From a virus: DNA of 64,000 bases. The DNA lies in the IMG/VR virus record IMGVR_UViG_3300023175_001502, positions 54,905-118,904 of that record. One strand, 5' to 3'. The position numbers and the translations under genes were made by a program. Every line of letters starts with the position of its first letter. Positions within the stretch are counted from its first letter, which is position 1. A model generated the notes under the pieces. It ran no database searches and had not been told where the DNA came from. It was given only the letters and a program-made list of their open reading frames with translations. Below are positions 1 to 64,000 of this stretch, one piece after another.

Positions 1-477
1 ATCTGATAAAGACTCTTTATAGCCTTTTTCTTTCTTAGCAATAGCAATAGCAGCCTTTTGTTTGTTGCTTTTGCCTTTGCCTTCGCTTACAGCATTACAA
101 TTACAATACTTACATGTTGGAGGACATGTGCAATCTTCAGCTTTAACATCAGAACCACAGCACTTGTCTGAACAATAAGTATCTTTGCCTTCGCCGATAG
201 GAGCCATATCGTCTTGTGCTTCTTGATAGTCGAGATGATGATATACAGAACTTAGATAATCTGCAGCTTTAGTGATTTTAGATTGTACCCAACCTTCTAG
301 CCCTTCAGCTTCGCTTACACCTTTGAGCATCTCATGTAACTTAATTGAATACTTAGCGGCTTTGTACAACTCGGCACGTGCCATTTGTACTTCGTGATCT
401 TTCTCTGCTCTGTCTGCAAGATCAGCTAATCCTTCTTTTACAAGTTGGTCTTTATTTTTTAGTTCTGCTTCTCTCAT
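1..477 (-). CDS. Conserved marine T4-like phage protein, C-terminus outside window
   Basis: An open frame of 159 codons starts at ATG 477 and runs off the left edge without a stop, so the C-terminus is missing. The first ~90 residues are helical and charged. They are followed by a cysteine-rich stretch near residues 108-132 (CSDKCC, CTCPPTC, KYCNC), spaced like a small zinc-binding knuckle. From memory, N-terminal relatives occur widely in T4-like cyanophages, without a known role. A late promoter octamer lies 19 bases upstream, with a weak Shine-Dalgarno (AGGAG, read as TAGGAGTTACTA) before the ATG. This suggests a late, virion-associated or assembly role, which is inference. Confidence 0.75.
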   Translation of the reverse strand, partial: MREAELKNKDQLVKEGLADLADRAEKDHEVQMARAELYKAAKYSIKLHEMLKGVSEAEGLEGWVQSKITKAADYLSSVYHHLDYQEAQDDMAPIGEGKDTYCSDKCCGSDVKAEDCTCPPTCKYCNCNAVSEGKGKSNKQKAAIAIAKKEKGYKESLSD

Positions 478-496
478 TAGTAACTCCTACTAAGTA

Positions 497-504
497 TATT
501 TATC
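497..504 (-). promoter_or_regulatory. Late promoter octamer GATAAATA
   Basis: Reads GATAAATA on the minus strand, 19 bases before ATG 477. The TAA stop of the preceding gene (500-502) lies inside it. Confidence 0.75.
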
Positions 505-718
505 TCTTTGCTACTTTGCCGCCCATCAAATTGTTTTTGATATCAAGTGCATTTTTTGCTGTTCCGTCTGAATTCTTTGCTTGCGGCGCTTCAGGAGCAC
601 CGTATTTGCCTTTTTTCTTTCCTTTTGCATATGCATATGTAGGATTTACGACACTTGCAATACTACCTGCTGAACTTGCACCTGCACTAGCGGCTTCTGT
701 AATATCTTTTATTTTCAT
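500..718 (-). CDS. Small Ala/Gly/Lys-rich hypothetical protein
   Basis: 72 residues with an Ala/Ser/Gly-rich N-terminal third and a basic centre (KGKKKGKYG). No catalytic motif is visible. ATG 718 overlaps the preceding gene's TGA (ATGA), so translation is probably coupled. I recall similar short proteins from marine T4-like phages but know no function. The stop codon sits inside the late promoter of the next gene. Confidence 0.65.
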   Translation of the reverse strand: MKIKDITEAASAGASSAGSIASVVNPTYAYAKGKKKGKYGAPEAPQAKNSDGTAKNALDIKNNLMGGKVAKR

Positions 719-2286
719 TTTTTACCACCCTTCATGTTTGCACACCAGTGATACATCTTACCTCGTTCACCACTATACTTTTTTGCTTTTTTACGTAAAC
801 TAGTTACACTTCCGCTACAACTAGCACCTGCCTTTTTGACTCTGCCTGGGCGACTCTTGCCTTTCACTTTACCGTCTGCAAAGTTTTCTGCAAGTTCGGC
901 AACTTCATCTGGTACTTCAAATTGCCATACAGTTGCTTTACCGTCTTTTGCCATCATTGCTGTAAGTCTTGTGTTTCCGCCAATTAATTCTTTATAACCG
1001 TCGCTGTAAACAGCAACAATAGGCATTTCAACTGAACCTTTTTCTAATTGTGCTAACGCTCTTTTTTGTTTGTTTTTATCTAAACTTTTAAATGAATTAA
1101 TATCTGCGGCATCTGTATTGTTGATATCACTTGCATCTGTAATAGTTATTTCTTTACCCTTTTTTGCAAGTTCTATCCATGCTTGTTTTCCAATCTTGCG
1201 AAACTCAGGATAACGCTCTGCTTCGTCCCATTCTACATCTAGTTGTGGTTTTACAAAGTTTTCTGCTATCATTTCTTCTAATGAAGTGTCAATCATCCTA
1301 ACAGTTGCAAATTCTTCGCCCATAAGTCTTAGTGCATCAAATCTATGATGTCCGTTTACTATACGTCCTTTAGGATCAATAGTTAATGGACTATAGTTAC
1401 CGTCTTTAACCTTACTTAGTTGTTTTTCTAACTTACGTAAATCTCTGTTTCTTTGTACACTTTTAAGTTTACTAACTTTAATTTTACCTAGTTTGCCTTG
1501 ATTCTTTATTTGTGGAGGTGCTTCACCACCTGTAGGCTCATCATCAAAATGTGCATCTTGATAACCAGACGCATCTTGAACATCGTATCCTATACGTGCA
1601 AGTTGCTTCATTAGATACTTCGTTTCTTTTTCGCCAGCATACGGTGCAATAACAACATCAGGTTCGTCTACATTAGAACCTGCTGGCATTGACTTTAGAT
1701 TTGCTAAATTTGTACCAATTTTATAGTGATCATATGCTGTGTCAGACTTTGCTAAGAATGTGTTCTTAGGGTTAGGTATTGCTTTTCCTTCGCTGTACTT
1801 TGCTTTACGCTTTGCAATGGTTTTCTTACGCTTCATTTGCGGAGTTTCTAATGCTGCAATTACTTCGTTATAACCTTTAAGCATACTCATAAAGGCATCA
1901 TAGCCTGTACCACTTAGAACTTTTTCTACACCGTCTGCATTGTAATCTAAGTTATCAATAAAACCTTCTAGTCTTTGTTTTAATCTATTTTTAAGACCAT
2001 TTAGTGTATATACACCTACGCCTTTAACCCATACTTCTAAGTTATCTGGGTCAAAGTCTTTAACATCATGTATGTCAGCATACTTGCCTTCGGCAAGTCC
2101 TAAATTAAATAGTACATTAGTTGACTTACCTTTTACTTTACTACTAAGTGTAGGAGGATTGCCACCCTTGTCAACCTTGTTACCAAACTTTCCTGCTTCT
2201 TTAGGTATTTGATTTACATCCACATCTACTGTAGTGTTTACACCTTTTACAATTCTACCATCTTCTGCAAGTTCTTTAAACTTCAT
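715..2286 (-). CDS. ParB/Srx-like domain protein
   Basis: 523 residues from ATG 2286, chosen because it forms an ATGA overlap with the preceding stop; the frame also allows an ATG at 2340, but that would overlap the preceding gene by 58 bases. The N-terminus has the 'KGVNTTVDVDVNQIP' and 'KFGNKVDKGG' phrases I know from marine T4-like phages. The middle carries a ParB/Srx-type segment with 'GRIVNGHHRFDALRLMG' (the GHHR nucleotide-pocket box) and later 'LIGGNTRLTAMMA', a second copy of the same box. The C-terminus ends in a Lys/Cys segment ('GKMYHWCANMKGGKK') recurring in cyanophage proteins. ParB-like proteins bind or hydrolyse nucleotides or nick DNA; the actual role here is unknown. Confidence 0.8.
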   Translation of the reverse strand: MKFKELAEDGRIVKGVNTTVDVDVNQIPKEAGKFGNKVDKGGNPPTLSSKVKGKSTNVLFNLGLAEGKYADIHDVKDFDPDNLEVWVKGVGVYTLNGLKNRLKQRLEGFIDNLDYNADGVEKVLSGTGYDAFMSMLKGYNEVIAALETPQMKRKKTIAKRKAKYSEGKAIPNPKNTFLAKSDTAYDHYKIGTNLANLKSMPAGSNVDEPDVVIAPYAGEKETKYLMKQLARIGYDVQDASGYQDAHFDDEPTGGEAPPQIKNQGKLGKIKVSKLKSVQRNRDLRKLEKQLSKVKDGNYSPLTIDPKGRIVNGHHRFDALRLMGEEFATVRMIDTSLEEMIAENFVKPQLDVEWDEAERYPEFRKIGKQAWIELAKKGKEITITDASDINNTDAADINSFKSLDKNKQKRALAQLEKGSVEMPIVAVYSDGYKELIGGNTRLTAMMAKDGKATVWQFEVPDEVAELAENFADGKVKGKSRPGRVKKAGASCSGSVTSLRKKAKKYSGERGKMYHWCANMKGGKK

Positions 2287-2498
2287 TTCTTGCGTCCTCT
2301 GAATTGTACTGGTCCAGTCATGTACGGTTTTGAAAACCATAACTTAAACCATTCTGCATCACCAGGTTTTACACCTAGTTTCTTTTCTTTCTTTTTTAGT
2401 TCTGCGGCTGTGATAGATGGATTTTCATCTATCTTGTATTCTGAGTAGCCTTTGAATTCGTTTATGCCTGCTAACTTTTTGAGAACTTCGATGTCCAT
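2283..2498 (-). CDS. Conserved small phage protein
   Basis: 71 residues. It has the pattern 'KLAGINEFKGYS', then a helical ELKKKEKKLG segment and 'PGDAEWFKLWFSKPYMTG', which I recall as a recurring short protein of marine T4-like phages. It overlaps the upstream nucleotidyltransferase gene by 28 bases and the downstream gene by ATGA, so it is embedded in a coupled operon. Function unknown. Confidence 0.7.
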   Translation of the reverse strand: MDIEVLKKLAGINEFKGYSEYKIDENPSITAAELKKKEKKLGVKPGDAEWFKLWFSKPYMTGPVQFRGRKK

Positions 2499-3550
2499 GC
2501 GTCTTTATCTCCTTTAGCGGCTGCCTTTCTTCTAGCGGCTATTTTATCTTTAACAGAATCTTCTTCTGGTGGTCTTTTCTTTGTTACAGTTGTACGTTTA
2601 GGTGTCTTTGTAACAAAACCTAGTATTTCATTTATATCTTCATCAGTAATAGTATATGCTCTATCACCTCTAGTTTTAATTTCTTTACCTACAAGCATTT
2701 TAAGAACACGTGATAGTTTATCTATATCTTCTTCTTTTTCAATAGCGTCTTGTATCATTTTAGTAAGAAATGATCTTAATGATGCTTTATTAACAACTAA
2801 ATCACCTTCGTCTATATCTTTACCTTTAGCACGTTGATCGTCGACCCAGTCTTCATATTCTCGAGCACTTTGTACTTTGTCTGAATCTGGATCATAACCC
2901 ATTGCTATAAGTTCTTCTGAGCTTTTGTTAGGTTTTTCAGGACGTATGCCTTCTGTTGCTGGCTCTTTATCTTTGATACCCATACCGTTACGCACAGCAT
3001 CGTACATTGTTTGTGCTAGTTTAGGATCTGGTACACCTTGTGTAAATGCTTCTAGATTACCCTCAGCGGCAGCAAGTCTCATCTTGCTTGCACTCATTCC
3101 TTCGGCACCTTCTGCATCTGGGTCACGTGCTCCTGCACTTACAACTTTCAGTGTGTTAAATTCAAATGGTATTTTGCCTGATTTATCTGGCTTGCCATTG
3201 TATGTATCGAACATAGTTTGGAAGCCTTCTACTCTGTCGCTACCTGCAACAAATATAAGATCAGTATATCCTAAACCTTGGAGCATTTCTAATGCTTGCA
3301 CTGGTGTACGAACACTTTGGTGCCCTACATTAATACCAGGAAAAAACTTTTTGGCAAACTTTAATTTAGTAGCAAAATCTAATGGATCTGTTTTTGGCTT
3401 TTGTGTTTGCGACAAGAACAAATAATGATCGCCGTCGTGCTTTTTTATTTGATCCACAAGTTTGCTATGACCAATTGTTGGAGGATTAAGTCGACCAAAA
3501 GCAAGAACTGCCTTTTTTGCTGGTGCTTCAAACAGTTCTCGGAGAAACAT
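2471..3550 (-). CDS. Nucleotidyltransferase (cytidylyltransferase-like)
   Basis: 359 residues. The N-terminal ~190 residues form a Rossmann-like nucleotidyltransferase. 'FGRLNPPTIGH' (about residues 18-28) is the HxGH-type nucleotide-binding loop in its TxGH variant, and 'MSASKMR' (about residues 153-159) matches the ISSTxxR box. This family transfers NMP groups (NMNAT, PPAT and glycerol-3-P cytidylyltransferase relatives); the substrate cannot be told. The C-terminal ~170 residues are charged and helical with a basic tail, and I do not recognise them. The start ATG overlaps the preceding TAA (TAATG). Relatives are annotated in T4-like cyanophages as cytitidyltransferases. Confidence 0.8.
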   Translation of the reverse strand: MFLRELFEAPAKKAVLAFGRLNPPTIGHSKLVDQIKKHDGDHYLFLSQTQKPKTDPLDFATKLKFAKKFFPGINVGHQSVRTPVQALEMLQGLGYTDLIFVAGSDRVEGFQTMFDTYNGKPDKSGKIPFEFNTLKVVSAGARDPDAEGAEGMSASKMRLAAAEGNLEAFTQGVPDPKLAQTMYDAVRNGMGIKDKEPATEGIRPEKPNKSSEELIAMGYDPDSDKVQSAREYEDWVDDQRAKGKDIDEGDLVVNKASLRSFLTKMIQDAIEKEEDIDKLSRVLKMLVGKEIKTRGDRAYTITDEDINEILGFVTKTPKRTTVTKKRPPEEDSVKDKIAARRKAAAKGDKDAWTSKFSKS

Positions 3551-3879
3551 TAGTATTCCCCTTCTTCTATGTTCTTAATTTCCTCAGACTTAATACGTTC
3601 GATAATTGACTCTTGATCTACATCAGTAAACACACTTTGTGGAGGATCTAAATCATACTTTTTACAGTATGATTCCATTGCTGATTTTACTAAAGGCAAA
3701 AGAGCTTCATTAAAATTAATATCTTCACCAGCTCTAAACTTATCTGAAAGTAATGACATTACAGGATAGTATTCTTTTCTGTAAAACATGGGGTCGTTTT
3801 TCATATAACATTGGCAATCTTGTGCAACGTCATATGGTAAAGTAAATTCGTCTTTTTTATCTAGTTCAAAAAGTTTCAT
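3550..3879 (-). CDS. Conserved hypothetical protein
   Basis: 109 residues from ATG 3879, which has a good Shine-Dalgarno (AGGAAG, 8 bases upstream) and starts just after the preceding stop. A longer frame from 3951 would overlap that gene and lacks such a signal. The protein is acidic and mostly helical, with a DCQCYMKND segment. No known domain is recognised. It ends in TAATG with the nucleotidyltransferase, so it belongs to the same operon. Confidence 0.7.
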   Translation of the reverse strand: MKLFELDKKDEFTLPYDVAQDCQCYMKNDPMFYRKEYYPVMSLLSDKFRAGEDINFNEALLPLVKSAMESYCKKYDLDPPQSVFTDVDQESIIERIKSEEIKNIEEGEY

Positions 3880-3880
3880 A

Positions 3881-4444
3881 TTACCACTTCCTACATGACC
3901 AGTAACGTGCCTTAGTTCTTGGACCCGGGTTATCACAGTTGTGTCTAGCACGGAATGAACGTCTACGTGCTGGATTTGACTTTTTAATCTTCATGTTAGG
4001 ATCGCCAAAATTAACTTTCTTTACATTCTTGGTCTTTGGGTCCTTAACATATACTTTGAACTTCTTAACATCACCACGCATTGGCTTGCCTAGCGGAACC
4101 TTACGTCCTTGATATTCTGCTTCGTCAATAATATCGTCATCATTATACCACATAACGCCATATTCTTCAAAAAAGTCATCACCGTCATATGTTTCTTCTG
4201 TAACAACAGCATCACCATCAGTAGATATTTCAATATCAAAATCTTCATACCCTTCACTGAACATAAGATTTGCTAGTCTATTAGCATACTCGTCTGCTTC
4301 ATCTTCTTCTAGCAATCTTGGTAAGGGAATTTCAATTACTGTAGCACCTTGCTCACTTTCGTATATCTCTTGACTAGGAAAAATAGACTCGTCTAATCTA
4401 TTAACTTCTTGTTTTTCCATTACTATTCTTACAAAATGTTCCAT
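3881..4444 (-). CDS. Conserved marine T4-like protein with basic C-terminal tail
   Basis: 187 residues. The N-terminal ~100 are very acidic. The C-terminal ~75 form a basic block containing 'AEYQGRKVPLGKPMRGDVK', 'VNFGDPNMKIKKSNPARR' and 'RHNCDNPGPRTKARYWSCR', a strongly conserved tail I recall appended to several different marine T4-like phage proteins. The tail has two cysteines and several histidines or tryptophans but no known catalytic motif. Start ATG 4444 has AAGGT six bases upstream. Confidence 0.75.
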   Translation of the reverse strand: MEHFVRIVMEKQEVNRLDESIFPSQEIYESEQGATVIEIPLPRLLEEDEADEYANRLANLMFSEGYEDFDIEISTDGDAVVTEETYDGDDFFEEYGVMWYNDDDIIDEAEYQGRKVPLGKPMRGDVKKFKVYVKDPKTKNVKKVNFGDPNMKIKKSNPARRRSFRARHNCDNPGPRTKARYWSCRKW

Positions 4445-4453
4445 GTTGTTACC

Positions 4454-4819
4454 TTAATGATTTAAATTAATACTATTTACAGTGCCATCAGTCCAATTAC
4501 TAACATAAGCTCTTACCCAAACATAGTTGCCTGTAAAGTTATATATGTGTGAGCCTGTATTATAAACACCGCTATCGTCGGTGCTAGTAAGTTCTGTATT
4601 TGAAATAGTAAACCAATCATCTGCGCCAGGATCAACAGCAAGTGTACCCTGCATTTGTATAGTTCCTTGGAACCCGCTCACTGTATATTGTACAGTGTGA
4701 AGACCATCACTACGACTATAGTAACCGTCCCCTTTATATTTGTCACCAGTATGGGTCTGTACGCTACTATCCCCTACGTGTGTTTGTGTTGATAAAATTG
4801 TTTCACTATTGCTCGGCAT
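4454..4819 (-). CDS. Probable virion-associated beta protein
   Basis: 121 residues, Ser/Thr/Asn/Gly-rich and beta-predicted throughout. Phrases such as 'FQGTIQMQGTLAVDPGADDW' and 'YNFTGNYVWVRAYVSNWTDG' resemble small tail or decoration proteins I recall from marine phages. Its ATG lies exactly 5 bases after a late promoter octamer, which predicts transcription starting on the A of ATG (leaderless mRNA). No Shine-Dalgarno is possible in that transcript. Confidence 0.65.
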   Translation of the reverse strand: MPSNSETILSTQTHVGDSSVQTHTGDKYKGDGYYSRSDGLHTVQYTVSGFQGTIQMQGTLAVDPGADDWFTISNTELTSTDDSGVYNTGSHIYNFTGNYVWVRAYVSNWTDGTVNSINLNH

Positions 4820-4823
4820 ATAG

Positions 4824-5492
4824 TTATTTATCTATATTTTGCGTACTGATAACTCTTTGGACAGATTGGAAATTATGTCCAACAAGTAGACTGATAAGTT
4901 GTAAAACTTTTTCATCTCTAACATACATATACAAGTTGGGGGCAAATCCCTTTTTTACTTCTTCTAACGCTATTCTACCAATTTTTACTTTGTCCGAGTT
5001 GCGTGTAATCCAATTATGAAAGTTCTCATCTATAGTTCTTGCATTAAAATAAACTTTATATTCGTAATCAAACGGTCCGTTGACTAATAAAACATTTTTT
5101 TCAAGCAAGTTTAAGTGCTTTAAATTTGGTTGCCATAGTTCGTCTATCGTGATTTTACTACAAACATTATTAATAACACTATTACTGTTAGTATATAAGC
5201 ACATATCATTGCGCTCTATACGTAGTTTATACTCGTCGTGATCAAAATGCGAAAATAGGTTTAGTAAGATTTTTGCATCATCAAAATGCCTACGGTCAAT
5301 ATAACTTGTCCTATTAAACCCCCAAGTTTTAACAATTTGATGCTTATCGTCTACCATTTGCTGTAGTAGATCTATTTCTTTGCGAGCATAATTTAGATTT
5401 TTATCTCTAAAAATAACAGCAAGCTGGTTGTGTATTACCAGCTTGTACAGGTACTTGTTATAGAAAAGTTTTTTAGTTTCAAAGTTCAACAA
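4824..5492 (-). CDS. Hypothetical protein, TTG start
   Basis: 222 residues, rich in Lys, Tyr, Asn and Leu, with mixed alpha/beta character; no family recognised. No ATG exists near the N-terminus. The frame opens with two TTG codons (5492 and 5489) just after AGGGGA, which is the only plausible ribosome site. It overlaps the end of the clpA-like gene by 14 bases, so its translation is probably coupled to it. The last codons are provided by the downstream late promoter (Asp-Lys-stop). Confidence 0.65.
   Translation of the reverse strand: MLNFETKKLFYNKYLYKLVIHNQLAVIFRDKNLNYARKEIDLLQQMVDDKHQIVKTWGFNRTSYIDRRHFDDAKILLNLFSHFDHDEYKLRIERNDMCLYTNSNSVINNVCSKITIDELWQPNLKHLNLLEKNVLLVNGPFDYEYKVYFNARTIDENFHNWITRNSDKVKIGRIALEEVKKGFAPNLYMYVRDEKVLQLISLLVGHNFQSVQRVISTQNIDK
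4825..4832 (-). promoter_or_regulatory. Late promoter octamer GATAAATA, leaderless type
   Basis: GATAAATA, then ACTAT, then ATG 4819. If transcription starts 6 bases after the octamer, as in T4, the first base is the A of the ATG. The preceding gene ends in-frame through it as GAT AAA TAA. Confidence 0.75.
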
Positions 5493-7719
5493 GTGATTCC
5501 CCTAAACTTTCCAAGTATAGGCTTTCATCATCTTCGTTGAATTTAATTGTTACACTACCGCCAGATTTTAAATTACCAAAGAGTAATTCTTTTGATAGTG
5601 GACGTTTGATTTCATTATCAATTACTCTTGCTAACGGTCTTGCACCCATTTTAGGATCGAAACCTTTATCTACAAGATAGTCTAATGCTTCAGAATCAAC
5701 TTCGATCTTGACTCCTTTATCTTTTACCATGTCTTTAAGTTCAACTAAGAACTTACCAACTATCTTCAACATAATTTCTTTAGAAAGTTTCTTGAATATA
5801 ATAGTTGCATCAAGTCTGTTACGGAATTCTGGAGCAAAGAATTTCTTAAGTGCTTTATCTTCATATTCTAATTCAAACTCGTCGTTGAATCCAATTAGAT
5901 TTTTCTCTGCATCACTTGCACCTAGGTTAGTTGTAAGGATAAGAACACAATTACGTGCATCTGCTTCTTTACTGTTACTACCTGTAACTTTACCATTATC
6001 CATTAACTGTAGTAATATTTGTGAAACATCTGGGTGTGCCTTTTCGATTTCATCTAACAGTAACACACAGTTTGGATTTTCTTGTAGTTTTGTAATTAAC
6101 TGGCCAGCATCTTCTTCGTAACCTACATAACCTGGAGGCGACCCAATTAGTTTAGCAACACTGTGCTTCTCTTGATATTCACTCATATCAAAACGGACTA
6201 GTTTTACACCTAGTTGTTCTGCTAGTTGCTTGGCTGTTTCTGTTTTACCTGTACCGGTTGGCCCCATAAAGATAAAACTACCAATTGGCTTATCGTCAGG
6301 TTTAAGACCTGCTTGTGCAACAAGAATTTTATCAACAATTTTATCAATTGCTTCGTCTTGTCCATACACCGCTTTTTTCATGTTGGTTTCTAGATGTGCT
6401 AGATTACTTGTTTCTTTCTCTGCAATATTTTCAACAGGCATGTTAATCATCTTAGCAAGTTCAAATTGAATTTCTTCCTCTGTTACTAGTTTTTCAACTT
6501 CAGGATCTTTCAAATTAAATCTACTACATGCTACATCAATTAAGTCAATAGCCTTATCAGGAAGTTTTTTATCTGTTTGATACTTTACACTTAATTTTAC
6601 AGCAGCTTCAATTGCTTGCTCTGTGATTTGTGTTTTGTGATAGTCCTCATAGTACTTTTTAATACCACGTAGAATATCTTTTGCTACTTCTGCATTTGGC
6701 TCGTCAACTGTAACACGTTGGAAACGGCGCATCAATGCACGATCTTTTTCAAAGCTCTTACGGAATTCTTCCCAAGTAGTTGAAGCAACAACTTTTAAGT
6801 TACCTTTTGCAAGTGCTGGCTTTAACATATTAGCCAAATCGTTTGATTTGTCTTGCCCGCCTGCTCCTGCTCCGCTCATCATATGAGCTTCGTCGATAAA
6901 CATTACAGTTTTGCCTTTTTTCTGTAGTCCTTTGATGACTAACTTTAGACGTTCTTCAAAGTCTCCACGATATTTAGAGCCAGCGAGCATAGCACCAATA
7001 TCTAGATTGTATACTTCATACTCTTTTAGGAATTCTGGTACATCGTCATTTACAATTTTAAATGCTAAACCTTCTGCAATAGCGGTTTTACCAACACCTG
7101 GATCACCAACTAAAAGTACATTATTTTTTTGACGGCGTCCTAGTGCAAGAGCAATAGCATCTAGTTCTTCTGAACGTCCGATAATAGGATCTACACGTTG
7201 TTTTCTTACTTCGTCGTTTAGATTAGAAGTAAATGCACGAAGTGCTTTTGCGGCTGCACCGCTTAATTCTTCATCATCAAAGTCTTCATGCTCATTCGAA
7301 ATGTAATCTGCAAATCTGTCTTTAGAAATGCCTGCTTTTTCTATCCAATATGTAGCAATAGATTTCTTTTCATTTAGTATACTAATGAATACATCGCTTA
7401 GTTCTATTTGATTACGACCGCTAAATAGAACTTGAGTAAACGCTCTGTTTAGAACACGTTCAACAGCCTGTGTTTTTTTAGGCTTGTGCTTTGTTCCGTC
7501 AACTTTAATATCATCTAAAGCGGTTTTTAAATGATTTTCTAAATTAGATTTTATAAAGGCAGGGTCAGCACCATAACCTGTAACTATGTTTTCAAAGTTT
7601 TCTTCGCAAAGCATAGCGAATAGAATATGTTCAACTGTAACATACTCGTGTTGAAGTTTTCTAGCATCTGCGATTGCTTTTTCAAATACTAATTGTAGTT
7701 CTTTGCTTGGTTCAACCAT
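5479..7719 (-). CDS. clpA: ClpA-like AAA+ unfoldase
   Basis: 746 residues, the size of bacterial ClpA. Domains in order: Clp N-domain repeats (about 1-140), AAA-1 with Walker A GDPGVGKT (205-212) and Walker B MFIDEAH (~273-279), then AAA-2 with Walker A GPTGTGKT (486-493) and Walker B LLLDEIEKAH (~553-562). There is no long ClpB-type coiled-coil M-domain. An 'IGF' tripeptide (609-611) sits where ClpA and ClpX carry their ClpP-docking loop, so it should couple to host ClpP and redirect degradation rather than act as a pure disaggregase. The gene overlaps def (8 bases) and the next gene (14 bases), in an operon with def and a dnaJ-like gene. Confidence 0.92.
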   Translation of the reverse strand: MVEPSKELQLVFEKAIADARKLQHEYVTVEHILFAMLCEENFENIVTGYGADPAFIKSNLENHLKTALDDIKVDGTKHKPKKTQAVERVLNRAFTQVLFSGRNQIELSDVFISILNEKKSIATYWIEKAGISKDRFADYISNEHEDFDDEELSGAAAKALRAFTSNLNDEVRKQRVDPIIGRSEELDAIALALGRRQKNNVLLVGDPGVGKTAIAEGLAFKIVNDDVPEFLKEYEVYNLDIGAMLAGSKYRGDFEERLKLVIKGLQKKGKTVMFIDEAHMMSGAGAGGQDKSNDLANMLKPALAKGNLKVVASTTWEEFRKSFEKDRALMRRFQRVTVDEPNAEVAKDILRGIKKYYEDYHKTQITEQAIEAAVKLSVKYQTDKKLPDKAIDLIDVACSRFNLKDPEVEKLVTEEEIQFELAKMINMPVENIAEKETSNLAHLETNMKKAVYGQDEAIDKIVDKILVAQAGLKPDDKPIGSFIFMGPTGTGKTETAKQLAEQLGVKLVRFDMSEYQEKHSVAKLIGSPPGYVGYEEDAGQLITKLQENPNCVLLLDEIEKAHPDVSQILLQLMDNGKVTGSNSKEADARNCVLILTTNLGASDAEKNLIGFNDEFELEYEDKALKKFFAPEFRNRLDATIIFKKLSKEIMLKIVGKFLVELKDMVKDKGVKIEVDSEALDYLVDKGFDPKMGARPLARVIDNEIKRPLSKELLFGNLKSGGSVTIKFNEDDESLYLESLGESLVEL

Positions 7720-8218
7720 GTGGATATTTTTTCCTTAATTTTATTTGCTTCTTTCTTGCCATATCAAGTTTAAGGCGAGATACACGACTAGTAAATTCGA
7801 TACCCTGTAAGTGATCGTATTCATGTAAAAAACATCTTGCATCTATATCGTATAATTCTATTATACATTCTTTTTGCTGTGTGTCAAGATATTTTACAAC
7901 AATACCTCTAGGTCTACTAACCTTTAAAAACAAATTTGGATGACTTAAACACCCTTCTGGCATAGATTCTGCGTTTACTGTTACTTGCTCTATGCTTGGG
8001 TTAATAATTGTAAGTGGACTATTATCTTCTAGCAAATGCGGCTTCATAACAAAAATTTGTCCATTGAACCCAACTTGATTTGCACTCAATCCTATTCCGC
8101 CTTCTTGCTCCATAATTTCAAGCATTTCTTTGGAAATTTGTTCGGCATCGTGCTTTTCGAAATCAAAAGGATCTACAACCTTTTCTAACCACGGATCTGG
8201 AGATTTAATCAGTTTCAT
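7712..8218 (-). CDS. def: Peptide deformylase
   Basis: 168 residues, full length. It removes the N-formyl group from nascent proteins. All three family motifs are present: GIGLSANQ (41-48), EGCLS (88-92, Cys metal ligand) and HEYDHLQG (132-139, two His ligands and the catalytic Glu). The enzyme should therefore be active with Fe or Zn. Deformylases are known in marine phages, where they are thought to speed maturation of phage-expressed host-type proteins. It overlaps dnaJ upstream by 14 bases and clpA downstream by 8. Confidence 0.95.
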   Translation of the reverse strand: MKLIKSPDPWLEKVVDPFDFEKHDAEQISKEMLEIMEQEGGIGLSANQVGFNGQIFVMKPHLLEDNSPLTIINPSIEQVTVNAESMPEGCLSHPNLFLKVSRPRGIVVKYLDTQQKECIIELYDIDARCFLHEYDHLQGIEFTSRVSRLKLDMARKKQIKLRKKYPHG

Positions 8219-9044
8219 TGTTTATTATCTTTTTCATACTTTTTATATACTCTAACACCTGTGGGTTATCTATTTGTGGTATATGAGCATTTATTATTAT
8301 ATATGCGTTTCCACGCACACCATTACGTCTGTCTGGTAAGCCATGTTGTGCTATATTAAATCTACATCCTACCTTCGTTCCTTTAGGTATTTTAAGATCT
8401 AACTGTCTTCCTTCAAGTGTATCTACTATTATACTAGTTCCTGTAATTAAGTCAAGAGCATTTACAGAATATTCTCTATAAAGATTTATACCATCTCTTT
8501 GCCAATCTGTGTGAGGTAGAATTTGTATTTTAACATGTAAATCTCCTCTAGCAAATTGTAAGAAATCATCTCCTAAGCCTCCATATCTTATAGTATCACC
8601 ATCTCTAATACCAGGAGGTATGTTTATCTCAACTGTTTCGGTGTTGCCGCTTCTTAATTTATAACTTGCAATTAGATTCTTACCTTTGAGAACATCTTCA
8701 AGTGTTACTTTAGCGGCAATAGTAATATCCTTGTTTCTACGAGGAGGTGGTCTAAACGGGTCTGTACCGTTTCTAAACATTTGACCAAACAAGTCCTGTA
8801 TGTCAGGATTGACATTGTTAAAATCAAATCCTCTCTGATACTGTCCAAATTGGGGTTGAGGATTATCGTACTCAGCTCTCTTTTGCGGATCAATTAAAGT
8901 TTCATATGCATCTTTAATTTGCACAAACTTTTTACTATCACCGCCTTTGTCAGGATGATGCTTTGCCGCTAATTTTCTAAAAGCGGTTTTAATTTCTTTA
9001 TCGGTAGCTGTTTTAGATACGCCTAGTACGGAATAGTGGTCCAT
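8205..9044 (-). CDS. dnaJ: DnaJ/CbpA-like Hsp40 co-chaperone
   Basis: 279 residues. The N-terminal J-domain carries HPD at 30-32, needed to stimulate DnaK. Next comes a short Gly/Phe/Asn linker ending near residue 90 and two substrate-binding C-terminal domains ('IPPGIRDGDTIRYGGLGDD', 'LKIPKGTKVGCRFNI'). The Cys-rich zinc finger of DnaJ is absent, so the architecture is that of class II CbpA. It probably recruits host DnaK. It is the first gene of the dnaJ-def-clpA operon, with no recognised promoter immediately upstream. Confidence 0.93.
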   Translation of the reverse strand: MDHYSVLGVSKTATDKEIKTAFRKLAAKHHPDKGGDSKKFVQIKDAYETLIDPQKRAEYDNPQPQFGQYQRGFDFNNVNPDIQDLFGQMFRNGTDPFRPPPRRNKDITIAAKVTLEDVLKGKNLIASYKLRSGNTETVEINIPPGIRDGDTIRYGGLGDDFLQFARGDLHVKIQILPHTDWQRDGINLYREYSVNALDLITGTSIIVDTLEGRQLDLKIPKGTKVGCRFNIAQHGLPDRRNGVRGNAYIIINAHIPQIDNPQVLEYIKSMKKIINNETD

Positions 9045-9067
9045 ACTATTACTTATTGATTATGCTG

Positions 9068-9361
9068 TTACTTTTTACTAGTTCCGGTGTATAAACCAAA
9101 CCATGCAGCACCAGCACCTACAACAATACTTACAAGTCCTGACTGTTCCATTGTAGGATCTTCAATACCCATGTACCAAATTACAACTTTGTACAGCAAG
9201 TAAATGTATGTAGTTATAAAAATGCGTGGAAAAATTCTCCAACTGTCAACAGCTTTTGCTAGATCAATCCATGATTGAAATCTATTTTTTGAACTGTCTA
9301 CTGTATTTGTATCTACTTCTAGTTCTATGTTTACTTTTTTTGTTTGAATTTCGTCACTCAT
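9068..9361 (-). CDS. Putative holin-like membrane protein
   Basis: 97 residues with a soluble acidic N-terminus (~40 residues), a hydrophobic segment around 44-65 (IFITTYIYLLYKVVIWYMG), a short loop, and a second around 75-92 (SGLVSIVVGAGAAWFGLY), then a short basic tail. Two membrane spans, small size and proximity to endolysin and spanins fit a holin, and the second span resembles marine-phage holins I recall. The assignment is by context. ATG 9361 overlaps the preceding stop (ATGA). Confidence 0.6.
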   Translation of the reverse strand: MSDEIQTKKVNIELEVDTNTVDSSKNRFQSWIDLAKAVDSWRIFPRIFITTYIYLLYKVVIWYMGIEDPTMEQSGLVSIVVGAGAAWFGLYTGTSKK

Positions 9362-9720
9362 TTTTTCTTACCCTCTAATTTCTTAATTCTAGCATCTAGT
9401 TCTGGCCAAACATCAAACTCGTGTAGTTCTTTACATGGATGGCTATGCTTTTCTAGTTTAATAATTCTAGTTTCTAGTTCGTCGATCTTACGGGCTATAT
9501 TGGGATTTACTTTACGCCAAGCATGCGGATCTTGGTTAAACCAAGTCCAACCAAACTTGTCTCTAATGCTATCAAGTAACCAATCCCATTTACCGTATGC
9601 CCAAAGCGCAATACGTGTATCTCTAATCCATGCAATGAATAAAGCACCAAAGATACTACCAGCTATTGCTGTATAAATCCATAGACGATCACTCGCCATG
9701 CGTTCTATCATTTCCCACAT
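9358..9720 (-). CDS. Membrane-anchored coiled-coil protein
   Basis: 120 residues. An N-terminal membrane segment (about 12-31) is followed by an aromatic amphipathic stretch and a C-terminal coiled coil (about 75-118) ending in Lys residues. ATG 9720 has AGAGGG 8 bases upstream and a late promoter 25 bases upstream. It might belong to the lysis cassette (antiholin or accessory), but nothing in the sequence proves this. Confidence 0.6.
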   Translation of the reverse strand: MWEMIERMASDRLWIYTAIAGSIFGALFIAWIRDTRIALWAYGKWDWLLDSIRDKFGWTWFNQDPHAWRKVNPNIARKIDELETRIIKLEKHSHPCKELHEFDVWPELDARIKKLEGKKK

Positions 9721-9745
9721 AAATGTGCCCTCTTTTGTTATACTG

Positions 9746-9753
9746 TATTTATT
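9746..9753 (-). promoter_or_regulatory. Late promoter octamer AATAAATA
   Basis: AATAAATA 25 bases before ATG 9720; its first two bases are the end of the TAA stop of the preceding gene. Confidence 0.65.
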
Positions 9754-9934
9754 AAAAAATAAGGGTATTTAGGTAGAAGATAGCAAACATTGCAAGTAAT
9801 GCTGATATTTGTATAAGGGTAGGAATAGCAACAAACAGTTTCATTACACTAAAGTCACTTTTTCGGAAGTAATCGGTGTTCTCCCAATTTTTGATATCCT
9901 TGGGTGTTGCTTCAGTATAATTCTTTGTTGCCAT
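9752..9934 (-). CDS. Small single-span membrane protein
   Basis: 60 residues: a polar N-terminal 30 and one hydrophobic segment (about 31-58, rich in Leu/Ile/Ala/Phe) reaching the C-terminus. No motif is recognised. It begins 4 bases after the stop of the preceding mini-gene with no clear Shine-Dalgarno, so it may depend on coupling. It is part of a run of tiny membrane proteins. Confidence 0.5.
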   Translation of the reverse strand: MATKNYTEATPKDIKNWENTDYFRKSDFSVMKLFVAIPTLIQISALLAMFAIFYLNTLIF

Positions 9935-9937
9935 TTT

Positions 9938-10072
9938 TTAGTTGTACGTTGCGGCGTACATAATTAATAAAGGTAGTGCAAGTGGTGTTGTTAACATGAA
10001 AACAAAATTAATTGCTTCACAAAATTTACAAACCTGCTCGTTCTCCTTTAGTTTCAATATTAATGTGCTCAT
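9938..10072 (-). CDS. Tiny Cys-pair membrane protein (44 residues)
   Basis: 44 residues from ATG 10072, preceded closely by GGAG. It has a CxxC pair (CKFC) in the first half and a hydrophobic second half (VFMLTTPLALPLLIMYAA). It overlaps the upstream gene by 47 bases in another frame and fills the gap before the next gene exactly (stop 4 bases before its ATG). Real expression is plausible but unproven. Confidence 0.4.
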   Translation of the reverse strand: MSTLILKLKENEQVCKFCEAINFVFMLTTPLALPLLIMYAATYN

Positions 10073-10208
10073 TATCTCCGTTAGTCCTGTGTGTTTCGTT
10101 TGCCATATTTCTCATAGTAAGGACATAGTGTAAGTCATGCATAGGTGCATACTTCAAATAAAAGTAACTTACTACGATACTAGCAAAACTTATTAAAATA
10201 AATTCCAT
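10026..10208 (-). CDS. Small single-span membrane protein
   Basis: 60 residues: an N-terminal hydrophobic segment (about 2-20) and a polar tail rich in Asn, Glu and His. ATG 10208 overlaps the stop of the preceding 33-residue gene as TAATG. Function unknown. Confidence 0.5.
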   Translation of the reverse strand: MEFILISFASIVVSYFYLKYAPMHDLHYVLTMRNMANETHRTNGDNEHINIETKGERAGL

Positions 10209-10309
10209 TATATGTTTACTCCAAATAATGAAATCACAAAAATAGCCACAAGAAAAGTTACTTCAAGATGATCTCGAATTTTCTCATAGTCATATTTTTG
10301 AAATTTCAC
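10208..10309 (-). CDS. Tiny membrane protein, GTG start (33 residues)
   Basis: 33 residues from GTG 10309: a charged N-terminal half (KFQKYDYEKIRDHLE) then one hydrophobic span (VTFLVAIFVISLFGV). It ends in TAATG with the next gene, which supports its reality. It is the first gene after a sigma70-type promoter and a late octamer. Confidence 0.5.
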   Translation of the reverse strand: MKFQKYDYEKIRDHLEVTFLVAIFVISLFGVNI

Positions 10310-10338
10310 TTTATAATAATATTAGTAATTTTTATATT

Positions 10339-10367
10339 ATAATATAACAATATAATATATTTGTCAA
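10339..10367 (-). promoter_or_regulatory. sigma70-type promoter TTGACA-N17-TATTAT
   Basis: -35 TTGACA at 10362-10367 and -10 TATTAT at 10339-10344, on the minus strand, with a 17-base spacer. It would drive the mini membrane genes from 10309. The flanking 100 bases (10310-10409) are extremely AT-rich and hold no gene. Confidence 0.7.
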
Positions 10368-10370
10368 CCT

Positions 10371-10378
10371 TATTTATC
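10371..10378 (-). promoter_or_regulatory. Late promoter octamer GATAAATA
   Basis: GATAAATA just upstream of the sigma70 -35 box, 61 bases before GTG 10309. The mini-gene cluster could be read both early and late. Confidence 0.55.
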
Positions 10379-10409
10379 AAAAAGTTTAAAAAGTGGGTAT
10401 ATTATGATT

Positions 10410-10589
10410 TTAATTAATATGCTCGGAGCGAGATTTTTTTGCGGTGTGTGTAACACCTGTACGTGTTACATATGAATCAGGAAGAATACCTTTACTTCCG
10501 CATTTGTCATTTAAAACGTCTATCAAGAACCACATACTTACAAAACAAACAATAGCTAGTAAGACTGTAAGTATTATGATAGTCATCAT
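10410..10589 (-). CDS. Small membrane protein (59 residues)
   Basis: 59 residues, starting Met-Met at 10589 where ATG overlaps the preceding TGA (ATGA). A hydrophobic N-terminal segment (about 3-24) is followed by a polar tail with Lys, Arg and His. Compact packing with the upstream gene supports it. No family recognised. Confidence 0.55.
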   Translation of the reverse strand: MMTIIILTVLLAIVCFVSMWFLIDVLNDKCGSKGILPDSYVTRTGVTHTAKKSRSEHIN

Positions 10590-10783
10590 TCGTATATTAT
10601 TTTTATACCTCTACGAATAAGTTCTCGTCTAACTTTATTTTTAATTTTTGGTTTAGCAGATAGACTGTTTAGATATTCTATTAGTTCTTCTTTAGGTGTT
10701 TGTTTTAGATAGAAATGGACCTCTTTGTTTTTACCGGTTGCTTTATCCCTTATTGAATGACTGGGCTTGAATTTTTCCGGCAC
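10586..10783 (-). CDS. Conserved small basic protein, GTG start
   Basis: 65 residues, basic and helical ('SHSIRDKATGKNKEVHFYL' then a Lys/Arg-rich second half). The start is GTG at 10783, overlapping the iscU stop as TAGTG. Short proteins with the same opening occur in marine T4-like phages as far as I recall. Function unknown. Confidence 0.65.
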   Translation of the reverse strand: MPEKFKPSHSIRDKATGKNKEVHFYLKQTPKEELIEYLNSLSAKPKIKNKVRRELIRRGIKIIYE

Positions 10784-11259
10784 TATTTAGGTCCTCCGTT
10801 ATGGCCAATCATGCTGTCATCTTTTTTAATCATGCTGTCTAAAAAAGTGCCTTTTCGACCTGCTTTCTTTTCTTCCCAATCTTTAATAGCACGTTGAATA
10901 CTATCTTCTGCTAGTACAGAACAGTGTATTTTGATAGGCGGCAATTCTAATGCTTCAGCAATTTCTTTATCTTTTATCTGCTTTGCTTCTTCGATTGTTT
11001 TGCCGATAAGCATTTCGACAAACATACTACTAGATGCTATTGCACTTCCGCAACCATAAGTTTTAAATTTTACATCTTCTATAACTTCAGTTTCTGGATT
11101 AAGTTTTAGATCTAGTTTCATAACATCACCACATGCAGGAGCACCTGTCATGCCTATAGCAACGTTTGGATCGTTAGGGTCAAACCGACCTACCCCATGA
11201 GCGCCTGGGTTATTTGTAACCTGCTCAAATCGGTCGATTACTTTTTGTGAATATGCCAT
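10783..11259 (-). CDS. iscU: IscU/NifU-type Fe-S cluster scaffold
   Basis: 158 residues. The IscU fold is intact: ligands Cys43 and Asp45 (ACGD), Cys70 (YGCGSAIASSS) and His112-Cys113 in LPPIKIHCS. That segment also contains the LPPxK motif bound by the HscA/HscB chaperones. The N-terminus (PGAHGVGRFD) matches bacterial IscU. About 30 extra residues at the C-terminus end in GHNGGP. The protein should assemble [2Fe-2S] or [4Fe-4S] clusters with host IscS. A perfect sigma70-type promoter lies just upstream, so expression is probably early. Confidence 0.92.
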   Translation of the reverse strand: MAYSQKVIDRFEQVTNNPGAHGVGRFDPNDPNVAIGMTGAPACGDVMKLDLKLNPETEVIEDVKFKTYGCGSAIASSSMFVEMLIGKTIEEAKQIKDKEIAEALELPPIKIHCSVLAEDSIQRAIKDWEEKKAGRKGTFLDSMIKKDDSMIGHNGGPK

Positions 11260-11285
11260 AATGTATTGAAAATTAATTAGTGTAT

Positions 11286-11314
11286 ATTATATAACACTAA
11301 TGTATTTATGTCAA
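11286..11314 (-). promoter_or_regulatory. Consensus sigma70-type promoter TTGACA-N17-TATAAT
   Basis: -35 TTGACA at 11309-11314 and -10 TATAAT at 11286-11291, on the minus strand, with a perfect 17-base spacer. It drives iscU (ATG 11259). A late-like CATAAATA (11303-11310) overlaps the -35 and spacer. Confidence 0.85.
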
Positions 11315-11315
11315 C

Positions 11316-11705
11316 CTATTCAGGTTGTGTTTCTTCTTGCTCACTTTCGTAATATTCTTTGTAAGCATCTATAATTCTATTTTGCTTTAGCATGTATGCA
11401 CGTATTTGTGCATAATTCATTCTAAAGTTTTCATAGTTTTCATCGGTCAAACCTATTAGCACAGGGTCAATACCTTTTGCTTCTAGATCTGCAAAAACCT
11501 GCTCTGCATTTTCTCTGTTAATTATAATCCAGCGAACTTCTTCCAGTTGTGCAGGTTCGGGTAGAGGTAAATTTAACGGCTGTCTTGCAACTTCTGTTTT
11601 TAATACTTCAACTGGCTTGATAGTACTACATCCACTAATAAGGGACGTAGTTAGGATTAGCAAGCTCAGGACAAACAGTGTTGATCTGTGACTTCTTTGT
11701 AGCAT
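11316..11705 (-). CDS. Outer-membrane spanin lipoprotein (Rz1-like)
   Basis: 129 residues. A lipoprotein signal peptide (basic start, hydrophobic LFVLSLLILTTSLI) ends in the lipobox ISGC, so Cys26 would be lipidated. The mature part begins with a proline-containing stretch (LPLPEP) and a helical tail ending acidic. It overlaps the upstream coiled-coil membrane protein by 71 bases in another frame, the classic Rz/Rz1 arrangement. It would complete lysis by joining inner and outer membranes. A Gram-negative host is implied. Confidence 0.75.
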   Translation of the reverse strand: MLQRSHRSTLFVLSLLILTTSLISGCSTIKPVEVLKTEVARQPLNLPLPEPAQLEEVRWIIINRENAEQVFADLEAKGIDPVLIGLTDENYENFRMNYAQIRAYMLKQNRIIDAYKEYYESEQEETQPE

Positions 11706-12120
11706 TTAACTCCTCTTCGGTTAATTCGGCGCCACCTATTATTTCAAAGCAACGTCTTTCATTAACTTCATCTTTATTTAATATACGCTCTATACTTAAT
11801 GGTCTTTCAACTGATAAAGCGCCTATATCTCTTTCTACTCCAGACGCATTCAACTGGTTAAATTTTTCATTTAAATTATTGATATTTGTCTGTAACATTC
11901 TATTTACATCTTCTAAGTCATTACGTACCTGAGTAATGGCTTCAAAGTCTCTTTGTTGTTGTTCTATTAGTGCTTGTTGTTCCTGTATTCCATCCTCAAG
12001 TTTTACAATATTCATCTTTGCTGTGTCAAGGTCGCTTTGTAACTTCTTGACATACCAGAAGCCACCGCCTGCACTAGCAAGGATAATTAAAAATATTGCA
12101 ATTCTTAGACTACTAAACAT
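11635..12120 (-). CDS. Inner-membrane spanin (Rz-like)
   Basis: 161 residues: an N-terminal transmembrane anchor (about 7-24), then a long coiled coil (about 28-95) in the periplasm, and a C-terminal region with two cysteines (RRCFE, TVCPEL). Topology, size and the overlapping lipoprotein gene make it the i-spanin partner. It overlaps the acyl-carrier-like gene by 8 bases. Confidence 0.75.
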   Translation of the reverse strand: MFSSLRIAIFLIILASAGGGFWYVKKLQSDLDTAKMNIVKLEDGIQEQQALIEQQQRDFEAITQVRNDLEDVNRMLQTNINNLNEKFNQLNASGVERDIGALSVERPLSIERILNKDEVNERRCFEIIGGAELTEEELNATKKSQINTVCPELANPNYVPY

Positions 12121-12343
12121 TAACGTGTTTGCCTACTACTTCAATTAGATCTTGTACAGTACCAATATCAAATGTTTCCTCTTCTGGAATTTCAATATCA
12201 AGTTTTTTAGTAACTTGCACTACAACATCAACTATATCTATCTCATCTCCGTCTAGATCATCTAAAAAATGACTTGCGGGAGTGAACTCTTTTTCAGCAC
12301 CGAAATGATCTTTCAGTACTTGCATAATAACATCTACATACAT
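12113..12343 (-). CDS. Acyl-carrier-protein-like protein lacking the carrier serine
   Basis: 76 residues with the full four-helix ACP pattern, including FLDDL before helix II and LDIEIPEE after it. The canonical DSL motif, whose serine carries phosphopantetheine, reads DGDEID: Glu34 replaces the serine. It is therefore either not a carrier or works as a protein-docking mimic of host ACP. It lies between endolysin and i-spanin, with AGGA 8 bases before ATG 12343. ACP assignment is by pattern; function is open. Confidence 0.7.
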   Translation of the reverse strand: MYVDVIMQVLKDHFGAEKEFTPASHFLDDLDGDEIDIVDVVVQVTKKLDIEIPEEETFDIGTVQDLIEVVGKHVNV

Positions 12344-12347
12344 AATT

Positions 12348-13217
12348 TTATCCTAATAGTTCTCCGAGTGTAGCAGGACCAGCAATGCCGTCAGCTACTA
12401 GGCCTTTGCTTGCTTGCCACTCTTTTAATACACGTTCTGTGCCAGGTCCAAAAATACCATCAGCACTAATACCTAGTGCTTCTTGCATCATTTTTACACC
12501 TTCACCTCTGCAACCTTTGCGGAGCACTCCGATATCATCAATATCAAAGTCATCGTCTCCATTATCATCTGCAATACTTACAGGGTTGCCTAAAATTTCC
12601 ATTGCAGATACATAACGTTTTTGACGATCGGCTAACCCAATGTTACCACCGTTAATTTTCTTAGTCATTTTAACAACGTCATCAGTATCAGCAATGCTGT
12701 TTAAGTTGTTTGTATCCCAGAACCAGCATGCTGATTCAACAGCACCTTTTTCTGTAGCAACATACACAGCTGCTTCTTCGGCAGACATATTAACTGATGC
12801 TCCAAACCGTGTATAATTCTCACGTCCAGTTAACTGTTTTAAACCACGACCACGGAACAACCAACCGTCGCCTTCTTTAACATTGCCCATCTTGTATTTA
12901 CGGAACTCGTCCATGTATACATAGTTTGCAATTTTCTCTGGGTTTCTTGCATATTCAGCAGCATTACGCTTTGGCGGCGCACCAAAGTAGCGACCAAATA
13001 CAGCATTTAATGCTTTTTCACTATAATTTAGATTTTCTTGTAAACTTTTGAAGTTTCCACTTTCATGAGCACATTGACTTAAAAAGTGTGCTACTCTTCG
13101 CTTAGTATTAATTTCATATTTAGGCATAATTGCTATCAAAGCATCATACCACTTATCCACATCTTTATTTCCTGGGATTATTTTTGCAAGGTGATCTCTA
13201 GTGAATTCAAAGTCCAT
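12348..13217 (-). CDS. Endolysin: GH19 chitinase-like domain plus peptidoglycan-binding domain
   Basis: 289 residues. Residues ~1-210 are a glycoside hydrolase 19/lysozyme domain with FLSQCAHESGNF (catalytic Glu52) and the GRGLKQLTGRENY substrate-cleft motif. Residues ~230-289 are a PG_binding_1 domain (LRKGCRGEGVKMMQEAL, DGIFGPGTERVL). There is no signal peptide, so export depends on the holin. AGGAAG precedes ATG 13217. Confidence 0.9.
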   Translation of the reverse strand: MDFEFTRDHLAKIIPGNKDVDKWYDALIAIMPKYEINTKRRVAHFLSQCAHESGNFKSLQENLNYSEKALNAVFGRYFGAPPKRNAAEYARNPEKIANYVYMDEFRKYKMGNVKEGDGWLFRGRGLKQLTGRENYTRFGASVNMSAEEAAVYVATEKGAVESACWFWDTNNLNSIADTDDVVKMTKKINGGNIGLADRQKRYVSAMEILGNPVSIADDNGDDDFDIDDIGVLRKGCRGEGVKMMQEALGISADGIFGPGTERVLKEWQASKGLVADGIAGPATLGELLG

Positions 13218-13234
13218 ATTTCTTCCTGTTAATG

Positions 13235-13954
13235 CTACTTACGTAGTCTTTCTACAACTAGTGTATTGTTACTATTATCTAGCGATAGTTTATTACCATA
13301 TTTAGTAATGTTGTAATCGCCAAGGTATTTACTTAAAAAGATAATTTCAGCAAAATCATCTGTATTAACTCTTTCGTTTATGTTTGCGATAGTGTTTATC
13401 GTTTCTCCAAAATCAATGACTCTAAATTGGATTGGTTCTGCATACACTTTTTTAAGTGTTAGTACGTCACCTGTCATATACGATTCTTCTAAGTAACTTT
13501 TGTTAAAGAAATCTTTGTAATTATTTAGACGTGTTTCTTGGATTTTAATATCGTAAGTATTACTGTCTAATGGAATCTCTTCTGCAAGACTATCTTGCGT
13601 AAGATCTTTTGATTTAAAATTTTTGTAGTATCTAAATTTTAAACTTTCTATGTCAGACAGTTTACAAACACCGTCTGCAATTTCCATAACTTGTTCTGGA
13701 ATATGTTTTGATCTTTCTACTTCTACAAAAACTTTATATGTGCCATCACTTTGTTCGCCTGGTGTAGCATCAGCATCTAAAACAAAGTCATACCCTTTTT
13801 CTAAAAAATTCATTAGATCATTAGCCGCTTCTTTTTCCTTAACACTAAATGCTAATGTTACTATGTCTTTATCTTCCCCCATTTTTGATTTGAAACTATC
13901 AATTTCAAAAATGTCGTAGACCATGTTTTTTAAATCTGATTTAAGTAAACCCAT
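13235..13954 (-). CDS. Conserved T4-like phage protein, unknown function
   Basis: 239 residues of mixed alpha/beta composition opening MGLLKSDLKNMVYDIFEIDS. The N-terminal ~110 residues resemble a conserved segment I recall from marine T4-like phages; the C-terminal ~100 are beta-rich. There is no catalytic signature. The start overlaps the preceding stop (TAATG), forming a two-gene late unit with the 170-residue gene. Confidence 0.7.
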   Translation of the reverse strand: MGLLKSDLKNMVYDIFEIDSFKSKMGEDKDIVTLAFSVKEKEAANDLMNFLEKGYDFVLDADATPGEQSDGTYKVFVEVERSKHIPEQVMEIADGVCKLSDIESLKFRYYKNFKSKDLTQDSLAEEIPLDSNTYDIKIQETRLNNYKDFFNKSYLEESYMTGDVLTLKKVYAEPIQFRVIDFGETINTIANINERVNTDDFAEIIFLSKYLGDYNITKYGNKLSLDNSNNTLVVERLRK

Positions 13955-14466
13955 TAGGCTAATTCTCCTGCTGGTTCAGGTGTTGCTTCTACGTCGGCTT
14001 GCTGTGGCTCTTGTTGTGCTGTTGCTGGAACAGCAGGTTCAGTAACTTGCTCTTTGTAACCACCGTAAATATCTGCAAGTAAACTCTTAGGCATTTCAAT
14101 GTTTACAATCCATATAGGTTTACGATCAAGTTTACCTTTTTTAGTGCCGTCACGCATGTCGCTAGGTTTCTTAATTTTACGGGGTACAATTATATCATCT
14201 TTTTGATAAGAAACTTTGCAATCATAATCTACTAAACGCTTGCCACCCATAGGATCTGGCATGTTGTTCCGATCCCACATAAACTTACAAGATACCCAAT
14301 GTCTTGTTATATCAGGACCTTGTAATAATTCACCATCTTGCCAGTTATCATATACATACAGGTCTAGTTCATCTAGCACTCTTTCAAAGTCTTTTAAGAT
14401 TTGAAACGCCGAATCGCTATTATATATGTTTTCAACATTTTTTATAATATCTAAAGTATCTTGCAT
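13954..14466 (-). CDS. Conserved T4-like phage protein
   Basis: 170 residues. The body contains 'DNWQDGELLQGPDITRHWV' and 'PDPMGGKRLVDYDCKVSYQK', strongly reminiscent of a conserved protein in marine T4-like phages. The last ~35 residues are a low-complexity Pro/Ala/Glu/Gln tail. GGAGAG precedes ATG 14466, and a late promoter lies 19 bases upstream, so it is likely virion-related. Function unknown. Confidence 0.7.
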   Translation of the reverse strand: MQDTLDIIKNVENIYNSDSAFQILKDFERVLDELDLYVYDNWQDGELLQGPDITRHWVSCKFMWDRNNMPDPMGGKRLVDYDCKVSYQKDDIIVPRKIKKPSDMRDGTKKGKLDRKPIWIVNIEMPKSLLADIYGGYKEQVTEPAVPATAQQEPQQADVEATPEPAGELA

Positions 14467-14485
14467 TTGTACTCTCCGCTATACT

Positions 14486-14493
14486 TATTTATC
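14486..14493 (-). promoter_or_regulatory. Late promoter octamer GATAAATA
   Basis: GATAAATA 19 bases before ATG 14466, with GGAG between. It is back-to-back with the plus-strand phoH leader. Confidence 0.75.
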
Positions 14494-14548
14494 GTATTTA
14501 AGATCATAACAGACAGTTTTTCTCTGCTGATCAAATGGTAAATACTTT

Positions 14549-14569
14549 TGTACAATATGTCATTGTACA
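14549..14569. promoter_or_regulatory. Inverted repeat in phoH leader (operator or hairpin)
   Basis: Perfect 8-base arms TGTACAAT (14549-14556) and ATTGTACA (14562-14569) around a 5-base spacer, ending about 10 bases before the phoH Shine-Dalgarno. The left arm contains TACAAT, a possible -10 element. It could be a repressor site or an RNA hairpin. Confidence 0.55.
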
Positions 14570-14591
14570 CTATTCCATAGGAGGAAACTTA

Positions 14592-15314
14592 ATGGGAGCA
14601 AAAAGGAAACAGCGTAATAACGCAAATCCAAACTTTCAAAATGTCGTAGACATTAATTTTCACAAAAAACAATCTAAAGAAATACAAATATTACCCAGAA
14701 ATAGAAACCAAGAAGCATACGTGTTAAAGTTGCTCGACCAATCAAAAGACATAGTCTTTGGCGTAGGTCCTGCAGGAACAGGCAAAACTCTTTTGGCTGT
14801 GCAAGTTGCTGTAAAACTATTTAAACAAGGCGTAATAGATAAAATAATTGTAACTAGGCCCGCTGTAAGCGCAGACGAAGATCTAGGATTCTTACCAGGT
14901 ACATTAGAACAAAAAATGGCACCTTGGACAAGACCTATCTTTGACGTACTAAGAGACTATTTTAGTGCGAGAGAAATAGAAGGCATGATCGAAGAACAAA
15001 TTATAGAGATTGCGCCTTTAGCATATATGCGTGGTCGAACATTTAAAAGGAGTTTTATATTAGCTGACGAAATGCAAAATACCACACAAAACCAAATGAA
15101 AATGTTACTTACTAGACTAGGCGAAGGCTCAATGATGGCCGTTACAGGCGACTTAGCACAAGCTGATAGGCTAAAGGACAACGGTTTATTAGATTTTATG
15201 AAACTGTTGCAAACAAGTAATGTATCTTATTTGGACATAGTCCAGTTCGAACAGGGAGATATAGAAAGACATAAAGCTGTAAAAGAAGTACTCCAAATAT
15301 ATGGAGACGAATAA
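14592..15314 (+). CDS. phoH: PhoH-like ATPase
   Basis: 240 residues from ATG 14592, chosen over the in-frame ATG at 14535 because AGGAGG lies 7 bases upstream. It is a P-loop protein with Walker A GPAGTGKT (59-66), Walker B FILADEMQ and a C-terminal TGDLAQ sensor. PhoH proteins are ATPases linked to RNA metabolism and, in marine phages and their hosts, to phosphate stress; the role in phage is unsettled. It is the only plus-strand gene in the left 25 kb, flanked by a palindrome upstream and a strong hairpin downstream, so it is its own transcription unit. Confidence 0.92.
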   Translation: MGAKRKQRNNANPNFQNVVDINFHKKQSKEIQILPRNRNQEAYVLKLLDQSKDIVFGVGPAGTGKTLLAVQVAVKLFKQGVIDKIIVTRPAVSADEDLGFLPGTLEQKMAPWTRPIFDVLRDYFSAREIEGMIEEQIIEIAPLAYMRGRTFKRSFILADEMQNTTQNQMKMLLTRLGEGSMMAVTGDLAQADRLKDNGLLDFMKLLQTSNVSYLDIVQFEQGDIERHKAVKEVLQIYGDE

Positions 15315-15339
15315 TGAAAGGGGCTTTATGCCCCTTTCA
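15315..15339. terminator. Bidirectional terminator-like hairpin between phoH and thyX
   Basis: Perfect 10-base stem TGAAAGGGGC / GCCCCTTTCA with loop TTTAT, starting right after the phoH stop and covering the thyX stop. There is no long U-run on either side, so it may act as a weak terminator or as an mRNA 3' end stabiliser. Confidence 0.7.
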
Positions 15340-16021
15340 ATTCTTCAGCTAGTGGGAAAATTTTTGCAATAACTTCTGCACAAGCATGAGCAATTTCCAT
15401 ATGCTCTTTTTGTGTGCCGTTAGCACCTCTTAATTCTATGTAGTGAATCCAGCTACGTAGTGTACCATTCATATACAATCGTGTTTTAGTAAGTCCTTCT
15501 GGTAATACTTTGCGAGCTACTTCTTTTGCAATACCGTTTTCAATAGCCCAATCATAAGCTCGGCCTGCTGTGAATATTACATCCTGTTGTAATTCTTCCC
15601 ATTTTACCATAAGTTCAGCCATACCTTCTTGTGCCATATCAAGTTCAATAGAATTTTGTCTGTTTTTATTATCCTGCAACCGAGCTTCACTAGTAATAAA
15701 GACTTCATCGCCCATTTGTCCCGGCTCTGCATAACGTTGACTAAACTCTTGAAAGGCAAAACTACGATGACGCACAATCTGATGTGCAATATCACGAGTA
15801 GTATCTATTTCTAAACAAGCATTTACCATCTCAAGCGGTGACCAGTGTGCATGTTTAATTAAATATTTTACAAGTTTTTCACTTGTTTCTGAGTTCATTT
15901 GATTTGCAGGGTTTGAAACCCTAGCACAAAATGCTACAAGGTCTAATAAATCGTCGCTGTTCATACCTTCAGCAACAAAGTCTTCAGTTGGTTTTGTGTA
16001 ACTAACTAGTCGTACGTTCAT
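15326..16021 (-). CDS. thyX: Flavin-dependent thymidylate synthase
   Basis: 231 residues from ATG 16021 (GGAGAGG upstream; an in-frame ATG at 16048 lies inside the preceding gene). It makes dTMP from dUMP with FAD and methylene-THF. The ThyX signature RHRx7S is present (RHR 84-86, Ser94, followed by QRY), and 'HWSPLEM' and 'ELRGANGTQKEHMEIA' match the dUMP/FAD-binding regions. Length is normal for the family. It is the last gene of the unit running from 18273, which also holds replication genes. Confidence 0.95.
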   Translation of the reverse strand: MNVRLVSYTKPTEDFVAEGMNSDDLLDLVAFCARVSNPANQMNSETSEKLVKYLIKHAHWSPLEMVNACLEIDTTRDIAHQIVRHRSFAFQEFSQRYAEPGQMGDEVFITSEARLQDNKNRQNSIELDMAQEGMAELMVKWEELQQDVIFTAGRAYDWAIENGIAKEVARKVLPEGLTKTRLYMNGTLRSWIHYIELRGANGTQKEHMEIAHACAEVIAKIFPLAEELKGA

Positions 16022-16190
16022 TAATTTTATCCTCTCCGTATCTTCCACGATCGCGATTCCCGTCGCTATTAAGTTCAGTTATATCTTGCTGTACTTCTTT
16101 ATAATTCTTTTTACCAAAAATACTATTCCAATTATCAGTCATTTGTTTATCGGAAATGTTTTGGGGCCTACGATTACTGCCTTTACTCAT
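16002..16190 (-). CDS. Small conserved basic protein
   Basis: 62 residues opening [17 protein letters not shown] and 'NWNSIFGKK', a pattern I recall as a small conserved protein of T4-like cyanophages. The C-terminal half is Arg/Asp/Gly-rich and probably disordered. It overlaps the ferredoxin stop by ATGA and the thyX start by 20 bases. Function unknown. Confidence 0.65.
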
Positions 16191-16534
16191 GTTATGTCCT
16201 TAACCGGTATAATACCGAATTCTTCGTATTTGTTAGGATACTCATCCCATTCTTTTGCATCTGGTAATGGTTCCTTTTGATCTATTATGTTTATGTTCCA
16301 ATCAGAAACACGTCTATTAATTTCATCCCACTTTTCTCTAAGTTCTGGACTAAGCTCTGATTCAGATACTATAGCATTAGCAGGACACTCAGGAACACAA
16401 ACACCACAGTCTATGCATTCATCCGGATTAATTGCTAAAAAGTTTTCTGCTTCATAAAAACAATCTACTGGGCAAACAGCTACGCAATCGGTATGCTTGC
16501 ATTTAATACAATTATCTGTAACTAGATAGCTCAT
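16187..16534 (-). CDS. fdxA: FdxA-type 7Fe ferredoxin
   Basis: 115 residues. Cys9, Cys12, Cys17, Cys21, Cys25, Cys40, Cys43, Cys46 and Cys50 follow the FdxA pattern ([18 protein letters not shown] then [12 protein letters not shown]), which binds one [3Fe-4S] and one [4Fe-4S] cluster. The ~60-residue C-terminal extension ([13 protein letters not shown]) is also that of FdxA. It is a low-potential electron carrier with unknown partner here. It lies directly upstream of thyX and downstream of gp44, starting by TAATG after a 43-residue membrane protein. Confidence 0.93.
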
Positions 16535-16665
16535 TATTTTACCAAACTAGTTAAAATAATAAAACCAAGTACTAACCACATAGTAATACCAATTTTAACT
16601 AATTGATTAGTTTTCTTTTTACCTGCAATTAATCCTAAAGTTTTTAGATCTTTTTTTACACTCAT
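16534..16665 (-). CDS. Tiny single-span membrane protein (43 residues)
   Basis: 43 residues: a basic N-terminal half ([15 protein letters not shown]) and one membrane span near the C-terminus ([18 protein letters not shown]). It is joined to both neighbours by overlap: ATGA with the clamp-loader stop and TAATG with fdxA. That tight fit supports a real gene. It might tether a partner to the membrane, but nothing shows this. Confidence 0.6.
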
Positions 16666-17576
16666 AATCTTGCTAGTCTAATTAGCGTTGCCGCTAAGTT
16701 AATTTCTGGATCAACGACCAATGTATGATCTACTAACCCCTGCTTAATAATTAGCACAGCTTGGTCTTGTTGCTCCTCAGATCCGAACAACTCAATGTTA
16801 TCGTACAACCAACGATAAATTTCTTCCATCTCTTCTGGACGTACAGCACCACAAAGCATTTTACGTGCTTCTTGAATTTTGCCTGCTTTAAACAGTTCGA
16901 CCATGTCTAGTTTCCAATCAGCTTCGCCCGTGTCACCTTCATTAGGCTTTAGCAAACTGTTGTCTTGCACATTCATTTGTACTGTGTTAATACACTTACG
17001 CAAGTCTGGATATGTTGCTTTTACATAGGTATCGAGCGTATCCAAATCAGGAGTAACACCTTCGGTAATAAGGATTTCAGCAACTCTAGCTGTGAACTCA
17101 GTTTGGTCAATTTTAGCAATGTGGAAACCTTGACACCTACTATGCAAAGCGGGTATAATACGATTTGGATAGTTACAAGTAAGAATGAAACGAGAAGTAG
17201 TATGATACTCTTCCATAACACCACGCAACGCCGCTTGAGCGTTGGGAGATAAGTAGTCAGCCTCATCAAGTAGCACCACCTTAAAGTCCCCAAATGGGAT
17301 CATCTGTACAAAGTTTACAATTTTATCACGAACATCATCTACTGAGTTTGTTCGCGATGCGTTAATTTCTAGTATGTCTAGATCATTTACATCAAGTTCG
17401 TTAAAAAGTAATTTAGCAAGAGTAGTTTTACCAATCCCAGCATTGCCACTAAAAAGCAAGTGCGGAATAGTTTTATCTTTGATCCACTGTTGTACTTGCT
17501 TCTTTTGTGCGTCATCTCTAAATACATAACCATCTACATTTTTTGGACGATATTTTTCTACCCAAAGTTCTTTCAT
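16662..17576 (-). CDS. 44: Sliding-clamp loader ATPase subunit (T4 gp44-like)
   Basis: 304 residues of the RFC/gp44 AAA+ type: RPKNVDGYVF start, Walker A GNAGIGKT (44-51), Walker B VVLLDEADYL (~100-109), sensor LTCNYPNRI and the SRC arginine-finger box (HSRCQ). It loads the phage clamp at primer ends with gp62. A gp62 partner is not seen nearby; in T4 it follows gene 44. Here the downstream gene is a 43-residue membrane protein, so gp62 must lie elsewhere. Confidence 0.93.
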   Translation of the reverse strand: MKELWVEKYRPKNVDGYVFRDDAQKKQVQQWIKDKTIPHLLFSGNAGIGKTTLAKLLFNELDVNDLDILEINASRTNSVDDVRDKIVNFVQMIPFGDFKVVLLDEADYLSPNAQAALRGVMEEYHTTSRFILTCNYPNRIIPALHSRCQGFHIAKIDQTEFTARVAEILITEGVTPDLDTLDTYVKATYPDLRKCINTVQMNVQDNSLLKPNEGDTGEADWKLDMVELFKAGKIQEARKMLCGAVRPEEMEEIYRWLYDNIELFGSEEQQDQAVLIIKQGLVDHTLVVDPEINLAATLIRLARL

Positions 17577-18109
17577 CGTTTAAGTCCTAATTCTTTATAT
17601 GCTAATTGCACACCTCTAGATTGAAAATAAGCATCAGCAAGTGCATTGTGTAAATCACTTTGTCCTAGTAGTTTTCTAGGATCTGTTTCACAACAACCAA
17701 ACAGTGTTCTGCTATCTTTAATCTGCCAAAAATTCCAAGGTATAGGTTTTCCAATATTCCTATACATATCTTCAATAATAGTTATGTCAAACCCATAACC
17801 ATGGCCCCAAATTGTGTCTACACCTACTGACCATTTGCTAAGTTGCTTCAGTGCTTCTTCAACAGTAATACAGTTTTCTTGATCAAACGCTTCTTCCATT
17901 ACTTTAGGATCTTGTTTGCTCCACCATTCAATCGTACTGTCAGATACAGTTCTGCCAAGTTTATCTTGATCGTCTACACAAATTTTAAAGTACATTTCGC
18001 TGTGTGGTTCTGCATCACTGGTAGGATCAAACTTCACGGCACCTAGACTTAAAACTGTGCAACTTGGTCTAGTGTCAAGGGTTTCTAAGTCGATCATGCC
18101 ATGAATCAT
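17573..18109 (-). CDS. DnaQ-fold 3'-5' exonuclease (DexA/Rv2179c-like)
   Basis: 178 residues. Exo I motif MIDLETLDTRPSC (Asp and Glu metal ligands), Exo II in WGHGYGFDITIIEDMY (Asp), Exo III in HNALADAYFQ (His and Asp) give the full DEDDh set. The 'DLETLdTrPsc.vlSlGAV.FDP' start is that of the short Rv2179c/DexA-like exonucleases, which in T4-like phages degrade host DNA or 3' ends. ATG 18109 overlaps the upstream mini-gene by TAATG. Confidence 0.85.
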   Translation of the reverse strand: MIHGMIDLETLDTRPSCTVLSLGAVKFDPTSDAEPHSEMYFKICVDDQDKLGRTVSDSTIEWWSKQDPKVMEEAFDQENCITVEEALKQLSKWSVGVDTIWGHGYGFDITIIEDMYRNIGKPIPWNFWQIKDSRTLFGCCETDPRKLLGQSDLHNALADAYFQSRGVQLAYKELGLKR

Positions 18110-18273
18110 TAGTTCATTCTCCTATTTTCTTGTCCGATACCTGAAATAATAAGCATGATATAAAGTAGAGGCCATGCCCAGCCTGTGATATACCCAGTAA
18201 TATGCAATACCATAAGACTTACGCCTGTAAGTCCAGTAGTGCCAATACCTGAGCTTTGATTAGGAATCCGCAT
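18109..18273 (-). CDS. Small membrane protein (54 residues)
   Basis: 54 residues with AAGGAG before ATG 18273. A Gly/Thr/Ser-rich opening leads to hydrophobic segments (SLMVLHITGYITGWAWPLLYIMLIISG), then a basic end. It is the first gene after a sigma70-type promoter and ends in TAATG with the exonuclease, so it heads the replication/thyX operon. Confidence 0.6.
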   Translation of the reverse strand: MRIPNQSSGIGTTGLTGVSLMVLHITGYITGWAWPLLYIMLIISGIGQENRRMN

Positions 18274-18302
18274 TAGTTCTCCTTGTAAACTTTTATTGTG
18301 TT

Positions 18303-18331
18303 AGTATACAATATAAATGCGGAGTTGTCAA
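18303..18331 (-). promoter_or_regulatory. sigma70-type promoter TTGACA-N17-TATACT
   Basis: -35 TTGACA at 18326-18331 and -10 TATACT at 18303-18308, 17-base spacer, minus strand. It heads the unit that contains the exonuclease, gp44, fdxA and thyX genes. Confidence 0.8.
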
Positions 18332-18339
18332 GTGATTTT

Positions 18340-18693
18340 TTAGATAAATTTAGTAAGTTCTGGCGACTTCCAGCCTTCTGGCTTTAGTACCTTACCATCT
18401 TCTCGTTTGATAACTTTGCCTGTCTCTGGATTAATCTTAGCAAAGTTTGTATCCATTACTTCTTTCCAAGCATCTTGCCCTTTAAAGCCTCCTGCTCGAA
18501 CGGCGCCTAATGTAACAACAAGAATGTCAATTAATGCATCTAATTGTTCAACTCTATCATTTTCTGCAATAGCTTCTTCTAGTTCGCCTACTTCTTCTCG
18601 AATTAAATCAAGATACATTTTGTAGTTTGCTTCGCTCGGTTCTTGATCGCAAGCCGTTGCGAATTTATTAATGTCTTCAAATACGTCTGTCAT
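18340..18693 (-). CDS. mazG: MazG-family nucleotide pyrophosphohydrolase
   Basis: 117 residues. The all-helical MazG core has the metal-binding EEVGELEEA and a later DALIDILVV segment, the EExxE...ExxD arrangement of the family. Phage MazG enzymes hydrolyse (d)NTPs and were proposed to act on ppGpp, though later biochemistry on cyanophage MazG favours dGTP/dCTP. AAGG precedes ATG 18693. Confidence 0.88.
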   Translation of the reverse strand: MTDVFEDINKFATACDQEPSEANYKMYLDLIREEVGELEEAIAENDRVEQLDALIDILVVTLGAVRAGGFKGQDAWKEVMDTNFAKINPETGKVIKREDGKVLKPEGWKSPELTKFI

Positions 18694-18701
18694 GTTATGC
18701 C

Positions 18702-19103
18702 TTATTGGTTTATAAATGATCCAGGATCGATTGTTGCAGGACCGTCTGAGTATTCTGCACCGATCTGTACACTTTCTGGTTTTTCATCTGAGTAAGCAAG
18801 TACAGCGGTTTCTTCAATCATACGAATTTCTCGTTCGCCATCGTCGGTTTCTATTTTCATACCACGTGTCCACCGACCGTGTTCGATTAAAATCCAGTCT
18901 CCTACCGAATACTCATCTTTGTTGTCAGGGCCTTTAGAATAAACACGAGCCCAGCGAGGATATATTCCTCTAGTTTTACCATCGTCGTTGCCGAGGATAA
19001 TGCCACCTTTAGTAACCTGTTCGCCAAAATGCATATCAGTTACTAGTACTCTTTTCCCAATAGCTCTTGGGTTGCCTTTTATTGCATTTATATTTTTAAC
19101 CAT
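18702..19103 (-). CDS. GroES/gp31-like co-chaperonin
   Basis: 133 residues. 'AIGKRVLVTDMHFGEQVTKGGIIL' (about residues 14-37) mimics the GroES barrel start and mobile loop, whose GGIxL binds GroEL. 'YSVGDWILIEHGRWTRG' matches the later barrel strands. The C-terminal ~25 residues are an acidic extra. In T4 the equivalent gp31 folds the capsid protein with host GroEL; marine T4-like phages carry relatives. It overlaps the next upstream gene by TAATG. Confidence 0.8.
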   Translation of the reverse strand: MVKNINAIKGNPRAIGKRVLVTDMHFGEQVTKGGIILGNDDGKTRGIYPRWARVYSKGPDNKDEYSVGDWILIEHGRWTRGMKIETDDGEREIRMIEETAVLAYSDEKPESVQIGAEYSDGPATIDPGSFINQ

Positions 19104-19516
19104 TAGTCACCTTTTTGCACAAAATTGCCGTCTTCGTCTTCTACCCAACCATCGTCCATTTCTTCAAACTCTTTAAGTTCTGCTTCAGATGGTGTAGCTT
19201 CAGCCTCTTTTTGCTGAGCTCTTGTAGTAGTTTTAGATTTGACAGTTTTTTGAACAACAGGTTCTTCTTTTACAACATCAGATACAGTAACCGCAGGTTC
19301 TTCTGATACAGGCATAGATCCCTTATAGTAATCTTTAATTACTTGTTCACGCTTACGAACAATTTTACCACCTGGGCCAAGCTCATCACCTCGTGCATTT
19401 ACACGAGCATTGCCTACCGCAGGAGTTAATTCATTCTTCTTACGCAACAAATCCATATCAATCTGTTTGCCTTGCATTGTTGTATAGGTCTTTTGACCTT
19501 TTTGTCTCATTGCCAT
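19103..19516 (-). CDS. Conserved T4-like phage protein with acidic tail
   Basis: 137 residues. The N-terminal ~70 contain 'MQGKQIDMDLLRKKNELTPA', 'VNARGDELGPGGKIVRKREQ' and a DYYKG end, conserved in marine T4-like phages as I recall it. The second half is low-complexity (Glu, Thr, Val, Lys), ending very acidic. Late promoter 22 bases upstream with AGGAG suggests an assembly or head role. Exact function unknown. Confidence 0.72.
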   Translation of the reverse strand: MAMRQKGQKTYTTMQGKQIDMDLLRKKNELTPAVGNARVNARGDELGPGGKIVRKREQVIKDYYKGSMPVSEEPAVTVSDVVKEEPVVQKTVKSKTTTRAQQKEAEATPSEAELKEFEEMDDGWVEDEDGNFVQKGD

Positions 19517-19538
19517 AATGCTTCTCCTATTATGTACG

Positions 19539-19546
19539 TATTTATC
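19539..19546 (-). promoter_or_regulatory. Late promoter octamer GATAAATA
   Basis: GATAAATA 22 bases before ATG 19516. The stop of the upstream DnaE-like gene (19542-19544) is inside it. Confidence 0.75.
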
Positions 19547-20099
19547 TTAAGAACTCTCGCCAATCCAAGTCATATTGGATTGAATTTATCTTATGAACAC
19601 CTATTAAGTATAACACATAACTTGCTACACTTGACCCACGTCCTACACCCCATACAATGTTATTCTCACGCATAAAGTCTACTAGATATACCATATAGCG
19701 TAGTAGGTCATACATACCACGCTCTTTATACGCTTCTAGTTCTTGTTCTACCCGCATCCATTCTGTAGAGTTATATACAAAATCAACTCCGGCGTGTTGT
19801 TTTTCTTCCATTACTTTTGCAAATAACCATTCTTCAATCGCAAGCGATTTATATTCTTCTGGCATAAACCATTCGCCCTGACATACACCGTCAAATGTTT
19901 TTTGATCTACATCTAGTGGAATATACTTTTGCAATGGATTCATACCTTGTTCTTCCATTGCTGTATTAAACTTGTCTATGTCATCGCTAGGATCGCATAA
20001 AACCACATGAACTTTATCCGCATCTCCATTATAGATCATATCTATAAGATCGCGATTAGAGAATCTTGGTATTCCTAGAGAATCTGTTTTCATAAGCAT
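19542..20099 (-). CDS. DnaE-palm-like fragment protein
   Basis: 185 residues. The C-terminal ~75 residues ('MYDLLRYMVYLVDFMRENNI', 'VWGVGRGSSVASYVLYLIGV', 'YDLDWREFLR') match the GRGS palm segment of bacterial DNA polymerase III alpha, which binds the primer terminus/dNTP. The protein stops just before the region with the catalytic aspartates and lacks the PHP domain, so it cannot polymerise. Relatives exist in marine T4-like phages. It could be a decoy or accessory binding polymerase partners. A sigma70-like promoter ends right at ATG 20099; the second Met (20093) is an alternative. Confidence 0.7.
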   Translation of the reverse strand: MLMKTDSLGIPRFSNRDLIDMIYNGDADKVHVVLCDPSDDIDKFNTAMEEQGMNPLQKYIPLDVDQKTFDGVCQGEWFMPEEYKSLAIEEWLFAKVMEEKQHAGVDFVYNSTEWMRVEQELEAYKERGMYDLLRYMVYLVDFMRENNIVWGVGRGSSVASYVLYLIGVHKINSIQYDLDWREFLR

Positions 20100-20105
20100 A
20101 TATGT

Positions 20106-20134
20106 ATTTTAACTGATATTAATCAGATTGTCAA
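20106..20134 (-). promoter_or_regulatory. sigma70-type promoter TTGACA-N17-TAAAAT
   Basis: -35 TTGACA at 20129-20134 and -10 TAAAAT at 20106-20111, minus strand, inside the end of the previous gene. The expected start site falls on or next to ATG 20099, so the transcript may be leaderless. Confidence 0.6.
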
Positions 20135-20342
20135 GTCCATTTTCGCTGTCATCATTTGCTTTTTTCATTGCTTGTGCTCTACGTACAGAAAGTTCTTCTG
20201 CATACATATTCATAATGACTTGAATCTGTTCTTGAACAGAGGGGTTTCTTGTTAGCCAGTATTTTCTTCTAAGATCTAGTAACTTTTCTTCAACTTCAGT
20301 ATCTGACAATAGAGAAAAGTCGTCAACTAAAGGATTAAACAT
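20109..20342 (-). CDS. Small conserved helical protein
   Basis: 77 residues, helical and charged (LLSDTEVEEKLLDLRRKYWL, then a second helix with MNMYAEEL). Similar short proteins sit among structural genes of T4-like cyanophages as I recall. ATG 20342 directly abuts the preceding stop. No function assigned. Confidence 0.65.
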   Translation of the reverse strand: MFNPLVDDFSLLSDTEVEEKLLDLRRKYWLTRNPSVQEQIQVIMNMYAEELSVRRAQAMKKANDDSENGLDNLINIS

Positions 20343-20963
20343 TTACTCAAACTGTCCTAGTACTTTTGCAAAAATAGTGTTACCACCATCGTTAGTCCAA
20401 AATTCTAAGATAGTTTGATTTGTATCGCTGTCTACATCTATACTAACACTAGTTGCTGTGGTAGAAGACCAAGAGTCAGTAGTTAATTTTTTCATAGTGT
20501 AACTTCCTTCACTACGGAACGTTACTACTCTAGAAACACCAGGTAAATCTGCAACAAGTTCTATAAGCATTCTTGCATAACCACTAGCAGGCCAGTCTGC
20601 TAAAGTAAGGTCATCGCCACTATCTACATATGCTTGAGTTAGTATTCCTGATTGATAAACCCCGTTAAGATAACTTATATTTGTTGCGTTGTTAATTGCA
20701 CCTGCTTCAAACACGCCATCGGCACAATTTTTAAATAATGCTTGTGTTACTTCGTTACCGCCAAAGTTGTTGTCTAGTTCTTCTTGGCTGTCTAACTTAT
20801 TTTTTAAAACAGCATTTGCTTGAAGTTCTGTAATTTCTGCTCTTGCCGCTGTAAAGTTTTGTTTAATAATATTGAAATTATCTCTAAAACCTTGACTATC
20901 GTTATCTACGCCTGCGACAGGAAACGTATCATCAATTGTTGTATCTACTATATTACTGGCCAT
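20343..20963 (-). CDS. Virion/tail-fibre-like protein
   Basis: 206 residues. The N-terminal ~45 residues include 'DNDSQGFRDNFNIIKQNF' and a following helix, the attachment signature shared with other fibre-like proteins of this window. The rest is beta-rich with Gly/Asn/Thr and ends in 'GGNTIFAKVLGQFE'. AGGAG before ATG 20963, late promoter 18 bases upstream. It probably sits on the tail or baseplate. Confidence 0.7.
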   Translation of the reverse strand: MASNIVDTTIDDTFPVAGVDNDSQGFRDNFNIIKQNFTAARAEITELQANAVLKNKLDSQEELDNNFGGNEVTQALFKNCADGVFEAGAINNATNISYLNGVYQSGILTQAYVDSGDDLTLADWPASGYARMLIELVADLPGVSRVVTFRSEGSYTMKKLTTDSWSSTTATSVSIDVDSDTNQTILEFWTNDGGNTIFAKVLGQFE

Positions 20964-20981
20964 TTTGTTCTCCTGGTATAT

Positions 20982-20989
20982 TATTTATC
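20982..20989 (-). promoter_or_regulatory. Late promoter octamer GATAAATA
   Basis: GATAAATA 18 bases before ATG 20963, with AGGAG between. Confidence 0.75.
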
Positions 20990-20994
20990 TAGCA

Positions 20995-23900
20995 TTAAAC
21001 ATTAAAAACATAATTTGGAAAGACAATATATCTTTCTTCTTGAACTCCTGTTGCACTATCTACAACATATCTGTCAACATCGAAGTTAATTGTTTTAAAA
21101 TCAAATACTCCGTTATTTAATGCATTTTTTACATTTGTCAGCACCTTTTTCGATTCTCCAGGTTTAACATATGCTAATGGAATTGCTGTAACATAGTCTA
21201 GCTCTTGTATACTTCCATCTTGACCTGTACGCATCCATAAAGGTAAGTATTGTCGTTGACTTTTTCCTATTGCTTCTAATTGTTCACGCATGTTTGTTGT
21301 GTTACTAATGTACATATTAACTTCGTTAGCATCATTTATAGTAACAGCATCACTATCTGCTTTAATAACGTTTTCTCCACGTTGTCTTAATCTTTGTCTA
21401 ATAGGTTCAGCATCACTTAGGTCTACATCTACATGTACTTCTGTACCATCACGTAAGAATACATCAATATCGTCATTGTCAACATTTTGAATTAAGTCAC
21501 CTTCTCTAGTGCCGACAGTCATGCCTGCACCTTGATCTAGTATTATTTCACTATCTCTAAAACGTCCGTCAATTTGTACAATATCAAAACCTGTGTCTTG
21601 TGCTGTTTCATCGTCTAATACTTCAAAAGACACAGCATCTGCGGTAATTGCTGGTTGGGGATGACCTATAAAGTTATTTGCAACTTTTCCTTTTTTACTA
21701 TCTCTCGGATCCACTATTTCTAAGTAAACTACTTCGTAAACAATATCATTAGATCCTGGTTCTTTTGCAATAGCCGTTTTAATATCACCTATATGATACT
21801 GACGTCTTTTATGATTCTTTGCTGTTGCTGCTACGTATTCGTCGATATTTTTAGTTTCAATTCCAGCATAGGCAAGCATACTAATTTTTGTTTGTATTCC
21901 AAAGTTAGGATCACTTGGTCTATAAATGCTATTTGTTGGGAATATATCAGGATCACTTACAAAACGTTTATATTCTTTACGTACATTAGGGTCTAACATT
22001 GGCCTAATATACAAGTTACTATAAAGCGTATTGTCTTGATCGATTATGTCTATTATAAATTCACGTTCAACAGCACTGTATCCAAATCTATCTTCTGCTC
22101 TAATTGTAAACTTATATTGTCTGTCTATTGATGTAGTACCACCGTCTAAACTAAAGTCAGCATTGTCAAATGTTGTTAATCCTAAATTTTCTAGTGTACC
22201 AAACTGTGTTACTTTACCTATTATTTCGCCTGTATACGCTAATCTAAGCCCGTTTGGCAAACGGCCTTTTATAATACTATAAATTAGTCTAGTATCAGGT
22301 ACATTTGTTTGTGCGGTGACACGTTTGGTGCTAAAGAAATTGGCTGTAATACTTCCAAGGTTAGCAGGAGTAATCCATGTAATTTCACTATCAACTTCTC
22401 CTAATATTCTTATAGTAAATGTTTTAGGAGTCGAAGGATTATTTACGTCTTCATTTGCATAGGTAAGCAATTCTTTTTCAAAAAAGCCGTCTGCAAATAA
22501 TGCAATACTAACTGTCTGTCCTGTTACATAATCTCTACCAATTTCAAGTGGTCTGTCAAAGTATACTAAATCTTTATCTTTATCTAAAAGGGTACGTTTA
22601 ATATCGGCACCTGGGAATATAGTTGTAATCCTAGAAGATTTTGTTAGAGCATTATCAGGCGCCCAAAAAGTAACGCTTCCTGTAGTTGCGCCGGCTTCTA
22701 CATATACAGGTAATTCATTGCCTTCAAATACTCTTATAATAGTTTCAGTAAATGTTTCTGTTTCACCAATTGGTAATTCAGATGCTCCTGCAGCCTCAAG
22801 ATTAATTGTTATACTATTAGTTGGACTTGTAATCTGCCATTTTCTATAACCATATATATTTTGTATTGTATAACTTTCTGTAATTGTATCTCTAATATAA
22901 TTTATTTTTTTATCTTTAAATTGTTGTCTTTCAAATAAATTTAATTTTTCTACAAATATGGATTGTGCTTGAGATACTGAATCTTCGGCAAGTGTAAAAC
23001 TTATGAATGGACGTAGTCCTTCTGTTAATGTAATAATATCAAAGTCTTCGTCTGAACCATCTACTGATTCAACTTTGTAACTACGACCATTTAGTAATAG
23101 TGTTTGGTCTTTTAAATCGTTTAGATCATCAATGCCGTCATTTAGTGTAATGCCGTCTTGAACATTTAACGGAAGTTTAAATACCTTAAATGATCGTTCT
23201 CCTGCAAGAGTATCTTCATAAAATGTACCTGTTACTACAGCATAATCTAAGTCATTTGTATATCTTGTTGCTCTGATAGTAAACTTATAATCTTTAAAAC
23301 TCTGAGGTTGGTATGGTATTGTTCCTGTAAGCTCACCGGCAAATACATCTAGTTTTAGTCCCGGCGGCAACACACTTTCTGAGTTATCATTGTTTAATTC
23401 GTCAACACTGTATAAAACATTTCCGTCTAAGGTATCTGAATCATACACATCTAGATATATTGTAGCATTATTGTTAGATTTTTTATATCCTAAATCAGCA
23501 GGTGTTAACCATTTAGGTTGTCGAATATGTGTGTTATCTGCTTTAAATACACCATTAGATACTTTCATAATAGTGTTATCTGCTCTTAGATAATCATCGC
23601 CTACAACATAAATCTTAAATTTTCTTTTTGGTGGGTTTTCAGTTACACCGTCATTGATAGTAACTTTAAACTCATAAAATCTATTTAATTTCTTTGGAAC
23701 TTGCGGATTTGATTGTGTATCGTATCTTACGTTGTCATAATAGAAACTATCAAAGCCTCTATCTGGTTTAATACTAAAATCATTTGGATATGCATCATAA
23801 GGTGCTGTATCAAAGCCGCCCTTTTCAGATTGTTTATCAAGTGCAAGTAAAGGTTCTACAACTCCTTGAATTCTACCTGTTGATGTTAAAGACAAGCCAG

Positions 23901-24348
23901 GCGGTAGGGTGCCCTCCCCCGGTACTATATAGTATTCTAATATTTGCCCTGCGGCTGTGTCTGCATCTAATGCTAAAAATTGGTAATCTATTATTTGGTT
24001 ATCTAATACAAATAGGTTTTCATTTGCTCCTATTGGTAGTAGTCCCGGTTGTGTAATCCAAAAAGGTTCGTCTGGTCCTGTTACGTCTATAGTAAATGTT
24101 CTATCTTCAACAACTGTGCCTAGAGTTGCTCTAAGTACAAATTTAAATGTTTTAGTAATTTCGACTTCAAAAGGTGTACCAACAATTTCTACACCTTCTA
24201 ATCTGCATCCAGATGGAAGTTTTCCAGCAATTAAAGTAATATTCGCTTGGTTATCTACAGGTAAAATAAAATCACCTGTTTCTAATTTTACTCTTTCTAC
24301 AAGTGTTCTTAGTTTGTAGTTATTTGGTTGTGTCCAGATACTTGCCAT
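20995..24348 (-). CDS. Large virion protein with Ig-like (He_PIG type) repeats
   Basis: 1117 residues. At least four copies of the 'LPpGL.L...G.I.G' signature of He_PIG/cadherin-like Ig domains are visible: LPSGCRL (~50), LPPGLSLTSTGRIQG (~150), LPPGLKL...GELTG (~330) and LPNGLRLAYTGEIIG (~700). Each is preceded by beta-rich segments such as 'FTIDVTGPDEPFWITQPG'. Ig-like repeats on phage tails bind sugars or receptors. The C-terminal ~300 residues look different and may trimerise. A late promoter lies 19 bases upstream. Confidence 0.8.
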   Translation of the reverse strand: MASIWTQPNNYKLRTLVERVKLETGDFILPVDNQANITLIAGKLPSGCRLEGVEIVGTPFEVEITKTFKFVLRATLGTVVEDRTFTIDVTGPDEPFWITQPGLLPIGANENLFVLDNQIIDYQFLALDADTAAGQILEYYIVPGEGTLPPGLSLTSTGRIQGVVEPLLALDKQSEKGGFDTAPYDAYPNDFSIKPDRGFDSFYYDNVRYDTQSNPQVPKKLNRFYEFKVTINDGVTENPPKRKFKIYVVGDDYLRADNTIMKVSNGVFKADNTHIRQPKWLTPADLGYKKSNNNATIYLDVYDSDTLDGNVLYSVDELNNDNSESVLPPGLKLDVFAGELTGTIPYQPQSFKDYKFTIRATRYTNDLDYAVVTGTFYEDTLAGERSFKVFKLPLNVQDGITLNDGIDDLNDLKDQTLLLNGRSYKVESVDGSDEDFDIITLTEGLRPFISFTLAEDSVSQAQSIFVEKLNLFERQQFKDKKINYIRDTITESYTIQNIYGYRKWQITSPTNSITINLEAAGASELPIGETETFTETIIRVFEGNELPVYVEAGATTGSVTFWAPDNALTKSSRITTIFPGADIKRTLLDKDKDLVYFDRPLEIGRDYVTGQTVSIALFADGFFEKELLTYANEDVNNPSTPKTFTIRILGEVDSEITWITPANLGSITANFFSTKRVTAQTNVPDTRLIYSIIKGRLPNGLRLAYTGEIIGKVTQFGTLENLGLTTFDNADFSLDGGTTSIDRQYKFTIRAEDRFGYSAVEREFIIDIIDQDNTLYSNLYIRPMLDPNVRKEYKRFVSDPDIFPTNSIYRPSDPNFGIQTKISMLAYAGIETKNIDEYVAATAKNHKRRQYHIGDIKTAIAKEPGSNDIVYEVVYLEIVDPRDSKKGKVANNFIGHPQPAITADAVSFEVLDDETAQDTGFDIVQIDGRFRDSEIILDQGAGMTVGTREGDLIQNVDNDDIDVFLRDGTEVHVDVDLSDAEPIRQRLRQRGENVIKADSDAVTINDANEVNMYISNTTNMREQLEAIGKSQRQYLPLWMRTGQDGSIQELDYVTAIPLAYVKPGESKKVLTNVKNALNNGVFDFKTINFDVDRYVVDSATGVQEERYIVFPNYVFNV

Positions 24349-24367
24349 ATAAAATTCCTTACATAGC

Positions 24368-24375
24368 TATTTATC
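24368..24375 (-). promoter_or_regulatory. Late promoter octamer GATAAATA
   Basis: GATAAATA 19 bases before ATG 24348. Confidence 0.75.
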
Positions 24376-24380
24376 GGAAT

Positions 24381-25070
24381 TTACAATGTTGGTAATAGTC
24401 CGTTATCCGTGTTTAATAGATTAGGACTTGTAAGCGTACCGTAATCAGCATCTACAAGATCTTTTAAAAAGTCTACAAAATTGTCAGTGTTACTTTCAAA
24501 ATCACCAAAGTCTAAATTAATGAATAAGTCATTTAGTGTTCTTATGTCAACATCGTATACATTACTTTGTACGTTTGTACCTGTAAGTGTTCCTACATTT
24601 AAAATAGCAAAGCCGTTTGCGTTTAGGTTAGCATTTAGGGTTGGATTTGTGTCAGTTTCTAGTGATGCATTTCCGCTAATGGTTACAGAGTTGTTTGATT
24701 CGTTTGCCTGCGTAGTTATGCCACTACCGCCCTGTATACGCAAAGTGCCTCTCGCAGGAACAGTTATAGTTCCTGTATCTGCAACTATAGGTCTAGCAGC
24801 CAGTGTTGGATCTACTGATAATGTTATATCATTAGGATTTGCTGTAACAGTAATGTCGTTTGATCCTACAATGGATTTAAATTCTAAATTATAACCAGTG
24901 CGTTGTTTGAAAACACCGGCACCTGAGCCTAGGTTTTCGCCTTCTGTTTTATCATCAATACGTAGGTCTAAATCCTCAAGACTTCGATTAATTTTGATAA
25001 AGGCTTCTCTAAGGTCATCGCCTGTACCATCGTTTGCAATTCTACCTATGTTTACTAATTCTACTGCCAT
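24381..25070 (-). CDS. Virion/fibre-like protein with NDGTGD N-terminus
   Basis: 229 residues from ATG 25070 (AGGA upstream and late promoter 23 bases upstream; the frame also opens at 25124, which lies beyond the promoter). Residues ~8-35 read 'ANDGTGDDLREAFIKINRSL', the same motif as the 2983-residue protein. The body is beta-rich with short repeats. Probably a small fibre or tail accessory. Confidence 0.75.
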   Translation of the reverse strand: MAVELVNIGRIANDGTGDDLREAFIKINRSLEDLDLRIDDKTEGENLGSGAGVFKQRTGYNLEFKSIVGSNDITVTANPNDITLSVDPTLAARPIVADTGTITVPARGTLRIQGGSGITTQANESNNSVTISGNASLETDTNPTLNANLNANGFAILNVGTLTGTNVQSNVYDVDIRTLNDLFINLDFGDFESNTDNFVDFLKDLVDADYGTLTSPNLLNTDNGLLPTL

Positions 25071-25093
25071 TGTTGGTTTCCTATCATATATTG

Positions 25094-25101
25094 TATTTAT
25101 C
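25094..25101 (-). promoter_or_regulatory. Late promoter octamer GATAAATA (minus arm of divergent pair)
   Basis: GATAAATA on the minus strand, 23 bases before ATG 25070, separated by only 6 bases from the plus-strand octamer 25108-25115. Confidence 0.8.
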
Positions 25102-25107
25102 AAACCT

Positions 25108-25115
25108 GATAAATA
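25108..25115 (+). promoter_or_regulatory. Late promoter octamer GATAAATA (plus arm of divergent pair)
   Basis: GATAAATA on the plus strand, 19 bases before ATG 25135, with AAGGAG between. It forms a back-to-back bidirectional late promoter with 25094-25101. Confidence 0.8.
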
Positions 25116-25134
25116 CTGTAACAAGGAGTTTTAC

Positions 25135-27402
25135 ATGGCAAGACCATCTTTTAGAAATATAGGACTACGCAGAGATTTAAACCTTTCTGACTTATCTAAC
25201 AAAGATCAAGCACTAAACAATGTGCTAAACAACCTTGTTGTAGGTAGTGATAATAAGGTTTTTACAGGCGGCGATCTAGATGCTATTAAAGGAATAAGCA
25301 ATAGCACAGTAACTAATAGAGATATCGGCCTAATGGCAGGACTTGCTGTAAAAAATACTGTATTAAACGAAGATAACGAACTAGAAGATGTAATAGCATC
25401 TCCAGTTATTACAGTAAAAAATCAATTAGACACTATTATCGCAACTACTAATGATCCACCATTCTTTAATGGAGGAGACGGTTTAATTGCTAGATTTTAT
25501 GAAACTGATCAGATTAGCCAAAATTTAACAAAAAATAGTACAGGTGCTACTATTGTTACAGGAGATCCTACGGTTACTAAGCCTTATTGGAATAATGGTG
25601 TTTTTGAATTCAGTAACAAATTAGACGATACACTCGGTGGTGCAAACGGACTAATACAATGGAGCGGATATTATGTTCCGGATGCAAGTGGACCTAGCAC
25701 ATTTAGTTTTTCAACAACAGGTTTAGTTATGTTTGAAGTTGCAGATGAATTTGGAGATTTACAAGTAGTTCAAAATACATTTGCAGAAGATAGACCAATT
25801 GAACATTTAAGTGCAATGACAAGCCAAACAGATGTTACAGTAGATCCTATTGATGCAAGAACTGTAGTTATTGGCGACCAAATAATTGCGGCTGTAGATG
25901 ATCAAGGTACTCCTATACTCGCAGCTGAAATTAGTAATGGTTTATTTGTAGATGGCGTAGGTAATAGCACAATAACACTTAACCAATCTGTTACAGCACC
26001 TGCTGGTTCTACATTTACGTATAGCATACAAAATAAAATCGGAAGTGAAAGTTTTAGTTTTATACATACAGAAGCAAATCTTGAAAAATATGTTCCTGTC
26101 CAAATCAGATTAACATATTGGTATGCTTCGGAAAGTGCAAATTATTTTAACAAATTTATTGATTGCAATTTATCTACAAATATTAAAGATAGTGGAGATT
26201 GGCCTTACTGGTATCTCTATCAAGACGTACCAGTAGACTTTGAAGAAGACAGTTTTAAAGGATTTTACGATAAAAGATTACTTGTAGGCGGAGGTACTAT
26301 TGGACCTGAAGATGTAAACTTTAGTACGCAATACGCAAAATGGTTAAGTATTTCACCATTGACTGTTACATATGCGCCACCATTAAGATATGCTGACGCA
26401 CTTAAAGCAGAGTATACCTACACGTTAACGCAAGATAGTAACGTTTTAGCAACAACTTCGACAAGCCCATATACTGATAATATAGAGATAGGCAATAAGA
26501 TAATCACTCCTGCTCTTACAAAAGGCACTAGCGTTAGTGATATTTCAAGAAATAATATTGTAATTGCTAATGCAACAGCATCGGCGGATGCTACAGTTCC
26601 TGTAAGATTTATGGATCATAGAGGATTTTTAGATGTACAAGCAGGAACGTCGAATAATTTTAATGTTACTATTACTACCACTGAAGGGTTAAAAGTAGGA
26701 ACGGTAGTAGTTGCGGCAAGTAATCCTGCAGGCACAGATTATATAAGAGTTACTAGCATAGTTAGTATTCGTGAATTTACTACAAACATTGCTATGAATT
26801 TAAACGGATTAGAAGAAGTATTTTTCTATGCAGATAAAGGTCTTCTTAACAATAGTTTAGATAATTTTTGTGTAGGAACATTAGGACGAGAACTTACACA
26901 AACCGCAACAGTTGGTTCTAATCAACTAGTTTTAAATGATGTAAATGGATTTGGCCTAAACAATGTTATACAAAGTAGTCCTTACCTACCTGCTGTAGAT
27001 GAAAATGATCCTACGACTTTAACTAGAATTACAGCCATAGATACTAACACAAATACAATAACGATTAATAAAACAGTTCAAGCACCGGACGATATGGTTG
27101 CTGGTACTACTGTAGTTATTTGTCCTACTGACACAACACAAAATAAAGAAGCATGTGTTATTCCTTTAAACACAGCGCCACCTTTTGTAGGAACATTAAA
27201 CGGACTTAGAACTACAGATGGTCTAGGTGCTACAGTTGGACTACAAATGATTAATGGTAACAGTGTGTTAAAGGTAAGAGATCTTGTTGCTGAAAACTGT
27301 AATGTTACACAATTAGGAATAGGGGTAACAAATAATTTTGATAGAACTGTTCCTATTACGTTTAATGGTACAGTTTACAAAGTATTAGCATCAACTAGTT
27401 AA
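25135..27402 (+). CDS. Virion protein with PA14-like segment
   Basis: 755 residues from ATG 25135 (AAGGAG 7 bases upstream). After an N-terminal ~115-residue helical part, residues ~120-230 read like a PA14 carbohydrate-binding domain: GDGLIARFYE, then IQWSGYYVPDASGPSTFSFS, and later VPVQIRLTYWYASES. The C-terminal half is beta-rich and ends in FNGTVYKVLASTS. It is the only large structural gene on the plus strand and shares its last 12 bases with the convergent gene 27391-28395. Confidence 0.75.
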   Translation: MARPSFRNIGLRRDLNLSDLSNKDQALNNVLNNLVVGSDNKVFTGGDLDAIKGISNSTVTNRDIGLMAGLAVKNTVLNEDNELEDVIASPVITVKNQLDTIIATTNDPPFFNGGDGLIARFYETDQISQNLTKNSTGATIVTGDPTVTKPYWNNGVFEFSNKLDDTLGGANGLIQWSGYYVPDASGPSTFSFSTTGLVMFEVADEFGDLQVVQNTFAEDRPIEHLSAMTSQTDVTVDPIDARTVVIGDQIIAAVDDQGTPILAAEISNGLFVDGVGNSTITLNQSVTAPAGSTFTYSIQNKIGSESFSFIHTEANLEKYVPVQIRLTYWYASESANYFNKFIDCNLSTNIKDSGDWPYWYLYQDVPVDFEEDSFKGFYDKRLLVGGGTIGPEDVNFSTQYAKWLSISPLTVTYAPPLRYADALKAEYTYTLTQDSNVLATTSTSPYTDNIEIGNKIITPALTKGTSVSDISRNNIVIANATASADATVPVRFMDHRGFLDVQAGTSNNFNVTITTTEGLKVGTVVVAASNPAGTDYIRVTSIVSIREFTTNIAMNLNGLEEVFFYADKGLLNNSLDNFCVGTLGRELTQTATVGSNQLVLNDVNGFGLNNVIQSSPYLPAVDENDPTTLTRITAIDTNTNTITINKTVQAPDDMVAGTTVVICPTDTTQNKEACVIPLNTAPPFVGTLNGLRTTDGLGATVGLQMINGNSVLKVRDLVAENCNVTQLGIGVTNNFDRTVPITFNGTVYKVLASTS

Positions 27403-28395
27403 ACACAAATAGTAGTCAATACCATCAATCTTTACTTTTGCTTTATGTGTAAAAGTTGTATTGTTTACAGTTCCACTTTCTGTTATAGGTGTAACACCGT
27501 CAACTAATATACCATTGTTTAATTTAAGATCACCGGTTTGTGCAGAAACGGCGTTAGTTGTTAACTTAGTATTAACACCAGTGCCTGTAACTTCCCAAGG
27601 ATTAGACGTATCACTAAATGCTCTAATACGCTGTATATTTGTAACAGGGCTTGATGGATTTGTTATGTAAAGGCCTGGACTAGATGTTATTACGCCTTCT
27701 GTAACAATCATATCTGAAGGATCTTCGATACTAAATGTACCCTCCATTTTAAAATCATCATCTGTGGCTACATCTCTATCTTCAACAAATTTTTTGTTTG
27801 CTTGATACTTTGCAATGTCAAGGTATTGATAAATTTCTAGAAATTGATTTGCATACGTGTCTTCAGGTTCAATACCACCCGCTCCTTCCGGATTTTCGCT
27901 ACCTGTTGAAAGACCACTACTAAATCCTGCTGTGTCTTCAACAGCACCTAAGTATGTTAAGTTTGATAATACAACGGCGTCTGATCTAACAACTTTAAAC
28001 CCAGCACTAGGTGGTGCAAAAGTATATTGTTCTTCTAACTCAACATCAGTTGCAAACCCAAAAGTTTTTTCACCATCACTATCTGCTGCGTAGAGATCGT
28101 CTTTTAATACATTATCGTTTACATCTAGAATTTTTATAGGGTCACCATTTGTAAAAACAGCACTCCTAGCCGCATTTTTTGCAGGAGTGTCGTTTACTAG
28201 TGTAACTAATCCTGTAATAAAATTGTATTCTAATGCGTCTATTTCTAAAACACTAACGTTTTGGTTATTGTTAATAAACAAACTTATATCGTCTGCAATA
28301 GGTGCTTCAGCAAGGTTATTAAGTAACTGTCTGTCCTGTGTGTTTTCTAATAAGTTAGCGGATTGTAAAAATCCTTGTATACTACTTCCTGCCAT
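27391..28395 (-). CDS. Virion-associated protein
   Basis: 334 residues. The N-terminal half is mixed, with acidic stretches; the C-terminal ~110 residues are beta-rich and end in KAKVKIDGIDYYLCLTS, resembling the end of the convergent 755-residue protein. It follows the LRR gene by overlapping organisation and has no promoter of its own, so it is read from the long fibre operon. Function inferred from context. Confidence 0.65.
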   Translation of the reverse strand: MAGSSIQGFLQSANLLENTQDRQLLNNLAEAPIADDISLFINNNQNVSVLEIDALEYNFITGLVTLVNDTPAKNAARSAVFTNGDPIKILDVNDNVLKDDLYAADSDGEKTFGFATDVELEEQYTFAPPSAGFKVVRSDAVVLSNLTYLGAVEDTAGFSSGLSTGSENPEGAGGIEPEDTYANQFLEIYQYLDIAKYQANKKFVEDRDVATDDDFKMEGTFSIEDPSDMIVTEGVITSSPGLYITNPSSPVTNIQRIRAFSDTSNPWEVTGTGVNTKLTTNAVSAQTGDLKLNNGILVDGVTPITESGTVNNTTFTHKAKVKIDGIDYYLCLTS

Positions 28396-28396
28396 T

Positions 28397-30781
28397 TTAT
28401 AACCTCATATTCCACCCTTTAGATCTAAGGTACTCAATTTGTTCTACAGCGTCACCTGTTGGTGTTGAGGTATTAGCAAGGTTAATGCTTATACCACTAC
28501 GAGGATTCGCTTCATAGTTAGCAACTAGATCTGCAACAATATTATTTACCGCTCCAGTTGGTAAGTTAGGATTGTTACTTATATCAAATCTATATAAAGA
28601 TCTGCAACTTACTAATGCACCTGCTACATAATCTGTAAAGTTGTTGTTGTTTAGATAGAAGTCGTAACATAATGTAAGATTATTCATATCTGGAACAGCG
28701 CCAGTTATTTGATTGTAACTGATAAACAAACGTCTAAGATTAGGTGTTTCAAGTCCGTTAAATGATGTTAATTGATTGCTGTGTACATAGTAGTATTGTA
28801 ATGCATTGCTTTGTATAACCGGAATAGCACCACTAAAACTATTTCCATATAAGTGACAATAGTATAATAGTGGATTATTAAAGAAATTAGGCAAAGGACC
28901 TGTAAAGTTATTTTGTAACATTACGATATAACGTAGGTTCTGCATTGTATTTAAACTAGGAAATGCTCCGCTTACACCTGCATTAAACGATCTAAATACG
29001 ATACCTATCATGCCTGTTGGTTTTTCAAAACAATCAGGGTGCATAGGAGCATTTAACAAACTACTACTTGCTACATGGAAGTAACGCATTGCACTTGCAC
29101 AGTCGTCAAACACATCGTCATACAAAACGTAGTCTTGTTCTGTGTCAGATCGCCCGCCTCTTAGTCTTGTATACTGAGCTTGTACATAGTAAAGTCTACT
29201 GTTACCTGCAAATTTAGGTATAGGTCCGTAATAGCCGCTTGAGTATGCATATATTAATCTTAAGTTACCACAGTTAGCAAACTTATAACTTCCGCTCGTT
29301 GTAGTAAACAAATTAGAATCTGGTGCTATTCCACTACCACTATTATAGTGAGCATAAAATAAATCCATTGAATTTTTATTGGCTAAGTTAGGAACGTTTA
29401 TACCCGGGTTACCACCTATGTTTACATAGTTGATTACAGGACTTAATATTTGGAAGTTATTATCGTATATACTATTGCTATATAAATTAATCTGTCTAAG
29501 GTCAGGCAAGTCTTTTACACTTTGCGGAACAGTATTAAAACTGTTTCTGTACATGTAATAGTTTTGAACTGTATTTGCTACTTCGGGAGTTGAACCAGTT
29601 GGATCGTCTGCATCTTGATCAAAATAATTAAATGCACCACCTCTGCTGTGTCCGTTTAGATTTAATGTAAGCAAATTTGTTAGTGTTGTTAAGTCTGCTG
29701 TAATACTTCCGTTAAAAGTATTACCAAATCTAATCTCTCTAACAGTGTTTGGTATACGTGCTAATACATCATTATTAAATTTACGTAAATTAGGTTCGTC
29801 ACCTAGTGTGAAATTATTTTCACGCACATCTAATAATCTGCAATCGGGCACAAAAGTATTAAAATCTGGAAACGTTTTTATAACATTTCCATTTAGATAT
29901 AAATTTTGACAATTTTCTAGTTGTGCAGCAGGTAATTCACTTATTCCTACTCCTGATAAAGGTAGTGTTAAAATATTATTTGGGTTATGATAAATTTCTA
30001 TGTTTTTAGATGCCGCCCCTGTATCTCTGTATCTTAAGAAACTTCTAGTAGTATTAGAGCCTCCAACATTTTCATACTCCTTTGTTAGGTAGTCAAACTG
30101 ATTATTAACTATTCTCCAACTAACCGCGCCTGCTGTAACAAGTCTCAAGTCACTATCTAAATTACGGAAAAATCCTTCAAATATTAAAGGTATTCCTTTC
30201 ATAGCATACAGATAAACTGTCTGGCCATTTATAGTTGCTTGTATTTTATGAGTAGGTACTTCGGAACTTCTAAATCTAACAAGGTCTGCTGGTTTAAGTA
30301 TTTCTAATGTTTGTGTTTCAACAGCACCATCAACTTCTATTTGACTACCATAAAAAATTGGACTAGTATCTGTTGCAGGGCTGTCTGTACTACTCCAACT
30401 ACTTACACGGCTTGTGCTTATATCAGCAAACTTTAAAGTAGAATTATCATCGTCTACGTATTGATACTTAATTGCACCTGCACCTAATACACCATTTACA
30501 GTTAGATTTCCTTTTAGTGATTCAGAGGTGCCTGCTGTTTCATCAATGATTGCACTATATTGTAAAGTATCTTGATAAAGTTTTACTAGATATGTTTGGA
30601 CAGGAACATTAAGCCCACTTAGAGCTTTTACATCATCTGCTGTAATACCTAAATCGCCAGCTGCTCCTCGTATAACATCAAGGTCGTTAATATCGATGCC
30701 AATGTTAGCTAAAGCCGCTAAAGGATCTGCAACATCTGCAAGACTTCTGTTTACGTTTAGACCGAATTTTATTTCCGCCAT
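28397..30781 (-). CDS. Leucine-rich-repeat virion protein
   Basis: 794 residues. After an N-terminal ~240 residues with a short helical anchor (MAEIKFGLNVNRSLADV) and beta part, residues ~250-760 are an irregular LRR array. Copies include LPDLRQINLYSNSI, LRYIVMLQNNFTGPLPNFF, YYCHLYGNSFSGAIPV, LRRLFISYNQITGAVPDM and YDFYLNNNNFTDYV, with plant-type 'GxIP/GxLP' turns. LRRs form curved binding surfaces, so an adhesin or receptor-binding role is likely. It lies between fibre-like genes. Confidence 0.8.
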   Translation of the reverse strand: MAEIKFGLNVNRSLADVADPLAALANIGIDINDLDVIRGAAGDLGITADDVKALSGLNVPVQTYLVKLYQDTLQYSAIIDETAGTSESLKGNLTVNGVLGAGAIKYQYVDDDNSTLKFADISTSRVSSWSSTDSPATDTSPIFYGSQIEVDGAVETQTLEILKPADLVRFRSSEVPTHKIQATINGQTVYLYAMKGIPLIFEGFFRNLDSDLRLVTAGAVSWRIVNNQFDYLTKEYENVGGSNTTRSFLRYRDTGAASKNIEIYHNPNNILTLPLSGVGISELPAAQLENCQNLYLNGNVIKTFPDFNTFVPDCRLLDVRENNFTLGDEPNLRKFNNDVLARIPNTVREIRFGNTFNGSITADLTTLTNLLTLNLNGHSRGGAFNYFDQDADDPTGSTPEVANTVQNYYMYRNSFNTVPQSVKDLPDLRQINLYSNSIYDNNFQILSPVINYVNIGGNPGINVPNLANKNSMDLFYAHYNSGSGIAPDSNLFTTTSGSYKFANCGNLRLIYAYSSGYYGPIPKFAGNSRLYYVQAQYTRLRGGRSDTEQDYVLYDDVFDDCASAMRYFHVASSSLLNAPMHPDCFEKPTGMIGIVFRSFNAGVSGAFPSLNTMQNLRYIVMLQNNFTGPLPNFFNNPLLYYCHLYGNSFSGAIPVIQSNALQYYYVHSNQLTSFNGLETPNLRRLFISYNQITGAVPDMNNLTLCYDFYLNNNNFTDYVAGALVSCRSLYRFDISNNPNLPTGAVNNIVADLVANYEANPRSGISINLANTSTPTGDAVEQIEYLRSKGWNMRL

Positions 30782-33700
30782 TTAATCTTCCTTCGTTGTA
30801 ATACTTGCGCTAACTAAGTTAACATCATTGTTTATAAGACTTCTTGCCGTAACAAATGTTGCTGTTGTATTTAATATTCCCGGAGATATTACAGTCCTAT
30901 CTGGACCATAAACGCTTCCTAAGTCAACAGTATTATTCCTGTTTGGTGAAACATACAATGTGTCTTTAAGTTTACCAGGTCTTAAAGGTTGTGAATTTTG
31001 AACATCAACACTAGTACTTGCTAGTCTTTCTTTTGGAAGATAGTTTGCAGCAGGAACACCTGCACTTGATCCTCCTGAGAATACAACATCAACACCTGAA
31101 TCGGTTATCCATTCAGGACAAAATGCTCTAGTAGTTCCGTTAATGTTTTCAGTAATAGTAATATTATTCATTCTAGCATTGTCACGCATGAATACTACCA
31201 AGTACAAAGGTTTTGGCTGGAAACTAAAAATTTGCACTTTGTTAACTGATTTTTCTGGGTTACCTGTTATCAGTCTATCAGTAAGTCTTATAGGACTTAG
31301 TTGCAATGTAAATGCTCCGTTGTTTGGAGCACCGTCTATATCTATATAATATTTTTCAACATCTTCGTTATCAATATAACTCTTTAATTCTGATGTAAAT
31401 CTAATTCCGCTTGCTACGCCTGATTCTCCAAACTCACCACCTACTAGCGAAAAGCCGTTTATTATTTCACTCGGCTCTTGATCAAATATTATTATGTCTG
31501 AAGGAAGTCCTGATACTGGATCAGCACTTGCATATGTAACACTAAATTCTAATCTATCTTCTATCTTTACATCTATACCGCTACATATTCCGCTATCTGT
31601 ACCTTCTGGTCTTGGTAATCTATAATCAATATCAAACCTAATGCCTAAGGGTGCATCGCCTTCTCTTTCTTCAAAACCGTCTCTATCTCTATAGAGTGAA
31701 CTATGTGTGAACTCTGCATGCAATATGTTTGCTAGGTCTGGCTCTATTTCTGTTATACCATCCTTTGCTAAAAACTTAACTTCATTAACTGGATTACCTA
31801 ATGCATTTGTTCTAGTAGAAATTATAGGTTTGTTTTCTGTCACTCCAATTAAGAATTCACAAAACTGTGTGCCTTCTGTAGTTACAGGGTTTAAATAATT
31901 ACATTCAAATCCGTCACCTGTAATTGGATATGTTGAACCAGCAATATGATCATAGTAACTTGTAAATCTAACAGCGTCAACTGGTACACTTGCTAAATCA
32001 GTAACTACACCATTTAGTAAAACTTGCGGATCGATAGTTCCTGTAGAACTTTTCTCGTACAGAGCGTCAAATCCAATTCGTTCAATATTTGCTGTTGATT
32101 CACTTGTAATAGCCGCATAACAACTGTTAATACCAGGAACAATTAATTTACTGTCGTCGTCACGTGTTCTAAAAATAGGATTGCCGTCTGCTGTTCCGCC
32201 ACTTGCATATGCTGTAAATCCAGACGTGTCAACAGCATTTGAATAGTCAGCATCTGAATATAATGCAAACTGTGTCGCAGATAAAACATCTATGTAATAC
32301 TCTTGAAAATTAACTTCTGTCATACCAACTACATTTTCTAATGTAACTTTTTGTCCAATAAAGAATCCATGATCTGTATCTGTAGTAACAATTCCTGGAT
32401 TTGCTTGGCTTATATTTGCAATGTTTACAGTTGGTTGTGGATTAATTGTTATTTCACTACCTGCACCATTAATATTAACACTTCTAACTATACCATTCTG
32501 TGTAGCATGTAAACTAGGTGCATAGTGATGCCCAAATGCTGGGCACCCGTTAATTTCAACCAATTGCACTTCCGATAGTTGATCACAATCTATTTTCAAA
32601 TCCACTGGAAAAACATTTTTCTTATTAGGCTTTTCTACACCGTCACTATTTTTAATTGTACGCTTTGGATAAATCCCCGCAATAGATGTTTGTCTTGCAT
32701 TATTTACAGTTTTGTCATCACTAGTATAACTGTAATATTTTCCTGCACTATTATCGCCACCGTCTATATAGCACGAAGCACCATATTTGTAAAGGTACTG
32801 TGGTTCTCTAATGTTACTTGTGTTTCTAATATCTTGTAGATATCTAAATTTAAAATATGGGTCTTGTAAACAAGGCTCGCCTAATTGGTTTTCAATTGTT
32901 AGTGTATGCATAAGCACCCAACGTGCATCACCTGTGTCTGTTGGAATATAAGCATAGAACTTAGCACCAATAGCACCATACCAACCAAACTCAATTTTGT
33001 ACATAGTAACTTTGGTTGGGTCGAGTAAGTAACCTGATCGACCATTACCATCTAACGCATCGCCGTTGAAAAAATCTCTAGTAATTACTAGTTCATAAAA
33101 TTCATCTTCTACGAAAGGTTCTCTACTAGAAACTACTTGTTGATTGTTTTCATTCATGCCCATTCTTTGTAGAACTTCATTTGGCAATCTAACTGTACTA
33201 CGTCTTACGATATTAAACTGTGGACCTCTAATCTGAAATACATATTCATCTGTAGGATTTCCGATACCCCACTCAATGATGTTGTCTATACTTGCTTCGT
33301 CTCGGCTTGCTCTAAAACCAAAAGTGTATCCTGATATACGTCCAGGCTGATATCTATATGCTTTTTTACTTTGTAGTAAGCCAAAGTATTGTATATTATC
33401 TGTTTGTCCTGGTCTAGTATTTGTAGCATCATATCCTACAGGAAATTTAATTGGGGTATTAGTATTAGGATCAATAAGCAATCCATCTCGCATGTTCATC
33501 CATGCTTGACACCAATTTTCAATTAAATCATAGCCTAATTGTTCATCATCAGGATATTCTACATCGCCATCTTGTACAAAGCATATAGCAGGATTTAAAA
33601 AGTTTTCTTCTGCAAATTGTTCATTGGTACCAATATATAAATTATACATATCGTTACCAAGATTAATAAATTGTAAGTATCTATTAAATACAGCCTCGTT

Positions 33701-34225
33701 GTATCCGCCATTAATGTAATTTGGGCCTGGTGGAAAAGTAAATGCTACTGGAAAACTTTCTACAACTAATGCTTGCTCGTTTGTTTCTTCAACTAGTCTT
33801 GTATAAAAATGATCACCATAAACTCTATTACGTCTACGATACCATCCATCAGGACGACCAAATACTCCATTATACTGAAAAAATTCCCATTCTTCAGGAT
33901 TAAGACCGTATGTACTAACATCAGAAAACAAACTTAATTGTACTTCAGCTCTAGGTATGCCTAGTAGTGTCGTACTAACTTGCGAAGTTTCGGCAAATTG
34001 TTCTTCTATAGAAAGTTGTGTATTATCTACTACAGCATTATTAATAACTACACTTGTACTGTTTTCTGCTTTAGATAGAGCTTCTACTGGACCTTCATCT
34101 TCGGTAACAATTATTTGCCCGTTTGAATCTCGTAGTGGTACCCCTTTTACAATATCATAAAGAGGTACAAATGACTTTGAAGTAGGTATAGGTATTCTGT
34201 CGAATCCTATTTTTATCTGAGGCAT
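30782..34225 (-). CDS. Large virion protein, paralogue of the neighbouring 1579-residue protein
   Basis: 1147 residues. Residues ~85-110 (LLGIPRAEVQLSLFSDVSTY), a YRYQPGRISGYTFGF segment, 'VTMYKIEFGWYGAIGAKFYA' and 'KYGASCYIDGGDNS' all have close counterparts in the upstream protein at 34229-38968. Around residue 600 lies an FCCH-like unit (NVVGMTEVNFQEYYIDVLSA), common in phage tail proteins. Beta-rich throughout. Structural role by context and resemblance to marine myovirus proteins. Confidence 0.75.
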   Translation of the reverse strand: MPQIKIGFDRIPIPTSKSFVPLYDIVKGVPLRDSNGQIIVTEDEGPVEALSKAENSTSVVINNAVVDNTQLSIEEQFAETSQVSTTLLGIPRAEVQLSLFSDVSTYGLNPEEWEFFQYNGVFGRPDGWYRRRNRVYGDHFYTRLVEETNEQALVVESFPVAFTFPPGPNYINGGYNEAVFNRYLQFINLGNDMYNLYIGTNEQFAEENFLNPAICFVQDGDVEYPDDEQLGYDLIENWCQAWMNMRDGLLIDPNTNTPIKFPVGYDATNTRPGQTDNIQYFGLLQSKKAYRYQPGRISGYTFGFRASRDEASIDNIIEWGIGNPTDEYVFQIRGPQFNIVRRSTVRLPNEVLQRMGMNENNQQVVSSREPFVEDEFYELVITRDFFNGDALDGNGRSGYLLDPTKVTMYKIEFGWYGAIGAKFYAYIPTDTGDARWVLMHTLTIENQLGEPCLQDPYFKFRYLQDIRNTSNIREPQYLYKYGASCYIDGGDNSAGKYYSYTSDDKTVNNARQTSIAGIYPKRTIKNSDGVEKPNKKNVFPVDLKIDCDQLSEVQLVEINGCPAFGHHYAPSLHATQNGIVRSVNINGAGSEITINPQPTVNIANISQANPGIVTTDTDHGFFIGQKVTLENVVGMTEVNFQEYYIDVLSATQFALYSDADYSNAVDTSGFTAYASGGTADGNPIFRTRDDDSKLIVPGINSCYAAITSESTANIERIGFDALYEKSSTGTIDPQVLLNGVVTDLASVPVDAVRFTSYYDHIAGSTYPITGDGFECNYLNPVTTEGTQFCEFLIGVTENKPIISTRTNALGNPVNEVKFLAKDGITEIEPDLANILHAEFTHSSLYRDRDGFEEREGDAPLGIRFDIDYRLPRPEGTDSGICSGIDVKIEDRLEFSVTYASADPVSGLPSDIIIFDQEPSEIINGFSLVGGEFGESGVASGIRFTSELKSYIDNEDVEKYYIDIDGAPNNGAFTLQLSPIRLTDRLITGNPEKSVNKVQIFSFQPKPLYLVVFMRDNARMNNITITENINGTTRAFCPEWITDSGVDVVFSGGSSAGVPAANYLPKERLASTSVDVQNSQPLRPGKLKDTLYVSPNRNNTVDLGSVYGPDRTVISPGILNTTATFVTARSLINNDVNLVSASITTKED

Positions 34226-34228
34226 TTA

Positions 34229-37200
34229 TTATTGTTCCTCCCATGTCAAGCTGGCACTTAATGAAACCTGTGGACTAGTAGAATTAGTGTTGTTACTGAA
34301 TGTTGCTAAGAACAATGTTTCTAACTGGTCAGTCAATGGATAACTTATGTATTCCTTGTTGTAGTCAAAATATGTTGCTAGGTCAAATTCTTCAGCACCT
34401 GGTGCAATGTAATAACTTGCTAATTCAGTACCTGATCCAGGTATTGGAGTCTGCGCTCTTAGAGCAACTTCTACTGAGCTTAAACGTTCCTTTTCAAAAG
34501 TAGTTTCGCTTGAAGTCAAACTATTACCTTGTGGATCAAATACTCCTTCTTTCAAGAATGTTGCACCTGATGCAACTTCTAATGTTCCATTATATATCTC
34601 TGTTGGATAGAAGTAGTAGTTGTCATTGCTTTTTTCTAATCTTCCTAATACACTAATCAAAGTTTCACTACCATTTAAACTTGCACGGAAGTAACCATAT
34701 AAGAAGTCTCCATTTTGTGATAGATAGTCTGTATCAGTAGTTGATAGTAAGTACGAGCTGTTTAAGTCTACAGATGCATTTAACGCAAAACTTCCAGTGG
34801 TTCCTATTGCTGTTTGGAACTTAGGTGTTTTGAGCAATGTCATTTTAGCATTTACAGTTCCGTCTGCTCCTGCACTTAATCTTGTTGGATATACCTGTAC
34901 TCTGTTTCTAACAGCGTCACCGTTACCTGATGTAATGTCGTCTTTGGTTTTTAAACCATATAGTAATGCTGGTCTATCAACGATTACATTTAATGTCGAA
35001 ACAGCACTTACTGGTTTATTCAAATATAAGTCATTACCATCAACCCAAATTACTTTTACGTTTTGGTCTTGTGAGTTACCTGTTATTACTCTTGCATTCA
35101 TATAGAATGTATTAATTGCGGGTGCAGAGTTTCCTGTAGCATCAGGATCAAGATTTGTTACAGTCATTATAGGTGTAACAGGATCTGTAGCATTTGTACT
35201 ATCAACTCCTAGTTTGTATCTTGAACCATATACATCAGTTGGTGTTTCCGAACTGTGGTTAAACAATCTTACAGTACCGCGGTCACCACCATCAATGTAG
35301 TAAGAAGCACCATACTTGACGAGGCTTTCTGCGTAACTACCATATGGGTTTTGCAATCTATTAGCATTTGGAACACCAAATCTGTTTTCACTTCCTCCGC
35401 CGTAAACAAGATATGTAATTGGAAGTGTAGCATTACCTAGTGAAGATATCTTCAACTGGTTTGAACAACGTAAATGATGTACTCTTACCCAACGTGCTTC
35501 GCCGTTGTCTACTGGAACATATGCTAAGAACAATGCACCAACAGCACCATACCAACTAAATTCAACTTTAAGCATGGTCACCTTACTAAAGTCCATGTCC
35601 CAAACTGATGTTTGTTCTTGTGCTGATACGCCTGTGCCTAAGAATAGCTCACCGGCTTTTTTATCTAGTACGTTATCACTGTATACACTGTTACGTGTTG
35701 TACCGTCTAAACTGTCTCCGGAGAATCTTGTTCTACCTACTCTATATTCATAAACACTGTAATATCTAGGATCGACATGATCACGCACCCAAGTCTTATA
35801 CTTGAAGTTTAGGTCATCAATTTGTGTTCTTAAAGATGCAGCATCAACACTAGTGTCAATTGCTGTATCTATGTAACCTATTGTAACATCTGCTTGTTCT
35901 GCTGGTAATACACCAGATGATGTATACAAGTATGGGAACATGCCATCATATCTTTCTTCAACACCTGCTAAACCAAATGATTGATTATATGCATCTGGGA
36001 ATATAAATGGAACTGGAGTTTCGATATAGTGTTCAGTTCCTGCTCCTGTTAGTGTAATTGGAGTGTTGTTACTAGGTGTTACGTCAAATTGATCAAAGTC
36101 TGCAACCGCAGGATCCATTAATGTAATTACATTACCTTTAGGTCCTTTTACTTCACTTACCCAATATGTTTTACCATCAACTAGTTCTGGGCAATCACCA
36201 TAATAGTTTACATACTGTCCTATTATAACACTTCCTTCTGCAAGTGTAAAGGTATTATTTGTTGTATCAATTTGTGCTGGTGTTTTTAGTCTTGGCTTTA
36301 ATAGTGTAGGATCGTAAGCTGCAGCATGCACCATAATTAATCCATCCCTTAAAATAACAAGATCGCCAAACTGTCCTGCTGTACCATAATCTACTGAACC
36401 GGCGTATTGTGTAGTAAAGTTGTTTATAATAATGTTAGCGAGTGTATTCAGCTTGTCTGTTTGCTCTGTTGTTAAAGCAAAACGTGTTGCTAAACTTGGT
36501 ATAGCAACATTTTGAGAATCACTACGTGTTACATCTACTGTGCCTGTTGCTGTTAATAGATCTTTCAAAAATGTATGTCTATTAATTTCAGCAACTACAC
36601 CACCATTTGTTTGTGAATAAACTTTTAATGCGCCGTCACTGTAATATTTAAATGCATTGTATGCTGTAGCTGCGTTGCCACCGAACTGTAAGTCGCTTGC
36701 ATATCCGTTAACAACATACTTAACATCTCTAATACACTTAAACTTCAATACATTTAAGAAATCATTAGGATCTGCTCCGTCAGGCAAATGTGTTGCTGTA
36801 TCATATGTTAAACTCTCACTTACAAGATAACCATAGTAAAGTGCATATACACTGAATATAGTTTCTATTTTACTACGCTGGCCATATGTAGCACTAGCAA
36901 TTTGTGCATTTGTAATAAATCCTGTTGTTCCATCTGGTCCTTGTTGTGCAGGGTATGCACCTGAACCATTTGCTGTCACAGCCTGTATTTGGAATTTAGC
37001 AAGATTACCAATTTTAGTTCTTGCATCTAGTTCGCCAATTTCTGCTAATTTTTCTCTTAGCTTATTTCTGAAATAATAGTGAGTTTCTCCCTCACGCTCT
37101 GCGTCTGTAAGTAATGCTGTATTATAGGTTGCCGCGTTTGCAATTATATGTCCATCACCGCCCCATCTTAAATCGTTAATGTAAGCATCTAGCGCAAATT

Positions 37201-38968
37201 CTAAATCTCTCTTACATTTTAAATCATCTCCTGTAAATGTTACTGGAGCCACAGTTTCTACTATTGTTTGTGTAGCAGCTGTAATAGCCGCTTGTGCCGC
37301 TGTCATTGAAGCTGCACCCCAAGAAGTATCTGGAACTGTTCTTGTAACAGGAAGACTTAACAGTATGTCGCCTTCGCTAATTACATCTTTAATTACGTTT
37401 GTATATGTAACAGCTAGATCTGCTTCTGTTTGGTTTGCAACACCATTGCCTGTAACTTGTGTTTCACTGTTACCTGTTGTTTTAACAATAGTAACGTCTT
37501 TAACTATGTCGTCTATAATATCTGCAAGTCTACCATATGCTGCAACAGTTTGTGTAATATAGTTTGCTGTTTGGTCGCTCTTACTAAACCCATCGTAAAA
37601 GAAGAACCTGCCAGCATCGTATGTAGCACTGTTTCCGCCATATAATATATCATAACTAACAGCGTTTAGAACAAACAATACATCTCGTGTACATTTGTTT
37701 ACATTGTGACTAGCACTTGGATATTGATCTGCTACCCAAGCATTTATTTCTGCCGCTATAAAGTCTCTGTTTGCAACTAGTTGATCTTTTACAGCTTCTC
37801 TACTTGCTGATCCGCCGCTAGTTGGATTAGTAAATGTAACAGCCTTTAGGAAAGCAATTTGCTCTGCCTGTGTTGCACTAGCATAGTCTACTCGTGTAGC
37901 AGGATCAACAGCAATAGCACGTAAATTGTTATACCATGTGTCTACAGCCGCGTCTGCTGTGTTATCAACACCTGCTAATGATTTAACTTCAGTTTGTGAA
38001 CTGTTAATTGCATCAGTAACACTTGTTGGTAAAGGATACTCGTTGGAGTTTGACTCTGCAAGTCCTTGGAATGTACTACCGTAGTTAGTGCCAAGTGTAA
38101 TGTCTGTTCCTATTGCTTCAAGGAAGTAACCTAAATCTCTTTGACATTTAACAGCACTATTGCTTAGTACACTTCCGTCAATTAGATCAAATTTGTTTGC
38201 TGTCAAGTATTTGGTTGCTGTAGGATATTGGTTATATGTGCTTGCTGGTTGTCCGGGAGCCTTACCACCTAGTGCATGATCTTCTAATTGCTGTCCTGCA
38301 CTGTTACCAAATTCTAATGGATTTTTTCTAATAATAGACTGTGTACGTCTTACTACAGCAAATTGGTCGCCTTGACCAGTATCTCTTGTTTCCCAATAGT
38401 AGCCATCAAACTTATCAAAGATACCATATTTTTTAACGTCAGGGTTACGTGTTGGTGGTCTTTGTCCTGCACCTACAACATTGCCTGATGCAAATGAACT
38501 CTTAATACCAAATGTAGCTGCAGAAACACGTCCTGGTTGATATCTAAAAAATCTTTTACTTGTTAGTACTGATGTCTCGTCTGCCGGTGCTGTAACCATT
38601 GCACCTGATTCTTCTGGTAAGTGCAAAATACCCCAGTCTTGTACTCCGCCAATTCCACTATATTGAGATGCTGTATTTGGAACTTGTGAATATTCTGCTG
38701 GTTCACTTGACCATTCGCTTGGGTTAACATCGTAAGTGTTAACGTCTGCAAATATACCTAGTGCAACTTCTGATCTTGGAATACCAAGTAGAGAAAGTGC
38801 AACCTCTGATTGTATTTTGTTCTGTTCAACGACTGGAATTGCTGTTTGATCTGTAGCAACCACAACCGGAATACTGTTTGCTGCTGGTTGTGCGCCGGGT
38901 GTTACTGGAGTAGTTCTACCTACGTTTACGACCGAAGCATTATTGTTTATGTTATTTAGACTTGACAT
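34229..38968 (-). CDS. Large virion protein with four Cys-containing repeats
   Basis: 1579 residues. The N- and C-terminal parts are paralogous to the downstream gene product. Inserted at ~270-860 are four repeats of about 150-160 residues, each opening with KCxRDxxxxLxAxxxDxxxG (Cys275, 426, 585 and 745), for example KCTRDVLFVLNAVSYDILYG. Helical ANRDFIAAEINAW segments precede some of them. The insert therefore grew by tandem duplication. The later part contains the fibre-type beta domain 'VTMLKVEFSWYGAVGALFLA'. Probably a tail-fibre or baseplate protein. Confidence 0.78.
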   Translation of the reverse strand: MSSLNNINNNASVVNVGRTTPVTPGAQPAANSIPVVVATDQTAIPVVEQNKIQSEVALSLLGIPRSEVALGIFADVNTYDVNPSEWSSEPAEYSQVPNTASQYSGIGGVQDWGILHLPEESGAMVTAPADETSVLTSKRFFRYQPGRVSAATFGIKSSFASGNVVGAGQRPPTRNPDVKKYGIFDKFDGYYWETRDTGQGDQFAVVRRTQSIIRKNPLEFGNSAGQQLEDHALGGKAPGQPASTYNQYPTATKYLTANKFDLIDGSVLSNSAVKCQRDLGYFLEAIGTDITLGTNYGSTFQGLAESNSNEYPLPTSVTDAINSSQTEVKSLAGVDNTADAAVDTWYNNLRAIAVDPATRVDYASATQAEQIAFLKAVTFTNPTSGGSASREAVKDQLVANRDFIAAEINAWVADQYPSASHNVNKCTRDVLFVLNAVSYDILYGGNSATYDAGRFFFYDGFSKSDQTANYITQTVAAYGRLADIIDDIVKDVTIVKTTGNSETQVTGNGVANQTEADLAVTYTNVIKDVISEGDILLSLPVTRTVPDTSWGAASMTAAQAAITAATQTIVETVAPVTFTGDDLKCKRDLEFALDAYINDLRWGGDGHIIANAATYNTALLTDAEREGETHYYFRNKLREKLAEIGELDARTKIGNLAKFQIQAVTANGSGAYPAQQGPDGTTGFITNAQIASATYGQRSKIETIFSVYALYYGYLVSESLTYDTATHLPDGADPNDFLNVLKFKCIRDVKYVVNGYASDLQFGGNAATAYNAFKYYSDGALKVYSQTNGGVVAEINRHTFLKDLLTATGTVDVTRSDSQNVAIPSLATRFALTTEQTDKLNTLANIIINNFTTQYAGSVDYGTAGQFGDLVILRDGLIMVHAAAYDPTLLKPRLKTPAQIDTTNNTFTLAEGSVIIGQYVNYYGDCPELVDGKTYWVSEVKGPKGNVITLMDPAVADFDQFDVTPSNNTPITLTGAGTEHYIETPVPFIFPDAYNQSFGLAGVEERYDGMFPYLYTSSGVLPAEQADVTIGYIDTAIDTSVDAASLRTQIDDLNFKYKTWVRDHVDPRYYSVYEYRVGRTRFSGDSLDGTTRNSVYSDNVLDKKAGELFLGTGVSAQEQTSVWDMDFSKVTMLKVEFSWYGAVGALFLAYVPVDNGEARWVRVHHLRCSNQLKISSLGNATLPITYLVYGGGSENRFGVPNANRLQNPYGSYAESLVKYGASYYIDGGDRGTVRLFNHSSETPTDVYGSRYKLGVDSTNATDPVTPIMTVTNLDPDATGNSAPAINTFYMNARVITGNSQDQNVKVIWVDGNDLYLNKPVSAVSTLNVIVDRPALLYGLKTKDDITSGNGDAVRNRVQVYPTRLSAGADGTVNAKMTLLKTPKFQTAIGTTGSFALNASVDLNSSYLLSTTDTDYLSQNGDFLYGYFRASLNGSETLISVLGRLEKSNDNYYFYPTEIYNGTLEVASGATFLKEGVFDPQGNSLTSSETTFEKERLSSVEVALRAQTPIPGSGTELASYYIAPGAEEFDLATYFDYNKEYISYPLTDQLETLFLATFSNNTNSTSPQVSLSASLTWEEQ

Positions 38969-41900
38969 TAGTTAATTTTCCCTTTGGCTACTACGAAATT
39001 ATTTTGTAGTGCAACTTGTCCGGAACTCGCCGGCGTTTGAATTGTGGTTACACCAAAATCAATTGTTATAGTATTGCTTATCGTATTTATTGAATTTATG
39101 GTTCCGTTCAATCCTCCTGATGCAGGAGTTGTACTGTGGTTCACTAAGCGGACCACATCGCTTACATTTAGACCGTCTACACTATCTAGTGGAAGAACAT
39201 AGTCGTTATTACCATCTGTGCTACCCAACCCTACAATAGTTTTAGTTGGTACATATTCTGTTGCAACTATTCTATATACTAGTCCCTGTGAGTTAGGATT
39301 ACTTGCAAGTAAAGTTGAATAACCTGCTCTACTTAGTAAGTCATTTACCTTTCCTGTTACTATTCTAAATTGGAAATTGCCGTTAGCATCGCCTGGGGTA
39401 GTGAATGATATGTAATCTTCTCCTCCTAGTGTTTGGCTGTAATCCGGATTAGATCCACCTGGAATAACAAGCTCTTCTACGTTATTCACTTTGGTTAGTT
39501 CATTTATAAGTCCTGTAAGGCTACCTTGATTTGCTGTAAAGTCAAAAAATGCGCCGTTTTCTTGATAGACGTATGCAGGACTGTTAAAGTCTATATTTGG
39601 TTCTAAAGTTATGTTGACACTATCATACTCTGAATTAAGTACATCTGGATTAGCAATAAATTCGCCTGCTGGACCTAATAATACGTTTGGTGAAAGTACT
39701 ATCTTGGTTGCACCATATGCAAATATTCCTTCTCCGCAATTATCAACAATGTTCGGAGAAACTATACCTTTTTGTACAGCACTTACACTTATTGGTCCTG
39801 GGAAATCTCTAAATGTGTTATGAGCTATTTTAATAGTTCTACATTCATCTGCATATAAAGGTTGATAATCATAACTATATGTCAGTCCACCGCTTGTAAT
39901 TTCACTGTTAAGTATTGTTAAGTTATTTGTAATTGTTGGATGGTAAGCATATATGCCGCCACCTATTACGTTATCTAACTCAATGTTTTCGTAAAGTAAG
40001 TCATTACCATATAGATAAAACGCAAAGTTTAAAAACTCTGAAGTTGTGTCAGTTGACAAATATTGGTTTTGTGCATTACCATCTATTCTTAAATCTCTTA
40101 TTGTTATATTACTATAACTTGTATACCCTGACTTAGGTCTTATTATTGTATTGTCACCTGTTGATGTTTCAGTTGACCAATATTGCTTGATAATTCTAGT
40201 TTGGTCGCCACTTCCTTTTAGTGTAAATCCATCTGGAATTTCTAAACGCTTTATAAAGTATGTTCTATTTTCAAGCTCATAACTATTTCTATTTTGAGCT
40301 TTAGCAGAGTCTATTGCAAGTTGTACAGCTTCTGTATCGTCAACAACTACTTCTATACTAGTTTGGCTTGCATAAAAACTATTTGCTACTGTTAAGTTAT
40401 TTGTATTAGGATCAATTTGTGTAATTTCTGTATCAATCCAACCAAGTTTTGGTGTTGCTGATGCTACAAGTGGAACATGCACAAGTCCACTATCAGTTGT
40501 AAACAATCCTTGTGTAGTTCTTTTACTCCAGGGTGCAACATCAAAGTCATAATAATCTGTCCATACTACATTGCTAAGAGCAACTCCTAGTTCTTTTGGA
40601 CCTAATACTTTTAGAAGTGTATAGTTAACTTCGGAACCAATTTTTCTATAAATTAAAATATTGTGTGCCGAACTTACACGACTTACTACTAGTTGTAAGT
40701 TTTTGTTGTTGTTAAAATCGTTTATTTCGTCCGGTTCAATAGTAATATCTACAGCACTAGATACAGCACTTATCTTACCTGATTGTGTATCCATTTGTGC
40801 AACTCTATAACTAAATGTAACTTCGTTACCACTACCATCTGGAGTAGCAAAGCCTACTCTATTAACCTGTATTCCAAGATTAGAAGTATCTTGATCTATG
40901 TTATCCGCACTTGCACCAAAAATTCTTATTTTTTGACCTGTATTAAAGTAATCTATATCTGCTGGATTTACAGTTACAATTGAAGTTTGTGTTCCGCCTG
41001 ACAATGCTGTAGCATTTACTTTTACACTTGTATTGAATTCTTCGTTTACAGTAATAGCACCACTAACAATAAGGTTACCTTTAATACTAACACCGCCGTC
41101 AACACTAAGAGCACCACTATCAAAATCTAATGCGGACTGTGTGCTTCTAATCTTTACACTAACAGCTGAATTTAAATCTAGTAAACTTTCTGTTAATGTT
41201 GCACTAGTTTGACTATTAGTAATAAATCTTAAAGTATCATCGCTTGCATTTGGAGTTAGTTCAGCACTAACATATGTTAGTCCATCTACTGATCTTACGC
41301 CGCCTAAACCATTCCAATTACTACCATCATACCCTTCAAATATTCCTAGTTCTGTATTCAAACGCATAGCACCTGCAACATCAGGCGCCCTTTGTGCAGA
41401 AGTACCCTTAGGAATTACAACACCGTTTGTACCAATAATATTTACATACCCGTTGCCTTTTGGATCTATAGCAATGTTGCTGTTATCTGGAACAGTTCTT
41501 ATTGTTGTTCCACTAAACTCTATATTTTCAATAGAATTAAATGCTGTAAATGTATAAGTTCCAGCGCCGTCTGTTTTTAAAACATCGCCATCGTTACCTT
41601 CTGAAATACCTAAATCAGTAAGTGTAGCAGGAATAGTAGGTTTATTTTGTACATCGTCCCATTGTGGATTAGTTGTAGGAATATCTAAGTATTCAAAGTC
41701 ACCACCAGCTGCTACTGTTAAGTATTGTCCTGGTGTAGGTGTTTGGCCGTTATCTTTTAATTTTTCAGGAGTAATAAAATCATCATCAATTTGCGATAAT
41801 CCAATTTGTCCTGATAGCCCTAAAAAGCTAGTAGCGCCACCGCCGCCACCGCCGCCGGACATGTCAATAAATTGTAAATTGCCTGAACCGTCTGTAGCAA

Positions 41901-42324
41901 GAACTTGGCCAATAGTTCCGTCATCAACATCTAATTCGTCTATGCCAATTGTATTTGCTTTAATTTGTGCATTACTTGCAGAGCCTTGTAAATCCCCACC
42001 CATGGTAGGATCTTGTGTAGGAATGTTTTGGAAACTAATAGTTCCTGTGCCATTTGTAGTTAAAAACTGTCCTGATGTTCCGTCCCCAATTCCTAGTTGT
42101 AGTATACTAGTTGGTATTGTTGGAAGATTCTGCAGGTCGTTATAGTCGTTTCTAAATACTGTACCATCAACAACTAATTGGCTTGCTGTAACTGTTCCTA
42201 ATGCTGTAATATCTAAAGCATTTACAATGCTACTATTTGTAAGTAATAGATTATCTCCGTCTGGTAATTCTCTAAACTGGTTACCTGATGTTGTGTCTAT
42301 TACTAGTGGAAATCTATTGGCCAT
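38968..42324 (-). CDS. Tail-fibre protein with beta-helix domain
   Basis: 1118 residues. The N-terminal ~330 are collagen-like/beta segments typical of fibres (GIGDGTSGQFLTTNGTG, repeated Gly/Asp-rich units and a Gly7 linker). Residues ~700-900 look like a right-handed parallel beta-helix of the pectate-lyase type (QLAIDSAKAQNRNSYELENR, then GFTLKGSGDQTRII and a series of NITI-like strands). That fold often degrades or binds surface polysaccharide. It has its own late promoter 19 bases upstream and heads the operon down to 27391. Confidence 0.78.
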   Translation of the reverse strand: MANRFPLVIDTTSGNQFRELPDGDNLLLTNSSIVNALDITALGTVTASQLVVDGTVFRNDYNDLQNLPTIPTSILQLGIGDGTSGQFLTTNGTGTISFQNIPTQDPTMGGDLQGSASNAQIKANTIGIDELDVDDGTIGQVLATDGSGNLQFIDMSGGGGGGGATSFLGLSGQIGLSQIDDDFITPEKLKDNGQTPTPGQYLTVAAGGDFEYLDIPTTNPQWDDVQNKPTIPATLTDLGISEGNDGDVLKTDGAGTYTFTAFNSIENIEFSGTTIRTVPDNSNIAIDPKGNGYVNIIGTNGVVIPKGTSAQRAPDVAGAMRLNTELGIFEGYDGSNWNGLGGVRSVDGLTYVSAELTPNASDDTLRFITNSQTSATLTESLLDLNSAVSVKIRSTQSALDFDSGALSVDGGVSIKGNLIVSGAITVNEEFNTSVKVNATALSGGTQTSIVTVNPADIDYFNTGQKIRIFGASADNIDQDTSNLGIQVNRVGFATPDGSGNEVTFSYRVAQMDTQSGKISAVSSAVDITIEPDEINDFNNNKNLQLVVSRVSSAHNILIYRKIGSEVNYTLLKVLGPKELGVALSNVVWTDYYDFDVAPWSKRTTQGLFTTDSGLVHVPLVASATPKLGWIDTEITQIDPNTNNLTVANSFYASQTSIEVVVDDTEAVQLAIDSAKAQNRNSYELENRTYFIKRLEIPDGFTLKGSGDQTRIIKQYWSTETSTGDNTIIRPKSGYTSYSNITIRDLRIDGNAQNQYLSTDTTSEFLNFAFYLYGNDLLYENIELDNVIGGGIYAYHPTITNNLTILNSEITSGGLTYSYDYQPLYADECRTIKIAHNTFRDFPGPISVSAVQKGIVSPNIVDNCGEGIFAYGATKIVLSPNVLLGPAGEFIANPDVLNSEYDSVNITLEPNIDFNSPAYVYQENGAFFDFTANQGSLTGLINELTKVNNVEELVIPGGSNPDYSQTLGGEDYISFTTPGDANGNFQFRIVTGKVNDLLSRAGYSTLLASNPNSQGLVYRIVATEYVPTKTIVGLGSTDGNNDYVLPLDSVDGLNVSDVVRLVNHSTTPASGGLNGTINSINTISNTITIDFGVTTIQTPASSGQVALQNNFVVAKGKIN

Positions 42325-42343
42325 TTGCTTATCCTATTTACTA

Positions 42344-42351
42344 TATTTATC
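42344..42351 (-). promoter_or_regulatory. Late promoter octamer GATAAATA
   Basis: GATAAATA 19 bases before ATG 42324; contains the stop codon of the 50-residue gene upstream. Confidence 0.78.
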
Positions 42352-42499
42352 GCCTAATTTTTTTAAGTGCTTCATCGGCTTTTCCTTTAGGATCTCCAAT
42401 GACCTTTACTTGTAATCTAGGACCACGATTGGCGATCACTGTTAATCGTCTTCCATTTTCATTAGTAAAACTTTTTCCTTGTGGGCGTTTCTTTTCCAT
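42347..42499 (-). CDS. Small basic protein (50 residues)
   Basis: 50 residues, rich in Lys and Arg (MEKKRPQGKSFTNENGRR, then a strand-helix LQVKVIGDPKGKADEALKKI). ATG 42499 overlaps the stop of the 2983-residue gene (TAATG) and its stop lies inside the next late promoter, so it fills the interval exactly. It could be a small nucleic-acid or fibre-assembly factor; this is not testable from sequence. Confidence 0.55.
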   Translation of the reverse strand: MEKKRPQGKSFTNENGRRLTVIANRGPRLQVKVIGDPKGKADEALKKIRR

Positions 42500-45400
42500 T
42501 ATACTCGTCCTACTACTACTTCAACAATACCTTTGTCATCAGTATCTTTAGTTGTTACAGCCTTACCAATTACACTACCAACTCCTGGTGTGTTATTAAC
42601 AATAGCGTAACCAGGAATTGCACTAGTTACAAGCATGTCACCTTTTTTAACAGTGCCTATAACTTTACATGGTACTCTTCCTTGTAATGCAATGCAGGTT
42701 GCAATGCCTGGACATTCTTGGTTCATTACGAACGCTGGATTTTCACTTACTACGCCAGCAACTCTTGTGTCGCCTTTAGTATTAGTAAGTGTAATTTCTG
42801 CTTCGCCACCAAACACAACCACAGTTCCTACTTCATACTCTGCATCTGCTGAATACATCTCAGCCAAGTCAGCATATGTTGACTGTAATTTAGATCCTGA
42901 AGTCAGTGACCAGTCACCAGTTATAGTACCTGTTGTTGTATTTGCACCTGTGGTTAAACTTCTTGTAAACACATTTGCCCAATAATCTGTAGAATCTCCT
43001 AAGTTACGTGATGTACCGCTTGGTATAAAATTAGAGTCAACTTTTGCCGACACAGTCAACGTGTCACTGGCTATAGCATTGCCTATGTCTACATCACCTT
43101 TAAGAGTTGATGTACCTTCAACTGTAAGATTATCGTCAACTATAACTGTACCGCCAGTACTGTCTAGTGTAAGATCACCATCCGAAGTATCAATTTCACC
43201 ATCAGCGGTTACACCTACTTGGATATTACCAAATGTACCACCACTAGAAGTAATATCTCCATCTACATTTACAGCTTTAACATAAATTGTTTTGTAACGA
43301 TAGTTAGCGTTACCGATATCAACAGTGTTGTCATCTTCAGGCCAAATAGCAAGAGTATCTACTGTTCCGTCACTGTCGCTATCTAGCATACCAAACGAAG
43401 CAACAGTTTTCTGTACTGTTCCGTTAGTTGCAATAATACCAACATTACCTACATCAACTTTCCCGCTGTATGAACCTAGAGCAATACCTGCTGATGTTGC
43501 GCCTTTTTCGTCTACTGATTCGATAAAGTTTGTGTACATCCATTTAGAAGCAACAAATCTTGATTCAGTACCTGTTATACTGTTCGCTGTATCAAATGCT
43601 GTATCAGCTGATACATGAAGTGCGCTTCTATCAAATACATCTGGATCTGAATCAGCATCAGCACCATCTGGATCTGTTAGGTTACCAACATTCAAATCAC
43701 CATATACAGTTGTGTATGCTGGGTCTGTTGCACTACCACCTGCTACAGTTATACCTACCCCTGTCTGTATTGATTTAACAGTAAGTACGCCATCACTGCC
43801 TGAACCTGATTGTGTTATGATTGTGTAGTTGTTTAATTTATAACCTTGTGCATCTATATTACCGCCAGTATCTGTAGAAACAATTTTACTTGCTTCACCT
43901 GTAGTAGTTGTTGTGGTTACAGCATATAGCTCAGCGTCTGCTGTGCTATCTGTTCTAAGCATAACTTCTTGACCAGCCTCAGCGTCTATCGCTGTGGTTG
44001 AAAAGTCACCATGTTGTATACCTTTACCGTCATTAACTACTGTCTCAAATGTCACTTCTGCAACGTTAGCTGTGTTTGCTGTTGAGTTACCTAGCACAGT
44101 TTGTGTAGCAATTTGTTCTATCTTTGTCTTAGGTATCCCGTTATCTTTAAGTTGTACATGTCCTCTTGTAACTTTAAAATTTGCACCATCAAAACTTGAC
44201 AATCCTAGTGTTGCTTGGTTGTTTGCATCTGTATCGTCTGCTAGATCTTTAACAACAATATTGCTTTGTAATCTTTTAACAGTACCGCCACCTGTTATAT
44301 TAGGATTACTTACGGTTGCTGTAAATGTAGTTCCTGCTGTGCTTGCACTAGCACCTAATGTTGTAAAGTCTGTAGTGCCTTGAAGAATAATTTCGTAATT
44401 AAATCCAACCACAACTTCTGTTGCTGGAATTGTTATTTGATCGTCTGCTGTTGTTACAAAAGTATCTGATTCTTGCATATCCAGTTTAGATTGAACTATG
44501 CCTGCACTATCATTTACGTCAGCATTTAGAATCACACCTGGATTAATTTGCATATTATAGTATGCTGTAGGATTTGACGGTGTGCTAGGAACAGCATCGT
44601 CATTATCTAATCGACGTGTGCTTAAACTGATGTCACTTACTGGCGTAGCATTTACAAAAGGCTCTTCAGATATGTTAATTATATCTTGGAATGGGCCGTT
44701 TATATATTTTGCATTTCCGCCAACAACGCCGCCGTCTGGTTTAGAGTAAATTGCTGGTGCACCACTCTTTAAACCTGCTATTGTAGTACCATTAAATCCT
44801 AAATTAAATTCTGATAGTGTAGCAATATCTGGTCCAGCATCAAAGTAAACAATATATACATCACCTAAACCGTTATCATAAACTTCGTCATCATAACCGC
44901 TTATTGTACCATAGTTTGTTGTACCGCCACTGTTTGTTAAAACTCTGCCTGCTACAAACTCTGATTTATTGTTAATGCTATTAGCATCAAGCCAAATACT
45001 GTAGTGTCCAGTTAAACCTAAAATATCACCTGCTTGTCCGCCACCAATTGATGTGTCACGCAAGTCTTTAAACTTCTTAACACCTTCAGCTCTGCTATCT
45101 ACATAGTCTTTGTTTACAGCGGTTGTGCCTGCTGTAAGTGTAAGATCAACAGGAGCAATACCTGTAATAGTATTTGAGTTTGCTTGTAAGTTACCTGTTA
45201 AAGGAACACTACCATTTTGCTGTAGAACACTTGGTCCTAATGGATTTGTTACAGCATTACCTTGTTGATCGTAACCTAAGCGTCTGTTTACATATCCTCT
45301 AACAGCACTTTCAACCGGAACAGTATCGTTAGCATTGTCACTCATTGCATTGTCTGTTGAGAATTCAGTAACAACAACACCACGTTTAAATCCAATACCG

Positions 45401-48400
45401 TCAACATCTGAAAGTGCAATACTTGCAGCAAATGTAACTGTACCAGTACCTTGGTCAACTGTAAAGAATCTACCAACACGGAAGAAACCATCTTGGTCAG
45501 TACTTACAAAGAACACTCTACCTTTGTTACGTTCTTGTATTTCATTATCTTGTACAGCTTCTCTTGCTGGGAAACCTAAAATAACATTTGGATAGTTTGT
45601 TTGGTTAAATGAACCTGTACCTATGTCTAGGAAGTCGTGTCCTGTAGCTCTACATGTACTAATTTGTATAGTAATTTTTGCTGGAGCACCGTCTTGTAAT
45701 CCTGCTCTAAGAGCAATTACACTATTAAAGCCTTGGCTAAGTGGTTGTGAAATACCCGATGCTACACCTGTAACGTTTGTGTCTCTAATTTCAACTAGTG
45801 TTGGAACAAGATTTACAGAATTTGTAGCCAGGTCAGTCATAGTTGTATAAGTTGCGCCATTGTCAATACTGATTTCTAATGCACCAGTTGTATTAAAGTT
45901 TACGCCTGACCAGTCATATAAGTCTAATACATTTTCATTGAATTGTGCTACTTTAACTTTACCGCTTGCTGAAGTATTACCAACTTGTCTAACAAGAACA
46001 GATCTTTGTGCTAGATTGTAGAAAACATCTCTTTCCCAAGAGCCATAGTCATTTAGAGTAAGTTTAACTTCTTCAATTTCTTTTAAGTCAACTACCGCAT
46101 AGGTGTTTTCTTCTGAGAAAGTTGTTTTTATGTTGTGATTACCACTTTCAACTTTTACTTCTCTATAGTTATAAACAATATGTTTTTTACCACGCCAAGA
46201 AATAACTTTGGGTAATTCATATGTTATAGTATAGTCTCTACCAGTGTCGTCTGCCGGAATAGTTTGGAATTGTGCATCTGTATCAAAGTTGTTATTTAAT
46301 TTAAATATATCTTTTAATTCTGAAAGTCGTTCAATCGCAATAGTAGTGTCGCCTTGTGTTCCGCCTAGAGTTGTTGAACTAGATGGAACTGACAATGTAG
46401 ACCCTGCTAAGTTTTTATAACTATCGTTAATTAAAAGTTGTACAAAATCATATGTTGCGTCAAAGCCTGTTAAAGATTCGTCATCTAAAAGTAATCCACC
46501 TGCACTATCGTTTACTCCAAAACTAATTGATCTATAAGTATCTAATGGATCATCGTCGAAGTTTACAGCCGTACTAGGTCTAATTGTTAAACTACCTACA
46601 CTTTCGATATCTCTAAATAAGTGTGTTTGGTTTTGCCTAATATCGACAGGTTGGTTAACTGGAATATCCTGGAATAATCCATCGTTATCGAACTGGTCAT
46701 TTGATGTACTAAAGTTAAGTTTATAAACTTGTCCATCTCGCTGAGGTGTAAAGTTAGGAATAATATTAATAGCACCACTAATTGACATACGTCTAATGCT
46801 TCCTGTTTGGATACCGTTATCAATGTTTACTGTGCTACGGTTAATTTCTGTTACTGTTACTGTTGCATCATGTGTAGGACTTACACCACCTAGTTGCGTT
46901 CCTGATATTGTAAACGTGTCACCAATCTTGTAGTGATCTCCACGTTCTGTACCAAATATATTAACTTTATAAATTCCTGATTGTCCGTTTACAGTTTGTT
47001 GAGATTTAGATATAACTATAACAGCTTCTGTAGTTTCTGTAACAGGATCGCTTTCATCATTACCTACTACTCCATTTACATTTGTTGTTCTTGCTACAGG
47101 ATTAAAAACATACTCTGTGTTGTCTAATGTATAACCGTCAACTAAAATACCATTCATTGTTTGAATGTTTGCAAGCTCATAACGTCCTATTCTATTTAAA
47201 GGTGATACAGGATCATCATCATGGTAATAATCTATTTCACCTTTATTAGTAGGAATATGTTCTAAATCGTATACGTGCATACTAAGTTGTGTTGCTACGT
47301 TAGTGTAACCAGTTGTATCTACTCCATTAAGAGCAATATCAACACCCGAGTCTACACCATTTACAAAGATACTATCGCCAGGTGTAAAACTTCCTGATGT
47401 AGTATCAAGATATAGTTTCTTGCCTACTGTTGCAAAAACTGATTCGCCGCTTGCACTTGGTGTAGAACCAGCATTAGCAATAGCATCGCCTGCCGTTACA
47501 CTTAAATTTGCTGTAAGTTCAAGAACTGTAACAGCACTAAATGTTTTTGCTGACTGTACCATGTCATTCTTAAGAACAACATTGTCTGGTACTTCGTTAG
47601 GGTCACTACCTTGTGAAACAAGTCCATATACACCATTTGCGTTAGAACCGTTTAATGATCTAATTTGTCCACCATTACCTGCATAGTATGCTGTATGACA
47701 GTAGTATGTAAACATACTAACCATTTCACTCAATCCGCCGTTAATAGTAACAAGCCCATAACCTAAGTCGTTAACTTGTGTAAAGTCGTTACCTAGCTGA
47801 GATCTGTTACCCGCTGTTTGAAGTGTTATAGCATAGCCGCCGCCTGGTATAGGTAGTTCAACTTCATCCCAACCTATGTTAATATCTGGGTTTGCGTCAC
47901 TTACTGGTCCAGAAGTTGAGTCAAGTATTAATCTTGCTGTTGGAGCAAGTAATGCACCACCGTCATTGTAATCAGTAACATCGTTTACCTGATATCTAAT
48001 ACCATTAATATAAAATGGGCAAGGTGTTTGCGGCTTTCTAATAGACAAACCGCTTCCTGGGTCTGCTGTAACTAATAGCTCAAATCCGTTAGCTTCAACA
48101 CTTGTAACTTTAACTGGAGTGTTAGCACAGAACGCATCAACTAGCATCCCGCCTCTAAATGCTTGTCTATTAAGTGATTGCGAGAAACTTGACCCTGTTT
48201 GAATATATGGTGATTTAGTAAGAATTTGTCCTTCTGGATCTAGCACACACATAAATCCGCCATGACCTTGAACAGTCATATTACGTAGGATAGTAGCATC
48301 ATTCATTAAGAAAGCATCTAGTGCTGTTGATCGTTTTGCTGGGTTCCAGTCATTGTTTGGACTTTCGTCGTTACCCCATTTAATCAATTCAACAATATCA

Positions 48401-51400
48401 TACACTAAGTTACCATTGCCAGCGACATCTGCACCACCTGTCAAGTTTGTATTGATGTATTGAGTTGGATGATCTGAACCTTTAAAAGCTGCATAAAGTA
48501 TGTTATTGTAAGCATTGTTTATAATTACATTTTGTATAACATCAGCCGCTGATATAATACTTTGGTATCTTGGGGTTGCCTCATTTGTATAATTTAACCC
48601 ATCGAAGAAAATACTACCTTGGATATGTAATGTATTAATGCTACCACCTGCTCTTAAATCAGCAGCAATAGCGTCACATAAACTTCCTATTGTTCTTCTA
48701 TATCTGTCTCTAGCCTGATCGTCCCATACAACACCTGCATATCCTGTATATCCTGGTTGTCCTTGGTTACTTTGATCTTTTGAAAAATCAAGGAATGCAA
48801 TAACTTCTGCAATTACAAATTCTTTGTTCTTTTCAATTAAAACAGCTGCATCTACATACTGTCCTGGATTTGTAATAGCAAGGTTGCCGCCATTGTCTAC
48901 GTTTTTTGGTAAATTGGGGTTGTATAGATAATGTCTACCAAAATATCCATCTGTTTCTCCTGTAAGCGGATTAATATATGCTTCACCGTCTACTGGTAAG
49001 TTAGGATCTGCTACACCTGTGACACTATCACTGTCACCTGTTAAGCCGTCAAATTCTTTATCTCTATAAAAATATGTTCCAGACCATGGTGATTGAGAAA
49101 CTTCATCTTTTGGACGAATAATAACTCGTCTAAATTCATCACCAACTAGTGATACGTTTGCAGGAACTCTAATTGGATAGTCTTCAAAATACTGTCCTGT
49201 TTCTATTCTAATAGTGATTTGTCTATTGTTAACAATGTTGCCCATTTCCAGTTTTTCACCTATTGTGAATTCTACTGGTGTAAGCAATTCTAGTTCTGCT
49301 AAATCGTCAGTAGATCCTGGATTGTTAATGTTATCATCGCCTGTAAAATATCTAATAATTTTACCAATAGCCCCAGATGTCTTACCTCTAATAACTTTAC
49401 CTACTCGTAGATCTCTGTTTTGTGGATCGCCTTGGTCAACTTTACCTTGGCTTATTCCGTTAACACTGTTACTAAAAAATAGTTCGTATCTGTTACCGGT
49501 CTGCGGAGTCTCTGCAGAGAACACACCATTCAAAACAATATCTCTTTGTATTGCCATATTACCTGATATGCCAGTTACTGAAGCTGCGTCATCGCTGTCT
49601 GGCTGGTTAGAACCAAATGTAATCAATTCTTGTGTGTAAATTGTTTGCGAAGGAGTTACAGGTGTATTTGTAATAATACTTGCTGTAATAGTCCTTGCTT
49701 GCTCTAATAAATGTGCATAAACAGTTTTTAGTAGACCATTTTGTGACCTACCATATTCGTCATTATAAAACTCTACACCAACCCTTGTAGATAGTGCTGA
49801 TGCAAGTGTACCTGCTACGTGATCTAACAGTGCTGCATCCAATGCTATGCTCAAATCAAGTTCAAGAGCTCTATCATTTACAACTCTATCTGTCCAGTTG
49901 ACTGTAGTTGTTCCAACAGTAGTTGTAGCTTTATTTTCTATTTGTTCATTTTTCCATGCTATAACTTCAGCAATAATAAAGTTTTTGTTAGCATCAACAA
50001 GTGACTTAGTGTTACCTCTACTATCAAGACCTGCACCTGTTGCATAGCCTCGTTGTGTAACTTGTGAAAGTTCTACAACAGCGGGATCGCCTTCGTTTAT
50101 TACTCGTGATGTAAATATGTCCTGCATATAAGGACCAGGTTCAAATGGTGAAGCAATTTGTATCTGCTCTGCCTTACGTGCTGCTGCGCCTATTGTTCTA
50201 TACGCATATGCTAGTGAACTACCTTCCTTACCTGGAGGAGCAACATTTTGTGCATCATTACCTACAACACTAACAAATATATTTGCACTTGATTCTGTTG
50301 ATTGGCTATCTACATATAACTTTGATACAGCCTGTAAGTCTGCAATACCATTTGGAGTTCCTGCTCCTGCTAAATCACCTGGATGGTCATGGAGTGTAAG
50401 CGGACCCTCCATAGTATCGCCTTGTCTTCTTACAATGCTATCACGTGGCATTACCTGATGGCTTAAGAAAAATCCTTCTAGGTCTTCGTTGAAGCCGCCG
50501 TCTGTAATACTCAAACCTGCCGAATCAGTTGTTGTTAATTTGTATCTTCTTCTATTTCTTTCTACAGAGTCATTTAGTAGTGCATCTTCTGGATTAGCAA
50601 AAAATCCAATATTATTTTCGTCCAAAATACCAAGATATACTACATCGCCATTTTCTAAAGGACCATAAATTAGTTGATTGTTGTCGTCCAAGTCTGTGCT
50701 AGAAACTAGGGTGTCAGTTGCTGGATCAATTCTACTCCAATTTAATCCTGTACCTGAAGTATTAAAAATGTATGCTGCACCATCAGAACCTCTTGTCAAT
50801 CCGTGTTGTGGTATAAGTGCTGTCCCAACACCAACCGCAGATGATAAACTTACTGTAAAGACTTTTGTATAACTTGATCCGTCAGCAGGCTCTGCTGGTA
50901 CGTTAATTGTTTCTCCTGGATCTTGTCTACGGATGTAGTTTTTGTCAGCAAACTTCTTGTCAATAACTATATCATCGATAGAAAAAGATGTACCATGAGT
51001 ATTGTTAAATCCAGTTACGTCATCTAGTTCAGTTCCTACATTTGCTATAGCAACGCCGGCGGCATTTAATGGACCACCTAATACTGGTTTAGCATCTGAT
51101 TGTAATGTTATACTATTTAATTTTAGAATAATTTTGCCGTTAGTAGCAACACTTACATCAATAGTGTCTACATTGGCGGGATTCTCGTCGCTGTCAGAGC
51201 CTAGTTTTCTAATTTCAATTTCTGTGCCGTCTTGTGATACTATTGGCAAGTAAGCATCAACGCCGTCACCTTTAAATGGATTTAAACTGTCTGGTGTGTC
51301 AGCAAGCAATGTAAAGGTTATTTGTCCACCTTTACCTACTACAGCATATATCTCTTGAAAGTTTTCGTTTACCTTACGAAACGATTCTCTAATACTATCA

Positions 51401-51450
51401 CCGGTTCCGTCATTACCTTCAATGCCGATGTCTACTTCTTGTCTTGCCAT
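42499..51450 (-). CDS. Giant virion/fibre protein with C-terminal chaperone-like domain
   Basis: 2983 residues. The N-terminus has 'GNDGTGDSIRESFRKVNENF', the shared attachment motif. Long beta-rich stretches follow, among them 'MTVQGHGGFMCVLDPEGQIL' and 'YYCHTAYYAGNGGQIRSLNG' as in giant proteins of marine T4-like phages. ANKNFIIAEVIAW helices recall the 1579-residue protein. The last ~130 residues (YADLAEMYSADAEYEVGTVV, GRVPCKVIGTVKKGDMLVTS) resemble the peptidase-G2/intramolecular chaperone that trimerises and self-cleaves fibres. It has no promoter of its own and follows iscA, 1 base apart. Confidence 0.85.
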   Translation of the reverse strand: MARQEVDIGIEGNDGTGDSIRESFRKVNENFQEIYAVVGKGGQITFTLLADTPDSLNPFKGDGVDAYLPIVSQDGTEIEIRKLGSDSDENPANVDTIDVSVATNGKIILKLNSITLQSDAKPVLGGPLNAAGVAIANVGTELDDVTGFNNTHGTSFSIDDIVIDKKFADKNYIRRQDPGETINVPAEPADGSSYTKVFTVSLSSAVGVGTALIPQHGLTRGSDGAAYIFNTSGTGLNWSRIDPATDTLVSSTDLDDNNQLIYGPLENGDVVYLGILDENNIGFFANPEDALLNDSVERNRRRYKLTTTDSAGLSITDGGFNEDLEGFFLSHQVMPRDSIVRRQGDTMEGPLTLHDHPGDLAGAGTPNGIADLQAVSKLYVDSQSTESSANIFVSVVGNDAQNVAPPGKEGSSLAYAYRTIGAAARKAEQIQIASPFEPGPYMQDIFTSRVINEGDPAVVELSQVTQRGYATGAGLDSRGNTKSLVDANKNFIIAEVIAWKNEQIENKATTTVGTTTVNWTDRVVNDRALELDLSIALDAALLDHVAGTLASALSTRVGVEFYNDEYGRSQNGLLKTVYAHLLEQARTITASIITNTPVTPSQTIYTQELITFGSNQPDSDDAASVTGISGNMAIQRDIVLNGVFSAETPQTGNRYELFFSNSVNGISQGKVDQGDPQNRDLRVGKVIRGKTSGAIGKIIRYFTGDDNINNPGSTDDLAELELLTPVEFTIGEKLEMGNIVNNRQITIRIETGQYFEDYPIRVPANVSLVGDEFRRVIIRPKDEVSQSPWSGTYFYRDKEFDGLTGDSDSVTGVADPNLPVDGEAYINPLTGETDGYFGRHYLYNPNLPKNVDNGGNLAITNPGQYVDAAVLIEKNKEFVIAEVIAFLDFSKDQSNQGQPGYTGYAGVVWDDQARDRYRRTIGSLCDAIAADLRAGGSINTLHIQGSIFFDGLNYTNEATPRYQSIISAADVIQNVIINNAYNNILYAAFKGSDHPTQYINTNLTGGADVAGNGNLVYDIVELIKWGNDESPNNDWNPAKRSTALDAFLMNDATILRNMTVQGHGGFMCVLDPEGQILTKSPYIQTGSSFSQSLNRQAFRGGMLVDAFCANTPVKVTSVEANGFELLVTADPGSGLSIRKPQTPCPFYINGIRYQVNDVTDYNDGGALLAPTARLILDSTSGPVSDANPDINIGWDEVELPIPGGGYAITLQTAGNRSQLGNDFTQVNDLGYGLVTINGGLSEMVSMFTYYCHTAYYAGNGGQIRSLNGSNANGVYGLVSQGSDPNEVPDNVVLKNDMVQSAKTFSAVTVLELTANLSVTAGDAIANAGSTPSASGESVFATVGKKLYLDTTSGSFTPGDSIFVNGVDSGVDIALNGVDTTGYTNVATQLSMHVYDLEHIPTNKGEIDYYHDDDPVSPLNRIGRYELANIQTMNGILVDGYTLDNTEYVFNPVARTTNVNGVVGNDESDPVTETTEAVIVISKSQQTVNGQSGIYKVNIFGTERGDHYKIGDTFTISGTQLGGVSPTHDATVTVTEINRSTVNIDNGIQTGSIRRMSISGAINIIPNFTPQRDGQVYKLNFSTSNDQFDNDGLFQDIPVNQPVDIRQNQTHLFRDIESVGSLTIRPSTAVNFDDDPLDTYRSISFGVNDSAGGLLLDDESLTGFDATYDFVQLLINDSYKNLAGSTLSVPSSSTTLGGTQGDTTIAIERLSELKDIFKLNNNFDTDAQFQTIPADDTGRDYTITYELPKVISWRGKKHIVYNYREVKVESGNHNIKTTFSEENTYAVVDLKEIEEVKLTLNDYGSWERDVFYNLAQRSVLVRQVGNTSASGKVKVAQFNENVLDLYDWSGVNFNTTGALEISIDNGATYTTMTDLATNSVNLVPTLVEIRDTNVTGVASGISQPLSQGFNSVIALRAGLQDGAPAKITIQISTCRATGHDFLDIGTGSFNQTNYPNVILGFPAREAVQDNEIQERNKGRVFFVSTDQDGFFRVGRFFTVDQGTGTVTFAASIALSDVDGIGFKRGVVVTEFSTDNAMSDNANDTVPVESAVRGYVNRRLGYDQQGNAVTNPLGPSVLQQNGSVPLTGNLQANSNTITGIAPVDLTLTAGTTAVNKDYVDSRAEGVKKFKDLRDTSIGGGQAGDILGLTGHYSIWLDANSINNKSEFVAGRVLTNSGGTTNYGTISGYDDEVYDNGLGDVYIVYFDAGPDIATLSEFNLGFNGTTIAGLKSGAPAIYSKPDGGVVGGNAKYINGPFQDIINISEEPFVNATPVSDISLSTRRLDNDDAVPSTPSNPTAYYNMQINPGVILNADVNDSAGIVQSKLDMQESDTFVTTADDQITIPATEVVVGFNYEIILQGTTDFTTLGASASTAGTTFTATVSNPNITGGGTVKRLQSNIVVKDLADDTDANNQATLGLSSFDGANFKVTRGHVQLKDNGIPKTKIEQIATQTVLGNSTANTANVAEVTFETVVNDGKGIQHGDFSTTAIDAEAGQEVMLRTDSTADAELYAVTTTTTTGEASKIVSTDTGGNIDAQGYKLNNYTIITQSGSGSDGVLTVKSIQTGVGITVAGGSATDPAYTTVYGDLNVGNLTDPDGADADSDPDVFDRSALHVSADTAFDTANSITGTESRFVASKWMYTNFIESVDEKGATSAGIALGSYSGKVDVGNVGIIATNGTVQKTVASFGMLDSDSDGTVDTLAIWPEDDNTVDIGNANYRYKTIYVKAVNVDGDITSSGGTFGNIQVGVTADGEIDTSDGDLTLDSTGGTVIVDDNLTVEGTSTLKGDVDIGNAIASDTLTVSAKVDSNFIPSGTSRNLGDSTDYWANVFTRSLTTGANTTTGTITGDWSLTSGSKLQSTYADLAEMYSADAEYEVGTVVVFGGEAEITLTNTKGDTRVAGVVSENPAFVMNQECPGIATCIALQGRVPCKVIGTVKKGDMLVTSAIPGYAIVNNTPGVGSVIGKAVTTKDTDDKGIVEVVVGRV

Positions 51451-51451
51451 T

Positions 51452-51826
51452 TTATTTTAGCTCCAAAATTTGTATATTGTCTTCTATGTTATCATTAAAA
51501 TTAACGCTTACGCCGCATCCGCAACTACTTTGAGCGTTAGGATTATTAATAACAAATTGGGTCTGGAATACATCTTTAGAATAATCTACTTCACTTCCAA
51601 ATAGATACATTAAACTAGTTGCATCTACTACTAGATTTCCATTATTTGTAGGTATTATTTCGTCATTTACACCTACGTCTTCCTTATTGACCATGCTCCA
51701 CTCGTATTCAAATCCTGCACAACCGCCTCCTTTCAGTCCTAAATGCACGGCAAAGTGTTTTGGCTCTACATTGCATAGTTCATCTATTTTTTCTTTGGCT
51801 GATTTAGTAAGATTTAATACAAACAT
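51452..51826 (-). CDS. iscA: IscA/HesB-type Fe-S carrier protein
   Basis: 124 residues from ATG 51826, set by AAGGAG 5 bases upstream and a late promoter 16 bases upstream (an upstream in-frame ATG has neither). The three family cysteines are present: Cys36 (GGGCAGF) and Cys102/Cys104 (SSCGCGVSV). IscA proteins bind and deliver [2Fe-2S]/[4Fe-4S] clusters. The gene is late and precedes the giant fibre gene in the same operon, unlike the early iscU. Confidence 0.92.
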   Translation of the reverse strand: MFVLNLTKSAKEKIDELCNVEPKHFAVHLGLKGGGCAGFEYEWSMVNKEDVGVNDEIIPTNNGNLVVDATSLMYLFGSEVDYSKDVFQTQFVINNPNAQSSCGCGVSVNFNDNIEDNIQILELK

Positions 51827-51842
51827 CTGTACTCCTTTAATA

Positions 51843-51850
51843 TATTTATC
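51843..51850 (-). promoter_or_regulatory. Late promoter octamer GATAAATA
   Basis: GATAAATA 16 bases before ATG 51826, with AAGGAG between. It should transcribe iscA and the giant fibre gene together. Confidence 0.78.
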
Positions 51851-51873
51851 GATAAGTTTTATAATCCTAATGT

Positions 51874-51881
51874 AATAAATA
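51874..51881 (+). promoter_or_regulatory. Late promoter octamer AATAAATA, leaderless type
   Basis: AATAAATA, then TAATT, then ATG 51887 on the plus strand. The predicted start site is the A of ATG. A TATAAT at 51860-51865 could alternatively be a -10 box, but its -35 is poor. Confidence 0.6.
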
Positions 51882-51886
51882 TAATT

Positions 51887-52174
51887 ATGTTCATAAAAGA
51901 ATTTGTTGTACAAACAAGACATGTGAGAACGTCAAAATTAGGTCGTACGCACCCTTACACACGTAATAAGACCTATGTATTGCTAAGATGTGATAACTGT
52001 GATAACGAGTTTGAAAGACCTAGAGGCAAGATGGATGCCAAGCGGTTAAGCAACAATTATTTTCATGTGTGTAATGATTGTGATAGCAAAAAATTTGCAC
52101 AAAAAAAGGGAGTAGAACAAAAACAGAAATGGAAATTTTCTGCTAGTTCTGATCTCCCTATTAGTAAACTTTAG
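51887..52174 (+). CDS. Small zinc-ribbon protein
   Basis: 95 residues. Two CxxC pairs (CDNC and CNDC) about 27 residues apart, with KKTYV-type basic strand before and FERPRGKMD between, form a treble-clef/zinc-ribbon as in HNH-related small proteins. The HNH catalytic His is not obvious. I recall close relatives in T4-like cyanophages. Plus-strand, divergent from iscA, ending 4 bases inside the next minus gene. Confidence 0.72.
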   Translation: MFIKEFVVQTRHVRTSKLGRTHPYTRNKTYVLLRCDNCDNEFERPRGKMDAKRLSNNYFHVCNDCDSKKFAQKKGVEQKQKWKFSASSDLPISKL

Positions 52175-52422
52175 TCTACGTAACTTGCATTAACATAGCA
52201 ACAACTAGGACCGTCTTCGTGATCTAATCCTTCTTTTGCATGTTCAAATACAGTTTGGCACCAGTCATCTCTATCATAAGTGCTTACAACATCAACTATT
52301 GAGATAGTTTGTCCTGTTTCTACTTTAGTAATAGTAACATTATACAGTTCTTTAGTAACACCTTCAGATACTTCTCTTGTATTTTCAGATGTTTCAACAG
52401 TCAATATATACTCTCTAGACAT
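52171..52422 (-). CDS. Hypothetical acidic protein
   Basis: 83 residues, acidic, beta-rich first half (MSREYILTVETS...ITKVETGQT) and a helical second half with YDRDDWCQTVFEHAKEG and a CC pair. No family known to me. Convergent with the zinc-ribbon gene and separated from the upstream gene by 3 bases. Confidence 0.6.
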   Translation of the reverse strand: MSREYILTVETSENTREVSEGVTKELYNVTITKVETGQTISIVDVVSTYDRDDWCQTVFEHAKEGLDHEDGPSCCYVNASYVD

Positions 52423-52425
52423 TTA

Positions 52426-52590
52426 TTAATCTTCTTTTTTGTAGATAGTCCATGCACCGTATGCAATAGCACCGTATGCAACTAAACTAGCAATTGGTTT
52501 GAAGATAAGAAATGCTACACCTGCACCAATAAGTACAGCGCCATCAAGCGAAGTTCTTTCGCCTAGTCTGTCTATAATCCATTTTTTCAT
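52426..52590 (-). CDS. Small membrane protein (54 residues)
   Basis: 54 residues: a basic N-terminus (MKKWIIDRLGERTS), then one long or two short hydrophobic segments (AVLIGAGVAFLIFKPIASLV, AYGAIAYGAWTIY) and a KKED end. ATG overlaps the preceding stop (TAATG). Similar small proteins occur in marine T4-like phages. Possibly a holin-type or membrane-modifying protein. Confidence 0.6.
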   Translation of the reverse strand: MKKWIIDRLGERTSLDGAVLIGAGVAFLIFKPIASLVAYGAIAYGAWTIYKKED

Positions 52591-52745
52591 TAGAACTTAT
52601 ATCCTCCTGGTCTAGTATTTTCAGTTGTTTTCATCGACCTTTTTTCTTCAGGTAGTTTTTGCTCGGGCTTTAGTTTAATAGGTTGAAAAGGTTTCTTATC
52701 TATTCTAAGTCCGTCAATCTTTTTTAGTTTTAAACTTTCTACCAT
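52590..52745 (-). CDS. Small Lys/Pro-rich protein
   Basis: 51 residues from ATG 52745, which has AGGAG 8 bases upstream and a late promoter 20 bases upstream; the frame also opens at 52784, beyond the promoter. Basic and probably disordered (LKKIDGLRIDKKPFQPIKLK, ending RPGGYKF). Function unknown. Confidence 0.6.
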   Translation of the reverse strand: MVESLKLKKIDGLRIDKKPFQPIKLKPEQKLPEEKRSMKTTENTRPGGYKF

Positions 52746-52765
52746 AATTAGTCTCCTATATAGAG

Positions 52766-52773
52766 TATTTATG
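52766..52773 (-). promoter_or_regulatory. Late promoter octamer CATAAATA
   Basis: CATAAATA 20 bases before ATG 52745, overlapping the plus-strand TGTAAATA as TATTTA-TG-TAAATA. Confidence 0.7.
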
Positions 52774-52779
52774 TAAATA
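52772..52779 (+). promoter_or_regulatory. Possible late promoter TGTAAATA
   Basis: One mismatch to NATAAATA, 32 bases before ATG 52812 on the plus strand; overlaps the minus octamer in a near-palindrome. Confidence 0.4.
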
Positions 52780-52811
52780 TACAAGCAAATATTTTATTAT
52801 GGAGAATAATT

Positions 52812-53054
52812 ATGTTTAATTGGTTACGCAATCTTTTTTCATCTGCACAGCCAGAGCCAGTAGCAAAGCCTGCTCCTGCGCCTGCACCAAAGAAAGCAGA
52901 AGCTAAAAAGACTACTGTCAAAAAAGCAGACTTAGCAAAAATGACTAAAGAAAAACTTGAAGCATTTGCAAAAGAAAATTATAAAGTCGATATTGATAGA
53001 AGAAAGAAAAAAGCAGACCTAGTTGACGAAGTATTTAAACTTTCTAAGAAGTAA
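52812..53054 (+). CDS. Small Pro/Ala/Lys linker protein with HeH/Rho-N-like end
   Basis: 80 residues. Residues ~14-30 are a proline/alanine stretch (PEPVAKPAPAPAPKKA), then a basic helix pair with 'TKEKLEAFAKENYKVDIDRR' and KKKADLVDEVF, the pattern of HeH/SAP/Rho-N helix-extended-helix DNA-binding units. GGAG precedes ATG 52812. Likely a nucleic-acid-binding accessory. Confidence 0.65.
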   Translation: MFNWLRNLFSSAQPEPVAKPAPAPAPKKAEAKKTTVKKADLAKMTKEKLEAFAKENYKVDIDRRKKKADLVDEVFKLSKK

Positions 53055-53337
53055 TATTTCTAACACTTAGTCTTTCGATAGCAGACTCACAGCGAGCCAG
53101 CTTACGCTCTAATACAGTGATAGCGGCTCGCTGTTTTCTTGACTGTTCTTCCAAACTACGAACATACTGTAAAGTAGGAAGTTCTTGAGTTGAGCCATCT
53201 TCTCCCAGCAACACCATAGTATCTACACCTTGGGCTTTTAACCCGCCCGTTACACGATTAGGATTTTTTGTAGATTCGCTAGATGATGATTGGGTCTGGG
53301 CCGGATTTCTTCCGTACATTTTGTTTAAATAGCTCAT
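53044..53337 (-). CDS. Coiled-coil hypothetical protein
   Basis: 97 residues: a disordered Ser/Gln/Asn-rich start (residues ~8-30) and a C-terminal coiled coil (about 58-92, RSLEEQSRKQRAAITVLERK). GGAG precedes ATG 53337 and a weaker late octamer lies 17 bases upstream. Ends 11 bases inside the convergent gene. Function unknown. Confidence 0.62.
   Translation of the reverse strand: MSYLNKMYGRNPAQTQSSSSESTKNPNRVTGGLKAQGVDTMVLLGEDGSTQELPTLQYVRSLEEQSRKQRAAITVLERKLARCESAIERLSVRNITS
53090..53133 (+). terminator. Possible terminator hairpin downstream of the 80-residue gene
   Basis: Perfect 9-base inverted repeat CAGCGAGCC (53090-53098) / GGCTCGCTG (53125-53133) followed by TTTTCTT on the plus strand, 36 bases after the plus gene's stop and inside the convergent gene. 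The 26-base loop is long, so strength is uncertain. Confidence 0.45.
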
Positions 53338-53354
53338 TGTTTATCTCCGTACTG

Positions 53355-53362
53355 TATTTACT
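53355..53362 (-). promoter_or_regulatory. Late promoter octamer variant AGTAAATA
   Basis: AGTAAATA, one mismatch, 17 bases before ATG 53337. It contains the TAA stop of the upstream oxygenase gene. Confidence 0.5.
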
Positions 53363-54071
53363 CTGCTTGCTCATAGAATTGTGAACGTCTTGGATCATGC
53401 TCATATGTTGCATTTGAAGTATAGTAGAATAGTATTAAACTATCTCTAGTTATTGTTTTTGGACATTCTATAGGTTCGGGATGCCCATGAACTAAATCAT
53501 AACCATAGTCCCAAAAAATTAATCTATTAGGCTTTGGTGCAATTTTTTTAACACATTCTGTTCTTTCATTGTTCCAAAATTCTAAATGTCCATTCCACTC
53601 TTCTTTCCAATCTTTGTTAAGATAGAGTATGGCATTCTTTTGTCTATTTAATTTAAGACCGTTATTCCAATTAAAGTCTGTATGTAATCCTAATGATGTA
53701 TTTCTGCTACTTCTACAAAACCCACCGCCTAAGAAGTGAGGATCTGGAACAAGAGATTCTGTACCAGTACAAACTTCTAACCAATCTACAAACAATTTAC
53801 TGTTAAAACTATTTGCAAGGGTTTGTAGTAAAGGCGCCTCAGCAAAGTTTCTACATTCTCTTCGTTCGCTATACTGATTAGCAAAAATTTTATAGCGTTC
53901 TTCCGGGATATCTTCAAATGAATTTATAATAGTATTGTACAACCATGGTGGCAAAAAGTTGTCTATCATATAAAATGGAGTAGGCTCACCTTTTGCATAT
54001 TCTGCAAAAATTGTTTCTGGATTGTAAGTTGTACTTAGATCTTGGAAAAAATTATATATTTGTTCATGCAT
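53358..54071 (-). CDS. 2OG-Fe(II) oxygenase (prolyl-4-hydroxylase-like)
   Basis: 237 residues. The double-stranded beta-helix core shows the iron-binding facial triad His130-x-Asp132 (LGLHTDFNW) and His195 (VHGHPEP), with Arg209 (TITRDS) for 2-oxoglutarate. 'FYMIDNFLPPWLYNTII' is the usual N-terminal start of such hydroxylases. The substrate is unknown (protein, nucleic acid or metabolite). ATG 54071 lies exactly 5 bases after a late octamer, so a leaderless late mRNA is predicted. Confidence 0.82.
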   Translation of the reverse strand: MHEQIYNFFQDLSTTYNPETIFAEYAKGEPTPFYMIDNFLPPWLYNTIINSFEDIPEERYKIFANQYSERRECRNFAEAPLLQTLANSFNSKLFVDWLEVCTGTESLVPDPHFLGGGFCRSSRNTSLGLHTDFNWNNGLKLNRQKNAILYLNKDWKEEWNGHLEFWNNERTECVKKIAPKPNRLIFWDYGYDLVHGHPEPIECPKTITRDSLILFYYTSNATYEHDPRRSQFYEQAE

Positions 54072-54076
54072 AAAAC

Positions 54077-54084
54077 TATTTATG
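54077..54084 (-). promoter_or_regulatory. Late promoter octamer CATAAATA, leaderless type
   Basis: CATAAATA, then GTTTT, then ATG 54071. It contains the TAA stop of uvsE (54080-54082). Confidence 0.75.
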
Positions 54085-55189
54085 CATATATTTTTCCTGC
54101 GAAGTCTTTTGCCATTGAGTTATAATCTTCTGTTGCTAGACCATATTTGTATAGGTCAATACTAGCAAGATTCTTAGACTTAGACTCGACCATAATGTCT
54201 GCGTAATCTAAAAATTCTAATGCCCAGTCGTTAACAGCATTATTCCACATAAAGTCAGAATGTGCTCTAAGTTTTTGCTTCTTAAAGCCTTGCTCTAATA
54301 GCGAATCCATATTAGGTAAAGAGTTATCATCATGGTCTACTAGTAGATCTTCGCGTGAAACTGAGTAATGAATAACAGGTCTTACTCCACGCCAACTGTC
54401 AACTATACGTAAAAATCTATCGTCGGTGGGCGATATGTATTCTCCACTAGCAACCCAGTGGTGGTGTATGTCCAATACGAGAGCGACATGCTTTTCAAGT
54501 TCGAGGCTTGCGTCAATGCCCCAAGACATTTCGTCGTTTTCGATTGTGATTGCGTTTCGCGCTTCTGGCGAGAGTCTCGGTAAGACGTCGATGATGCCTT
54601 GTGGACCTTTTCGACCCGATATGTGTACGTTGCATTTAAAGTCTTGGAAGGTGCGGCCGTATCCCATCCAGCGCAAGACATCGGTGTGATATTCAAATTC
54701 TTCTATGCTCCTCTCAACAATTTCCGGATTATCCGAGGCAAGTACAGTAAATTGTCCCGGATGCATTGATAGTCGGACGTCAAGGGCTCTTGCGGTTTCT
54801 CCAACTTTTGCGAATTCTTTTTCACAGTATGCAACCACATCCGGCTTGCGCCAAAAATAACACCAAGTAGGCTCGGTATAAACAGGAAGTACATCACTAC
54901 CCAATCTGACCATTCTAAGTTGAGGGGGAAGACTTCCAACATATTCAATCAACCTTCTGTATGACGCTATGTTGTGGACCATAATGTCCCACAAGCGTTC
55001 TTCAGCAACATCACGTGTTTGCCTATTGAGCCACGCAACTGTTGTGCTACGAGTATTTAGTGGTCGCTGTATCTCCTCAAGCAATTTCTTCTTCTGTGTT
55101 TGATCAGGATACATGTATTTGCATGCAAAACCTATGCGTTTTTGTTGTGCTTTCAAAAAGTCACCTGCTGTTGTAAATTTTAAATCCAT
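54080..55189 (-). CDS. uvsE: UV damage endonuclease UvsE/UvdE
   Basis: 369 residues from ATG 55189, overlapping the preceding stop as TAATG. The TIM-barrel signatures are there: RIGFACKY near the start, RLSMHPGQF (~res 140), NVHISGRKG, ITIENDEMSW (metal-binding Glu/Asp) and ALVLDIHHHW (His ligands), then 'LRAHSDFMW'. It nicks DNA 5' of UV photoproducts and some abasic sites, giving excision repair without UvrABC. Last gene of the QueD-GT-PMM-UvsE unit. Confidence 0.93.
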   Translation of the reverse strand: MDLKFTTAGDFLKAQQKRIGFACKYMYPDQTQKKKLLEEIQRPLNTRSTTVAWLNRQTRDVAEERLWDIMVHNIASYRRLIEYVGSLPPQLRMVRLGSDVLPVYTEPTWCYFWRKPDVVAYCEKEFAKVGETARALDVRLSMHPGQFTVLASDNPEIVERSIEEFEYHTDVLRWMGYGRTFQDFKCNVHISGRKGPQGIIDVLPRLSPEARNAITIENDEMSWGIDASLELEKHVALVLDIHHHWVASGEYISPTDDRFLRIVDSWRGVRPVIHYSVSREDLLVDHDDNSLPNMDSLLEQGFKKQKLRAHSDFMWNNAVNDWALEFLDYADIMVESKSKNLASIDLYKYGLATEDYNSMAKDFAGKIYA

Positions 55190-55908
55190 TATATTTCTTC
55201 TAGTAATTGCCACGTTTCTTTATAATCTTTAACATTATAACACATACCTAAGTCACTGTCAATGATCTGTTTTTTAAGAGGATAATCATTTCCTGCTTTA
55301 TCCATCCTATCACCAAAAAAGTGTAATTCATCATTTATATCAAAGTCGTGTAGTATTTGACTTTTATCACTACCCTTGAGTCCAATATCAATACCTGTTT
55401 CTCCTCCAGGTCTTGCTTCTAACTCTGGAAAGAGCAAATTAAACTTTCCAGCTATTTTATTTCTTTCGTTATGTTCGAGATCATATTTTACATACAATTT
55501 GCGTTCGCCCAGTGTAGCATTGCGCCCAACTACGCTGTAATTTGTCATTCCGTGTCTATGTTCAAAATGTAGCCCAGTTCTTAACGGAAAAGCACTACTA
55601 GTGAGCTCAATCGACAACCATTCGTGTGCATCTTCTGGTAATGTCCATTCGGAGTGTTTAATATTAACTTTGCCTTCCCAAACATCATTACCGTTACATT
55701 GATAAACACGTTTGCACAAGTTATAAGTTGGTTCTGTAATCTGTTCTATAGTTTTAGGTTTATCACTACCTGTTACAAGATATACGTCATTGACCATAGA
55801 GAACGCATTAAAGAATGCTCTAAAGTCATAGTCCATTCTACCTCTGCTAGGAGTCAATGTTCCGTCTACATCAAATATATATTTTATCGCCAATTTTCTA
55901 CTACCCAT
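55189..55908 (-). CDS. HAD-superfamily phosphomannomutase-like protein
   Basis: 239 residues from ATG 55908. The nucleophile motif IFDVDGTLTPSR (Asp13, Asp15), the second motif TGSDKPK and the late acidic motif 'FFGDRMDKAGNDYPL' match the HAD-IIB family. The 'MTNYSVVGRNATLGERKLY' region matches eukaryotic-type phosphomannomutases (PMM: mannose-6-P to mannose-1-P). Bacterial PMMs are unrelated, so this type is uncommon outside eukaryotes. A sugar phosphatase is possible instead. Overlaps the glycosyltransferase gene by 25 bases. Confidence 0.75.
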   Translation of the reverse strand: MGSRKLAIKYIFDVDGTLTPSRGRMDYDFRAFFNAFSMVNDVYLVTGSDKPKTIEQITEPTYNLCKRVYQCNGNDVWEGKVNIKHSEWTLPEDAHEWLSIELTSSAFPLRTGLHFEHRHGMTNYSVVGRNATLGERKLYVKYDLEHNERNKIAGKFNLLFPELEARPGGETGIDIGLKGSDKSQILHDFDINDELHFFGDRMDKAGNDYPLKKQIIDSDLGMCYNVKDYKETWQLLEEI

Positions 55909-56693
55909 GGATCTTTGCAATGTTCTGGATTTGGATCTCCGTGGAAAACACACACGCAACATTCTATTCGAGGTACACAGTTTTCCACTACCTTAAATGT
56001 TCTTTTTCCTCTGACGCCGCCTGGTTCAAAATCTCTACTTTGTCTTACTTCCCATTTCCAACTTTGTGTCCAACTATCTGGATATAACATTGCGGCTTTT
56101 TCTTTATGTGTTACATCATACAAGTAGTCTTGATCACCAAAGAACAGTTTTTGATATTTTTCTGGATCTTGTTTATACTTGTCCCAAACAAACCCCAGTT
56201 CTCCTGTTTTAAACTTTATAACCGAACTGTTATACTTTTGATAACTAGGACGCATAGCTCGAGTGTAGTCTTTTACAATGCACCAATGATTAGGTTGCCA
56301 AGTTAATAACTTATCTATATTACCGCTTATAACAACATCTAAATCTAAGTACAGTATAGTTCCTTTAATGGGAAGATCTTTAGAAAACATATAAGGCTTG
56401 CACCACCACCCATGTAAGCCTTTTGGTAAGTTGAGTATTTGTATGTTAGGATCTAACCCCATTGGATCGTCTGTAAGACATGCAAACTTATAGTCTAACG
56501 TACAATTACGTTTTACCATATTATACAATTTGTTTACATAATCTGCAGAATATTTTGTGCCATGTTTAAGACATAACACAAAATAATCCTGCGGAAGTGT
56601 AGAAATAAGTTTACTAGCCTTTGCTTCTCTGCGTTCGGCCTTAATCTTTAACCATTCTTCCTTAGTGTATTGACTCTTATCAATCTTTGCCAT
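55884..56693 (-). CDS. GT8-like glycosyltransferase
   Basis: 269 residues from ATG 56693 (the frame opens at 56792, inside the preceding gene). GT-A fold signatures: 'ILYLDLDVVISGNID' with the DxD metal motif, NSSVIKF, FGDQDYLYD and a C-terminal HGDPNP. GT8 enzymes add hexoses from UDP-sugars. With the PMM-like neighbour it could glycosylate DNA, virion proteins or host lipopolysaccharide. No strong Shine-Dalgarno; translation probably coupled to the overlapping queD (14 bases). Confidence 0.8.
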   Translation of the reverse strand: MAKIDKSQYTKEEWLKIKAERREAKASKLISTLPQDYFVLCLKHGTKYSADYVNKLYNMVKRNCTLDYKFACLTDDPMGLDPNIQILNLPKGLHGWWCKPYMFSKDLPIKGTILYLDLDVVISGNIDKLLTWQPNHWCIVKDYTRAMRPSYQKYNSSVIKFKTGELGFVWDKYKQDPEKYQKLFFGDQDYLYDVTHKEKAAMLYPDSWTQSWKWEVRQSRDFEPGGVRGKRTFKVVENCVPRIECCVCVFHGDPNPEHCKDPWVVENWR

Positions 56694-57165
56694 CAGCAAA
56701 CGACATCTTTTGTGTTTGATATGGAGTATAAATTGCTGAGTTAGCACCGTGCTCTGCACACTCTGCACTCTCACACCAGCAACGTCCGTCACTCATTTCA
56801 CGCACAAGATTATCCGCAAACTTCCACGCATGATATGCAAACTTTTCTGCACCTACACCGTCAAAAATTCTTAGCTCTGCTAGTCCTTTTTCTTCTAGTG
56901 CTTTAAGCGTTTCAAGTTCAGGGTCGTCTGCATCTACAGCAACTTTATGATCAAAACTATCTTCTAGCCAAGCCTTCAAAGGTTTTAGTCCTCCAAAGTC
57001 TACAGCCCAGTTTTTTTCATCTAGATCACTACAGCCAAATACAAATTTAAAAGCAAGACTGTAGCCATGCAATAAATGACAATGTGAATGTAATGCTTTT
57101 GGTTGACGGAACACCGCTGAAAGACCGATGTTGTGTCCGTATGTTTTAGTACTATAAAATGCCAT
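56680..57165 (-). CDS. queD: QueD/6-pyruvoyl-tetrahydropterin-synthase-like protein
   Basis: 161 residues from ATG 57165 (AGGAG 7 bases upstream). The T-fold pattern is clear: TKTYGHNIGLSAVFRQ, then HSHCHLLHGYSLAFKF, 'WAVDFGGLKPLKAWLED' and FDHKV. Cys29 matches the catalytic Cys. However, the SAAHR His is Phe19 and the HGH motif reads HGY (Tyr35), so two of three canonical zinc ligands are changed; His11 and His28/30 might substitute. Family members make 6-carboxy- or 6-pyruvoyl-pterins. Driven by a perfect sigma70-type promoter. Confidence 0.8.
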   Translation of the reverse strand: MAFYSTKTYGHNIGLSAVFRQPKALHSHCHLLHGYSLAFKFVFGCSDLDEKNWAVDFGGLKPLKAWLEDSFDHKVAVDADDPELETLKALEEKGLAELRIFDGVGAEKFAYHAWKFADNLVREMSDGRCWCESAECAEHGANSAIYTPYQTQKMSFADGKD

Positions 57166-57227
57166 ATGTTTTCTCCTATAATATGGCGGCAGAATTAGAA
57201 GGGTTGACGCCAAGTCCTATATTAATA

Positions 57228-57821
57228 TTAACTATTATACGATATGTTACTTATCGTGTCAACCATTACGTTAGGATAAATCCAGGATTCTTTTAGTTTT
57301 ATATGTTTATTATAGACTATAAATTTAGTTTTAGGAAAACATTGGAATACTTTTCCTATTTGGTGTATCCAATATCTAGGATCAACGGCTCTCTTATCTG
57401 CTCTATCATAGTTTCGTGTATCTTTGTATATGTTATTAACTGTGCTAGTGTCACTGTACATATCAAAGCCTATTAAATGAACTGTTTCTTTTTTGCTCTT
57501 TAGAGCTCCTAAAAGAACAGCATAAGGACCACTACCCCATTGAAATGGTTCGTCCCATCTCTCATTTCCTTCATAAGGTAAATTAGGAAGTAATCTTATG
57601 TTTTTGTGTTGTTTGAATCTAGGATACCAATCGCTTCTTGTGTAAATTTTTGTTTCCTCATTTATACCAGCGTTGATAGATTCTTCAACCATTCGTTTGT
57701 CAACACAGATAAGATGATCCATTTTATAATCACGCATAATGGCATTGCACCCTATTTTAGTTCCAAACAGAGAGTCAATATCAAGCCGAGAACGGCTTTC
57801 ACCGTTACCAAATACATACAT
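57228..57821 (-). CDS. Phage protein with MptE/DUF115-like start
   Basis: 197 residues. The N-terminus 'MYVFGNGESRSRLDIDSL', then 'GTKIGCNAIMRDYKMDHLI' and CVDKRMV resemble a Rossmann-like family I recall from marine phages, and DUF115/MptE (6-hydroxymethylpterin pyrophosphokinase-like) at the same level. The family assignment is tentative. The C-terminus is basic. ATG 57821 lies 5 bases after a late octamer (leaderless prediction). Confidence 0.65.
   Translation of the reverse strand: MYVFGNGESRSRLDIDSLFGTKIGCNAIMRDYKMDHLICVDKRMVEESINAGINEETKIYTRSDWYPRFKQHKNIRLLPNLPYEGNERWDEPFQWGSGPYAVLLGALKSKKETVHLIGFDMYSDTSTVNNIYKDTRNYDRADKRAVDPRYWIHQIGKVFQCFPKTKFIVYNKHIKLKESWIYPNVMVDTISNISYNS
57234..57262 (-). 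promoter_or_regulatory. Consensus sigma70-type promoter TTGACA-N17-TATAAT
   Basis: -35 TTGACA at 57257-57262 and -10 TATAAT at 57234-57239, minus strand, 17-base spacer, inside the end of the preceding gene. Start site near 57227, about 60 bases before queD. Confidence 0.85.
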
Positions 57822-57825
57822 ACAA

Positions 57826-58137
57826 TTATTTATTGTTGTTTATATCTTCTTTTAAGACAGTAATGTCTTGCTTAACTTCTTTAAATTTTTCAGCCGCTTG
57901 AGACATTAATTCAACAACAGAGGAAATTTTATCTATTGCCCACCACCACCAAATTGCGGCGACGAACATAAAAGTACAAGTGCCTGTTAAAATAAGCCAA
58001 TAATATGTTTCATGAGCTCCTAGCCAATACGAAATCGCTAGAGCTATAAAGCCTGTCATGGGAAGTACACTGCCTATTATTTTCCAAATAAGTGCCTGTT
58101 TTTTAGTTTGTTTTTTTAATAAGTCAAAGTTAGTCAT
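57826..58137 (-). CDS. Two-span membrane protein with coiled-coil tail
   Basis: 103 residues: a basic N-terminus, two hydrophobic segments (about 20-40 and 47-68) divided by a GAHETYYW loop, the second rich in Trp (IWWWWAIDK), and a cytoplasmic coiled-coil tail (about 75-102). ATG 58137 is 5 bases after a late octamer. Unknown role. Confidence 0.62.
   Translation of the reverse strand: MTNFDLLKKQTKKQALIWKIIGSVLPMTGFIALAISYWLGAHETYYWLILTGTCTFMFVAAIWWWWAIDKISSVVELMSQAAEKFKEVKQDITVLKEDINNNK
57827..57834 (-). promoter_or_regulatory. Late promoter octamer AATAAATA, leaderless type
   Basis: AATAAATA, then ATTGT, then ATG 57821. The preceding gene ends through it as AAT AAA TAA. Confidence 0.7.
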
Positions 58138-58142
58138 ACTAA

Positions 58143-58150
58143 TATTTATA
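58143..58150 (-). promoter_or_regulatory. Late promoter octamer TATAAATA, leaderless type
   Basis: The canonical T4 octamer TATAAATA, then TTAGT, then ATG 58137. Confidence 0.78.
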
Positions 58151-58179
58151 GGGTACTCTTACTTTATTTTGTTGGTAGT

Positions 58180-59313
58180 TTATGAGCTGATTTGACCGAA
58201 AGGCTTCCATTCTCCTGGAGTGCCTTCCAAAATGCATACCCAACCTATATAGCCTGTTGGCTTTGGGTCATCATTCCAAACTATATCGCCTTTACGATAT
58301 TGTCCACTAGTGGGTGAACCGGAACCTACTTGCATTTTTTTGTTTTCAAATTTTATCGGGCCTGCAACAGCAAGATCGCTGTCGTCTGAAATTGTGTTTA
58401 CACCAACACCTAATTTACCATGTACTGTAACCCTTGCTGAGTCACTGTTCTTGTTACCTAGGTGTATTTTACCATTAGCACTTACACTAATTCTAGTTGT
58501 ATTGTCAGTTATAATTTCTAGGTCATGTGTTGTATATGTTCCTAATTTGATCTCTGGTTGATCTATATCAATAACAAACTCAGAATCAAAGCCCATTATA
58601 CCAACAGCACCATTAGGTGCTTCAGTACCAATACCTAGCCTATCAGCATCGCTGTTCCAAAATAGATGTTGACCAAAAGAAACATTGCCTCTAACATTTA
58701 ACTTATGAAGTGTACCTACTTCTCTAAGGCTACTTGTTTTAATATCAGGGCCTAGTGAATCTTTGCTTAGAACATAGTTGCCGTTTACAAAGTATGCAGC
58801 ATCTGCATGTAAATCTATTGGATCACTACTCCAAAGTCTATCTGGATTAGGTCTGTACACAAACTGTTTTGTAGGTTGTCCTTTTTGCACCCACAATAAT
58901 CCTTTATTATAGATGTTACCATCTGCATCATTGAATTCAAGTGGTCCAGATCTTTCATTTCTAACGTCTGCTGTAACTTCGTCAACATGAAGTTTTTTTG
59001 CATAAACTTCGCCGTCTACATGTAAATTACCAGAAACATTTGTGTCGCCTACTAGTGTTTCTACGTCTATTGTATCAGTTAGTATTCCATCGTCATTTAC
59101 AAACACTACAAGTCTAGTTGACTCGTCTTTAATACCGGTGCTTTTAAACTTAGATATTGTACCTCCTTGAATTAAGTCTCCACTTAGGCTGTTATTTGCT
59201 AGTTTTGACATGTCAGGAGTGTTGTCTATGCTTGCTAAAGCATCAACAACTTCTGCTAAAATAGGTAGTCCTTCTACAGCAATACGGACTTTATTAGGAT
59301 CTGGCTTCTTCAT
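58180..59313 (-). CDS. Tail-fibre-like virion protein
   Basis: 377 residues. A short N-terminal attachment region, then repeating beta segments with fibre signatures (VSGNLHVDGEVYAKKLHVDE, VTVHGKLGVGVN), and a C-terminal tip 'YIGWVCILEGTPGEWKPFGQ' similar to tail-fibre ends I recall in T4-like cyanophages. ATG 59313 lies 5 bases after a late octamer. Confidence 0.75.
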   Translation of the reverse strand: MKKPDPNKVRIAVEGLPILAEVVDALASIDNTPDMSKLANNSLSGDLIQGGTISKFKSTGIKDESTRLVVFVNDDGILTDTIDVETLVGDTNVSGNLHVDGEVYAKKLHVDEVTADVRNERSGPLEFNDADGNIYNKGLLWVQKGQPTKQFVYRPNPDRLWSSDPIDLHADAAYFVNGNYVLSKDSLGPDIKTSSLREVGTLHKLNVRGNVSFGQHLFWNSDADRLGIGTEAPNGAVGIMGFDSEFVIDIDQPEIKLGTYTTHDLEIITDNTTRISVSANGKIHLGNKNSDSARVTVHGKLGVGVNTISDDSDLAVAGPIKFENKKMQVGSGSPTSGQYRKGDIVWNDDPKPTGYIGWVCILEGTPGEWKPFGQISS

Positions 59314-59318
59314 GTAAG

Positions 59319-59326
59319 TATTTATC
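59319..59326 (-). promoter_or_regulatory. Late promoter octamer GATAAATA, leaderless type
   Basis: GATAAATA, then CTTAC, then ATG 59313. The TGA stop of the preceding gene overlaps its first two bases. Confidence 0.78.
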
Positions 59327-60617
59327 AGTTTACTTTAAGAAGCACTGTATCCGGATTACAACGTCCGTTTAGTTTTGTATCAGTAGTTTTTATCTCCTCT
59401 AGAAACTTGCGTAATGCTACTTTACCTGCATTTTTAAACTCTTTTAGTTGTTCTTCTGGCTTACGTAGAGTCTTTTGAATACTTTCTTTTTCGTCAAACC
59501 CTATTATGGTTGTACCTTTAACGCTAAGTCCAGTACCGTCTCTAGCAAGACCTTTTGGATCTATATTTGATGCAACATATTTGCCTAGTTTACGTGTCTT
59601 ACTGTTAAACACCCACAGCTCACTAGCACCTACAATAAGTGTAGGATCAATACTTGCAAGTGAATACTTGTCATCTGCTTTGTTAAACTTCAACTTCTCT
59701 ACAATTTTACTTGCAGATCGTTGCTTAGGCTTACGTGGTTTACGTGTTGCCTTAGCTTGCTCAATAATAAAGTCTAGCTCTGCATTCACGGTTTCGATTG
59801 CTTTGCGATATTTTGCAATATCAGATTTTTTGTGATCTGCGTAACCTTCTTTTAGTTGTTCCCACATATCTCTTTCGTGTTCGTCCATTTTTGCCAACTG
59901 TCCTTTTGTTGGCATTCTTTCTAGGTCGTCAAAGTCTACTAGTTCCGACTCCCAAAAAGATTTCATTTTGCGAGCGTGAGCTTGACTTGGTTGAACTTTT
60001 TTAAAATATGCTTTAAAGTCAAACCCTTTTGGGTCAAACAACTTTGGGTCTTGTACCCAAACTTCCAACCATTCGTCAATTGGTTCAGACATATCATATG
60101 CCTGGTCTCTTATACGTTCTTGTATTGTAGGAACGTAGACGTTTGCTTTTGCTTTTTCTTCTTTTGTTTTAACTTGAACAGCCTTTGAGCCACCTTCAAT
60201 GTAAGTTTCAATTCGTTTTTTAAGGAATTCGCTAGGACCTTTCTTAGGACCCATTGTGCCAGCAAGACTTTGCCAATGCTCATCTTCTCTCTTTACATAG
60301 TCAGGAGCACCATCTAAAAATGATTGTGCAACAATAGCACTTGTAATACTGATGTAAGTATTAGGCATTGCCTTTGCGTGTTTTATTTGTTCTTTAGTAT
60401 ATTCTCCGCTTGCTTCCATCCATTTGAATATACTAGGATACAAATCAGCTGGCTTATAATTTTCATAGTAAAAAGATCTTACATATTCTCTATGACGGTG
60501 AATCTGTTCACCCGTCCATTCTTCCCAGCCATCCCAACTAGGCGCTGTAAGTTTAGCACCGCGTTTTAGACGAGGAGCCGCTCTAGGTTTTTTTCTTTTA
60601 GTCTTCGGCAGGGCCAT
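59325..60617 (-). CDS. Basic conserved phage protein, unknown function
   Basis: 430 residues, very Lys/Arg-rich at the N-terminus (MALPKTKRKKPRAAPRLKRG) and near residue 290 (KATRKPRKPKQR). The C-terminal ~120 residues contain 'YSLASIDPTLIVGASELWVF' and 'NSKTRKLGKYVASNIDPKGL', conserved in cyanophages as I recall. Nucleic-acid binding is likely. No enzyme motif found. GGAG precedes ATG 60617 and a sigma70-type promoter lies upstream. Confidence 0.7.
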   Translation of the reverse strand: MALPKTKRKKPRAAPRLKRGAKLTAPSWDGWEEWTGEQIHRHREYVRSFYYENYKPADLYPSIFKWMEASGEYTKEQIKHAKAMPNTYISITSAIVAQSFLDGAPDYVKREDEHWQSLAGTMGPKKGPSEFLKKRIETYIEGGSKAVQVKTKEEKAKANVYVPTIQERIRDQAYDMSEPIDEWLEVWVQDPKLFDPKGFDFKAYFKKVQPSQAHARKMKSFWESELVDFDDLERMPTKGQLAKMDEHERDMWEQLKEGYADHKKSDIAKYRKAIETVNAELDFIIEQAKATRKPRKPKQRSASKIVEKLKFNKADDKYSLASIDPTLIVGASELWVFNSKTRKLGKYVASNIDPKGLARDGTGLSVKGTTIIGFDEKESIQKTLRKPEEQLKEFKNAGKVALRKFLEEIKTTDTKLNGRCNPDTVLLKVN

Positions 60618-60646
60618 TTAAAATCTCCAAAAAGTTTATTACAAAA

Positions 60647-60675
60647 AGTATATATGCAAAGATTAAAAAAGTCAA
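60647..60675 (-). promoter_or_regulatory. sigma70-type promoter TTGACT-N17-TATACT
   Basis: -35 TTGACT at 60670-60675 and -10 TATACT at 60647-60652, minus strand, 17-base spacer, for the 430-residue gene. It begins inside the end of the preceding gene. Confidence 0.7.
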
Positions 60676-60911
60676 TCTTTTTTCAAACGTAGCACAGTTT
60701 CATACTTGCCAGCAAATTCTCCTGTTATAGTAACTCTATGTCCGTAGGAAAAATCGTCTGGTGCTATAGTGTACTTAATATTTTTTCCGTACTTCATAGC
60801 AAATTTACCTTGCTGAGTTTGTTGCCATTCCCAAATTGGCGCTGTCACGTAAATATGCGGGTCCTCTACATCTCCCATCGTAAACTCATGCAAAACAAAC
60901 TGTTTCTTCAT
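60672..60911 (-). CDS. Hypothetical beta protein
   Basis: 79 residues from ATG 60911 (an in-frame ATG at 60929 also exists). Beta-rich with 'GDVEDPHIYVTAPIWEWQ' and a KYTIAPDDFSYGHRV segment. No family recognised. It overlaps the deaminase gene end by 26 bases and follows it in the same unit. Confidence 0.6.
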   Translation of the reverse strand: MKKQFVLHEFTMGDVEDPHIYVTAPIWEWQQTQQGKFAMKYGKNIKYTIAPDDFSYGHRVTITGEFAGKYETVLRLKKD

Positions 60912-61296
60912 CTTCAGTCCAATAAACATTCTTTAAATCGAAACTACTAATTAATTGCATACATCCTGGACACGGTTTTGCTAGTCCGGGAACAAATGTA
61001 GTTCCATATGGTTGAGTTTTCTTCAACCGTACAATGTACATATCACATTTTGATAATTGATCAACAGAAATGATTCTTAATGCATTTTTAATAGCATCAA
61101 CTTCTGCATGTAAGTAGATTTGCCCATCCCTGTAACCGTTAGATTCACACATTAAGGGATGGGTCTTATAACTGTTTATACCTGTTGCAATTAGATGTCT
61201 TTTATAGATAATACCGGCAGCCATTTTAACACGGCCTTGAACTCCAGGATTATCGTATGCAACCTGTAACAGTTTTTTGCGAATAAGAGAGTGCAA
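60886..61296 (-). CDS. Cytidine/deoxycytidylate deaminase-like zinc enzyme
   Basis: 136 residues. The zinc/catalytic motif LHAEVDAI (His ligand and proton-shuttling Glu) and PCPGC (two Cys ligands) are both present and correctly ordered. Length fits the CDA/dCMP deaminase superfamily; in T4-like phages dCMP deaminase feeds dTMP synthesis. The allosteric or dCMP-specific features cannot be judged, so the substrate is open. Confidence 0.8.
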   Translation of the reverse strand: MHSLIRKKLLQVAYDNPGVQGRVKMAAGIIYKRHLIATGINSYKTHPLMCESNGYRDGQIYLHAEVDAIKNALRIISVDQLSKCDMYIVRLKKTQPYGTTFVPGLAKPCPGCMQLISSFDLKNVYWTEDEETVCFA

Positions 61297-61308
61297 CTCA
61301 TGATGCCT

Positions 61309-61548
61309 TTATTTTTTCTTGAGCTCGTCTAAGATCTCATCACGTTCTGCTAGAAAGTCATTGTATCTATTACGCACAATATCAACTGTCATATCAACAA
61401 ATATTAAAATAGGCGTAATAAAAAATCCGTTCTCAACAAGCATTCCAAATACAATACCTAATATAAAATATCCAAGCATGCGTTTGCTGTAAGGTTGCCA
61501 TTCTTGAAAGTTAAAATTCCATTTAAGGAAATACCAAATGTGTTTCAT
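61309..61548 (-). CDS. Small membrane protein
   Basis: 79 residues. An aromatic/basic N-terminal third (HIWYFLKWNFNFQEWQPYSK) leads to one or two hydrophobic segments (about 24-55, GYFILGIVFGMLVENGFFIT, PILIFVDM), then a charged helical tail. Unknown function. Sits between ligase and deaminase genes. Confidence 0.6.
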   Translation of the reverse strand: MKHIWYFLKWNFNFQEWQPYSKRMLGYFILGIVFGMLVENGFFITPILIFVDMTVDIVRNRYNDFLAERDEILDELKKK

Positions 61549-61625
61549 GTCACTATCCTTCGTTTTCTAAGTCCCAAATACAACGAGCATTTTCATACTT
61601 TTTACTTTTTGTGTATTTGTAAAAT

Positions 61626-62933
61626 TTATATTTTTTCGCCGGCTTCGAATCCCCGGAACGTTTTAAATCTTGGAAAACGTAACGAGTAAGTGCCGTCTTG
61701 ATTTTGCGTAATTGCATCTGCTCGTACCTCTACAAGTTGGCCAACCAAAGACCCACGATTGCTCCAAAAGGTATCGCGATCAGCGTCACTAAACCCGCTA
61801 CCGCAATTGACCTCAACCATCCGTCCATCATCCTCACCGCGGCATACGAGTGCTCCAAGTCTTCCTTCATTTCTTCCTGTTCCTTCTTCGACATCTACTA
61901 CCTCCAATGTTACTTCAATAAATGGCTTTGCTTTAAGCCATGCATGAGTACGTTTACATTCATAAGGAGCATCAACGTCCTTAATCATAACACCTTCATA
62001 TCCACCGTCTACAGCCGCTTTATTAAGCTCTGTAAAGCGTTTTTCGCCTTCGGGAGTACTTAGGTCTACTGTTTCCCAATCAAGTGCTTGTACGTGCTTT
62101 AAAACGCTTTTATGATCTTCTACCCAATACTTTACCATAGCACTACGTTCATGCTGTGGTTTGTCATACTTTCCGTTTAAGAAGTTACCCAAAGGTGCCA
62201 TGTCAAACAAATGTAGTACAGCATCGTTTGCACTTACATTGTCCTTACGATGTACCTGTTTCATTAAGTCTTGAAAGTTAGCACTCATTACTTCGCCGTC
62301 GAGCATAAGCGGATACGGTGCAGGATAATCTTTTAGTACTTCTTCTATTTCTGCAATGATGTGTCCAAAGTTGTGAAACTGTTTACCATTACGACTGAAC
62401 ATCTCAACTTTGTTACCACGTATAGTAGTAAGAACACGAACGCCATCTAATTTGATTTCAATTTGTTTCTTGCCAGTCATTTTCTTTTCGTGTTTAGCAG
62501 AGTCGTGTGCCAATGAACAAGTGAATACCGGTACAGTACCAGGCACCACTTTGTTCACGGTCTTTTCACTTACTCCGCAACGTAAATCTTTAATAAGGAT
62601 ACGGCGATACCAATCATTCCATTGTTCTGTAGTAGCCACACCCATTGCTAATTCAATAGCATCACGTGCCGCATGTCCGGTTAGTTCACGCTGTTGTAGT
62701 TTTTCAGCAAGTTCTTTAAACACAGACCAAGACAATCCTTGTCCAGTTAATATATCTGAACGTTCAGGTACCTGCTTTACTCCAAATGTTACAAGCGGAT
62801 CTAGTGCCATTGTAAGACCTTCAAAGAACTCAGGAAGTCCTTCTTCGTGTGCTTGTTTTAGGATTGCTTCTTTGCCCAAGCGACTGTTGTCTGCTTCAAG
62901 TTGCCTAATAATTGCGTCTGGTTGTGTTCTCAT
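61626..62933 (-). CDS. lig: ATP-dependent DNA ligase
   Basis: 435 residues. Nucleotidyltransferase motif I EIKLDGVRV with adenylated Lys161, motif Ia/III region (FSRNGKQF, LDGEVM), motif IV EGVMIKD and motif V WLKAKPF precede a C-terminal OB fold. The ~150-residue N-terminal DNA-binding domain makes it the T4 gp30 type. It seals Okazaki fragments and repairs nicks. Overlaps the SWIM gene by 4 bases. Confidence 0.93.
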   Translation of the reverse strand: MRTQPDAIIRQLEADNSRLGKEAILKQAHEEGLPEFFEGLTMALDPLVTFGVKQVPERSDILTGQGLSWSVFKELAEKLQQRELTGHAARDAIELAMGVATTEQWNDWYRRILIKDLRCGVSEKTVNKVVPGTVPVFTCSLAHDSAKHEKKMTGKKQIEIKLDGVRVLTTIRGNKVEMFSRNGKQFHNFGHIIAEIEEVLKDYPAPYPLMLDGEVMSANFQDLMKQVHRKDNVSANDAVLHLFDMAPLGNFLNGKYDKPQHERSAMVKYWVEDHKSVLKHVQALDWETVDLSTPEGEKRFTELNKAAVDGGYEGVMIKDVDAPYECKRTHAWLKAKPFIEVTLEVVDVEEGTGRNEGRLGALVCRGEDDGRMVEVNCGSGFSDADRDTFWSNRGSLVGQLVEVRADAITQNQDGTYSLRFPRFKTFRGFEAGEKI

Positions 62934-63151
62934 GCCATTGCCCTCTCAACTTTTTTTACAATAGATTTAGAATGTTTGCAATACCCATGGTATCCAAAAC
63001 CTGTACAATCACAGTTAAATCCACGATCATGTAATGTGACGGAATACTCATTCCCTTTACTTCCTTGTACTGGCCAAACAGTTCCTACCATCCAATGTCC
63101 TTTTGGATTAAAAAGAGTAGGCTTCAAAAACTTCTCTTGAAACCTACTCAT
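62930..63151 (-). CDS. SWIM-type zinc-finger protein
   Basis: 73 residues with the SWIM pattern CxC(8)CxH: Cys47, Cys49, Cys58, His60 (NCDCTGFGYHGYCKH). SWIM fingers bind DNA or proteins, for example in Rad51-paralogue regulators. Flanked and overlapped by ligase (4 bases) and HD hydrolase (4 bases), so all three are co-translated. Confidence 0.78.
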   Translation of the reverse strand: MSRFQEKFLKPTLFNPKGHWMVGTVWPVQGSKGNEYSVTLHDRGFNCDCTGFGYHGYCKHSKSIVKKVERAMA

Positions 63152-63654
63152 CGTGTTACCTGATTTTTTGCAATTTCAACTAACTTTGCATCTGCTTTAG
63201 TTAATACATCTAAAAGCAAACGCTTTTCTTCTAAGTATACTTTTGCAAACTTAGGATCATGTGCAACAATACTTTCAGTGTTGTCAATCATGTCTGCAAC
63301 TTTGATAGTCTGTACACATGCAGGTGCCTTACTAAGTCTATCACGATCCATTGCTTTACGTGCTTTACGATTAGGACCACCTTCAACTTTGGGCGGGTCA
63401 CTAAGTAAAACAACCATATCAGCAACTTCAATACCAAATGCAAAAGCAATATCTTCTTTTGTAATTTTAGTATCTTCGATGACATCGTGCAACAAAGCGG
63501 CCGCTAACACCTTCTCGTCCTTGATTACTGTGCTAACAAGGTTCATTACTCTAATAGGGTGTGTAACGTATGGTTCGCCTGTGTATTTACGAACTTGTCC
63601 GATAGCCCCGTGTGCGGCTGTAGCGAACAATTTTGCTTGATCTACTAATGTCAT
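63148..63654 (-). CDS. SpoT/MESH1-like HD-domain hydrolase
   Basis: 168 residues. The RelA/SpoT hydrolase pattern is intact: His15 (TAAHGA), THP at 31-33, LLHDVIEDT (His56-Asp57 plus Glu60-Asp61), and a later VADMIDNT segment with the distal Asp. Stand-alone HD proteins of this kind hydrolyse (p)ppGpp (MESH1) or related nucleotides. In a phage it could shut down the stringent response early in infection; a perfect sigma70-type promoter stands upstream. Confidence 0.82.
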   Translation of the reverse strand: MTLVDQAKLFATAAHGAIGQVRKYTGEPYVTHPIRVMNLVSTVIKDEKVLAAALLHDVIEDTKITKEDIAFAFGIEVADMVVLLSDPPKVEGGPNRKARKAMDRDRLSKAPACVQTIKVADMIDNTESIVAHDPKFAKVYLEEKRLLLDVLTKADAKLVEIAKNQVTR

Positions 63655-63687
63655 TGTGTGCCTCTACTTTGCCTAATTTATGTATAT

Positions 63688-63716
63688 ATTATAGCAAAGG
63701 ATTAGGGCATTGTCAA
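63688..63716 (-). promoter_or_regulatory. Consensus sigma70-type promoter TTGACA-N17-TATAAT
   Basis: -35 TTGACA at 63711-63716 and -10 TATAAT at 63688-63693, minus strand, 17-base spacer. It drives HD hydrolase, SWIM and ligase genes, with the -35 box overlapping the end of the oxygenase-like gene. Confidence 0.85.
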
Positions 63717-64000
63717 CCATTTTTGAAAGAAATTTTGGCATTAAATGACAGGCTTATTCTAGTGTCATCTGTGTCATTTGGCCTTACACCGTGATATATC
63801 CAACTAGGAAATAGTATAAGTTTCCCTATTTCTGGGTGATAATATATGCATTCATCTGGTGCAAAATAGTGTGAGCTTACTAGGCTTGTAAGAGGATTCA
63901 TCAAATATAGAGAACCGTCTTGTTTGTTTGTTTGAAAGTAATACACGCCACTTATATCAAAACCACCGTGATTATGTACAGTAGTGTGTTCACCTTTTTG
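63713..64000 (-). CDS. 2OG-Fe(II)-oxygenase-like protein, N-terminus outside window
   Basis: The last 95 residues of a protein whose start lies beyond the right edge; the frame is open from 64000. 'VHNHGGFDISGVYYFQ' (His-x-His region), 'LILFPSWIYHGVRPND' (distal His) and RISLSFNA (Arg) match the TIGR02466-type 2OG-Fe(II) oxygenases common in marine phages. Substrate unknown. An internal GTG at 63946 is not a start. Confidence 0.72.
   Translation of the reverse strand, partial: QKGEHTTVHNHGGFDISGVYYFQTNKQDGSLYLMNPLTSLVSSHYFAPDECIYYHPEIGKLILFPSWIYHGVRPNDTDDTRISLSFNAKISFKNG

Follow-up and report, generated by a model that had tools for sequence, protein, structure and literature searches.

A dnaJ-deformylase-clpA operon in the window (the whole stretch of viral DNA that was analyzed, 64,000 nucleotides) is predicted to encode the unfoldase and the front end of a self-contained phage ClpAPS protease, a reading to which we assign a probability of roughly 0.7. 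In the proposed mechanism, hexamers of the phage ClpA would dock on the phage ClpP through their IGF loops, and ClpS would deliver proteins with destabilizing N-termini. DnaJ would pass clients to the host DnaK, and N-terminal processing of newly synthesized phage proteins would fall to the deformylase. Over the course of a long infection in which many large virion proteins are made, the set as a whole would handle proteins by folding, trimming, or degradation. Its substrates may be host proteins, misfolded phage proteins, or both, with DnaJ and the deformylase most likely dealing with newly made or misfolded ones.

The clpA-like gene (5479..7719, minus strand) encodes an AAA+ unfoldase of 746 amino acids (aa). 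Three Pfam domains were detected, each above the Pfam cut-off (Clp_N, 39.4 bits; AAA_2, 181 bits; ClpB_D2-small, 91.8 bits), and the architecture consists of Clp_N, two AAA+ modules, and D2-small. The alignment with E. coli ClpA is colinear (residues 6–733) without an M-domain insertion, and ClpB models match the protein only as two split stretches. The protein retains two Walker A/B pairs, two pore loops, and the Arg motifs, with almost no variation among the viral ClpAs. The Pfam domains and the E. coli alignment thus confirm the original prediction of a 746-residue ClpA-like unfoldase with both Walker pairs and no M-domain. PHROG 4871 also fits the protein (E-value 7e-246). The TIGR02639 model scores 866 bits, which is below the equivalog cut-off of 993 bits that serves as the naming threshold in NCBIfam, and the protein is therefore labeled ClpA-like here and not a bacterial ClpA equivalog. 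Its predicted function is the ATP-driven unfolding of proteins into ClpP.

An IGF tripeptide (residues 609–611; 5887..5895, minus strand) is located in the ClpP-docking loop and aligns with the IGL tripeptide (617–619) of E. coli ClpA, at the very position that had been proposed for it. In E. coli, the IGL tripeptide docks into clefts of ClpP (PMC7707817). Among 71 distinct viral ClpAs, the isoleucine is found in 70, and the glycine and phenylalanine are found in all 71, whereas the flanking residues (608 and 612–618) are widely variable with an entropy of 1.4–2.9 bits. Since the tripeptide is essentially invariant amid such variable flanks, the alignment provides strong evidence that purifying selection on ClpP docking, and not chance, lies behind this conservation. 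The AF2 monomer model of ClpA is of moderate quality (pLDDT 73) with low confidence for loop 601–624, and all it says is that this loop appears flexible. The phage residues that match E28, T81, and R86 of E. coli ClpA, which we take to be the contacts with ClpS, are invariant in our alignment (A2).

The three genes of the operon are all encoded on the minus strand and overlap by 8 bases (clpA/deformylase) and 14 bases (deformylase/dnaJ). The peptide deformylase (7712..8218, minus strand; 168 aa) is recognized by PF01327 (139.5 bits) and by TIGR00079 above its cut-off, and all three of its active-site motifs are intact, namely GIGLSANQ, EGCLS, and HEYDH (corresponding to GxGLxANQ, EGCLS, and HExxH). 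The dnaJ gene (8205..9044, minus strand; 279 aa) encodes a J-domain bearing the HPD motif (PF00226, 80.5 bits) and a DnaJ_C domain (PF01556, 106.7 bits) without the cysteine-rich zinc finger domain, which makes it a class II DnaJ. The complete deformylase and the class II DnaJ were hence correctly described as members of an overlapping operon with clpA, and the stated coordinates and lengths are confirmed. No T4-like late-promoter motif (TATAAATA) was found at the dnaJ-deformylase-clpA operon. A further gene (18702..19103, minus strand; 133 aa) had been proposed to encode a gp31/GroES-like co-chaperonin. It matches PHROG 931 (head morphogenesis) with an E-value of 1.9e-15, but its Cpn10 score of 20.3 bits falls just below the cut-off of 21.1, so that the GroES-like assignment is weaker than those of the operon genes.

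The members of the operon are not equally constant among the relatives of the window virus. DnaJ is found near clpA in all 64 relatives with enough flanking sequence, whereas the deformylase adjoins clpA in 38 of 72 such relatives and, in a relative record of 357 kb, is encoded about 190 kb away from it. The deformylase is thus an optional member of the operon; it was detected in 23 of 46 relatives.

It is important to consider whether the operon might be ordinary host DNA. This was ruled out, since none of 75 genuinely bacterial loci with the nearest cellular ClpAs has a deformylase beside clpA or an adjacent DnaJ operon, and nothing more than a weak opposite-strand DnaJ match was found nearby in two of them. 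Five cellular records (L103–L107) encode ClpAs of 52–72% identity together with parts of the viral operon, including the conserved gene that follows clpA (P5, see below). Their ClpAs group with the viral ones in the tree, so that the records probably represent virus contigs that were mis-binned. In the phylogenetic tree, the ClpA family of the window phage forms one clade (100/100), which is placed beside bacterial ClpA and is separate from both bacterial ClpA and other phage ClpAs. The comparison supports a viral origin of the proteostasis operon, and the suspicion that it might be common in host DNA is not borne out.

The record from which the window was taken is linear, comprises 118,904 bases, and is a fragment of a larger phage genome. 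First searches limited to this record found neither ClpP nor ClpS, an early absence that is an artefact of the fragmentary record. A second contig (IMGVR_UViG_3300018428_002563, here G001) overlaps the window record in reversed orientation over 71 kb at 99.95–100% identity and extends 28.6 kb beyond its end. This contig carries clpP (G001 26095-26682, on the same strand as clpA; 195 aa; PF00574, 266.9 bits) as well as clpS (G001 2202-2513; PF02617, 92.7 bits). The clpP gene is located 1,967 bases beyond the last base of the window, tens of kb from clpA and outside of the operon. The attribution of both genes to the window virus rests on this one contig, whose overlap is long and near-identical.

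Judged by their residues, both proteins look functional. The phage ClpP has a full-length S14 fold with the catalytic triad S98/H123/D174 (97/122/171 in E. coli), and each of the eight viral ClpPs retains the complete Ser-His-Asp triad. At the positions that presumably form the docking cleft for the IGF loop (E. coli numbering), L48, F49, Y62, F82, I90, and L114 are kept, and two are changed (Y60 to N and F112 to K), which could alter the docking between ClpA and ClpP. At the positions that we take to form the N-degron pocket of ClpS (also in E. coli numbering), N34, D35, T38, M40, V43, and H66 are kept, with E in place of D36 and I in place of V65. The phage ClpS is predicted to bind the N-domain of ClpA and to deliver N-degron proteins to it.

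The presence of ClpP and ClpS bears directly on the original prediction that the phage ClpA hijacks the ClpP of the host. According to this alternative, the phage ClpA would dock on host ClpP and redirect the host protease, with the phage ClpP being secondary or part of mixed rings. The conserved IGF loop is compatible with such docking, loops of this kind are known to bind the docking clefts of bacterial ClpP (PMC7707817), and some long relatives lack ClpP in their sequenced part. Those records are possibly incomplete, however, and both ClpP and ClpS are encoded by the same virus, just outside the window, and by many relatives. Host ClpP hijacking was therefore dropped as the leading explanation, and we regard it as unlikely, even if it is the strongest of the alternatives.

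A self-contained phage protease is also in line with the gene content of the relatives. ClpP is present in 8 of 46 relatives, most of whose records are fragmentary. Of 15 long relative records, 6 encode ClpS. Relatives with a ClpA of 71–76% identity are represented by records of up to 357 kb, and the 357 kb record encodes ClpA, ClpP, ClpS, DnaJ, and the deformylase. Where ClpS, ClpP, and the dnaJ-clpA block co-occur, the gene order is clpS, clpP, and then the dnaJ-clpA block. Distantly related jumbo phages with a ClpP of their own likewise keep DnaJ and ClpA adjacent, which argues for the ClpAPS reading. ClpX was not found in the 15 long records (possibly incomplete), where all matches to ClpX models lie inside clpA, and ClpA is thus the only phage unfoldase detected for the phage ClpP. 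In the same records, which again may be incomplete, GroEL, Hsp70, and Leu/Phe transferase were not found either. Because neither a phage Hsp70 nor a phage GroEL was found, the likely partners of DnaJ and of the GroES-like protein are the DnaK and GroEL of the host. With regard to the broader notion that the proteostasis set takes over host folding and degradation, the use of host partners remains the preferred explanation for these two proteins, but a dependence of ClpA on host ClpP is not supported.

Certain observations do speak against a phage-encoded ClpAPS protease. Both clpP and clpS are found outside the window record and are linked to it through a single contig, clpP is separated from clpA by tens of kb, the ClpA-like protein scores below the equivalog cut-off, a Leu/Phe transferase to generate N-degrons was not found in the 15 long records, and Y60 and F112 of ClpP are changed.

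Another possibility is that ClpA acts independently of a protease and, in concert with DnaJ and the GroES-like protein, serves virion assembly as an unfoldase or translocase. Such a role has been proposed for the ClpA of jumbo phages (PMC7824862), and in 121Q-like phages clpA is found amid structural genes with a loop that has drifted to IGM or IGV. In the window family, on the other hand, selection for assembly alone would leave the invariant IGF amid variable loop residues unexplained, and ClpP and ClpS are encoded along with ClpA, which makes an assembly role improbable. The idea that the phage ClpP serves head maturation as a prohead protease and is unlinked to ClpA can be largely set aside: several ClpP homologs are labeled head maturation protease in phage records, but the phage ClpP is a full-length protein of the cellular type (E-value of about 1e-75 to bacterial PDB chains), prohead proteases match only partially at 25–35% identity, and ClpP is co-encoded with ClpA and ClpS.

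The gene that follows clpA, here called P5 (4824..5492, minus strand), encodes a conserved protein of 222 aa and shares 14 bases with the 3' end of clpA. It did not appear in the original description of the operon. P5 is located downstream of clpA in all 79 relatives with enough flanking sequence, and it was also detected in relatives whose ClpA is only 52–55% identical. Its AF2 model reaches a pLDDT of 95.5, and the predicted fold has no match in the PDB at an E-value of 0.001 or lower; the structural matches in BFVD are uncharacterized viral proteins only, one of them from Atu_ph07. A single-pattern scan of cellular genomes found no P5, but the probably mis-binned records L103–L107 do contain it. 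The C-terminal motif of P5 was considered as a tag common to several proteins, but no other copy was found in the window or in the fetched relatives. It is conceivable, albeit rather doubtful, that P5 is a phage-specific adaptor or regulator of ClpA that would direct the phage ClpAP toward selected proteins of the host or of the phage itself, alongside the N-degron route through ClpS. The value of its position as proof of a ClpA-linked function is weakened by the genes further downstream of clpA, which are likewise conserved in 79–96% of the relatives.

For phage Clp proteins, host partners are often assumed (for example, in PMC7824862). Here, an unfoldase, a peptidase, and an N-degron adaptor occur together, with a conserved docking loop and degron pocket. 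Whether a phage runs its own targeted proteolysis thereby becomes a direct biochemical question, for which the isolated relative Phosso offers an entry to genetics. P5, as a conserved viral protein without a PDB counterpart, is a candidate for a new Clp adaptor.

The gene set can be compared with several known systems. The DNA polymerase of the window record is nearest to those of Phosso (469 kb; the closest) and Atu_ph07 (490 kb). For Atu_ph07, a jumbo phage of Agrobacterium, ClpA, ClpP, ClpS, ClpX, ClpB, and DnaJ were reported in 2018 (PMC6102473). Like in the window virus, its ClpA has an IGF loop and adjoins DnaJ, and the phage has its own ClpP (70.5% identical) and ClpS. Atu_ph07 differs by its additional ClpX and ClpB and by the lack of a deformylase between dnaJ and clpA; its ClpA is about 41% identical to that of the window virus, and no P5 gene was detected after its clpA. 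The isolated Sinorhizobium phage Phosso (PV764938) shares the order DnaJ-deformylase-ClpA, a ClpP of 72.6% identity, and a matched ClpS. Its ClpA, however, is 43% identical and belongs to a separate clade, and its clpA is followed by a gene for a hypothetical protein that, at about 117 aa, is shorter than P5 and does not match the P5 model. PA5oct and its relatives (Pseudomonas phages, Wroclawvirus) likewise have adjacent DnaJ and ClpA genes, ClpP and ClpS, and the IGF loop, but no deformylase between dnaJ and clpA, and their ClpAs form a separate, distant branch. In 121Q and phiKp_21, the loops have drifted (IGM, IGV) in comparison with the IGF of the window virus.

Viral peptide deformylases of the cyanophage type, which are known here from an ISME J 2013 article as it is cited in PMC7162821, share the complete active-site motifs, whereas the deformylase gene of the window virus differs by its overlap with dnaJ and clpA. 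The phage set resembles the E. coli ClpAPS system in its domain plan, the IGL/IGF docking loop, the ClpP triad, and the ClpS pocket. It is unlike the E. coli system in being viral, in being encoded with DnaJ and a deformylase, and in the change of some ClpP cleft residues. The occurrence of ClpP, ClpS, ClpA, and DnaJ in jumbo phages had already been noted in a survey from 2021, which suggested that the ClpS of a phage delivers substrates to the ClpAP of its host (PMC7824862). The phage Clp gene set is hence already known from a few isolated giant phages, and the window virus represents a new branch of it: the phage family with the window ClpA is an apparently common, widespread aquatic branch of this known kind of gene set.

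Parts of the viral operon consisting of dnaJ, deformylase, clpA, and the P5 gene are also present in five records deposited as cellular (L103-L107), which are assigned to MAGs of Neomarinimicrobiota, Halobacteroidaceae, Pacearchaeota, Pelagibacter, and Rickettsiales. In the ClpA tree, all five are placed within the viral clade, and they are probably mis-binned virus contigs. CAKLQF020000008.1 (L186) was deposited as Acinetobacter phage MD-2021a; argC, aroF, and clpS-clpA all lie on this record, its ClpA clusters among bacteria, and it looks like a bacterial contig. For P5 itself (window 4824-5492), the AF2 model is of high confidence. The structure search found no counterpart in the PDB, and the structural relatives of P5 come from phages only.

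The T4-like late-promoter motif TATAAATA is strongly depleted in the window, with one copy in 64 kb versus 10.3 expected (sd 3.3). This single copy (58143-58150, minus strand) is located directly upstream of the ORF at 57826-58137.

The ClpPs of one virus family fall into two types, both with a complete catalytic triad. The first (L086-L091) is E. coli-like, whereas the second (L084-L085) carries 10 inserted residues within the handle region and reads HRVSSGT where the E. coli-like type has HQPSGG. In L085 and L089, the phage clpP is adjoined by a gene for a Bax-inhibitor-1/YccA-type membrane protein (L085 792-1511, minus strand, PF01027, 180 bits; L089 807-1481, minus strand, similar as judged by eye). 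Because YccA modulates FtsH in bacteria, the phages may affect membrane proteolysis as well.

G001 (contig IMGVR_UViG_3300018428_002563) harbors a block encoding, in this order, Hsp20, ClpS, heme oxygenase, and a ferredoxin-dependent bilin reductase (1636-3755), which connects ClpS, the Clp adaptor, with both a bilin pathway and a small heat-shock protein. The block also occurs in three further compared records (L097-L099), and in a fourth (L100) without the bilin reductase. Among isolated phages, the nearest heme oxygenase to the block's own is that of Pelagibacter phage Mosig (44.6%).

Follow-up and report, generated by a model that had tools for sequence, protein, structure and literature searches.

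Phage genes for acyl carrier proteins (ACPs) are generally classed as auxiliary metabolic genes supporting fatty-acid synthesis. In E. coli ACP, Asp35, Asp38 and Glu41 are general docking residues, and contacts of ACP with SpoT and MukB are established. Binding to IscS needs Asp35 and Asp38, with Glu41 of lesser weight (PMC13343975), and overproduced apo-ACP is toxic to E. coli (1995). The ACP-like protein described here shares its fold, length, helix II docking acids and the IPxEE and TV motifs with E. coli AcpP (AcpP-type, PF00550), but it lacks the phosphopantetheine serine and cannot be a carrier, and its gene lies within a phage lysis cassette. Ordinary phage ACPs (phrog_5934 and phrog_27464; Erythrobacter phage R6L, Vibrio phage eugene 12A10, Prochlorococcus phage P-HM2) are likewise phage-encoded ACP domains. 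However, those examined keep DS(L/F)D (nine of nine full sequences), and no annotated lysis gene adjoins them in the stretches shown. Excess apo-ACP or Ser-to-Ala ACP in E. coli is also unmodifiable, could occupy partners and is growth-inhibitory. That situation is produced by laboratory overproduction, whereas the present case is a natural, conserved phage gene with Glu or Asp at the site, encoding a putative inhibitor. The new element is a conserved, charge-retaining, unmodifiable ACP family beside spanin genes; the ACP fold and ordinary phage ACPs were already known. No description of Ser-less phage ACPs was found in the open-access literature searched, and the family has no entry of its own in PHROGs, where its members match phrog_5934 only weakly, at 32 to 53 bits.

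Gene order and transcription units

The window is the whole stretch of 64,000 nucleotides that was analyzed, part of a 118.9-kb virus record. A preliminary description had placed a 76-aa open reading frame (ORF) between endolysin and i-spanin; this ORF is real and lies as placed, within the following features.

14486..14493 (-), GATAAATA, candidate T4-type late promoter 20 nt upstream of the gene run (enrichment and spacing)
13954..14466 (-), virion structural protein, first gene of the run (ORF, PHROG)
13235..13954 (-), virion structural protein, same run (ORF, PHROG)
12348..13217 (-), endolysin, GH19-like with peptidoglycan-binding domain, adjoining the ACP-like gene upstream (ORF, Pfam, PHROG)
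12113..12343 (-), ACP-like protein, 76 aa, Glu34 at the Ser position (ORF, Pfam, PHROG, AlphaFold2, Foldseek)
12242..12244 (-), codon GAG of Glu34, the phosphopantetheine serine position (alignment to solved ACPs)
11635..12120 (-), Rz-like i-spanin, with an 8-nt overlap with the ACP-like gene (ORF, PHROG, gene positions in relatives)
11316..11705 (-), Rz1-like o-spanin lipoprotein, overlapping the i-spanin gene out of phase (ORF, PHROG)
11286..11314 (-), 12/12 sigma-70 consensus promoter ahead of iscU, outside the ACP-like operon (consensus match)
10783..11259 (-), IscU-like Fe-S scaffold, neighbor just after the run (Pfam)

The ACP-like gene has an ATG start, preceded by TTAGGAT as a plausible ribosome-binding site, and begins 4 nt after the endolysin stop (12348). 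The co-directional run from 14466 to 11316 starts 20 nt after GATAAATA. This motif occurs 12 times in the window against 4.9 expected and lies 19–23 nt upstream of five ORF starts, whereas TATAAATA, the canonical form of the T4 late promoter, occurs once where 10.3 copies are expected and is thus depleted. Copies of GATAAATA include those at 14486, 19539, 20982, 24368 and 42344. By its enrichment and spacing, GATAAATA is likely a variant T4-type late promoter here, and we infer that the ACP-like gene sits in a late-type structural/lysis operon and is expressed late. Because iscU has a perfect sigma-70 promoter of its own, it is probably expressed under a different programme from the ACP-like gene.

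Gene order is retained across a wide range of relatives: two virion structural genes, (endolysin), ACP-like, i-spanin and o-spanin, then Fe-S, DnaJ-like and ClpA-like genes. The i-spanin gene lies directly downstream of the ACP-like gene in 42 of 43 relatives. All 42 acidic members are thus positioned directly upstream of it and nearly all overlap its start, with junctions ranging from a 17-nt overlap to an 8-nt gap. This is the conserved spanin linkage of a lysis-cassette gene. The single exception carries proline at the serine position (L224 4094-4342; also L225). It is the sole non-acidic member, and its ACP-like copy has moved away to a place downstream of the spanin genes.

Among 103 spanin-seeded loci, the ACP-like gene is present in 47 and absent from 56, so it is not universally required for lysis. 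In other relatives, the slot upstream of the i-spanin gene holds a holin-like membrane protein, a zinc-ribbon protein or a 60–70 aa protein (L083, L228, L257; L230, L243; L048, L066), and the occurrence of unrelated small genes in this position likewise argues that lysis as such does not depend on the ACP-like protein. The closest cultured i-spanin belongs to Pelagibacter phage HTVC008M, and the gene just upstream there is not ACP-like.

This arrangement is where the main rival to the interpretation favored below arises, namely a private role with phage lysis proteins. The ACP fold may have been reused as a lysis accessory that binds the i-spanin N-terminus, endolysin or a putative holin and sets timing or dosage without any host partner. 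The near-invariant position before the i-spanin gene, mostly overlapping it, is as this explanation would have it, as is the presence of other small genes, some encoding membrane proteins, in the same slot. Yet the cytoplasmic tail of the i-spanin is very short, and the exact retention of ACP docking acids (see below) would be unexpected for a wholly new partner. We consider such a role unlikely, at odds of somewhat better than one in five.

An ACP fold without the phosphopantetheine serine

The ACP-like protein is predicted to adopt the four-helix ACP fold, in agreement with the helix pattern first read from the sequence. Pfam PP-binding (PF00550) matched it with 31.2 bits (cut-off 20.8) and PHROG 5934 'acyl carrier protein' with 35.9 bits; PF00550 also exceeded its cut-off in 32 of the 33 related records having a match. 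A profile of nine relatives retrieved ACPs as the best PDB chains (best E 8e-12), with D-E-I-D aligned on D-S-L-D. The AlphaFold2 model (nine sequences) showed the ACP helices with a pLDDT of 92.2. Foldseek returned ACPs as its best matches in the PDB (TM ~0.8, rmsd 1.6–2 for most), and VIA-align gave Z values of 12–13.5 among its best rows. The predicted model of a divergent family branch has the same helices.

Relatives were collected with seeds comprising only the 40 residues after the serine site, plus one set for the divergent group, so that the site itself was excluded; seeds covering it were biased. The neighboring i-spanin served as a second, independent bait, and searching every retrieved locus with a profile yielded 43 distinct proteins from uncultured marine phage contigs. 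At the serine position, these carry Glu (24), Asp (18) or Pro (1), and Ser in none. The family profile is able to detect Ser-type ACPs, as it matched a Ser copy from Patescibacteria (E 4e-12). The substitution of the serine by Glu34 is therefore borne out in the window protein, where D-S-L-D reads D-E-I-D, and extends to its relatives. The preliminary description had named the residue as Glu, which holds for the window protein and for 24 of the 43; for the family as a whole it is Glu or Asp, which suggests that the charge matters rather than Glu itself. A sequencing or assembly error was considered as an origin of Glu34 and is excluded, as is chance, since the window protein is identical in three independent assemblies and 42 further relatives lack the serine.

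None of the 43 distinct proteins, among them the window protein, has the D-S-L serine of a functional carrier, and the window protein offers no acceptor hydroxyl at the site. With an acidic residue in its place, the protein should be able to receive neither 4'-phosphopantetheine nor an acyl chain. The description of this Ser-less ACP-like family is near certain. A PP-binding match, if the serine is missing, does not justify annotation as an acyl carrier.

On a maximum-likelihood (ML) tree, the family lies on one side of the branch from ordinary ACPs, forming a branch of its own apart from the phage ones, with weak support (69/86). When cultured phages were searched by tblastn, the window protein and three relatives gave no match, and two divergent relatives matched distant ACPs only, nine of which were examined and carry Ser. 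A second ACP in the same phage was not found among 34 (partial) records with a PF00550 match, which had one each, nor was an AcpS gene in 18 partial phage records. A scan of genome contigs revealed at least one ACP cluster, in Patescibacteria: a metagenome-assembled genome (L259 5444-6222) has three ACP-like ORFs in tandem, of which the first kind carries Ser (GLDSLD), another has Asp in its place (GGDDID) and the remaining one is degenerate.

Apparent selection on the charge, and a conserved acidic face

The ML tree, built without the serine-site column, implies at least eight Glu–Asp interchanges, and across the family each of the four GAN codons is used at this position. A change between Glu and Asp needs a transversion, whereas Lys, Gly or Asn could be reached by a transition, yet none of these was seen. 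As the costlier swaps are present and the cheaper replacements absent, the negative charge at the serine site appears to be under selection. Close pairs had a median dN/dS of 0.20 (144 pairs), indicating purifying selection. The gene could instead derive from an ACP that became non-functional after capture and persists by chance, as its absence from about half of the spanin-seeded loci might suggest. This explanation is contradicted by the selection data (dN/dS of ~0.2, charge kept through the Glu/Asp changes) and by intact frames in 43 distinct copies, and we regard it as barely credible.

The columns of E. coli ACP Asp35, Asp38 and Glu41 (Asp33, Asp36 and Asp39 in the window protein) are acidic in 43/43 relatives; the counterparts of Glu47/Glu48 are not retained in the 43-protein alignment. 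A protein that is never modified has no need of the part of the acidic face recognized by AcpS, and the retained acids therefore suggest docking, although the helix II acids could have been kept for helix capping alone.

A putative apo-ACP mimic in the lysis programme

We favor, with a probability of about 45%, the interpretation that the ACP-like protein is an obligate apo-ACP mimic, made late, which docks on and blocks host ACP partners. It is preferred because the protein is permanently apo, keeps docking acids and has a charge near the place of the phosphate, and because apo-ACP is toxic in E. coli. In such a mechanism, the ACP fold and acidic docking face would be kept, while the acidic residue would bar phosphopantetheine and acyl loading and would set a negative charge near the expected phosphate of phosphopantetheine. 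Expressed as part of the late structural/lysis operon, with its translation probably coupled to that of i-spanin, the mimic would vie with host acyl-ACP for basic docking patches on enzymes that use ACP. Acyltransferases of phospholipid or lipid A synthesis would be the likeliest targets, and their blockage might stop envelope growth and repair, weakening the envelope while endolysin and spanins act.

A docking mimic of host ACP had been proposed from the sequence at the outset. The proposal fits the fold, the Ser-less relatives, the place in the lysis cassette and the docking acids found throughout the family; the docking itself and its target we infer. Several points count against it. ACP S36T does not bind IscS, which indicates that some partners need the phosphopantetheine arm (PMC13343975). 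The Glu47/Glu48 counterparts are lost, and unrelated small genes fill the slot elsewhere. Which acyltransferases could be targets would depend on the host, which may have PlsB or only PlsX/PlsY.

The Ser-less family cannot aid fatty-acid synthesis, yet its charge is clearly selected and it is tied to spanins. If ACP partners are blocked, the gene would provide a naturally occurring, genetically encoded inhibitor of lipid synthesis in bacteria and would link lysis to membrane supply; it would be a lysis component acting on lipid metabolism, as opposed to one making holes or acting on peptidoglycan or the outer membrane. The broader proposition, that obligate apo-ACP mimics are widespread in phages and shut down host envelope lipid synthesis within the lysis programme, is more tentative still.

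Docking might also be directed at a host protein that partners ACP in a regulatory or structural role (SpoT, MukB or AcpS), altering ppGpp, chromosome handling or ACP maturation. The kept docking acids would serve here equally, a small HD_4-domain protein similar to the hydrolase domain of SpoT is encoded elsewhere in the window, and a MukBEF entry is among the PDB structure matches, but a late place in the lysis operon suits envelope targets better than early takeover; we judge this improbable. The HD_4-domain protein stands alone at 63148-63654 (-) of the window and is a possible phage ppGpp hydrolase.

Fe-S genes as neighbors

The proximity of iscU, and in some relatives iscS, to the ACP-like gene raises the further explanation that the protein tunes cluster synthesis by binding IscS/IscU of the host or phage, in the way that host ACP binds IscS. 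The ACP-IscS and ACP-ISD11-NFS1 complexes are similar in that here, too, an ACP stands beside Fe-S genes and the counterparts of Asp35 and Asp38, through which E. coli ACP binds IscS, are kept (PMC13343975). The E. coli contact, however, requires the phosphopantetheine serine that is missing here. Since S36T ACP fails to bind and only acylated ACP activates IscS (PMC13343975), this explanation is weakened. The genomic linkage is also inconsistent: iscU was found within the ~3-kb fetched flanks of 14/47 ACP-positive spanin-seeded loci, neither iscS nor iscU lay nearby (short flanks) in the other 33/47, and iscU also occurs in relatives without the ACP-like gene. With its own promoter, iscU is set further apart, and we hold a role in Fe-S assembly to be distinctly improbable. 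A strict Fe-S operon was rejected on account of that promoter and of iscS, which is absent from most ACP-positive records (partial) and from the window's 118.9-kb record.

Other Fe-S-related genes occur in the window and its relatives. An IscA-type protein (PF01521) is encoded at 51452-51922 (-), far from iscU, and a SufE-like 139-aa ORF, recognized by eye and without a PHROG match, lies ~3.5 kb upstream of the ACP-like gene in two relatives (L138 2292-2711, L148 2246-2665). Where present, iscS (405 aa) is located between o-spanin and iscU (L006, L008, L025). The IscU-like protein ends in IGHNGGPK, of which HNGGPK is kept in relatives.
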